From a virus: a stretch of DNA of 30,470 nt. Numbering within the stretch: the first letter of the stretch is position 1; every line of letters begins with the position of its first letter. Shown one piece after another: positions 1 through 30,470 of this stretch. The notes below the pieces were generated by a model. It was not told where the DNA came from, made no database searches, and saw only the letters and a list, made by a program, of their open reading frames with translations. The DNA lies in the IMG/VR virus record IMGVR_UViG_3300047557_001379, positions 1 to 30,470 of that record; one strand, given 5' to 3'. The translations under genes were made by a program, and so were the position numbers.

Positions 1-348
1 AAACTCTAAGTTAACGTCCATGTAGTTGTACTTCTCACTTTCATAGTAGGTAGTGTGTCTACGTTCAAGTAGATTAAGTGCTACTGTCATCCAAAAGTTA
101 TCAGTTGCTATGTTGGTATGTCTATTGGCTCTGACTAGATATTCTCTTTGGAACTCTATCTTCTTTTGTAGGATGTAAGTTATGTACCAATCATCCCAAT
201 CCTTATCTTTGTAAAGAGTTGGTATCCATCTGACTATATTTGTAATGCCATCCCAGAAATTTAGAAGCCAGTTAGGTGTGTACCTACGTAGGGTTCTCCT
301 ACTCCATGCAGAATCTTGTGGTACTATTAGCTTTTCGTATTGCTTCAT
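1..348 (-). CDS. Conserved phage protein of unknown function (3' end cut by window)
   Basis: An ATG at 346-348 opens a reading frame that stays open for 116 codons to the window edge, so the C-terminus is missing. The product is rich in Trp, Tyr and Arg, with segments such as NFWDGITNIVRWIP and DKDWDDWYI. It lacks a signal peptide or clear membrane segment. The pattern of a Trp-rich start followed by 'DWDDWY' and a helical stretch recalls a widespread phage protein family of unknown function, but I cannot name it. Its start overlaps the stop of the upstream gene (ATGA), so the two are translationally coupled. The frame is sure; the function is unknown. Confidence 0.75.
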   Translation of the reverse strand, partial: MKQYEKLIVPQDSAWSRRTLRRYTPNWLLNFWDGITNIVRWIPTLYKDKDWDDWYITYILQKKIEFQREYLVRANRHTNIATDNFWMTVALNLLERRHTTYYESEKYNYMDVNLEF

Positions 349-551
349 CGCGGTCTCTTTTCGTATAACTTTTTCATGTGCTTAGCTGTGTCTTGGTCTT
401 TTACAATCGAAATGTCGTACTCTTCGTTCTTTGTTCCTGAAACAAATCCAACATACTTAAATGTGTCGCTGTGGTCAACGCATGTGTTTGTGTAACCAAG
501 CTTAACTCTCTGTTCCGGAATTTCCTTCTGACAAACTTTGCATAGGTGCAT
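345..551 (-). CDS. Small zinc-finger-like protein, 68 aa
   Basis: The N-terminus has a CxxC pair (Cys4, Cys7) followed by Cys24 and His27 in 'TCVDHS', a spacing that suits a small treble-clef or DksA/TraR-like zinc knuckle. The rest is charged and ends in Lys/Arg. The gene ends in an ATGA overlap with the next gene. It begins inside the last 50 bases of the upstream gene, a long but plausible overlap in this compact genome. No Shine-Dalgarno sequence precedes the ATG. The role may be DNA or RNA binding, inferred only from the cysteine pattern. Confidence 0.6.
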   Translation of the reverse strand: MHLCKVCQKEIPEQRVKLGYTNTCVDHSDTFKYVGFVSGTKNEEYDISIVKDQDTAKHMKKLYEKRPR

Positions 552-720
552 GGGCTTTGGATTTTGATTTTTTCTTCTTTGCTACTTCTCTAGGTAGATT
601 GAATTGTTCTACTAAGATAGGATTGACTTTACTCACACTCAAATCATAGTGCCATCTAGCTTCCAACTTTCCATTGTCTTGGTACTCAACTACAAACTTT
701 GTTTCGTCTTGCTTTGCCAT
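502..720 (-). CDS. Hypothetical protein with basic low-complexity tail, 72 aa
   Basis: The first 50 residues look folded (mixed beta/alpha composition, 'EARWHYDLSVSKVNP'). They are followed by a lysine run (AKKKKSKSK) and a Ser/Gly-rich tail. The tail is the part that overlaps the downstream zinc-finger gene by 50 bases in another frame. The gene starts directly after the stop of its upstream neighbour. No family is recognised. The lysine tail could bind nucleic acid, but this is a guess from composition. Confidence 0.55.
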   Translation of the reverse strand: MAKQDETKFVVEYQDNGKLEARWHYDLSVSKVNPILVEQFNLPREVAKKKKSKSKAHAPMQSLSEGNSGTES

Positions 721-993
721 TTAGATAGAATACTTGGTTGCTAATGTGTCAAGTCTTTCTTTGTCGAAGGTACTAGCTTTTATTTGATCATCCAAAAATA
801 AAAGATCTTTTTTTAAATCTGTAAGCTTTGCACTCTGTCCTTTTCTCTCCCAGAGGGATATTTCATCTAAGACTTTATCTCTTAACTTGTTAGCTTTGTA
901 CTTATAGTTCTTCTTGTTGCCTATCTCAAACAGCTTCTTGTTGTAGTCATCTTTCTTGAGAAAGGAATCAGTCCATTTGTTTAAACCTTTCAT
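721..993 (-). CDS. Hypothetical helical protein, 90 aa
   Basis: The protein is strongly charged and probably all-helical, with repeated Lys/Asp/Leu heptad-like spacing (residues about 35-85), so a short coiled coil is likely. There are no cysteines, membrane segments or catalytic motifs. It sits between two equally small genes, one base after the stop of the upstream gene and touching the ATG of the downstream gene, which fits one transcript. I do not recognise a family. Confidence 0.6.
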   Translation of the reverse strand: MKGLNKWTDSFLKKDDYNKKLFEIGNKKNYKYKANKLRDKVLDEISLWERKGQSAKLTDLKKDLLFLDDQIKASTFDKERLDTLATKYSI

Positions 994-994
994 A

Positions 995-1216
995 TCAATT
1001 TAATATGCTTTGTTTTTGATACAATAAGGCTTCCCAACTGCGAGCAAATTTGAGTAGGACTTCGTACTTAAATGGAATGGCTTTTTTGACTAGCAAGGTT
1101 TTTACCATCCTGATCCACACAGCTCTAGAGTCTATGTAAAGCTCTTTGTGCATCCCTGCTGGGATGTGCTTGGTTGCTAGTTCATTTAGTACTGTGCTTA
1201 TTGATTCGTTTACCAT
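995..1216 (-). CDS. Hypothetical protein, 73 aa
   Basis: The product is a small helical protein with basic surface and aromatic residues near the end (KYEVLLKFARSWEALLY). The chosen ATG (1214-1216) is preceded by the recurrent AT motif at 1223-1231 rather than by a Shine-Dalgarno sequence. It ends one base before the next gene. No family is recognised and no function is proposed. Confidence 0.6.
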   Translation of the reverse strand: MVNESISTVLNELATKHIPAGMHKELYIDSRAVWIRMVKTLLVKKAIPFKYEVLLKFARSWEALLYQKQSILN

Positions 1217-1222
1217 AGCACA

Positions 1223-1231
1223 AATAAATAG
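1223..1231 (-). promoter_or_regulatory. Recurrent start-proximal motif CTATTTATT
   Basis: On the coding (minus) strand this reads CTATTTATT and ends 7 bases before the ATG at 1216. The same nonamer occurs just upstream of three other minus-strand starts in the window (3336, 4744, 26715). Its role as a promoter, translation enhancer or processing site is unknown. Confidence 0.4.
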
Positions 1232-1235
1232 TAGG

Positions 1236-1406
1236 TTACTTTATCCATTCGGTGACACCGATAGCAAATGCCTCTACTGGTTTCATTTCTGGATTTCTTT
1301 TCATAGCCATGAGTGCATAGTAGATTACCTCGGTCTCAAGTCCATACTCTATTGCTGTATCAAGTAGATTGCTTATGGCTTGTATTTCTTCTGCTACATC
1401 ATTCAT
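1236..1406 (-). CDS. Small acidic helical protein, 56 aa
   Basis: This is a short frame with ATG at 1404-1406 and TAA at 1236-1238. Its sequence begins MNDVAEEIQAISNLLD and ends EAFAIGVTEWIK. It is acidic and probably helical. It fills what would otherwise be a 220-base hole in a fully packed minus-strand gene series, and its codon choice and composition match the neighbours, which is the main reason to accept it. The function is unknown. Confidence 0.6.
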   Translation of the reverse strand: MNDVAEEIQAISNLLDTAIEYGLETEVIYYALMAMKRNPEMKPVEAFAIGVTEWIK

Positions 1407-1438
1407 ACAATAAAGTTACGTATTTTTTAATTAAACAA

Positions 1439-2092
1439 CTAAATGCGAGCAATAAATTCATCTCCTTCATCGTACTCATCTTTTGGTTCGAGACCTAGTT
1501 GTTGAAAGTGTACGAGGAAGTTATCATCAATGTCCCAATCAACTTCAGCTTTTTTCATGAGAGGTGCAGTAGCATCTTCCATTCTTTGGATCTGCTTGTC
1601 TGAGAACAAGTTACCTACAAATAAAAAGTAACAGTTGTAACAAAGCATTCTAAGATTATCTATCTTCCAGTTATGTTTGTTACCATCTACAAAGCTGAGT
1701 ACTAATGGTTGTTTGTAGTCAACAACTCTCTTTTCTGAATGGTGGCAGTGGTAGCATTCCATTCTCAGAATGCCTTCATATATCAATCTGTTCTTAAGCT
1801 TTTGGATATTGATTGCTCGGTAGCTATCACTTTGCATTATCTGATTGATCTTCTCAACAGATATCTCATGCCTCCAAGGTATCTTCTTTATTCCTTTACC
1901 TGAGTTGTTCTTATGTAGCTCATACAAAGTCTTGCCACTTTCCTGATCTATAAAAAGCTTTGCGTACTTGCGATAAGTCTCAATCGTAACATTTAAGTAT
2001 CTAGCAGCCTGGAAGTTAGACTGCGTGTGTCTCATTGCGTTACGTATAACATTCTCTGTTAGAGTTCTTGGTGGTCTTCCTCTACTCCCCAT
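1439..2092 (-). CDS. Phage HTH/HNH-like zinc protein, HNH catalytic residues replaced
   Basis: Residues 10-45 form a helix-turn-helix-like segment (TQSNFQAARYLNV) of the kind that binds DNA. Residues 113-160 carry an HNH-type treble clef: Cys113xxCys116, then VDGN at 135-138, Asn141, Asn146 and Cys151xxCys154. The two catalytic histidines of HNH nucleases are missing: the first position is Ser/Phe (133-134) and the last is Tyr155. The zinc scaffold is therefore kept while nuclease activity is doubtful. Relatives of this architecture are common in marine T4-like phages, from memory of the family. The likely role is a DNA-binding protein, either a regulator or an inactivated endonuclease. It overlaps the upstream gene by 11 bases. 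Confidence 0.75.
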   Translation of the reverse strand: MGSRGRPPRTLTENVIRNAMRHTQSNFQAARYLNVTIETYRKYAKLFIDQESGKTLYELHKNNSGKGIKKIPWRHEISVEKINQIMQSDSYRAINIQKLKNRLIYEGILRMECYHCHHSEKRVVDYKQPLVLSFVDGNKHNWKIDNLRMLCYNCYFLFVGNLFSDKQIQRMEDATAPLMKKAEVDWDIDDNFLVHFQQLGLEPKDEYDEGDEFIARI

Positions 2093-2489
2093 ATTTAGGA
2101 TTTATACTAACCAATAGGTTCCAAAGATCCTCCGCTGTGTTTAAAACGATCTCCTCGTCTGCTTCATTCAAAAGAGGATTAACACTTCCGTCTGGTGCAA
2201 GTCTATCCCACAAGTAGTAGACAATTAATTCAGCACCTTCTTTACCGAAGTGGAGAACAATTAAAGCGTCAATAGTATCTAGAAAAGCATCATCGTACTT
2301 AGTGAAGTCAACTTGCAGATCTGCAAACATGAGGTTCTGTCTATTGATCAAACCCTCAATTGAGTTGATTATAGATATGAACAGTTCACGCTTCTTGTCA
2401 CTTTGCGTCTTTCTCTTTCTCTTTACTTGGCTTTTGATATCAAGTATCTCGTTGATCGCCATCTGTATTTCTGACAACTCCTGTTCCAT
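2082..2489 (-). CDS. Conserved phage hypothetical protein, 135 aa
   Basis: The N-terminal 40 residues form a basic helix (KSQVKRKRKTQSDKKR). The centre has a recognisable conserved core, 'FTKYDDAFLDTIDALIVLHFGKEG' in part, followed by YYLWDRL, DGSVNPLL and DLWNLL. I recall similar cores in marine T4-like phages next to the HTH/HNH-like gene, as here, but no function is known to me. It overlaps the upstream gene by 50 bases. A later start at Met10 would shorten this overlap to 23 bases and is a possible alternative. Confidence 0.7.
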   Translation of the reverse strand: MEQELSEIQMAINEILDIKSQVKRKRKTQSDKKRELFISIINSIEGLINRQNLMFADLQVDFTKYDDAFLDTIDALIVLHFGKEGAELIVYYLWDRLAPDGSVNPLLNEADEEIVLNTAEDLWNLLVSINPKYGE

Positions 2490-2838
2490 CCTTCTTAGTT
2501 TTAGGTTTCTTTTTTGTAGATTTAGTTTCAGACTCTTCTATCCTTGCTATAAGCTTTTTGTAGGTGGAACACTCTTCAAAACTCTCCTGCTCTAATTTAT
2601 ATTCAATACACTTTTCTAATGCTGGAATCCAATATTGTTTTGGTATTTCGATCTGATATCCAGTTGTACCGACTTCAAATAAGGTTGCTGATGCTTTTCT
2701 AGCTTGTAGAGCATCTTCTATTGCAAGTGGAGCCTCTTTCTTAACCATACTTTGCAAAGCTTCATTCTCAACTAAAAGCTCTGCTGTTATGTGTTCAATT
2801 GGCTCAAATACAGCTCTAGGAATCTTTCTCTTTACCAC
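2440..2838 (-). CDS. Hypothetical protein with basic C-terminal tail, 132 aa
   Basis: The first 100 residues are mixed alpha/beta, with a central 'TTGYQIEIPKQYWIPALEKCIEY' region. The last 30 residues are Lys/Thr-rich (KSTKKKPKTKK), typical of a disordered nucleic-acid- or virion-binding tail. The tail is the part that overlaps the downstream gene by 50 bases. The gene is followed and preceded by uncharacterised phage genes. I recognise no family. Confidence 0.6.
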   Translation of the reverse strand: MVKRKIPRAVFEPIEHITAELLVENEALQSMVKKEAPLAIEDALQARKASATLFEVGTTGYQIEIPKQYWIPALEKCIEYKLEQESFEECSTYKKLIARIEESETKSTKKKPKTKKDGTGVVRNTDGDQRDT

Positions 2839-2856
2839 AACTACAGTTTTATTATG

Positions 2857-3336
2857 TTATCTAATACCTGCTCTGCGCATGAATATTTCTTTCACTATAT
2901 CATCTTCCTCACCAGGACCTTGTTCGGTAGGTGGTAGTTTTTCTGCTTCCGGTTCTCCTTCTGGTTCTTCCTCTGGCTTTTCCTCACTATCCTGTTCCGG
3001 TCCAGCTTCACCAATAACATTCTTCATTAGGAACTGTGCAAGAGAGGGTAGCGGTAAAAGGAAGCCAACTACATTGGTGTAAGGATTTTCTACATCGTAA
3101 ACTATCTGTAGATTATCGTCACCAAATCTTTGCTGAAGTTCTGATCCTATTTCATTAGCTAGGTCTTGAAGCATTCTCGGATCTTGTGGCACTTGTGGAA
3201 GTACAAACTGAAGTTTAACTCCTTTTTTGGTCTTGTTGATGTTTACATCAAACCTTAGCTTCAGTCTCTGACCTGCTATATCAACATCGTATTCAGGAAT
3301 GAGAGCTGGTAGTGATTCGTTTAAATTGCTTTTCAT
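2857..3336 (-). CDS. Conserved phage protein with acidic Pro/Glu-rich tail, 159 aa
   Basis: I place the start at the ATG at 3334-3336 (MKSNLNESLP...) rather than eight codons upstream, because the longer version would run into the neighbouring gene and the recurrent CTATTTATT motif lies directly before this ATG. Residues 15-110 look like a beta-rich domain (FDVNINKTKKGVKLQF and a central NPYTNVVGF). Residues 115-145 are a low-complexity acidic stretch of Glu and Pro (EEKPEEEPEGEPEAEK), probably unstructured. Homologues of the first domain occur, as far as I recall, in marine T4-like phages. A virion or assembly role is possible but unproven. Confidence 0.65.
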   Translation of the reverse strand: MKSNLNESLPALIPEYDVDIAGQRLKLRFDVNINKTKKGVKLQFVLPQVPQDPRMLQDLANEIGSELQQRFGDDNLQIVYDVENPYTNVVGFLLPLPSLAQFLMKNVIGEAGPEQDSEEKPEEEPEGEPEAEKLPPTEQGPGEEDDIVKEIFMRRAGIR

Positions 3337-3339
3337 GCT

Positions 3340-3348
3340 AATAAATAG
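3340..3348 (-). promoter_or_regulatory. Recurrent start-proximal motif CTATTTATT
   Basis: CTATTTATT on the minus strand, ending 3 bases before the ATG at 3336. It is one of four identical copies at minus-strand gene starts in this window and lies in a 14-base gap between genes. Confidence 0.45.
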
Positions 3349-3350
3349 TT

Positions 3351-3983
3351 TTATTCCCAAGCAACTAGCTTAAACCTTTCAGAACCTAATCCAAAGAAGT
3401 TGCATTTGTAATCAGACATTGCAAAAAACTCTAGGTCTATCCACTCCGACTTTCGTTTCAATAATTGTTTTGCAGCATCATTCCAATCTGTACTTGCAAC
3501 TACCTTTTCAACTTTAGCTTTAGCTTCTAGAATCTCATCTAGTTCGAATCCATCATACTCATAGTGAACAATCTCAAATGCATTTCCTTCTGCATCTACG
3601 TAATCTATACTAAAGTCAACACCCCACTTTGGTTTGTACCTCAACAGTTTATAGATTAGGTTATTATGTTCAGCCCAGACACTCAACTGCTCTCTAGCTT
3701 CTTCTGAATAGCCTTTTCTTTCAAACAAGGCACCGTGATTAAGCACAGCTCCAGTATCAGCGTATTCTTGAATAAACCAGTCTTTTTTCAGCGAATACTC
3801 ACTTCTGTGTAGGATTGCTGGTTGGTCATTTGCATGGCTGTAAATCCCTTCTAATTGTGTTAGACGGTAGCCATTCTGATCAAACAGTTCAACGTAGTGT
3901 GGTCCTGGAACGTATCCTAGATCTGTTATAGGTTTGCTCCATGTGGAGTTCGTATAAAACTGATTGTCTGTAACAGTTATCAT
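3351..3983 (-). CDS. Conserved phage hypothetical protein, 210 aa
   Basis: The product is a soluble, acidic, aromatic-rich protein with no Cys-based metal site, signal peptide or membrane segment. Conserved-looking stretches are 'LFERKGYSEEAREQL', 'KWGVDFSIDYVD' and a C-terminal 'FFGLGSERFKLVAW'. Its ATG overlaps the stop of the flavodoxin-like gene upstream by four bases (ATGA), so it is translated from the same message as the start of the glycan region. I do not recognise a characterised family. The position suggests the boundary between the phage-core hypothetical genes and the glycan cluster. Confidence 0.65.
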   Translation of the reverse strand: MITVTDNQFYTNSTWSKPITDLGYVPGPHYVELFDQNGYRLTQLEGIYSHANDQPAILHRSEYSLKKDWFIQEYADTGAVLNHGALFERKGYSEEAREQLSVWAEHNNLIYKLLRYKPKWGVDFSIDYVDAEGNAFEIVHYEYDGFELDEILEAKAKVEKVVASTDWNDAAKQLLKRKSEWIDLEFFAMSDYKCNFFGLGSERFKLVAWE

Positions 3984-4744
3984 ATTAGAGTTCTTATGTC
4001 AAATATATTATCTAGAGAGTGTACATCATCTTTGTAGCCTTGTTTGGATTCGTCAGAAGCCTCTGTTGTGAATTGATATCCAAAGTAAAGTTGATCTACT
4101 GGTTTGAATCCGTACCACTTGTGTACATCTTTCTGTACTTTTATGACCTCATCAACTCTCCAGTTATGTCCGATAAAGATCAGTCCTGATTCAATACCTT
4201 CCACAACATTTCTTTCACCTAATGTTGCCCACCTATTCTCAATCCAATCAAGTCTTTCTATTAGCTTTTGGTATATTGCATTAGTCTGTCCCCAGCGTAC
4301 AGATCCTAAAAATACTACAGCCTCTGATTCAAATAAAGGAAGAGATACTTTCCAAAGCTCATCGTCTTCGTTGTTAATGGATGCCCAGCATCTATGATAG
4401 CCACTTGGATTCTTTTCTGCACTTTGTAGCTTAGAACCTCTCACTCCACAAGTGTTGCCATCCTTACTTGATACGTTACCTTCACAGCTGTAAATCAATA
4501 GTTTAGATACATCCACAAGTGTGCATTTATGCTCTCCAATACTTCTTTGAAGTACTTGAGCTATCCGAGTAGACTTAGGTACATCACTACCATCCTTAGA
4601 TGAAAACTTTGATCTGTTGGATGTCGTAAGCAACAAGACTTTCTTCTTACCACTTAGATATTTAGCAGCCTTTTCCAATTTCTTTTGGAAGTGGGTATCT
4701 AAAACAATCTTTTCTTCTATTAACAATTCTGATATACTACGCAT
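3980..4744 (-). CDS. Flavodoxin-fold NAD(P)H-dependent FMN reductase-like protein
   Basis: The fold signature is a first beta strand VLLLTTSNRS (residues about 35-45) with a phosphate-binding loop for FMN and a Thr/Arg-rich helix after it. Next comes a 'CEGNVSSKDGNTCG' cysteine segment (about 88-101) of the type seen in iron-sulfur/FMN flavoproteins. Then comes 'VVFLGSVRWGQTNAIYQKLIERLDW', in which the flavin-ring loop and following helix can be recognised. At 254 aa it is a single-domain redox protein. It lies at the head of the glycan cluster, so an electron-transfer role for the DdhC-like dehydratase or general reductive chemistry is possible, but this is inference. An independent redox or nucleotide-reduction role is equally open. 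Confidence 0.7.
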   Translation of the reverse strand: MRSISELLIEEKIVLDTHFQKKLEKAAKYLSGKKKVLLLTTSNRSKFSSKDGSDVPKSTRIAQVLQRSIGEHKCTLVDVSKLLIYSCEGNVSSKDGNTCGVRGSKLQSAEKNPSGYHRCWASINNEDDELWKVSLPLFESEAVVFLGSVRWGQTNAIYQKLIERLDWIENRWATLGERNVVEGIESGLIFIGHNWRVDEVIKVQKDVHKWYGFKPVDQLYFGYQFTTEASDESKQGYKDDVHSLDNIFDIRTLI

Positions 4745-4747
4745 GTA

Positions 4748-4756
4748 AATAAATAG
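4748..4756 (-). promoter_or_regulatory. Recurrent start-proximal motif CTATTTATT
   Basis: CTATTTATT on the minus strand fills almost the whole 12-base gap between the stop at 4757 and the ATG at 4744. It is identical to the copies at 1223, 3340 and 26726. Confidence 0.45.
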
Positions 4757-6034
4757 TTATTCGATTGTCAATAGTGAATAATCGAAGGGTGGGTTCTCAA
4801 CAACTATGTGAGACTCTGCTAGATTAACTAGCTCCACTACTTCTATCTCAAAGCAGAAGAGTTCGTAAGTTCCTGGTGTAGCTGGAATGAGTATGTCTGA
4901 TAGGTACGGTAAGTTGCTGAGACCTTCCTCTACTCCTGGTTTTGTTGTATCAATAGTAACTTTAACTCGGTAGTCTTTTGGAGTTCCAACTCCTACACGA
5001 GCTTTGTGATCAGTGAGATTATAAAACTGTTTTGCATACTCCCAATCTTTATCAGAGAACTTAAGTAGTTCGTTAGCCGCATTATGCTCTCTTGTAAAAA
5101 AGCTTAGGAATCTATCTTTCTCCTGCTCATCCGTTACCCATACCTTTGTGAAGTATGGTTCTAATTGACCAAGCAAAGCTAACCGATCTGAAGGATTTGT
5201 AATTAAAACTAGATCCATATCAAATCTAACAAGCTTTGACTCACCGTGATTAAACCTACCCCACTTTCTAAGAAACCTTTTAAGCTCTATCTGATCTGCG
5301 AAGTTTTGAATCTGTACTCTAGCTTGTGCATCTATGTTTTGACCATCAAACCATTTCTTACCTCTTGAGCTTACGCAACTAAAATGATAGACGTTAGCAT
5401 TGAAGGTTTGCTTTATCTTAACACCCTTCTGAATAAACCTTTGTAGTAGATCTGAGTCTTCTCTGGATCTTCTGAAGAGAGTGTCGTAGCCTCCTACATC
5501 TAGCCAAACCTTTTTATAAAATGTAAATGGAGCAAAAAAGTATTCAAGAGTCTTGTCTTGTCTGTTTGCTAAAGAAAACTTATTAAAGCTATCTAAGTCA
5601 AACTCGGTCGGATCAGTTCCAAAGTCTGTTGTAATTGTCTTATCTGAGAGTCCGTGTAGTGGTGGTTCGATTCTGGTAGCACTCAGTATGCAGTTATCCT
5701 CTATCTCTTCTAGAACGTACTCGTCATAGTTAGGACCAATAACCATATCAGATTGTAAATAGCTTACAATCTCATGCTTTGCTAGTTCAACTAGAAGGTT
5801 ATTGTTTCTACTATATCCAACACAAGGTTTTAGTTTGTGAGTAATGATCTTTAGATCAAAGAAGTTTTTCTTCTGTTCTCGTAACCACTCCACTGTTCCT
5901 TCGTTATCTGAATCAACGAAGATAAGAATCTCATGCTCCTTTCCTTTCAGATTTGTTTGTAAAGACTTAATGAGAAGTTCAACATGCTCACGAGTGTTAA
6001 CAGATGTATTAATTAAAAAGCTAATTTGTTTCAT
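4757..6034 (-). CDS. GT2-family glycosyltransferase with extra C-terminal domain
   Basis: The N-terminal 240 residues form a GT-A fold: ISFLINTSVNTREHV at the start, 'LIFVDSDNEGT' for nucleotide binding, 'GYSRNNNL' and a QSD motif (94-96) in the place of DxD. They continue with 'FTFYKKVWLDVGGYD' and 'RREDSDLLQR'-like acceptor-side elements (here RSREDSDLLQRF) typical of family 2. Residues about 250-425 form a second domain that I do not recognise, perhaps for acceptor binding. No membrane segment is visible, so it is likely cytosolic and soluble. Its start overlaps the upstream epimerase gene by four bases. Substrate unknown. Confidence 0.85.
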   Translation of the reverse strand: MKQISFLINTSVNTREHVELLIKSLQTNLKGKEHEILIFVDSDNEGTVEWLREQKKNFFDLKIITHKLKPCVGYSRNNNLLVELAKHEIVSYLQSDMVIGPNYDEYVLEEIEDNCILSATRIEPPLHGLSDKTITTDFGTDPTEFDLDSFNKFSLANRQDKTLEYFFAPFTFYKKVWLDVGGYDTLFRRSREDSDLLQRFIQKGVKIKQTFNANVYHFSCVSSRGKKWFDGQNIDAQARVQIQNFADQIELKRFLRKWGRFNHGESKLVRFDMDLVLITNPSDRLALLGQLEPYFTKVWVTDEQEKDRFLSFFTREHNAANELLKFSDKDWEYAKQFYNLTDHKARVGVGTPKDYRVKVTIDTTKPGVEEGLSNLPYLSDILIPATPGTYELFCFEIEVVELVNLAESHIVVENPPFDYSLLTIE

Positions 6035-6801
6035 TTAAGTGCGTTGTATACGTTTCTCATTCCTTCCTCAAGTCCAATGTAATCTAAGTTAGGTGGTAGA
6101 ATAGTACCCATGTAAGCACCACCAAACTCATCTTGTTTATAAATCGCTACCTTATGTTCATCTAGCATATTGATAGCAGCTGCGATACTTCCAAGAGTGT
6201 GTGTTGTTTCATACCTACACTCTACAATCTTATCTAGCTGATCTGGTTCTGTTTCGATGTAGTGTTCAACTAGCTTGACCAAGTCAGGCATGTAGAAGAA
6301 GTCCATGTGTTTGTTTTGATGGATCATCATATCTTCATGCCTTATGTATCTCATTATGTTAGCTTTAATGAACCTAGTGTCAGTCTCATGTTCATCAAAC
6401 ACTCCGTAGATTCTGAGATTGTATGTGTTTGGTTTTGTGTGAATGTGTCTGTTGATTAAATACTTACTAAGACCGTAAGGTTCATCTGCTGCATAAATCT
6501 CAGCACCACTACCAAAATTAATAAACTTACCAAAGGAGTCTTCGTTGCTGGTAAGGTTGTAGAATGCTTTGAGATTGTTTTCTAATACTGTCCAATCATC
6601 TTCTACCAACCTACTACCTCCCTTTGCAGCACAGTGTAAGATAACATCGAAGTAGTTCATACTCATATACTTACCTACAGCTTGTGCATCAGTTAGATCT
6701 AATTCCTTCCTAGTCAAGTCTGTAACTATATGCTTACTATCCAAAGCCTTGAACAAAGAACTTCCTACGTATCCTGCTGCACCAGTAATTAGTATCTTCA
6801 T
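6031..6801 (-). CDS. NAD-dependent sugar epimerase/dehydratase (extended SDR)
   Basis: The Rossmann motif GAAGYVG (residues 7-13) follows the first beta strand. Ser98 in 'FGSGAE' and Tyr109-xxx-Lys113 (YGLSK) complete the SDR catalytic triad. At 256 aa it is shorter than RmlB or GalE (about 320-350) because the C-terminal substrate domain is small. This fits reductases and epimerases acting on 4-keto sugars, such as GDP-fucose synthase, CDP-abequose/paratose synthase or RmlD-like enzymes. In the context of the DdhC-like and paratose-epimerase-like genes, the final 4-keto reductase role is attractive but not proven. The 74-base leader upstream of its ATG is the longest gap in the cluster and may hold an internal promoter, though no clear consensus is visible. 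Confidence 0.8.
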   Translation of the reverse strand: MKILITGAAGYVGSSLFKALDSKHIVTDLTRKELDLTDAQAVGKYMSMNYFDVILHCAAKGGSRLVEDDWTVLENNLKAFYNLTSNEDSFGKFINFGSGAEIYAADEPYGLSKYLINRHIHTKPNTYNLRIYGVFDEHETDTRFIKANIMRYIRHEDMMIHQNKHMDFFYMPDLVKLVEHYIETEPDQLDKIVECRYETTHTLGSIAAAINMLDEHKVAIYKQDEFGGAYMGTILPPNLDYIGLEEGMRNVYNALK

Positions 6802-6875
6802 CGTTTTAAGTTTATATAGGTTACTGTTGATCTTATTTTAATTGAACTAGGGTAGCCTGTTATAAGTATTCTTAT

Positions 6876-7412
6876 TTATTTAGTTTTAGAGTAATCTGCA
6901 TACTCAACTAAGATAGTATTGACACCATCCTCACGCTCTAATGCTTTTTTGTAGGCTGGCATAATATCCTCTGGTTCGATCAACTCAATTATTTCAATGT
7001 TCTTAAGCATCGATCTAAACGCATTGGAGAAGTTGCCTTTGTGTTGACATTGAGGATCAACTGGATGTTCGCTACCGACTGCTACTCTTATTATAACTTT
7101 AGGATTACATTTACCGTTAGACATCGTCGCAAATTTATCCAAATGGTTCACTACCTGATCAGTACCCATCAAAAGGAAATTCCATCTAGGATATGTTGAA
7201 ACCGGTATCATTCCTTCTATTGCCATCCCATTCGCTAACCCACTCTGCAGATATTCTGCAACTGGTAGCTCTAGTTTCTTATGCTGTGGAAGATGTTGTA
7301 GTGAATCAAACAAACCTGTTCCTTCATATTCAACTGCTTGTCCTATAAAGAGAGTCTTAGGATGCTCCGCTAAGTAACTCATTGCTTGTTTTAATTGCTC
7401 AAAGTATTTCAT
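6876..7412 (-). CDS. TPP-dependent E1 beta-type / transketolase pyrimidine-binding domain subunit
   Basis: The 178 residues match only the pyrimidine-binding domain of two-subunit thiamine-diphosphate enzymes. 'FIGQAVEYEGTG' (22-33) is the first strand and loop. 'LELPVAEYLQSGLANGMAIEG' holds Glu53, in the position of the glutamate that activates the cofactor, and is followed by PVSTYPRW and 'NPKVIIRVAVG'. The C-terminal transketolase domain of normal E1 beta proteins (about 325 aa) is missing. It lies three bases downstream of the alpha-type gene, so the two should form an alpha/beta enzyme. Such minimal split forms could act as transketolase-like or 2-oxo-acid-type enzymes on a sugar precursor. 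The substrate is not predictable from sequence. Confidence 0.8.
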   Translation of the reverse strand: MKYFEQLKQAMSYLAEHPKTLFIGQAVEYEGTGLFDSLQHLPQHKKLELPVAEYLQSGLANGMAIEGMIPVSTYPRWNFLLMGTDQVVNHLDKFATMSNGKCNPKVIIRVAVGSEHPVDPQCQHKGNFSNAFRSMLKNIEIIELIEPEDIMPAYKKALEREDGVNTILVEYADYSKTK

Positions 7413-7415
7413 ATT

Positions 7416-8045
7416 TTAGAATTGAACTCTTACCCCAGCACCAGCATGAGGATACTTTTCGTTAGTGTATTGGTAATAATATAAATTCTTTTGCTTAAGC
7501 ACTCCACCGGTGTATTCAGTATTCAAGTAGTAAGGTTGTGACCTTCTCCAAATATCAGGTGTCGGTGTACAGACAGATTTTTTATTATCTTCAACTACAA
7601 ACGTTATAGGTAAATCGTGATTCAAACTATACTTATACGCTTCGTGAAATGCTCCAGTCTCAGCGCTCATATCTCCTACCCAACACCAAACTCTGTTTGA
7701 TTTGTTTTGTAATTTTATAGCCAAAGCAATGCCTGCAGCTATGGAAGGAATGCCTCCAACTATAGAACTACAAATAAACCTATACTCAGGTAAGTTCATA
7801 ACCATAGACTTACCATCCATGATGTTACTCTTTAGCACTTCCTTTGGTATTCCTTTCAATAGTCCTTGGTAATGATTTCTCCAAGTACAACAAACCCAAT
7901 CATTCTCTACATCAACTTCATTGAAGATTTCCATTATCAAATCCTCGTTCCCTGAATATAAATGTATGGGCGCTTTTATCTTACCTGCATTAAAGAGTTC
8001 ACCTACCTCTGTTTCAAATGATATAATTTCGTCTTTTGTTAGCAT
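7416..8045 (-). CDS. TPP-dependent E1 alpha-type / transketolase diphosphate-binding subunit
   Basis: Residues 97-155 carry the thiamine-diphosphate motif: GDM at 124-126, about 25 residues, then EDN at 152-154, with 'GAFHEAYKYS' and 'LPITFVVEDN' typical of E1 alpha proteins. The canonical GDG is GDM here and the final NN is DN, both tolerated variants. At 209 aa it is much shorter than normal E1 alpha (320-400). It partners the beta-type gene just downstream. No E2 (acyltransferase) or E3 gene is in the window, so it is unlikely to be a dehydrogenase complex. A transketolase- or decarboxylase-like reaction for sugar synthesis is the better inference. Confidence 0.82.
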   Translation of the reverse strand: MLTKDEIISFETEVGELFNAGKIKAPIHLYSGNEDLIMEIFNEVDVENDWVCCTWRNHYQGLLKGIPKEVLKSNIMDGKSMVMNLPEYRFICSSIVGGIPSIAAGIALAIKLQNKSNRVWCWVGDMSAETGAFHEAYKYSLNHDLPITFVVEDNKKSVCTPTPDIWRRSQPYYLNTEYTGGVLKQKNLYYYQYTNEKYPHAGAGVRVQF

Positions 8046-8055
8046 GTAAAATGAT

Positions 8056-8757
8056 TTAAACGGTACGATGCTTGAACAACATATAATGATTCCAATCTGT
8101 TAGATTTTCTTCAGGTAGAAGAGTCTCAGAACTAACCCTAGAATAGTTTGGAGTTTTTAACTGAGATCCGTAGAAGCCTTCTAGTTGAAAGAGGTGAGTG
8201 TATAGCAAGTATACAAAATTGTCAAAGTCAAACAAACCTCTATACACATACTGATGAGACATTCTCCAATTCGGATTGCTTATGAAGTAAATTGAATCCT
8301 CAGTGGTAAGTTCGTAGATCGTCTTAAGTATTATATGAGGATTGTATACGTGCTCAAGAAAGTCGTTAGTGATAACTAAATCATACTTGTCCCTAAGTCC
8401 GTTAGTATCAAAACTACTTTGCAGATCCTTAACAAAGAACCTACCTTTGAAGTTGTGTTCTCTGAAGTACTTCTCTGCAAATGGTTTATCTACTAGATCA
8501 TACTCGAGGTTCGGATGCTTGGCTAGTACCTTCTGAGATAGCACTCCTGGTCCACTTCCTAATTCAAGTACTGTCTTTATATGAGGGTTGTCTTGAATTA
8601 CTAGATTGATTAGGTTTGCTTCGTAATCATATCTAGCTTCCCAAGCAGCTTCCTGCAACCTACCAGCATCTTCCCATTCGTTCTGATGTTCGGTATCGAA
8701 TTGATCCATATTGAAAGTCTGCTCGAAGTTTGTATGCTCTATCCTGAATAGTCCCAT
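8056..8757 (-). CDS. SAM-dependent class I methyltransferase
   Basis: The SAM-binding motif I is VLELGSGPGVLS (about residues 63-74). The acidic residue after strand 2 lies in 'YDLVDKPF', and the post-III motif is 'YDLVITNDFLEHV'. The protein has a single domain of 233 aa with no membrane segment. Its ATG overlaps the stop of the upstream RmlB-like gene (TAATG). Within the cluster it most likely methylates a sugar or sugar nucleotide. The sequence cannot separate O-, N- and C-methyl transfer. Confidence 0.82.
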   Translation of the reverse strand: MGLFRIEHTNFEQTFNMDQFDTEHQNEWEDAGRLQEAAWEARYDYEANLINLVIQDNPHIKTVLELGSGPGVLSQKVLAKHPNLEYDLVDKPFAEKYFREHNFKGRFFVKDLQSSFDTNGLRDKYDLVITNDFLEHVYNPHIILKTIYELTTEDSIYFISNPNWRMSHQYVYRGLFDFDNFVYLLYTHLFQLEGFYGSQLKTPNYSRVSSETLLPEENLTDWNHYMLFKHRTV

Positions 8758-9731
8758 TACCAGATGAATTTGTTTTTATAGTAGTTTGTTATGTCCTGGA
8801 GTTTTTCATCAAAGATTGCTTCTGGTTTCCAACCTAATGCTCTTAGTTTAGAATCATCCAAAGCATATCTAACATCCTGACCTACCCTAGAGTAGGATAA
8901 ATCTAAGTAGGAGTCTATAGGAAGTAGATCTGCGTAATCTAAATCACTGTAGTAAGAGCTAATCACTTTCCTAACTGTCTCATAGTTAGATTGTTCAAAT
9001 CCACCAGCTATGTTGTAGATCTCATTTTCTACTTGACTCTCGATGATTGTTATTACTGCACTGGCTGTGTCCGAAGCATGGAGCCAGTTTCGAATAGGAG
9101 TACCGTTATTATGGAGTGGTATCTTCTTTCCAAGCTTTAGATACCTACAGCATTTAGGAATGAGCTTTTCAACATACTGACCAATACCATAGTTGTTAGT
9201 AGGTCTAACAATTACGTAGGGTAGGTTATAAGTACGTGCCCAAGCAAGTACTAGCATGTCAGCTGCTGCCTTGGTGGCTGAATATGGATTGCTGGGTCTT
9301 AGTAAATGTGATTCGGTGTGAGCTCCTTTTTCTATATCTCCGTATACTTCATCAGTACTAAAGTGTATGAGAATTGGTACCTTGGATGTTTCTTGTCTGT
9401 AGTACCTAACCAGTTCCAGTAAGTGGTGGACTCCGTTAATGTTTGAGTGTACAAACTCATCGCTGTTAGTTATAGAGTTGCCTACATGAGTCTCAGCTGC
9501 TGTATTAATTATGTAATCACATTCGTACAGAAACTCTAAATCGTTTATGTCCTTCTGCACAAATAGAAATCTATTCTGATACTTCTCTTCCCAAATCTGT
9601 ACTAGCTTTTTGTTAGAGGCATACGTCATCTTATCAACACCTATTACATACCAACCTTTTTCAAGACATGCATTGGTGACATAAGATCCTATAAAACCTA
9701 AACAACCTGTAACATAGACTACCTTAGCCAT
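8757..9731 (-). CDS. rmlB: dTDP-glucose 4,6-dehydratase-like SDR (RmlB type)
   Basis: The NAD-binding motif is GCLGFIGS (9-16). The RmlB signature residues are all present: 'TAAETHVGNSI', Thr126-Asp127-Glu128 in STDEVYGD, and Tyr150-xxx-Lys154 in NPYSATKAAADML. 'RPTNNYGIGQYVEKLIP' and 'IPLHNNGTPIRNWLHASD' are also typical. At 324 aa it has near-standard length. It converts an NDP-glucose to the 4-keto-6-deoxy intermediate. dTDP is the usual substrate of this subgroup, but CDP-glucose 4,6-dehydratase activity would be needed for the dideoxy-sugar genes nearby and cannot be excluded. It overlaps the upstream glycosyltransferase gene by eight bases. Confidence 0.85.
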   Translation of the reverse strand: MAKVVYVTGCLGFIGSYVTNACLEKGWYVIGVDKMTYASNKKLVQIWEEKYQNRFLFVQKDINDLEFLYECDYIINTAAETHVGNSITNSDEFVHSNINGVHHLLELVRYYRQETSKVPILIHFSTDEVYGDIEKGAHTESHLLRPSNPYSATKAAADMLVLAWARTYNLPYVIVRPTNNYGIGQYVEKLIPKCCRYLKLGKKIPLHNNGTPIRNWLHASDTASAVITIIESQVENEIYNIAGGFEQSNYETVRKVISSYYSDLDYADLLPIDSYLDLSYSRVGQDVRYALDDSKLRALGWKPEAIFDEKLQDITNYYKNKFIW

Positions 9732-10500
9732 AAATACTTTTTATCTTATTGTAGGGTTTTTGAGTTCTAATCTCAGCCTCCAAGTAATGTCCAGCTTCAT
9801 TTTCTCTTGCTATACCTCGCTCTCTATTGCTTGGCGTTTCATTGAAAACATACGTAAGAAAAGGAACATTACCAACTTTATTTTTAGGACACATTTCTAA
9901 GCAAGGGTAAGATGTTGCAAGATCTTCTGCATGGAAATAATAATCTCCAGTCTTAGAGTATACCATACTCTCCATTTTAACTCTTTTATACAATCCCCAC
10001 TTAAAGGTTCTTAAGTGGCTAGCTCTCCACACATCTCTCCTGAATAAGTTTTCTTCGTGTACAATGTCATCGTGGTTGGTATTTTGAGGGAAAGCAATCA
10101 ATCCACTAGGATAGCAAGCCATACCTCCGTAGGTCATCCAAACATCGTTGCTGATGTAGTATTGGTTTAAATTAGCTAGAACATTTTCATCATACAACCA
10201 ATCATCTCCATCAACAAAGACAAGTACATCATCATCACCCTGCATTAGCTCTTGTATGTGAATGTTAAAAGGACTGACATTATAACCTCTTCTCTTATTA
10301 GTCTCATTAGTTACCAACTTCCAGTTAGGTCTATCTCCTATTATCTCTTTAGCTTTCTCTAAAGTATGGTCTTTAGAAGCATCATCAATATAAAGTACGC
10401 TGTAGTTGCTATAGGTTTGATTTAGAATACTAGCTAAATTATACTCGACCCAGTTTTCATTATTGTAGGAAGGTATGACTATTCTAAAATTAGTTCGCAT
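9724..10500 (-). CDS. GT2-family glycosyltransferase
   Basis: The start FRIVIPSYNNENWVE and 'LASILNQTYSNYSVLYIDDASKDHT' are textbook GT2. The metal-binding acidic motif is in 'VFVDGDDWL' (about residues 96-104). The chain is 258 aa, one catalytic domain without membrane helices. It is the last gene before the two FkbM methyltransferases in transcription-reverse order and overlaps the FkbM gene upstream by 11 bases. The transferred sugar is unknown. Confidence 0.88.
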   Translation of the reverse strand: MRTNFRIVIPSYNNENWVEYNLASILNQTYSNYSVLYIDDASKDHTLEKAKEIIGDRPNWKLVTNETNKRRGYNVSPFNIHIQELMQGDDDVLVFVDGDDWLYDENVLANLNQYYISNDVWMTYGGMACYPSGLIAFPQNTNHDDIVHEENLFRRDVWRASHLRTFKWGLYKRVKMESMVYSKTGDYYFHAEDLATSYPCLEMCPKNKVGNVPFLTYVFNETPSNRERGIARENEAGHYLEAEIRTQKPYNKIKSIYG

Positions 10501-11134
10501 CGAAGTTCTTGTTTACAAACACATCGTCGATTGAATACCTATCCTCTAAATCAAATCCTTTCTCTTTTAGAAAGGTTCTAAGTTCTTCATCGTTGTAGTT
10601 ATTCTCTACGAGAATTACTCTTATGCTAACTTTGTTATAATCAATAGCTCTTAAGATACTAAGTTCACTACCCTCCACATCTATACTAACTAGATCAATC
10701 TTATTAATGCCATTATCTGTAAGCAATCTATTGATGTCATAGCATCTCATCTCAACGTCCTCAACTTTCTGATTCATAGAAGTCACTTCAGTTTCAACTC
10801 TCTGTCTATGAGCTTCAGGGTAAGCTTCCACCAAGCCACTTAACATCTCAGAGTATCCTTCTATAACTCTAAAAATCTTGGTTGTATCTTCGTGCCATGC
10901 ACAACCTTCGACAAGAATACAAGATCTATTTTCTTTCAACTGTTCAAAGACTTTTGGATGTGGTTCAATACACAATCCAGACCAGTTAAGAGCTTTTTCG
11001 TAAAAGTACGTATTACTAAGCGTCTTACCATCGTGTGACCCAATATCAACAAATACACCTCCTACCTTATTTTTGAAATACCTTTCATTGAGAAATCTGT
11101 CTTGATTGTACTGCGATTGATAAAAATTATCCAT
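10490..11134 (-). CDS. FkbM-family SAM methyltransferase (first of a pair)
   Basis: The start 'YQSQYNQDRFL' and 'GVFVDIGSHDGKTLSNT' (motif I, residues about 26-42), 'GLCIEPHPKVFEQL' (acidic residue for ribose) and 'DLVSIDVEGSELSIL' are the FkbM signature. FkbM enzymes usually O-methylate sugar hydroxyls. At 214 aa it is complete. A second, divergent FkbM gene lies five bases upstream. The pair could methylate two positions of one sugar or two sugars. Confidence 0.87.
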   Translation of the reverse strand: MDNFYQSQYNQDRFLNERYFKNKVGGVFVDIGSHDGKTLSNTYFYEKALNWSGLCIEPHPKVFEQLKENRSCILVEGCAWHEDTTKIFRVIEGYSEMLSGLVEAYPEAHRQRVETEVTSMNQKVEDVEMRCYDINRLLTDNGINKIDLVSIDVEGSELSILRAIDYNKVSIRVILVENNYNDEELRTFLKEKGFDLEDRYSIDDVFVNKNFDAN

Positions 11135-11139
11135 TTGTT

Positions 11140-11781
11140 TTATTGTATGCTTTCGTGAATGTATAATGTGTCATATTGAAACCTCTTTTTAATTGAGTAA
11201 CCATAGCTTGCCATCAAAGCATCAAACTCTTGTAAGTTAGTATTGGTTTCATAGGTGTCGTATTCACAAGTTTCCGCAAAGATAGCTGCTGGTCTAATTT
11301 TACCCATTCCCTTTATTACTTTTGTTTCAGCACCTTGTACATCCAAGTGCATGTAGTCTATCACATCTACTTCATTTGCTTTACAGAATGTATCTAGCCT
11401 ACTAGTTTCCACTTCATATCCATCCATGTTGAAAGTTAACCCGTTGTGGTAGAATCCTTCCTTTGTGCCCTCTTTAACCTTAGGCTTGAGAATAGAACCT
11501 GAAAACTTCCAAAACTGTCCGTTTAACTCTTCACTACTAAAGAATCTAGTGGTTCCATCTTCATCGGATAATGCTATAGGAAAGATGCTTATGTTGTGTT
11601 GCTTTCGTATCTGTTCGATATTCACTATATTATCCTTATCTGGTTCAAATGAATAAACCCTGGAAAGAGGAAAGTGTGCTTTAAAGGTTATACTGTCAGC
11701 AAAGTTAGCGGCACCTATATCAAATATAACCAGGTTTTCTTTACCTCCAAATAGGTTTCTGATTATCGTTGGATCAACCAT
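11140..11781 (-). CDS. FkbM-family SAM methyltransferase (second of a pair)
   Basis: Motif I is 'VIFDIGAANFADS' (about 18-30), followed by 'VYSFEPDKDN' and 'DYMHLDVQGAETKVI'. The last motif is the characteristic D-V-E/Q-G-x-E block of FkbM, here with Gln for Glu. The sequence is only distantly similar to the neighbouring FkbM protein, so it is not a recent tandem duplicate. It overlaps the paratose-epimerase-like gene upstream by eight bases, which suggests that the methyl group is placed on the product of that pathway. Confidence 0.86.
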   Translation of the reverse strand: MVDPTIIRNLFGGKENLVIFDIGAANFADSITFKAHFPLSRVYSFEPDKDNIVNIEQIRKQHNISIFPIALSDEDGTTRFFSSEELNGQFWKFSGSILKPKVKEGTKEGFYHNGLTFNMDGYEVETSRLDTFCKANEVDVIDYMHLDVQGAETKVIKGMGKIRPAAIFAETCEYDTYETNTNLQEFDALMASYGYSIKKRFQYDTLYIHESIQ

Positions 11782-12823
11782 TGTAATTGTTTATTATATC
11801 TTGGATAATAGAATCTATGTCGTGCTTGTAAGACCATCCTGGGTAATCGTTTTGAAACTTTCTAACATCGCTGATCCACCAAATGTGATCACCACTTCTA
11901 TTACCTTCTTGATACTTTAGGTTCATCTTCTTATTTGTGATACCTTCTATTAGCTTTACAGCTTCGATTATAGAGCAATTCGAGTGTCTGCTCCCTCCAA
12001 TGTTATACACTTCACCCTTCTTTGGATTCTTGGTTACTTCGTAGAAAGCTGATACCAGATCAGAAGAATGTATGTTATCCCTTACCTGCTTTCCTTTGTA
12101 ACCGTAAACATTGTAAGTTCTATTCTCCAATGCACACTTAACAAGATAGTTTAAAAAACCATGAAGCTCAGCTCCCATGTGTTTAGAACCTGTCAAGCAT
12201 CCACCTCTGAAGATCGTTGTGTAAAGTCCAAAGTAACGTCCATACTCCTGCACATAAAGATCTGCTGATATTTTCGAACACCCAAATAAAGAATGTTTAC
12301 ATTGATCTATTGAAAAACTTTCAGGCAGTCCAACATAGTATTCGTGTGCGTTTGGAAGTTCGTATCTTGTATCCAATTCTACTAGAGGTAGACTGTTAGG
12401 ATTATCCCCGTAGACTTTATTTGTGCTAGTAAATATAAAAGTTGCTTTGGGGCAATGTAGTCTGGTAAGCTCTAGTAAGTTTAGAGTTGCAGTCATGTTT
12501 ACATGGAAGTCCGTAAATGGTTCTTTTGCTGCCCAATCATGAGATGGTTGTGCTGCTGTATGAATGATTACCTCTATGTCATGGCTGTAGTCGTAAAAGA
12601 TAGTCTCCAAGCTATCATAATCTCTTACATCTATATTTTGATATTCAAAATTTTCTAGAAGCTTGAGAGCATCCAGATTAGGTATGACAGATCCATCTCG
12701 ACCAAAGAAGTAACGTCTCATGTTATTATCTATACCTAGAACTCTATATCCCTTTGACAAATAGAACTCTGTAGACTCTCTACCTATTAAACCACCGCAG
12801 CCTGTAATTAATACTGTCTTCAT
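11774..12823 (-). CDS. CDP-paratose 2-epimerase-like SDR
   Basis: The Rossmann motif is GCGGLIG (8-14). The diagnostic features of the CDP-paratose/tyvelose epimerase-like group are 'GIDNNMRRYFFG' (30-41), 'HTAAQPSHDWAA' (88-99), 'FTSTNKVYGD' (131-140), 'EYGRYFG' with 'FRGGCLTG', and 'YGYKGKQVRDNIHSSD'. The active-site Tyr of SDRs is Phe180 here (SLFGCSK). As far as I recall, members of this subgroup share this change, but the true tyvelose epimerase of Salmonella keeps Tyr, so the reaction is not certain. At 349 aa it is full length. Together with the DdhC-like gene at 20090-21400 it points to CDP-3,6-dideoxyhexoses such as tyvelose. Confidence 0.75.
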   Translation of the reverse strand: MKTVLITGCGGLIGRESTEFYLSKGYRVLGIDNNMRRYFFGRDGSVIPNLDALKLLENFEYQNIDVRDYDSLETIFYDYSHDIEVIIHTAAQPSHDWAAKEPFTDFHVNMTATLNLLELTRLHCPKATFIFTSTNKVYGDNPNSLPLVELDTRYELPNAHEYYVGLPESFSIDQCKHSLFGCSKISADLYVQEYGRYFGLYTTIFRGGCLTGSKHMGAELHGFLNYLVKCALENRTYNVYGYKGKQVRDNIHSSDLVSAFYEVTKNPKKGEVYNIGGSRHSNCSIIEAVKLIEGITNKKMNLKYQEGNRSGDHIWWISDVRKFQNDYPGWSYKHDIDSIIQDIINNYNG

Positions 12824-13630
12824 TTAGATATGTTGTGATAATTCTTCTGTTGCTATCTTACCACACTCGTCCATTTGCTTGAAGAATGATTCAGATAGTT
12901 CGTAGTTTCTTCTATCAATAGGTTGACAAAAATGGGTAGTTTGTGTATCAACTGTATAGTCTATGTTCAAAACTTGTTCTATATTATTACCTTCAAAGAT
13001 CTGATTCCACACTCTCTCTCCAATAGTAGGAACTGTTCCATACTGGAAAGTCCACACAAGTCCTTCAATAGTTCTCATACTACCTGCGATAACTTTAGAA
13101 CAACCAGTCATACTCTGCTTAACGAATCCAATCTGTGCCTTGGCATCGATACCAGTTTCTTCCATCCGTCCTGGAATGATACTTACATAATTGACTGGGT
13201 ATGTTAGACACTTTAAGGCTGTTGCAGCATCTGCTATGCCTGTAACGTTGGTATCCACAAATTCATTTAGTTTGGGAACAATACGTAGAATCTCTTCATA
13301 TGGAGGTATCTTGAGTCCTACTCTAGTATTGCCATCACCAAGCTTAGAAACTTTCTCTGCATATCTCAACACTTCATCAGGTGTCATAATAGAACTAGGA
13401 CCTTGAATGTATACTATACCTCTATCATCTTGTCTAATCTCAGAAACAACTTCACAGAGTCTAGGAGTTAAGTCAAACCATTCCTTCAACGATAGTTTGT
13501 TTATCTTGAAGAATGCATTTGGATTGGTTGTAATACCCACCACATCATGTCTGTCAACCTTACCTTCTAATCTAGACCAAGCATCTTTAACATATTCAAT
13601 GTTAGCAGTATCAAAGAAAAAATGTTTCAT
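12824..13630 (-). CDS. Transaldolase / fructose-6-phosphate aldolase family protein
   Basis: The family hallmarks are FFFDTAN (4-10) with Asp7, 'GITTNPN' (32-38), 'VGLKIPP' with the Schiff-base lysine Lys107, 'NVTGIADAATAL' (strand 6), 'YVSIIPGRMEETG' and 'VIAGSMRTI' near the C-terminus. At 268 aa it is longer than TalC/FSA (about 220) and shorter than classical transaldolase (about 315), with an extended C-terminus. It transfers or splits a dihydroxyacetone unit of sugar phosphates in the cytosol. It is coupled to the HAD gene upstream by a four-base overlap. Phage transaldolases are known from cyanophages. Here the glycan-operon context suggests a synthetic role for an unusual sugar. Confidence 0.85.
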   Translation of the reverse strand: MKHFFFDTANIEYVKDAWSRLEGKVDRHDVVGITTNPNAFFKINKLSLKEWFDLTPRLCEVVSEIRQDDRGIVYIQGPSSIMTPDEVLRYAEKVSKLGDGNTRVGLKIPPYEEILRIVPKLNEFVDTNVTGIADAATALKCLTYPVNYVSIIPGRMEETGIDAKAQIGFVKQSMTGCSKVIAGSMRTIEGLVWTFQYGTVPTIGERVWNQIFEGNNIEQVLNIDYTVDTQTTHFCQPIDRRNYELSESFFKQMDECGKIATEELSQHI

Positions 13631-13989
13631 ATATCAATTTGGTTTTTTAAATTTTCAAACGTTGTAAATGTTATGCCTTTATCATCTATAAAATAATCTG
13701 CATGTGGCTTTCCAAACAACAGCTCATCATAAACAAAGTCATATTTCTTTAACCAATCAATAACAATAGGACCTTGCTTGGCTATAACCTTGCCCAAGTT
13801 GTTGTTATGTGTTACCATGTTTCTAGCCGTCATTATGATTATGTAATGACCTTTAGCTCTCAGCTCTTTCAAATACTCAACAGCTCCTGGTTTTGGTAGT
13901 ACATCTTCATATTCTTGACCTGGTTGTTTGTTTTCACATAGGGTGTTATCTAAATCAAAACACAATCTATATTGTTTCATACACTTCAT
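13627..13989 (-). CDS. HAD-superfamily phosphatase, capsule-biosynthesis type
   Basis: The motif I loop is FDLDNTL (residues 11-17) with catalytic Asp12 and Asp14. The motif II-like element is 'IIIMTARNM' and the C-terminal acidic motif is 'DYFIDDKGI'. With 120 aa it is a minimal HAD without a cap, as in the small phosphatases of capsule and O-antigen clusters. The second ATG (13978-13980) is an equally possible start and shortens the overlap with the kinase-like gene from 23 to 14 bases. Next to the kinase- and nucleotidyltransferase-like genes, its natural role is removal of a phosphate from a sugar intermediate. Confidence 0.8.
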   Translation of the reverse strand: MKCMKQYRLCFDLDNTLCENKQPGQEYEDVLPKPGAVEYLKELRAKGHYIIIMTARNMVTHNNNLGKVIAKQGPIVIDWLKKYDFVYDELLFGKPHADYFIDDKGITFTTFENLKNQIDI

Positions 13990-14926
13990 TTAATAATTTA
14001 AGACCTGTTAAGTACATAGCTTTCTGTCTTGCTAGAGAGTCGTAATGCCTTGCACACATACCAATAAAGATAGTGCCTTGGAGTATCTTTATCTTAGTCT
14101 TATCAAATCCGTAATCATCTATTACACTATTGTAGACTTTACTAACTTGAGACTTATTACCATTACTAAAGGTAAGAGTAAACTTGTTGTTAGTGCTTGA
14201 CACTTCAAAATTATCTGTAATAAAATACTCATATCCACCTTCACACGAATGTAGTAGTTTAGCTAGATCATAATACGAATCGCCGTAATACTTTACATTA
14301 CCAAAAGATCCTCTTGGATCAATAAACTTTAAAACGACGTTGCCAGTGATAGGATTAATACCGTATAAGATATTACTAAAACAAAGATCTCCGTGAATGT
14401 AATTTAGTGTCTGAGTTAGGTAATGGATGTTTATGTGATTCTTAATGTCATCCCATATAATGTTGAAGGTTCTTAGGGATTGACCGTTTAGTTCTATTCT
14501 AACATTCTGCTCTAAATGATGAAAGAATCTAAAGTTGTCTACTAGGTTCTTATACTCCTTCTCAGTCTTATCTATAAACATTGAAGCACACTCTACCTTC
14601 CCATCAGCATCTAGCGTATGATTCTTTGCTTCATTGATAAACTTAAAGATGAAGTTGAAAATTTTAGACCAAGTCTCTTTGTGAAACTTTTTGTTGATCA
14701 TCAGATTCCCCAAGTTATCGTAAGCATAATGTTCCATACCTACTTCGTGAGTAGAGTCAACAGTTCCAGAGAAAAAGACTCTAGGAAAGTAAACACTTAG
14801 ACTTTTAGGTAAGTTTTCATAAAAGCTGATCTCATCAAGCAATCTTGGTTCCTTGCTTTTCTTTATTACAACTGCACCCGTTGAATCTAATTCAAACGAA
14901 TTATATGCTCTACTAATAAACTGCAT
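13967..14926 (-). CDS. APH/choline-kinase-fold phosphotransferase of a capsule-type module
   Basis: The kinase signature is 'YIHGDLCFSNILY' (176-188), with catalytic Asp180 and Asn185, followed by 'KFIDPRGSFG' with metal-binding Asp203. N-terminal Lys22/Lys23 and Glu32 could serve in ATP binding. The 'HGDLCFSN...IDPRG.FG...GDSYYDLAKL' arrangement is characteristic of proteins in capsule clusters that occur beside small HAD phosphatases and sugar nucleotidyltransferases, as here. It should phosphorylate a small alcohol or sugar, as LicA does with choline. The acceptor is unknown. It overlaps the RibB gene upstream by 14 bases. Confidence 0.82.
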   Translation of the reverse strand: MQFISRAYNSFELDSTGAVVIKKSKEPRLLDEISFYENLPKSLSVYFPRVFFSGTVDSTHEVGMEHYAYDNLGNLMINKKFHKETWSKIFNFIFKFINEAKNHTLDADGKVECASMFIDKTEKEYKNLVDNFRFFHHLEQNVRIELNGQSLRTFNIIWDDIKNHINIHYLTQTLNYIHGDLCFSNILYGINPITGNVVLKFIDPRGSFGNVKYYGDSYYDLAKLLHSCEGGYEYFITDNFEVSSTNNKFTLTFSNGNKSQVSKVYNSVIDDYGFDKTKIKILQGTIFIGMCARHYDSLARQKAMYLTGLKLLNEVYETI

Positions 14927-15527
14927 CGTAAATTTCTTGTACTGAGATGATGTTTAGATTATACATTTTTGCATAGCTGTCTAGTTGGTCACCTTTAGTC
15001 ATCGTACCGTCATCGTTCATTATCTCTACAATGACAGCGATTGGTTTTAATCCTCCAGCCAACATCAACTCAATAGCAGCTTCTGTATGACCTCTTCTAT
15101 CCTTTAACAAACCTGGACGAGCTCTTAGAGGAAACAGATGACCTGGTTGAGCTAACTCTTCTGGCTTGGATTTATCATCAGTGAGTACAGAGATAGTTTT
15201 GAGTCTGTCGTAGACTGACATACCGGTTGTGGTTCCTTCTATGGCATCAATTGAAACAGTAAACGGTGTACCGTACTTATCATTGTTATTGCGGTTCATC
15301 ATAGGAATGTCTAACCTATCGCAAGTCTCTTGTAGTACTGGCAAGCACATTAGACCCTTTGCGTGCTTCATAGCAAATACTAAGTTTTCTTTCGTAGCTC
15401 TCTCTGCTGCGATAACCACATCACCTTCAAACTCTCTGTCATAATCATCTACGACAATCACAGGTTTACCAGCTAAGATGTCTTGTACAATTACCTCTAG
15501 TTTCTCTTTTGGAGTGAAGTTCTTCAT
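14913..15527 (-). CDS. ribB: 3,4-dihydroxy-2-butanone 4-phosphate synthase (RibB) in a glycan operon
   Basis: The acidic Mg-binding loop DYDREFEGD (28-36) with Arg31, Glu32, Glu34 and Asp36 is intact. 'GLMCLPV', 'TPFTVSIDAIEGTTTGMS', 'PGHLFPLRA' with His130, 'RRGHTEAAIELM' with His147 and Glu149, and 'VEIMNDDGTM' with Glu168 complete the known RibB site. The enzyme converts ribulose-5-phosphate into DHBP plus formate. At 204 aa it is a stand-alone RibB without a RibA domain, and no other riboflavin gene is in the window. It may boost host flavin synthesis, which would suit the flavodoxin-like protein at 3980-4744. Alternatively it may provide a C4 or formate unit for glycan synthesis. Confidence 0.92.
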   Translation of the reverse strand: MKNFTPKEKLEVIVQDILAGKPVIVVDDYDREFEGDVVIAAERATKENLVFAMKHAKGLMCLPVLQETCDRLDIPMMNRNNNDKYGTPFTVSIDAIEGTTTGMSVYDRLKTISVLTDDKSKPEELAQPGHLFPLRARPGLLKDRRGHTEAAIELMLAGGLKPIAVIVEIMNDDGTMTKGDQLDSYAKMYNLNIISVQEIYDAVY

Positions 15528-15533
15528 CTTACT

Positions 15534-16274
15534 CTATTTTATATTGTTTTTGTTTTTGTTTATTTCTTGAGGACTGCCTAAGGAGTAGTACTCGTCCTTG
15601 GACATGTGGTATGTTGTAATTCTTTTTCCTTGGTCGATTAGATAATTGTACGAAGGTGAAAAATAAAACTCTCCATTTACTCTCACATTATCGTTGATCA
15701 TTTGTTTAACTGAACTTACGAAGTCTTTTCCATATCTCCAATAATGAATACCGTTTAATGAAAATTTTGATATTGCGAACTTCTCTTCAAATTTTTTAGC
15801 ATATCCATTAGAATCTAAATCAACAAAAGCATATTTGCTAGGTTGTCCCACTACTACATCTTCATGATCGTACAAGCTAACACAACCATCCGGATTTTCT
15901 TTTTGAATATGTACTATGAAATCTTCAGATCTCCAATTTAAGTATTGATCGCAGTTTGTTATCAAGAGGGGTGTGTCGTTGTTTATACAGTCCTCTGCAA
16001 GAAGGCAAGTTTGTGCTGAGCCTTCTGTTGGTTTTGATATTGTTAAAATAATGGAATCTGGTTTTAGGTTGAGTATGGTTTCCTGTATCTCTTGGTTGTA
16101 CTTCTCATTTTCATATCTCATGGCCACAAAGATGTACTGTCCTTCTAAATTTAAAGTTCGAATAGCATGCTCTAGGAGAGATTTACCAGCAACCTTTACT
16201 AAAGGCTTTGGTTGATCTATCCCAGCTTCTATGAACCTACTACCCTGACCTGCTATAGGAAATAAAATATTCAT
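15534..16274 (-). CDS. Sugar-phosphate nucleotidyltransferase
   Basis: The NTP-binding start is 'LFPIAGQGSRF' (residues 4-14) with 'QPKPLVKV' (21-28) holding the phosphate-contacting Lys23. 'ITNCDQYL' gives the metal-binding Asp. At 246 aa it has the length of GalU/RfbF/LicC-type single-domain enzymes. Beside the APH-like kinase and the HAD phosphatase it probably activates the product of that kinase. It could also be the CDP-glucose synthase required for dideoxyhexoses. The sequence does not decide which. It overlaps the next gene upstream by one base. Confidence 0.85.
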   Translation of the reverse strand: MNILFPIAGQGSRFIEAGIDQPKPLVKVAGKSLLEHAIRTLNLEGQYIFVAMRYENEKYNQEIQETILNLKPDSIILTISKPTEGSAQTCLLAEDCINNDTPLLITNCDQYLNWRSEDFIVHIQKENPDGCVSLYDHEDVVVGQPSKYAFVDLDSNGYAKKFEEKFAISKFSLNGIHYWRYGKDFVSSVKQMINDNVRVNGEFYFSPSYNYLIDQGKRITTYHMSKDEYYSLGSPQEINKNKNNIK

Positions 16275-17020
16275 TAGTCTCTTGCTAGATTATAAGCTAT
16301 GTCTTGCATACTCACTGATATGTTGTGAAGCTTGCGTACCCAGTATCCGTAGTAGCATTCTCCATATTGATACGGCTTAATCTTGTTGTAAATAAATTCA
16401 AAGTTAGGATAGATCGAACTAAATACATCAATCACTTGTGAAGAGCCATAGGCAAAGGTATCCGATAAAGAGCTATACATTCCTTCATCGGGTGTTGGAT
16501 AAGCGTCATTTACCCTCATATGCTGATATGCACTTGGGACGTGTAGTACGTTCTGCCAATCATTATCTAAATGCTCTACTATGTTATGTGGTCTATGGTA
16601 GTTAATATCTATTCTAGTTTTTATAACTAAGTCGTATTGGAAATCGTTTTGCAACTCGTACTCCTTTCTCAGTAGGTTTGCCATGTAAACGGAGTATACG
16701 TTGGAAGCAATCTGAGTTTGTATTACACTTGGTAGGTTTTCTAGATGTTCAAGGTGTTCGTACCTCTTGGGAGATTCGTACAGCAATGCTTTTGGGTTTA
16801 GTGCTTCAAGTAGCTCTATTGTGTTGTAAGCCCAAGTGCCTACTTTTCCAGATTGGCCTGGTTGTGCTGAATTAAATGGTACGCCTACCAATGCTTCGTC
16901 GAACCAAGTGTGAATAAAAATATCCTCGATATCACTAGGTTTAACTAAGCCATCAAGTAATCGCTGGATGTTTACATGCAGACCTCTAGGCTGACCTGAT
17001 ATGCATAAGGCTATTTTCAT
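16274..17020 (-). CDS. Putative polysaccharide glycosyltransferase, CISGQPRG family
   Basis: The protein begins 'IALCISGQPRG', a signature seen in a family of capsule/O-antigen proteins. It has 'VIKTRIDINYHRP' (about residues 130-143), where R-x-D resembles the metal-binding motif of GT-A enzymes. The 248 aa chain has no membrane segment. Assignment as a glycosyltransferase is inferred from the motif and from its position between a GT10 gene and a nucleotidyltransferase gene. The substrate is unknown. Confidence 0.65.
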   Translation of the reverse strand: MKIALCISGQPRGLHVNIQRLLDGLVKPSDIEDIFIHTWFDEALVGVPFNSAQPGQSGKVGTWAYNTIELLEALNPKALLYESPKRYEHLEHLENLPSVIQTQIASNVYSVYMANLLRKEYELQNDFQYDLVIKTRIDINYHRPHNIVEHLDNDWQNVLHVPSAYQHMRVNDAYPTPDEGMYSSLSDTFAYGSSQVIDVFSSIYPNFEFIYNKIKPYQYGECYYGYWVRKLHNISVSMQDIAYNLARD

Positions 17021-17844
17021 ACGATATCTTTATAATGCTTGTACAAATAGTCCTCTCCTATTTTGTGATCTAAAGCTACGTTAAAATTTTCTAAAATCTC
17101 CGCTGTATGTAATTTATAAAAACTAACAAGTTCCTCTGGATTACGGATTATGTTGTGAAGTTCTTCAATAGTATTAAAAGTCAAAAATCCTTTTGTGTTG
17201 AAAAAATTACCAATATAATCACTACCGTAGTAGATTGGAATACATCCTGCTAAGAAAGCATCTACAACCTTCTCCGTGAAGTAATAACCTTCTTTAACAT
17301 TTTCAATAACAATACTGAACATATAGTCTTTAACCGAGTGTATCTTCTTTACGTGGCCTGTCCCAGTTCCACTGCCCATTACGTCTATCAAGTTAGAATA
17401 CTTTGAAGCTACTTCATGTCTCATGCTATGACCAGGTGCAAAGTTCTTATTAGAATACATCATAGATACTACTTTAGTCTTATCTTGATATACCATTATC
17501 TCTTCCTGATCCAAGTGACATCCACCTATTGGTACAATGTAGGAATTAGGCAGGCTAAGTAATTTTTCTGAGTGAGTGAATATCTTATCATACAGGTGGT
17601 GATTGTTTTCTACAAACTCATAAGCACCTCTAGTAACCGCTGGAGATTCAACTAGCCAGGCGTATTTTTTATAACTGTTGTATTGAGGATCTGTTACTGT
17701 ACGTATGTGAGAGTCTGTAAAGAACACAAAATCATTCTCCAGGTTCTTAAAGTCCCACTCAAAATATGTAGGCTTAAACCAATTACTCGTAGAGAAGGCG
17801 TGTGCAAATTGTCCATCTCTAATTGACCATTTTGGTAAACTCAT
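17017..17844 (-). CDS. GT10 (alpha-1,3-fucosyltransferase-like) glycosyltransferase
   Basis: I choose the ATG at 17842-17844, giving 275 aa, because it makes an ATGA overlap with the upstream stop. A longer version starting at 17877 would overlap by 37 bases. The GT10 signature is well kept: 'YMFSIVIEN' and, seven residues on, 'YFTEKVVDAFLAGCIPIYYG'. Position 1-160 carries the acceptor-side half with 'WLVESPAV' and 'KIFTHSEKLL'. GT10 enzymes transfer fucose from GDP-fucose; related deoxysugar donors are possible. No GDP-mannose 4,6-dehydratase is in the window, so the donor may be another 6-deoxy sugar or of host origin. Confidence 0.85.
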   Translation of the reverse strand: MSLPKWSIRDGQFAHAFSTSNWFKPTYFEWDFKNLENDFVFFTDSHIRTVTDPQYNSYKKYAWLVESPAVTRGAYEFVENNHHLYDKIFTHSEKLLSLPNSYIVPIGGCHLDQEEIMVYQDKTKVVSMMYSNKNFAPGHSMRHEVASKYSNLIDVMGSGTGTGHVKKIHSVKDYMFSIVIENVKEGYYFTEKVVDAFLAGCIPIYYGSDYIGNFFNTKGFLTFNTIEELHNIIRNPEELVSFYKLHTAEILENFNVALDHKIGEDYLYKHYKDIV

Positions 17845-18485
17845 GATAAATCTTTTAGCGTATCGTAAATCTTCCACTGAGTGGGCATAGTGTTAGTTAC
17901 ATACAGTTGTTTTAATTCTATTAAATTAGCCCACACTTGATAGAAATTATTTTCAGGTTTAGTAAGTTGGTTGATAGCTGATGGATTTAATATTTGTATG
18001 CCACTTGCATACAAACCAGCTCTGTAGTCTCTTGATATAGATGTTATTACATTGCTTTCACATATAATTGTATCAGCATCTAGAGTAGTTTGTACTGGTA
18101 CTAAACAACCGGCAGGCCTCTCAAAAGATTGATATTCATTGTAGACGTGAGATAAATCTAAGTTTGTAACCATGTCACAAGGGCATACTACTATAGGTTC
18201 ATCAATATACTTTATCAAACTATTATACAAGAAGTATGAGTTATCTTTGCCATTTGTGTTTATAAATCCTTCTACCTCGTTCTTAATGCAGTCAAGTACC
18301 ATACCACCTTTGTATCCGTATGTTACATAAACGTTGTCTATTCCGTTACTGCGTAGGAAATAAATGACATGAAGGATCAGAGGTAAGCCTCCAACTTCTA
18401 CTAAGGGTTTAGGAACGTACTTGGTTAAAGGTCTCATTCGAGAACCTTCACCACCTGCTATTACGACTGCAGTTTTAAATCTCAT
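17841..18485 (-). CDS. Sugar nucleotidyltransferase (NTP_transferase family)
   Basis: The activating loop is 'VVIAGGEGSRMRPLT' (residues 7-21) with 'VPKPLVEVGG' (24-33), which carries the lysine that contacts the sugar phosphate. 'VVCPCDMVTN' holds the metal-binding Asp. At 214 aa it is a single catalytic domain without the left-handed helix of GlmU. It sits between the PseB-like and GT10 genes, coupled by ATGA overlaps at both ends. Candidates are a glucose-1-phosphate cytidylyltransferase (RfbF) or a mannose/heptose nucleotidyltransferase. Confidence 0.85.
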   Translation of the reverse strand: MRFKTAVVIAGGEGSRMRPLTKYVPKPLVEVGGLPLILHVIYFLRSNGIDNVYVTYGYKGGMVLDCIKNEVEGFINTNGKDNSYFLYNSLIKYIDEPIVVCPCDMVTNLDLSHVYNEYQSFERPAGCLVPVQTTLDADTIICESNVITSISRDYRAGLYASGIQILNPSAINQLTKPENNFYQVWANLIELKQLYVTNTMPTQWKIYDTLKDLS

Positions 18486-19432
18486 AGAATATCTGGCTGT
18501 GCTTTAATAATGTCTAAAATTTCCTCCTCTGTTAACCTCTCAGCTTCTCTTGAAGTAAAGATCTCAGGATAGGGATTTTCCACTTTCTTGTTCGGATGAA
18601 TCAAAAAATGTTTCACACCTTTATAATCTAACACCTTACAATATGCAAGCTCTGTCTCACCAACCAAATATTCATCATCTCTTTCACCAGGTCTGTCTGT
18701 TATCTTCTCCCATGAACCACCATAATGCTTAGTCCATACGTCCAATATGTCGCACATTTTAGCGGACTTCATAACCCTGGATAAGATCTGACCTTGTATC
18801 TCTTCTATATTATCCATAGCATTTATGACAAGCTCAACTGCATGATCAACTGTAAAGAAAAACCTTCTCATGTCTGGTCCCGTTGTTCCAATCACTCCAG
18901 TTTCTTCATGCATCTTTTTCCAGATAGGTAACACTGAACCTGTTGACCAGGCAACGTTACCATACCTCACACATGCAAACTTAGTTTTACTTTTACCATT
19001 CATAAGACAGAACATCCTCTCCATCGTAGCTTTTGATAGACCGTATATGTTTCTAACTGGAGGACAAGCTTTGTCAGTTGATATTCCAATCACTGTATCC
19101 ACATCATACTGCATTGCCACTCTTGCTACATTCTGCGAACCAAGTACATTAGTGTCTATTGTTTCCATCGGATAGACTTCGGATAGATCTACAAACTTTG
19201 TAGCGGCAGCATGAATAATAATGTCCGGTCTAATAGTGCCTACTACATCCCTTACAGCTTCAATATTTGACACATCTAGCGGCAACGTAGTCACATTAGT
19301 AAGTTTCTTTGCTTGAAAATTCTGTTTGTTATTTCTAGCACCTAAGTAAACATCATAAGTACCTCGTAGTCTTAATGCTAAGTTTCTTCCAAGGAAACCA
19401 CTTCCTCCTGTTATTAAAATTTTCTTCTTCAT
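18482..19432 (-). CDS. UDP-GlcNAc 4,6-dehydratase-like protein (PseB/FlaA1/CapD type)
   Basis: The start at 19430-19432 (MKKKILITGG) is preferred over one 39 bases upstream because it directly follows the neighbour's stop as TAA-C-ATG. The Rossmann motif GGSGFLG follows. 'HAAATKFVDLSEVYP' and 'GISTDKACPPVRNIYGLSKA' match the soluble PseB/CapE group: in this numbering Asp120, Lys121, Tyr130 and Lys134 form the active site. The 317 aa protein lacks the membrane domain of the large CapD/PglF proteins. It should make a UDP-4-keto-6-deoxy-GlcNAc-type intermediate. No aminotransferase of the PseC type is seen, so the later steps are outside the window or supplied by the host. Confidence 0.85.
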   Translation of the reverse strand: MKKKILITGGSGFLGRNLALRLRGTYDVYLGARNNKQNFQAKKLTNVTTLPLDVSNIEAVRDVVGTIRPDIIIHAAATKFVDLSEVYPMETIDTNVLGSQNVARVAMQYDVDTVIGISTDKACPPVRNIYGLSKATMERMFCLMNGKSKTKFACVRYGNVAWSTGSVLPIWKKMHEETGVIGTTGPDMRRFFFTVDHAVELVINAMDNIEEIQGQILSRVMKSAKMCDILDVWTKHYGGSWEKITDRPGERDDEYLVGETELAYCKVLDYKGVKHFLIHPNKKVENPYPEIFTSREAERLTEEEILDIIKAQPDIL

Positions 19433-19433
19433 G

Positions 19434-20093
19434 TTATTGATTTGATTTTGGTGTATGACTATGAGTACCAATATGCTTACAATACGAATCTTTTAAACAC
19501 GCTGCAACATATCCATTATCTTTATAAAAGTTACCTGCACCTGATTCCTCTCCATACTTTTTGAATGAACCTATAAGATCGTATTCCTTTTTTCTTCTTA
19601 GTCCTGGATTCCAGGAGAAGCCGTGCCATGCACCAAGATAACCGAGCTCATACTGATGATGCTCAATACCTGAAGGTGATATCATAAGATCTGTTACAGG
19701 GTGGAAACTTCCTTTCTCTCCATCAAATCTTCTCCTAAGGCTGACATTCACTACATCAGCTCTGTCATCTAAAAGGGTTTTAGATAGCTGCATGAAACCA
19801 CCATCAAAGAACTCCCAATCATCCTCACAATGAAATATGTATTCTGTCTCAACTTTTGAATACGCTTTATCTATGCTAGCTACTTGTCCTATATTCTCTT
19901 CGTTGATTATAATCTCCTTTTCAATATCAGTAATGGATAGAATTTCAACTATCGAACTTAATGCGTGTTCAAAAGTAGAATTATCAATTACAATAATCTT
20001 GCTAGGCTTGATGTCTGCGTAGTTAAGAAAACTGTGTACGGTAGACTTCAAAAAATCAAATCTACCACAAGAGGTGAATACTGCTGTTATCAT
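19434..20093 (-). CDS. GT2-like glycosyltransferase
   Basis: The chain begins 'ITAVFTSCGRFDFLKSTV', has 'IIVIDNST' and 'NIGQVASIDKAYSKV', and carries the acidic motif in 'IFHCEDDWEF' (about residues 88-97). This is the GT2/GT-A pattern seen in small LPS-type transferases. The C-terminal part (LGAWHGFSWNPG...) probably forms the acceptor site. It is 219 aa long and soluble. It overlaps the DdhC-like gene upstream by four bases. Confidence 0.78.
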   Translation of the reverse strand: MITAVFTSCGRFDFLKSTVHSFLNYADIKPSKIIVIDNSTFEHALSSIVEILSITDIEKEIIINEENIGQVASIDKAYSKVETEYIFHCEDDWEFFDGGFMQLSKTLLDDRADVVNVSLRRRFDGEKGSFHPVTDLMISPSGIEHHQYELGYLGAWHGFSWNPGLRRKKEYDLIGSFKKYGEESGAGNFYKDNGYVAACLKDSYCKHIGTHSHTPKSNQ

Positions 20094-21400
20094 TTGTTAA
20101 AAAATTTTTGAATTATCTCTTGAATATAGTCTAGCTGCTCGTCTGTTATAACTGGACTTGTTCCTAAGAAGAAAGTGTCTGTTGTAACCTTTCTTGCGAT
20201 TGGATACGATCTAAGTACCTCTTGCGGATCCATAAGTCCTTCGTAAGCGGGTTGTAGCATGATGTTACCTGCAAAGTAAGGTCGGGTTTGGATTTTGTTT
20301 GATTCAAGGAACTGACAGATGTCTGATCTTTTGAAGGTTGCTTCATCTCTTACTGTTATTGGAAAAGCAAACCAATCTGGATCTGATCCTGGTTGAGCTT
20401 TGTGTAGGTGTATTTGATCTTGATACGGTGAAAAGATTTCAAACAGTCTATTGTAATTCTTTCTTCTCAGTTTACCAATCTCTTCAAGTTTCTTAATTTG
20501 AATGTTACCCATAGCTGCTTGTAGTTCTATAGGCTTTAAGTTGTATCCAATCTCAGAGTATACGTACTTATGATCGAATGTTTCCTCGGGTAGCGAAGGT
20601 AGCCAATTGCTAAATCTAATTCCACATGAACCACATTCCAGTTGGTTAGCCTTACCTACACAATAACAATCCCTACCCCATTCTCTAAAGCTTCTAATAA
20701 TTCTCTCTGTTTCAATATCTTTACAAGCTACGAACCCACCTTCACCAATTGTCATGTGATGTGCCGGATAGAAGGAGCAGCTAGCCATTTCTCCAAATGA
20801 ACCTAACTTTCTTCCTTCAAAGGTAGAACCCAAAGCATCGCAACAATCTTCAAGAAGAATTAAGTTATACTTTTCAACAATCTCCATTAACCTATTCATG
20901 TTAGGAGGATTACCTAGTACATGAGCAAAAGTAATTACTTTGGCATCTGGGTTATCTACACACGCTTTCTCCACTTGATCTAGATCTAAGTTGAGAGTGT
21001 CAAGCTCTATGTCCACAAAGATCGGTTTGAATCCTATTTGAAGAATAGGATTTATAGTAGTTGGAAAACCAGCAATGGGAGTAATAACTTTCGTACCCTT
21101 AGGTAAGTTTTTACCTCTCTTAGATGTTAATGCAGCCATCATTAACAAGTTTGCACTAGAACCACTATTCGTAAGTAATCCTAAATCCTTACCTAAGTGT
21201 TTAGGGAAGTTTCGTTCAAACTTAGAAGCTTCAGTGTTCAGTACTAAAAAGCCACCAAGCAAAGATCTAATTGCTGCTACAAACTCTTCATGATCAAAGT
21301 AAGTACCTGCATAGTGAACTAAGTCCTTACCAGGTGTCCACTTTTTTAAACTATTCTTTTCTTTGATATAATCCTCAACAAGTTTAAGAATTTGCTCCAT
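20090..21400 (-). CDS. rfbH: CDP-4-keto-6-deoxyglucose 3-dehydratase (DdhC/RfbH type)
   Basis: This is a PLP enzyme of the DegT/AHBA fold in which the PLP lysine is replaced by histidine: His215 in 'SFYPAHHMTIGEGG' (209-222), as in DdhC. The [2Fe-2S] cluster cysteines are present as Cys187, Cys245, Cys247 and Cys256. Their spacing (x57, x1, x8) matches DdhC (x57, x1, x7) with one extra residue, and a further Cys lies at 259. The enzyme removes the C3 hydroxyl of CDP-4-keto-6-deoxyglucose with electrons from a reductase (DdhD). No DdhD is in the window; the flavodoxin-like protein or a host enzyme could supply electrons. It is 436 aa long, full length, and is the key evidence for 3,6-dideoxyhexose synthesis. 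Confidence 0.93.
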   Translation of the reverse strand: MEQILKLVEDYIKEKNSLKKWTPGKDLVHYAGTYFDHEEFVAAIRSLLGGFLVLNTEASKFERNFPKHLGKDLGLLTNSGSSANLLMMAALTSKRGKNLPKGTKVITPIAGFPTTINPILQIGFKPIFVDIELDTLNLDLDQVEKACVDNPDAKVITFAHVLGNPPNMNRLMEIVEKYNLILLEDCCDALGSTFEGRKLGSFGEMASCSFYPAHHMTIGEGGFVACKDIETERIIRSFREWGRDCYCVGKANQLECGSCGIRFSNWLPSLPEETFDHKYVYSEIGYNLKPIELQAAMGNIQIKKLEEIGKLRRKNYNRLFEIFSPYQDQIHLHKAQPGSDPDWFAFPITVRDEATFKRSDICQFLESNKIQTRPYFAGNIMLQPAYEGLMDPQEVLRSYPIARKVTTDTFFLGTSPVITDEQLDYIQEIIQKFFNK

Positions 21401-22373
21401 TTAGTATAGCTGTTAGTTTATTTTTCCATTCGTTAATAGAGTAGTATGCATTGTAGTTTCTTTTTGCACTGTAGCTACAATCCTCATAAAAAGATTTATT
21501 GTTCTTTAGTTCCAATGCTAACTCTCTTGCTGTTGAAAGATCAAATACATCCACTGATAAAGATGAGTGGCATAATTTTTGTGTGTCTACATCTCTGTTT
21601 CCAATACACGGAATGCCAAGATACGCACAATTCAGAGAGAAGGTACCTGCAGCAACGGTTGGCATTAGGTGTACTGCGTACTTAAAAGAGCTAAGCTGCT
21701 TCATCCAATCTACCCAAGATACTCTTGGAAGATGACTTACCAACTGTTCTTCAATCTCTCTCTTTGCGTGAGATGTTTGACACCATATAGGCAAATTAAA
21801 CTCTCTCGCAATAACATAGCTTTCAAAGCCTCCATACCACCTAGACATATTTCCACCAATGATAACCTTATCTTCTTTGCTCGGTTTTAAGGTACTTACT
21901 AACTTTTCAATCATTAAGGTTGGTAGAATATGAACAGGCTTTCCATGAACAAGTCCTTTATAGTAAGCGCTGTCGATTTCATTGTGTGCAAAAATGGCAT
22001 CAACAGACACAAGCATGTTGTAAAAGTTAACCTGGTCCTCAATCTCCAAGTCGTTGTATATCCAATGAGGTCCTTCTTGAACAAAGTAAACTTTCTTATT
22101 GAATTGTTTCAACTGTGTGATCCAATCTGTTCTAAGTAATCCTGTTGTAGGATTATAACTATCCGACAACTTAACACCTACAACATTCAAATTAAGCTGG
22201 CCTTTTGGAAATATAATGAAGACGTGGTCGTAGTTCTTTACACTGCTTAGAGAAGATAGGGAATAATGCTCAGCACCCAAAGCACAAATCCAAGCAAACT
22301 CAGTTCTCATATTTTCATAATCTGAGTTGATCTTCCCTATAAAATTCATTTCAGATACAAATGCTATTTTCAT
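21384..22373 (-). CDS. Putative GT-B glycosyltransferase
   Basis: The 329 aa protein shows two Rossmann-like halves. The first runs from 'MKIAFVSEMN' to 'KPVHILPTLMIEKL'. The second starts at 'KVIIGGNMSRWYGG' and contains 'VHLMPTVAAGTFSLNCAYLGIPCIGNRDV', which resembles the donor-binding loop of GT-B enzymes although the usual E-x7-E is absent. It overlaps both neighbours (17 and 4 bases). Glycosyltransfer is inferred from the fold pattern and context; the family is not recognised. Confidence 0.62.
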   Translation of the reverse strand: MKIAFVSEMNFIGKINSDYENMRTEFAWICALGAEHYSLSSLSSVKNYDHVFIIFPKGQLNLNVVGVKLSDSYNPTTGLLRTDWITQLKQFNKKVYFVQEGPHWIYNDLEIEDQVNFYNMLVSVDAIFAHNEIDSAYYKGLVHGKPVHILPTLMIEKLVSTLKPSKEDKVIIGGNMSRWYGGFESYVIAREFNLPIWCQTSHAKREIEEQLVSHLPRVSWVDWMKQLSSFKYAVHLMPTVAAGTFSLNCAYLGIPCIGNRDVDTQKLCHSSLSVDVFDLSTARELALELKNNKSFYEDCSYSAKRNYNAYYSINEWKNKLTAILNGANS

Positions 22374-22990
22374 AATGTACTGTAGTAGTGGTTTTGTTCT
22401 TCCTGTCTAGCAATAGCTTTTGGATGGTTCAAGCAATAAATCTCCTCTGCTGGAAAAGCTGAGTAATTCTTATGTCCTGTGATTACTTCGTGAACTTTAT
22501 TTACCCAAGCTATCTTAGGAGAGTTTTGTAAAATCCTCGTCTGGTAGTCTGGAAAGTTGACCCATCCTTTCTCGTTCACATTCCACTTCCATCTTTTAAT
22601 ATGTTCTTCTGTGAGACCTTCTACTGTATTGATTCTTGGCAACAGAAAGAGATCTATCTCAGGATTGTCTTGTAAGATAATATGTAGGCTTTGTATAAAC
22701 GGCTCTGTAGGGTATTCATCCGCATCAATTTGGAAGATCCACTCTCCACTGCACTGACTCTTTAGGTGATTCTTAAACGCAGCAAAATTACCTTTTAATG
22801 CGTACTGAGTCACCTTTATGCTTGCTGCATGCTTATCAATTACATCGAAGACTTCTTTTGTAGTGTTGCCTAAATCAAACTGTACTACTATCTCATCAAC
22901 GTCTCTTTTGTTCTTGACGAGAGTCGTAAGTAATCTATCTAACTCAACACTCTCATTGCAGACTGGTATTGCGTAACTTATTCGTATCAT
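22370..22990 (-). CDS. GT2-family glycosyltransferase (KdtX/WaaE-like)
   Basis: The start 'ISYAIPVCNESVELDRLL', 'DEIVVQFDLGN' and 'GEWIFQIDADEYPTEPF' (D-A-D at about 93-95) are the GT-A/GT2 signature of glucosyltransferases of the LPS core type. 'RILQNSPKIAWVNKVHEVI' is the second conserved block of that subgroup. The 206 aa chain is soluble. It is directly followed by the DegT-side genes in the same transcript. Confidence 0.85.
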   Translation of the reverse strand: MIRISYAIPVCNESVELDRLLTTLVKNKRDVDEIVVQFDLGNTTKEVFDVIDKHAASIKVTQYALKGNFAAFKNHLKSQCSGEWIFQIDADEYPTEPFIQSLHIILQDNPEIDLFLLPRINTVEGLTEEHIKRWKWNVNEKGWVNFPDYQTRILQNSPKIAWVNKVHEVITGHKNYSAFPAEEIYCLNHPKAIARQEEQNHYYSTL

Positions 22991-22991
22991 A

Positions 22992-23432
22992 TTATTGGTT
23001 GAAGAATCCTAAGTAATCTAATGCCTCAATGAAATCGTTATCAAAGTGCTTCATAGATTTAGGATCTGATTTGTAAGTTTTACCTTTGTACTTCGGTTGT
23101 TGCTTTTCTTCCTCAGTAAGCTCGACAGCCTTGATAGCTGACCAATGAACATCGTCCTTAGATGTTCCGTTGAGAAAAATAGTACCCAAGCCTTCCTGGT
23201 TGATTGTGATTGGATACCAAACCCTACCTTCTTCATCTACATGCTTTATGTCTTTGTAGAGTTCTGGTAAGGTCTCTTCGTAGGCTTCAAAATCAAACTC
23301 TCCTTTCTTCATTAGATCATTTGTTTGATATCCACAACCGTAGCAAAAGTAGTTGCTCTTTGTTTCGTTAATTAGTGTAGTGTAGCAACCGTCACAACCA
23401 CATTTCGGACACACTATTAGTTTATCAGTCAT
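22992..23432 (-). CDS. Phage zinc-ribbon protein, 146 aa
   Basis: Cys8xxCys11 and Cys30xxCys33 form an N-terminal four-cysteine zinc ribbon (VCPKCG, YFCYGCG), as in many phage nucleic-acid-binding proteins. The remaining 110 residues form a domain with 'EGRVWYPITIN' and a C-terminal 'FIEALDYLGFF'. I associate this shape with marine T4-like phages but know no function. It does not look like a glycan enzyme, although it lies inside the cluster between two groups of glycosyltransferases, which suggests a phage-core gene that the cluster has grown around. It overlaps the next gene upstream by eight bases. Confidence 0.7.
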   Translation of the reverse strand: MTDKLIVCPKCGCDGCYTTLINETKSNYFCYGCGYQTNDLMKKGEFDFEAYEETLPELYKDIKHVDEEGRVWYPITINQEGLGTIFLNGTSKDDVHWSAIKAVELTEEEKQQPKYKGKTYKSDPKSMKHFDNDFIEALDYLGFFNQ

Positions 23433-23727
23433 TGAGTAATTGTTTAGTTGTGTAGGTTATGTTTGTGTTGGGAGGAAGTGATGTACTAGTCGATGTTCCT
23501 GAAACTTGAAACAAACTCGGCACAGTTGTGCTGGGAGATGGAACATTTAAATTACTGGGATCTGGATACCAGTCATCTATTTCTAAATCCAATCCCTGCT
23601 CATCTTCTTCAGGATCTACCTTGCCAAGTTCCTCTCTTATCTTGTCCCACTGTGCTGGGGTAGCTGTGAAGTCATTACAGGCTGCCATGAAACCTTTCAA
23701 CCAAATGCTAAAATCTCTTGGTGTCAT
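23425..23727 (-). CDS. Small phage protein with Ser/Thr/Pro-rich tail, 100 aa
   Basis: The first 35 residues (FSIWLKGFMAACND, TPAQWDKIREELGKV) match a short helical motif that I have seen in many unrelated phage proteins, namely W-L-x-G-F with Q-W-x-x-I. Residues 55-95 are Ser, Thr and Pro rich (PSPSTTVPS, TSTSTSLPP) and probably disordered. Its stop overlaps the ATG of its neighbour. No function is known. Confidence 0.65.
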   Translation of the reverse strand: MTPRDFSIWLKGFMAACNDFTATPAQWDKIREELGKVDPEEDEQGLDLEIDDWYPDPSNLNVPSPSTTVPSLFQVSGTSTSTSLPPNTNITYTTKQLLND

Positions 23728-25043
23728 TACTTTACTTTTTGCAGTTTAGGTAATTCGAGTTTCTTAAGTTGAGGTAATTTAAGTTCAACTTGTTTCAATG
23801 TGTACTTGTCTAGGTATGTGCCTAAAAGCAAAACCATATTATCGTAGCTAAACTCACTGCGTATCTTATGTCCTTGACGCTTACCCATTACTTCATACTT
23901 ATTGTAGTTCTCATAAACATCCACCATTGCTTTCACTGCAGCAGCGTTATCAACTGAAAACCAGAAAGATTCTTTAACGATAATGCCTGGAACAACGCTA
24001 GATGGATGTACTTGTGTTATTTTACCTGGAAGTAGTACACTGAACTCAGGGTTAAGAAAATCTGTATGACCTGACCATCCACTTGTAATGATGGGTTTTT
24101 TGGACAAGCAAAACTCCGCTAATGGTCTACCATATCCTTCTCCTTTAGTCAAGGATATAAATGCTTTGGCCTTAGGATGATTGTAGAGTACATTGATATC
24201 AGCATCTTCTAGATCACCGTGTATAAGGTAGATGTTTGGTAACTGCTTGGCGTTGCCAACAGATTGTCTAATATCATCAATCTTCTTTAACACCTCATCC
24301 CTGTCCATAACACTTGCACCTGCTTGAGATGTTTTTAGAATCAGTGCTGGTTTGTTCTTCTTATCCTTAAAGGTCTCTAGAAAGAGTTTAATCATAAGGC
24401 TAGTATTCTTTCTATCCTCACCAAGCTCTCCCTGCAACCAGTGTCCAACATACAAGTAGCAGAACTCTTCTGGTATGCTGTTTAGATCTTTTACAAGCTG
24501 ACTATCTCCAATTTCATCCTCCGGAATGTAGAAATACTTATTTAGATCAACTCCCTCGAACAGAACTTCTACTGGTTTCTCTAACTTGAGTTTGCCTGTA
24601 AGTTGGTTTGTTTGTTTATTTCTTTCGTCGTAGGTTGTTGTCTCTAATACCTGCTTAGCATGTCTAGATGATACTAATGTAACATTCATTCTGTTACACC
24701 CTTGAATCCAAGCTGGATCGCATAGGGTGGTTTCAATGCCTGCTGTTACACCAATGTTGACTTTCCCTATTGGTTGAAACTCATTTGGAATAGTTATCTG
24801 AAACCATACATCCGGTTGAGCTGGTAATTGATTACCGTAAATGAACAACTCTTTCATCCATCCCCACTCCTCTTTATTATCGTCTATAAAACCCCAAGGA
24901 GTAGCTCCCCACTTCTGGGGTATTATTCTTATATCCCACTCATCCTTCTTAAGCTCGTAAATAGCTTTTATAAAGTCTCTAGAACGTGCACCGTATCCTG
25001 AATAAGTATCGGGGGGTGCTGAGATTACGCACAACTGCTTCAT
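23727..25043 (-). CDS. GT4-family glycosyltransferase
   Basis: The GT-B donor signature is 'FISLTKGEGYGRPLAE' (295-310), with Glu302 and Glu310 giving E-x7-E. It is followed by 'KKPIITSGWSGHTDFL'. The N-terminal half begins 'LCVISAPPDTYSGYGARS', which resembles the nucleotide-side of GT4 enzymes. The length of 438 aa fits the family. The tail (residues 420-438) is a Leu/Lys/Pro repeat (KLPQLKKLELPKL), perhaps an amphipathic membrane anchor. A 15-base gap separates it from the next GT4 gene upstream. Confidence 0.87.
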   Translation of the reverse strand: MKQLCVISAPPDTYSGYGARSRDFIKAIYELKKDEWDIRIIPQKWGATPWGFIDDNKEEWGWMKELFIYGNQLPAQPDVWFQITIPNEFQPIGKVNIGVTAGIETTLCDPAWIQGCNRMNVTLVSSRHAKQVLETTTYDERNKQTNQLTGKLKLEKPVEVLFEGVDLNKYFYIPEDEIGDSQLVKDLNSIPEEFCYLYVGHWLQGELGEDRKNTSLMIKLFLETFKDKKNKPALILKTSQAGASVMDRDEVLKKIDDIRQSVGNAKQLPNIYLIHGDLEDADINVLYNHPKAKAFISLTKGEGYGRPLAEFCLSKKPIITSGWSGHTDFLNPEFSVLLPGKITQVHPSSVVPGIIVKESFWFSVDNAAAVKAMVDVYENYNKYEVMGKRQGHKIRSEFSYDNMVLLLGTYLDKYTLKQVELKLPQLKKLELPKLQKVK

Positions 25044-25058
25044 ATTGATCTGATCGGT

Positions 25059-26498
25059 TTAGTATGTTATTGGATGTACTATATGCTTCTTTGGTAACTT
25101 TGTAATCTTTATAAACTCGTAGCTATTTCTAGGCTTCCATTTCTTGAACGTCTCCTCTACTACATCTATTACATTGTTACACATCATTCTAGCTGACATA
25201 CCTGATTCATCTGAAGTTACCCAACTCCTAGCAGCTTCGGCAATTTCTTTCTTCTCATTATCAGATAAATTGTACACATTCTCTAACTGAATTGCTATAT
25301 CTCGGAAGTCGGCTTTATCATCCCAAATGTAAGGAGTTGGTAGTGACCCTACAACACTCATGTTTGAAGGAAAGCAAGGGAATGCCCACTTGCCATGCTT
25401 CTTGTAGGTACCAAAGTGGTTTGAGCAAAATTCACTATTAAAGTCAATCCACTTACCATTCTCATCTTCAAACCTCATCTGGTCCTGCATGCCTCCGGTA
25501 ACTGTTGCTATGAAAGGCTTACCACACATCATACCCTCTGTCAAAGATAATCCCCAGCCTTCGTTACTTGATGGCAAACAAACTACGTCGCAAGAGTTAT
25601 AGAGAAGGTTCATTTCAGGTGTTGTGTACTTAGCTTCGTTAAATACAACTCTCTGATATTCAGGATCGCAGAATAGATCAACTACTGCTGGTAGATCTGT
25701 ACCGTTCTCATCCATACGCTGAGTGTGTAAAAGCAGGGCACATTTCTTAGCTTTCTCTTTACCTATCTTGTTAGTGAACATCGCATAAGCTGCTATAAGA
25801 TCTGATGTACACTTTCTTCTAATGTTCCTTGCGTTGTAGAGTATTACGTACTCAGGTTGATCATCTCCAAAGAACTTCTTACGTAGTTCAATAACCTTAC
25901 CATAATCAGGATGACTCTTTGTGATTGGAAAGAACATTGTATGATTGATACCGTGCGGAACATACCTAATGAGTTTGTCCTTAGCTTTTTCACCTAGAAC
26001 CATTTCATTAATGTTCCTAGTTTGTTTTGAGATTGCCATTAAAGTATCACAAGACTCGTAATAACTTTTATTGTAGAGTGGTGCTGGTAAGTCATCCCAG
26101 ATGTTCAGATAGATCATTGGCACCTTCTTTCTAACCTCATTCTCCATTTGAAATAACCAAATCCAATAACGAGGATCTGTAAAGAATAGAATAGCATCAG
26201 GCTTTTCTAATTCTATTAGCTGCCTAATAACTTCTTGACTACCGTATCCTGAGAAAGGATAGATAAAAACAGAAGCGTCTTTAATACCTGCTAGGTTACT
26301 TGTATCCTGTGATACGTCTAGTTTTTTGCCTTGGTCTGGGTGATTGATAGCTGCTCCTAAATTAATCCAGTTGTATTTGTGAGCTGTTCCTATGACAATT
26401 TCTTTAGCCATCGTAGAAATGCCAGATGTAAACCTAATGTCATCACATAGAAAAAGTATCTTCTTCCTCTGCTCCTTTGGAATGTAACCGTCCTTCAT
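25059..26498 (-). CDS. GT4-family glycosyltransferase
   Basis: Residues 311-325 'SNEGWGLSLTEGMMC' carry the E-x7-E donor motif (Glu313, Glu321). 'VILYNARNIRRKCTSDLI' is the start of the second Rossmann domain and 'YVPHGINHTMFFP' is the interdomain linker typical of GT4. The first domain opens with 'ILFLCDDIRFTSGIS'. The 479 aa size is normal. It is the first glycan gene of the minus-strand series, eight bases after the ribbon-helix-helix gene, so the whole cluster may share the upstream regulator's transcript. Confidence 0.88.
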   Translation of the reverse strand: MKDGYIPKEQRKKILFLCDDIRFTSGISTMAKEIVIGTAHKYNWINLGAAINHPDQGKKLDVSQDTSNLAGIKDASVFIYPFSGYGSQEVIRQLIELEKPDAILFFTDPRYWIWLFQMENEVRKKVPMIYLNIWDDLPAPLYNKSYYESCDTLMAISKQTRNINEMVLGEKAKDKLIRYVPHGINHTMFFPITKSHPDYGKVIELRKKFFGDDQPEYVILYNARNIRRKCTSDLIAAYAMFTNKIGKEKAKKCALLLHTQRMDENGTDLPAVVDLFCDPEYQRVVFNEAKYTTPEMNLLYNSCDVVCLPSSNEGWGLSLTEGMMCGKPFIATVTGGMQDQMRFEDENGKWIDFNSEFCSNHFGTYKKHGKWAFPCFPSNMSVVGSLPTPYIWDDKADFRDIAIQLENVYNLSDNEKKEIAEAARSWVTSDESGMSARMMCNNVIDVVEETFKKWKPRNSYEFIKITKLPKKHIVHPITY

Positions 26499-26505
26499 GT
26501 ACTTC

Positions 26506-26715
26506 TTAGTTTTGAGTATTGCCTGTGTATTGTACGTTCAGTTGATTGTTGATAATGCGTTTGAATGATTCATCTGTCATGTAGAGGTACATAGCTCTTT
26601 CAAGCAGATTTCGCATTGTAATCTTGTTCCTGATTGCTTCGGACTTGAAGTCCTCAAAAAGTTTATCTTGGAGTCTCACTGTTGTGAGCACGTCTCCTTT
26701 CTTTCCTACGTGCAT
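26506..26715 (-). CDS. Ribbon-helix-helix transcriptional regulator, 69 aa
   Basis: The strand VLTTVRLQ (residues 9-16) is followed by two helices, 'DKLFEDFKSEAIRNK' and 'TMRNLLERAMYLYM', which is the MetJ/Arc (CopG) ribbon-helix-helix layout. It binds DNA as a dimer in the major groove, normally at short palindromes in tandem. Exactly such a tandem palindrome (26741-26760) lies 25 bases upstream of its ATG, suggesting self-repression. As the first gene before the glycan cluster it may control the whole series. Confidence 0.85.
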   Translation of the reverse strand: MHVGKKGDVLTTVRLQDKLFEDFKSEAIRNKITMRNLLERAMYLYMTDESFKRIINNQLNVQYTGNTQN

Positions 26716-26725
26716 GTTATTTTAT

Positions 26726-26734
26726 AATAAATAG
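26726..26734 (-). promoter_or_regulatory. Recurrent start-proximal motif CTATTTATT
   Basis: CTATTTATT on the minus strand, ending 10 bases before the ATG at 26715 and 6 bases downstream of the tandem palindromic operator. It is the fourth copy of the nonamer in the window. Confidence 0.4.
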
Positions 26735-26740
26735 CACTCT

Positions 26741-26760
26741 GTATATACAAAAGTATATAC
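26741..26760. promoter_or_regulatory. Tandem palindromic operator for the ribbon-helix-helix regulator
   Basis: Two copies of the perfect 8-base palindrome GTATATAC (26741-26748 and 26753-26760) are separated by AAAA, a 12-base period. It lies in the 45-base gap between the nuclease gene and the ribbon-helix-helix gene. Two palindromes one turn apart are the usual cooperative site of Arc/CopG dimers. The binding itself is inferred. Confidence 0.65.
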
Positions 26761-27630
26761 TTAGGAAAGTTTTTTATCGCATAATTCAGGAGAACTGTTG
26801 TACGGGCAAAACTTACACTTTGTTGGATTCTTTGGATAGGTCTGATCAATATATTCTCCGGTCGGAGTAAAGACCTCTTTGACGAATGTCTGTAAACCTG
26901 TTAAGGCTTCATTAAGCTTTCTTGTACCATTTGCTGGTATGAACTCTTGTACTCTGCTAGGTGGGTATTCTAGATTCTCGTTAATCTTCCTACGTACGAT
27001 GAAAAATTGTACGTCTATCTTCTCTTCTGGAATGTTGCGAAGTTTGGAAAACATCTTCTTGTATAGTAGTATCTGACTGATCTTCACGTCATCTCTCTTT
27101 TCATAATCCGACCAGCCTCTAGTCGATGTTTTGATGTCGTAAATCGTGTATTTGTCTACAGTCTTATCATACAGCACTAAGTCAATATATCCTTTAAAAT
27201 TAACGTTCTCTATGCCTTCTACAACGGGCATATAGATAGGTACCTCTATCCCTATCAGTGTTGTGTTCTTCTTGCTGAAGAATAGGTTGCGTTTCTTTTT
27301 AAAGAAATCTAAGATTGCTTCAGCATCTAGATAGAACTCTTGAAGCTCTTCTGCAGTTGAGTAGTGTCCCTCTTTTGAAGTCTCTCTGTAGAGTTCAACA
27401 AACTTAGTTTTGAAATAGGTAGGCAGATGGATCTTATCAGCTTCGGTAGCTGATGTGTCGTACATTACTTGTAGGTAGTGCTGTACAGTCTCGTGAAAGG
27501 CTGTACCGAAGGTTGTATGTACTGATGGCTTCTTTGGATTCAGTTCCTTTACATAAGATAGGTACCACTGATGTGGACATGAACGGAACATTGAGTATTG
27601 TGAGAACGAAACGTGTTTACTTTCTGCCAT
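26761..27630 (-). CDS. PD-(D/E)XK nuclease with Fe-S cluster (Cas4/RecB/AddB-like)
   Basis: His46 in 'FGTAFHE', Glu129 in 'IGIEVP', Asp150 in 'KGYIDLVLYD', and Asp165 and Lys167 in 'YDIKTSTRGW' give the RecB-type nuclease core, with a Gln-Tyr motif in 'ISQILLYKKMF'. Cys18, Cys272, Cys275 and Cys284 (CKFCPYN and C-terminal C) match the four cysteines of the Cas4/AddB iron-sulfur domain, one at the N-terminus and three at the C-terminus. With 289 aa it is a stand-alone phage nuclease, expected to act on DNA ends in recombination, packaging or host-DNA turnover. It overlaps its upstream neighbour by 14 bases. Confidence 0.9.
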   Translation of the reverse strand: MAESKHVSFSQYSMFRSCPHQWYLSYVKELNPKKPSVHTTFGTAFHETVQHYLQVMYDTSATEADKIHLPTYFKTKFVELYRETSKEGHYSTAEELQEFYLDAEAILDFFKKKRNLFFSKKNTTLIGIEVPIYMPVVEGIENVNFKGYIDLVLYDKTVDKYTIYDIKTSTRGWSDYEKRDDVKISQILLYKKMFSKLRNIPEEKIDVQFFIVRRKINENLEYPPSRVQEFIPANGTRKLNEALTGLQTFVKEVFTPTGEYIDQTYPKNPTKCKFCPYNSSPELCDKKLS

Positions 27631-27886
27631 ACAATGCCCTCACTACTGCTCCAAGTTCACTATCATTAGGATGATTCTCTACTAGCTGTTGAACAGTGTT
27701 GAACACCATAATCTCTTTCTTTAGATACTGAGCTAGATCAAGTGCTTCTTCGTAAGCATGCTGCAGCATATTCTGGTGATTATTCTGCTCAAGAGTTGTG
27801 TTGTATTTGTTTATACCTCTTTCAGCTCTCTGAGCTAGATCTTTTACAACTTCAACTGTTATTCCGTCCTTTATGTGTACTTCCAT
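27617..27886 (-). CDS. Small phage protein, MazG-like helical pattern, 89 aa
   Basis: Residues 18-56 (AERGINKYNTTLEQ, AYEEALDLAQYLKKEI) match the short helix pattern R-x-x-x-G-x-x-K-Y...E-E-x-x-D-x-x-x-Y-L seen in phage MazG/NTP-pyrophosphohydrolase-like small proteins. The acidic EEALD segment could bind Mg-nucleotide. It lacks a full MazG motif set, so the enzymatic role is doubtful. Its start codon overlaps the stop of its upstream neighbour as TAATG. Confidence 0.65.
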   Translation of the reverse strand: MEVHIKDGITVEVVKDLAQRAERGINKYNTTLEQNNHQNMLQHAYEEALDLAQYLKKEIMVFNTVQQLVENHPNDSELGAVVRALYGRK

Positions 27887-28110
27887 TATAATACGATTCC
27901 TTTTACAACTTTATACTGCTGCACTGGTTTAGGAAGAGATTCTGTTACATTCTCATGCTTACCATAATACCACTCCGTGTTAACATTCAAAGCTATGCTC
28001 CTCTCTTCGCTAACGCAAACATCATCGTAACCACCTTCATAACCTCTAGTGAAAACTCTTAGATTAGGATCTAGATCTTGTAGCTTCTCTATCAGCTCTC
28101 CGACTGTCAT
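27886..28110 (-). CDS. Conserved small phage protein (MTVGELIEKL family), 74 aa
   Basis: The start 'MTVGELIEKLQDLDPNL' followed by 'VFTRGYEGGYDDV' is a conserved feature of a small phage family of unknown function. The first helix is amphipathic and the following GYEGGYDD loop is strongly conserved in my memory of it. It is coupled to the upstream zinc-protein gene by an ATGA overlap and to the downstream gene by TAATG. Confidence 0.75.
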   Translation of the reverse strand: MTVGELIEKLQDLDPNLRVFTRGYEGGYDDVCVSEERSIALNVNTEWYYGKHENVTESLPKPVQQYKVVKGIVL

Positions 28111-28331
28111 GGGTGTAAATTTTTCAATTGAAATTGCTCATTAACATGACCACACTTGGCACATGCGAAACTAGGAATCGGTGTAAGACCATCTCGTTGA
28201 GTTCCTATTACAAACCTACTAACTTCTCTGAGAAATACAACTTGAGTGAATGTTTCGTTGCTACACTCCTCACACACGACTGGTGTTGTTTGTTCTAGAG
28301 ATACGTTGAGACTTAAATTCTGTTGAGACAT
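28107..28331 (-). CDS. Small zinc-ribbon phage protein, 74 aa
   Basis: Two CxxC pairs, 'CEECSN' (20-25) and 'CAKCGH' (about 57-62), form a four-cysteine zinc ribbon with a hydrophobic strand pair between them. Such proteins can bind nucleic acid or RNA polymerase, but nothing decides this here. It starts 48 bases downstream of the receiver-domain gene. In this gap the string TATCTTTAG resembles a Bacteroidota -7 box (TAnnTTTG), with a TTG some 20 bases before it; this is weak evidence for a promoter. Confidence 0.7.
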   Translation of the reverse strand: MSQQNLSLNVSLEQTTPVVCEECSNETFTQVVFLREVSRFVIGTQRDGLTPIPSFACAKCGHVNEQFQLKNLHP

Positions 28332-28379
28332 TTCTGTATATTTTGCTAAAGATAGTTTATTCAGTTAGAACTACCAACA

Positions 28380-28886
28380 TTAAATAGTGTGCTCTACTTG
28401 GATTCTTATACAACTCTGTGGTTGTCTTTCCCTCATTAGGAAGTTATTAACGTATCCCATTATGTTAGCAGATCCTATTGGATTAGCACTATGAGTGTAA
28501 ACTTGAGGGAAAGTAATACCAATCTTCTTTCGGTGCTCCTCTCCCACAAAAGTTGCATGGACTCTTAGGTTAGGATTCTTATTTTTACTATAACCAAGAG
28601 GTAGATCGGTAGTTGTTTCATGGTAGTATTGTACAAGCCACTTAGCTGCATCGTAGCCAGTCTTTTCTTCAATATTGTTGTAATCCAATTTGTAGTTTGG
28701 ATTAACATTGTTGTAAAACTCGTGCATTGCTGAGTCACCTAAGTCGTGGTCTAAACTAATGACCTCGATGTTTGACAGACCTATCTCAGTGATCTTTTCT
28801 ACAAATTCTTTGTAGTTTCTAACAACGATCCATTTAGGATCAACTGGAGTTCTGATGTCGTCTAAGTAGATGTAAGCTTTTTCCAT
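28380..28886 (-). CDS. Cyclic-phosphate-processing receiver (cREC) domain protein
   Basis: The acidic start 'YIYLDDIRTP' (Asp9, Asp10, Arg12) and 'VISLDHDLG' (Asp46, His47, Asp48) are the conserved acidic sites of the receiver-like cREC family. They are followed by 'TGYDAAKWLVQYYHE', also typical. The C-terminal half (residues about 95-168) is divergent and extra compared with the 90-100 aa core. The family is predicted to work with cyclic phosphate ends of RNA or nucleotides. The gene is divergent from the holin and preceded by a T4-late-like box. Confidence 0.8.
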   Translation of the reverse strand: MEKAYIYLDDIRTPVDPKWIVVRNYKEFVEKITEIGLSNIEVISLDHDLGDSAMHEFYNNVNPNYKLDYNNIEEKTGYDAAKWLVQYYHETTTDLPLGYSKNKNPNLRVHATFVGEEHRKKIGITFPQVYTHSANPIGSANIMGYVNNFLMRERQPQSCIRIQVEHTI

Positions 28887-28897
28887 AACAATCTGAT

Positions 28898-28906
28898 CTA
28901 TTTATA
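28898..28906 (-). promoter_or_regulatory. T4-late-like promoter box TATAAATAG
   Basis: On the minus strand the sequence TATAAATAG occurs 12-20 bases upstream of the ATG at 28886. It contains TATAAATA, the consensus of T4 late promoters, at a plausible spacing for a short leader. It is in the opposite sense to the CTATTTATT motif copies and lies in the divergent region before the holin gene. Confidence 0.5.
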
Positions 28907-28934
28907 AGTGTATTATTAACCTAAACTTTTCAAC

Positions 28935-29102
28935 ATGAAAGAACAAACTCTAGGACTTATTAGGCACGCTCTCACCTTTGTGGGTGGTATTATCGTGGCT
29001 AAGGGCCTCGTAGACGAAAGCTTAATCCAAGAAGTCACTGGCGCTGCCATGACTATCTTAGGTGCTGTTTGGTCTATCCTATCTAAGAAAAAAAGTGCCT
29101 AA
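28935..29102 (+). CDS. Small holin, Pam3-gp28-like, 55 aa
   Basis: This is the only clear plus-strand gene. The 55 residues (start MKEQTLGLIRHALT, end SILSKKKSA) hold two hydrophobic segments, about 9-25 (LIRHALTFVGGIIVAKG) and 32-49 (EVTGAAMTILGAVWSIL), separated by a short polar turn with Asp/Glu. A Lys-rich C-terminus follows. This is the layout of the Pam3-gp28-type putative holins, which form the membrane hole for lysis. No lysin gene is next to it in the window. It is followed at once by a strong terminator, so it is a monocistronic unit. Confidence 0.8.
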   Translation: MKEQTLGLIRHALTFVGGIIVAKGLVDESLIQEVTGAAMTILGAVWSILSKKKSA

Positions 29103-29124
29103 TTCCCGCCTACCCTTAACTAAG

Positions 29125-29149
29125 AAGCAGACTTCGGTCTGCTTTTTTT
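29125..29149 (+). terminator. UUCG-loop rho-independent terminator after the holin gene
   Basis: A perfect 8-base-pair stem (AAGCAGAC/GTCTGCTT) with a TTCG tetraloop is followed by a run of T (29143-29149). It lies 22 bases after the holin stop. It is a textbook intrinsic terminator for plus-strand transcription. Confidence 0.9.
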
Positions 29150-29155
29150 ATGTCT

Positions 29156-29218
29156 AAAAAGTTAGGAAAGCAGAAGATGGGTGCGTGGACATCTGCTTTT
29201 ACGATTGGCATTTCTAAC
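29156..29218 (-). terminator. Two-step hairpin terminator facing the tRNA-like transcript
   Basis: Reading the minus strand, GTTAG (29214-29218) pairs with CTAAC (29161-29165). Inside, AAAGCAGA (29192-29199) pairs with TCTGCTTT (29167-29174) around a 17-base loop. Five T (29156-29160) follow at once. It would stop transcripts coming from the tRNA-like gene and run into the convergent holin unit. The stem is long but interrupted by an internal loop, so strength is uncertain. Confidence 0.6.
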
Positions 29219-29276
29219 CGATTTATGCAATAAATGCTTATCCCAATCAACCTTTTATAGACTCACTGTGCTCAGG

Positions 29277-29434
29277 CTGTCAGGGGAGGATTCGAACCCC
29301 CATGCTGCGATTCAGTATTTGGCAAACTAAGCCGGCTTTGTGGTCAACCCATACCTAAATACCTATCTCGTTATTCAGCGCCCACGAGACGAGTGGGTGT
29401 GTCTGCCATACCAAAGGCATTTCACCACCTGACA
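29277..29434 (-). tRNA. Aberrant Leu-class tRNA-like RNA with 63-base insertion in the variable arm
   Basis: The ends pair as a perfect 7-base acceptor stem (TGTCAGG/CCTGACA). The T-arm is canonical (TTCGAAT loop, stem with one G-U). After the D-stem (GTG/CAC) the text TGGTGAAAT ... TGGCAGACAC fits Leu tRNAs except for about 10 extra bases in the D-loop. A perfect 5-base anticodon stem (CCCAC/GTGGG) holds the loop TCGTCTC, which has C instead of U at position 33 and GUC in the anticodon position, not a Leu anticodon. The variable arm GCTG/CAGC closes around about 68 bases. A 6-base direct repeat, CTGAAT (29373-29378 and 29310-29315), sits 63 bases apart within it. CCA is not encoded. It is either a degenerate tRNA, a tRNA with an intron-like insertion or a specialised tRNA-like RNA. 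Confidence 0.6.
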
Positions 29435-29439
29435 ATTGA

Positions 29440-29667
29440 TTAAAAGATCTTACTACTCCTACGCTTTGCTTCTTCAGCTTCTTTCAAAAGACGGATCCAA
29501 GTTATACTAGCATCCACAGCAGCAAGCAATGGAGCAAAAGGGAGAATGAATAATGTCTCAAGTCCCGGTGTAGGTCCAATTGGACTGTTACCATAGTGGT
29601 GCTTATAGCTAACACTCATTCTCCAAATACAATACGCAATGCTTACAATGTAAATATACCAAATCAT
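29440..29667 (-). CDS. Small membrane protein, 75 aa
   Basis: Residues 1-18 (MIWYIYIVSIAYCIW) and about 37-53 (ETLFILPFAPLLAAVDA) are hydrophobic enough to span a membrane. A basic C-terminus (EEAKRRSSKIF) follows. It ends five bases before the tRNA-like RNA and may share its transcript. TAAATTTG, a match to the Bacteroidota -7 box, lies directly upstream of the ATG, but no good -33 box is visible. The function is unknown; a lysis or membrane role is conceivable. Confidence 0.6.
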   Translation of the reverse strand: MIWYIYIVSIAYCIWRMSVSYKHHYGNSPIGPTPGLETLFILPFAPLLAAVDASITWIRLLKEAEEAKRRSSKIF

Positions 29668-29680
29668 ATTCCAAATTTAC

Positions 29681-29714
29681 AAACAAAAAGTAGGTGGCCA
29701 CCGAAGTGACCACC
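29681..29714 (-). terminator. UUCG-loop terminator facing left
   Basis: On the minus strand GGTGGTCAC and GTGGCCACC form a 9-base-pair stem (one G-U) with a TTCG tetraloop. TACTTTTTGTTT follows. It ends transcripts arriving from the homing-endonuclease side. Confidence 0.85.
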
Positions 29715-30010
29715 CTTAAAATTGATGGGAGTAACGATTACCCACAATCCCTGGACGGACCCCTTTTCACCCACTATCCACAAAGATGATCAGTCTAAGT
29801 GTTAGAGATAGGTTGGATTGTATACCAACAACGCCTGCGGAGATCGTCTTGATTTTCTTCAGCGTATCGCATTGCACCCTAGATTGGCCAATCTGAAATG
29901 TTGCGTGGTTTTAACTCATCCGTCTGTGATACCCAACTCAATAGCTTTTCAACTATCTCGCCAGTGCCTTAGTCCCTCTCAAGGACTTATTCGGCCACAT
30001 TTTTATTATG
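29715..30010 (-). other. Structured noncoding stretch after the homing endonuclease
   Basis: These 296 bases hold no credible reading frame on either strand and look richer in G+C than the coding neighbours. They contain several inverted repeats: AGATTGGCCAATCT at 29881-29894 is a perfect palindrome, and GTTGG/CCAAC and GTCC/GGAC small hairpins lie nearby. They lie between the homing endonuclease stop and a strong terminator. An intron 3' part or a phage small RNA fits best, but I could not line up the P7 elements of a group I intron. Confidence 0.35.
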
Positions 30011-30470
30011 TTAAAGAACTCTTCCTCTATACCAACCTTCCGGTATTTCAGATTTTGTTTTTTTGTTTTCGCTGCCATTGGTAATCCAGAAGCTACCATA
30101 CTGTGAGTTTGTCTCTCCTATACCTTTATCCTTCTTCACTTGCTTCATTTTCTCTATCGTTTCAGGTTTGTGCTTTTTACCATTCCAATCATAAAATAGA
30201 CCTTTTTTCAGCACTCCAGTTTCGTACAATTTCTTGTTTCTCTCAGATGCTTTTTTTCCAAAAGCCTTTTTAAAATCGAAATCTTTCATTTTTTCTAAAA
30301 ACCTCTTCTTAGCACTTGGAGGAAATCCACCAATTCCACCAACCTTGAGATTCATGCACTCTTTGCTAGCCACCTCTTTCATTGTAACTAACTGCGACTC
30401 TCTCAAAGCTAATTCCTCTCTCGAACTAAAAAATTCTAGTATTTCGAATTTGTGATTTTCGATACCATGT
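30011..30470 (-). CDS. Homing endonuclease, C-terminal part (5' end beyond window)
   Basis: The frame is open to the window edge, so it lacks its N-terminus. The visible part begins H-G-I-E-N-H-K-F-E-I-L-E-F-F, then 'SREELALRESQLV' and 'CMNLKVGGIGGFP' (the C-terminal block of GIY-YIG-type phage endonucleases). It continues with a NUMOD3-like 'NGKKHKPETIEKMK' and 'NSQYGSFWITNG...IPEGWYRGR'. This combination is typical of Seg/Mob-like phage homing endonucleases that spread by cutting related phage genomes. The catalytic GIY-YIG residues would lie outside the window. It may be free-standing or intron-encoded; the following noncoding stretch supports the second. Confidence 0.85.
   Translation of the reverse strand, partial: HGIENHKFEILEFFSSREELALRESQLVTMKEVASKECMNLKVGGIGGFPPSAKKRFLEKMKDFDFKKAFGKKASERNKKLYETGVLKKGLFYDWNGKKHKPETIEKMKQVKKDKGIGETNSQYGSFWITNGSENKKTKSEIPEGWYRGRVL

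Follow-up and report, generated by a model that had tools for sequence, protein, structure and literature searches.

The Bacillus cereus pseudo-tRNA tRNAOther is tRNA-like but unused in translation, and a regulatory role has been proposed for it (PMC3399842). The phage RNAs ROOL and GOLLD, which are often found near tRNA islands, self-associate by loop-loop contacts (PMC12286853). For tRNA-Asp, the strong aspartate determinants are G73, G34, U35, C36 and C38, and a G1-C72 pair is strictly conserved in bacteria (PMC9976931). Here we analyse a 30,470-nucleotide stretch of viral DNA (IMG/VR record IMGVR_UViG_3300047557_001379; the window) and show that it holds one copy of a conserved RNA family, which combines the tRNA L-fold with a structured insert in the variable arm and has a phage and a chromosomal branch. 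This family of tRNA-shaped RNAs, found in Bacteroidota phages and some Bacteroidota chromosomes, is apparently undescribed: we found no published account of it in open-licence papers, and one may exist elsewhere.

The element is a tRNA-like RNA of 158 nt on the minus strand (window 29277-29434) with a complete cloverleaf and a long structured insert (Table 1). RNA position n corresponds to window coordinate 29435-n. A preliminary description of the locus, based on its letters, had identified base-paired acceptor (TGTCAGG/CCTGACA), D, anticodon and T stems and a paired variable-arm base, and all of these pair as claimed; in the window copy the D stem is GTG/CAC and the variable-arm base GCTG/CAGC. 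The description was also right that the anticodon loop lacks U33 and shows GUC. The loop, UCGUCUC at 29386-29392, has C33, GUC at 34-36, U37 and C38. The MFE fold of the window copy is the cloverleaf, with z = -1.86, a value at which folding energy alone is weak evidence of structure.

Neither ARAGORN nor Rfam detected the element in the window, and at a relaxed Rfam threshold no tRNA or other credible match appeared at the window element or at the chromosomal copies described below. A BLAST search of 50,697 phage records with the window and with three homologous copies returned no homolog; all matches were short and due to chance or to the T arm. The anticodon loop and the insert core were also compared with E. 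coli rRNA, and their complementarity to it was weak or no better than that of shuffles.

Table 1 Coordinates and supporting observations for the tRNA-like RNA, its conserved neighbour and the scaffold elements seen alongside.
Feature	Position	Strand	Observation
Whole tRNA-like RNA	29276..29434	-	158 nt plus conserved C74 at 29276; covariance model R1, 165.9 bits (R1 was built from 43 rows, the window among them); homologs in 85 viral contigs
Acceptor stem, 5' strand UGUCAGG	29428..29434	-	Helix 1: compensatory change in 6/7 pairs, 100% paired
Acceptor stem, 3' strand CCUGACA (29278-29284), and discriminator G73 (29277)	29277..29284	-	
D arm	29399..29425	-	A14, G18G19 and A21 of the tRNA core kept (invariant alignment columns); U8 just before the arm
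D-loop hairpin AUGCC-UUU-GGUAU	29408..29420	-	Site is a palindrome of varying sequence in most phage copies
Anticodon arm CCCAC-UCGUCUC-GUGGG	29381..29397	-	Stem covaries
Variable arm and long structured insert, three helices	29304..29379	-	Helices 4-6: compensatory changes in 3/4, 2/3 and 7/10 pairs
Conserved insert core GGGUUGACCAC	29340..29350	-	U[UA]GACCAC within 70 nt 3' in 64/67 contigs found by the anticodon-arm 16-mer alone
Palindromic insert hairpin AAGCCGGCUU	29329..29338	-	Palindrome of at least 8 in 24/25 distinct segments
T arm GGGGG-TTCGAAT-CCTCC, loop UUCGAAU	29285..29301	-	Helix 7: compensatory change in 4/5 pairs, 100% paired
75-aa ORF, probable small membrane protein	29440..29667	-	Ends about 9 nt upstream of the RNA
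Scaffold elements (other contigs)	L105:4016-5100, L100:602-1030, L062:1223-1510, L129:5807-6244, L031:11934-12275		About 140 other loci

A pattern drawn from the acceptor and D arm led to one viral contig, L001, whose copy has the insert too, its loops unchanged and its stems different. A 20-mer pattern of the insert core found 49 contigs and a 16-mer pattern of the anticodon arm 67, giving a union of 85 viral contigs with copies of about 150 to 173 nt; a broad pattern scan lacked specificity, most of the contigs it returned being unrelated. The two independent patterns converge, the anticodon loop being present in 49/49 contigs found by the core and the core lying within 70 nt in 64/67 of those found by the arm, where chance would give such co-occurrence in about 0.2% each. 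Model R1, run over 20 whole contigs of up to 287 kb, found exactly one high-scoring copy in each.

Covariation was assessed on 43 representatives with less than 90% identity to each other. RNAalifold gave 37 consensus pairs, 25 of them with compensatory changes. On the consensus structure 98.9% of cells are paired, and the covariation score of 0.451 (0.159 in shuffled alignments) was reached by none of 500 shuffles; slid structures fared far worse than the consensus. Every helix contributes covariation, the three insert helices included, and the invariant positions of the 43-row alignment include the tRNA core (U8, A14, G18G19, A21 and T-loop UUCRA). The RNA structure is under selection, and the comparative evidence confirms that the observation as a whole is real, far beyond chance.

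A decaying gene, one of the readings offered earlier, would here be a decaying or interrupted tRNA-Leu gene, which would fit the Leu-like D and variable arms and the failure of ARAGORN to detect the element. Decay is ruled out by the relatives, which have the insert too, with compensatory changes, found in every helix, and not a normal tRNA with random decay; the single copies in the 20 phage contigs and the existence of chromosomal relatives likewise refute it, and we give this origin practically no credence.

The insert is not a passive addition to the loop of the variable arm: it contains three covarying helices and a core, G-R-UUGACCAC, that is nearly invariant, and RUUGACCAC is common to nearly all phage copies. 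The CTGAAT repeats said to bound it are indeed present (29373-29378 and 29310-29315, minus strand, 63 bases apart), but as a direct repeat they are coincidental, since the left copy varies in relatives (e.g. GCAGAGT, GGGATAA) and it is the right side, YRAAUC, that is conserved. These observations bear on the idea that the segment between the repeats is spliced or excised to give a 95-base tRNA. Removing 63 bases does leave a regular variable arm, in the window copy alone, but the left repeat is not conserved, parts of the insert are among the most conserved stretches of the RNA, a 95-base product would have an anticodon loop with neither U33 nor purine 37, and short chromosomal copies without the core exist as genes of their own. 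We consider excision very improbable; like decay, it was rejected on conservation and covariation. Among the alternative long-range stems put forward for the element, CTCGT/ACGAG is lost in relatives such as L001 and ACCCA/TGGGT shows no covariation, while TGGT/ACCA is nearly invariant and so outside the reach of covariation.

A covariance search, which the preliminary description had called for, extended the family to chromosomes. R1, a model of the phage copies, matched 40/395 Bacteroidota genomes at 65-102 bits, with 1-4 matches per genome, often in tandem; the exact insert core had given no match in the genome collection before the covariance model found these relatives. A second model, R2, built from 29 chromosomal copies, scores chromosomal copies at 92-123 bits and all other matches, which are of ordinary class II tRNA length, at 68 bits or less. 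In 200 genomes of another phylum no relative was found (best score 64 bits). ARAGORN and Rfam miss the chromosomal copies too.

The chromosomal copies, 111-194 nt long, retain UGU/ACA and G73, and their D loop has no hairpin. The GACCAC core is kept in many of the longer copies. Their alignment is 93.6% paired with compensatory changes in 23/37 pairs, values that lean towards R1 since the alignment was fitted to the R1 structure. In a tree of the core columns, a branch with 100/100 support separates the phage from the chromosomal copies. In 18 of 20 chromosomal loci, picked from the matches and not at random, a gene for an Lrp/AsnC-type regulator is divergent from the RNA and 122-213 bp away; other neighbours differ.

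A tally of 64 phage copies is unusable for positions 33-37, because the regular expression behind it required CGUCU in the loop; the unbiased phage set for the loop is that of the 49 contigs to which the insert core alone had led. In this set GUC and U37 each occur in 49, C33 in 48, C38 in 38 and A38 in 11, in agreement with sequences read directly, and the loops are UCGUCUC (37), UCGUCUA (9), CCGUCUA (2) and UUGUCUC (1). The 29 chromosomal copies have C38 throughout, GUC in 27 (CUC in the other two), U33 in 23 and a purine at 37 in only 3. Of the 64 phage copies 63 have G73, as do all 29 chromosomal ones; U1-A72 is universal among the 93 copies and G2-C71 nearly so. U8 and A14 occur in all copies tallied, and G10 in only 10/29 chromosomal ones.

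The L-fold core of elongator tRNAs (U8, A14, G18G19, T-loop UUCRA) is thus present, but the U33 and purine 37 that elongators require in a 7-nt loop are missing from phage copies (C33 in 48/49, U37 in 49/49). Decoding appears unlikely because phage copies are without U33 and purine 37 is almost always absent; the case is less clear-cut for the chromosomal copies, with U33 in 23/29. A tRNA-Leu has an A73 discriminator and a leucine anticodon, whereas the element has G73 and GUC. The identity set of aspartyl-tRNA synthetase (AspRS), G34, U35, C36, C38 and G73, is present in the window and most copies, with U1-A72 in 93/93 copies instead of the G1-C72 pair of tRNA-Asp. The earlier suggestion of a decoy tRNA therefore comes close to the best explanation as far as a non-decoding mimic or decoy is concerned, and departs from it in the enzyme: AspRS (GUC, C38, G73) is a likelier recogniser than LeuRS, given a discriminator of G73 rather than A73.

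Since GUC, C38 and G73 are kept while positions 33 and 37 depart from the decoding consensus, we tentatively propose a non-decoding aspartyl-tRNA mimic that is recognised by AspRS, cut from tRNA transcripts and able to dimerise, an explanation that we hold, taken whole, as possible though doubtful. AspRS would bind and perhaps charge the RNA through G34-U35-C36-C38-G73. With U33 missing (in phage copies) and purine 37 missing, the ribosome would not decode with it, and the RNA might act on AspRS, or on factors that use Asp-tRNA, as a decoy or as a regulator. Several observations count against such a mimic: U1-A72 is universal where tRNA-Asp has G1-C72, A38 occurs in 11/49 phage contigs and CUC in two chromosomal copies, chromosomal copies have G10 in only 10/29 and U33 in 23/29, and the combination of G73 and a long variable arm fits SerRS as well.

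The last point leads to a different partner. The same family could conceivably provide an L-shaped inhibitor or decoy for SerRS, EF-Tu, the ribosome or a host tRNA-targeting nuclease, a possibility that we likewise put forward with reserve. It is consistent with the tRNA core kept in all copies, with G73 and the long variable arm in the case of SerRS, and with the phage tRNA clusters; the nearly invariant phage anticodon loop could bait an anticodon nuclease. However, the joint conservation of GUC, C38 and G73 is more specific than such partners need, and nuclease bait leaves the chromosomal copies beside the Lrp/AsnC-type gene unexplained.

Dimerisation of the proposed AspRS mimic is suggested by two hairpins, one in the D loop and one near the insert tip, that differ from copy to copy and mostly stay self-complementary in phages. 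The roughly 10 extra D-loop bases noted earlier are present and fold into a hairpin whose counterparts in most phage copies have other sequences. Palindromes of at least 8 occur in 26/47 distinct D-loop segments (shuffled mean 2.0, maximum 7) and in 24/25 distinct insert segments (shuffled mean 1.1, maximum 5); the background rate is 4% of 16-nt windows in the same loci. The insert-core pattern fixed GCCGGC, and the unbiased evidence for the insert hairpin comes from the other palindromes, found through the anticodon-arm pattern, such as GCUUGCAAGC, GCUCGAGC, GCUAGCUAGC, UAGCGCGCUA and CGCCGGCG. For isolated palindromic segments, which do not represent the whole RNA, a duplex (-8 to -23 kcal/mol) is favoured over a hairpin (0 to -4 kcal/mol).

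Palindromes that change yet persist suggest self-association in most rather than all phage copies; in most phages, two or more copies would pair through the D-loop and insert hairpins. The window is itself an exception in its D-loop hairpin, which has a non-palindromic loop, while its insert hairpin, AAGCCGGCUU, is palindromic. This exception counts against dimerisation, as do the absence of the D-loop hairpin from L121 and the L124 type and the derivation of the energies from isolated segments.

The two loop sites, with sequences that change yet mostly stay self-complementary, would also fit a self-assembling structural RNA like ROOL and GOLLD, in which the tRNA part serves processing and stability, and the tRNA-cluster location is common to these RNAs (PMC12286853). 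The RNA is, however, much smaller than ROOL or GOLLD, such a role would leave the conserved anticodon loop unexplained, and chromosomal relatives without the D-loop hairpin make self-assembly improbable as the shared function. We regard this alternative as rather unlikely.

In the phages, a tRNA on the same strand lies within 200 nt in 35/84 loci, often 3-10 nt away, and this proximity makes tRNA-type processing of the phage RNA likely. The proposed AspRS mimic would be transcribed with the neighbouring tRNA genes and trimmed by RNase P and RNase Z, and CCA would be added as for tRNA. The 75-aa ORF has homologs in 42 loci, often at -9, and none was seen in L015, L109, L119 and L124; it is a conserved neighbour, not a required one. 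Genes for tmRNA lie near the tRNA-like RNA in 34 loci (L055, L064, L067, L082 and 30 more), with predicted tags such as DEMSTMTFDDLMAFVGADYALAA or ANEYALAA. In one lineage (L104, L106, L119) the terminase has relatives in crAss-like phages and in Flavobacterium phages. Since most other contigs have no match to this family of terminases, the RNA is probably present in more than one phage lineage.

The window has further features around the element. A partial homing endonuclease gene (PHROG 314; 30011-30469, minus strand) lies just upstream of the RNA, and Rfam detected no group I intron between the two. A sub-threshold match to manA RNA (29802-30017, minus strand; 19.9 bits against a gathering score of 55.2, E 0.011) adjoins a sugar-nucleotide gene cluster and is probably due to chance. 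At 29100-29150, 3' of a 55-aa plus-strand ORF (28935-29102), a GC-rich hairpin followed by a T run is likely a terminator between convergent transcripts. A long run of minus-strand genes (4757-26498) matches nucleotide-sugar epimerase, aminotransferase and glycosyltransferase, which suggests phage-encoded glycan synthesis.

Other tRNA-like elements were seen alongside. Scaffold elements have near-constant Leu-like tRNA ends, AGTCAGGTGGCGGAATTGGTAGACGC ... ACAGGTTCGAATCCTGTCCTGACT, around completely different middles; there are 216 distinct ones, with 175 sequence clusters of the middle and up to 7 per locus. They were found through their ends, so that the end conservation is partly a product of selection by the search, and a few are ordinary tRNAs with those ends. 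They are possibly a tRNA scaffold with variable RNA cargo. In the cultured jumbo phage Tenacibaculum phage pT24 (L371:3278-4235), tRNAs are annotated 'Undet' or 'Sup', and two near-identical 79-nt tRNAs of this phage may be odd tRNA-like RNAs too.

Under the AspRS reading, the phage RNA would imitate a host chromosomal RNA encoded beside the Lrp/AsnC-type regulator. A wider version, which we offer as speculation and think improbable as it stands, would make these RNAs a new class of aminoacyl-tRNA mimics that do not decode, present in part of a bacterial phylum and in its phages. In the bacteria, the RNA would be coupled to the regulator and would sense or use aspartyl-RNA outside translation, and the phages' self-assembling version would hijack or block that pathway. 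The family in any case adds a structured RNA absent from Rfam and invisible to ARAGORN, whose chromosomal branch occurs in roughly a tenth of the sampled Bacteroidota and whose phage branch has one copy per contig searched whole. It offers a natural case of a tRNA fold kept under selection, apparently without decoding, and a specific, testable prediction, AspRS recognition through GUC, C38 and G73. Its changing palindromes are a rare comparative signal for RNA-RNA self-association.

Like tRNAOther, with which it is compared by description, the family is a tRNA-like element that probably stands outside translation; tRNAOther lies within longer transcripts beside a genomic island, and no structured insert or palindromic loops have been reported for it (PMC3399842). 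With tmRNA (SsrA), whose phage genes lie in the same clusters, it has in common a large insertion combined with an acceptor and a T arm like those of tRNA. However, tmRNA is about 355-445 nt in the examined loci and has a tag reading frame and no anticodon stem, while the family RNA has a full cloverleaf with a covarying anticodon stem, and ARAGORN finds no tmRNA at the element. It shares the tRNA-cluster location of ROOL and GOLLD, and we infer its self-association from palindromic loops; ROOL and GOLLD are several times larger and without a tRNA fold, and their Rfam models gave no match to the element. Among ordinary tRNAs, the L-fold core is common to all, GUC, C38 and G73 are as in tRNA-Asp, and the long variable arm is as in tRNA-Leu and tRNA-Ser. 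The family differs from these in being without U33 in phages and almost never having purine 37, in U1-A72, in its length of 111-194 nt and in an insert with a conserved core.
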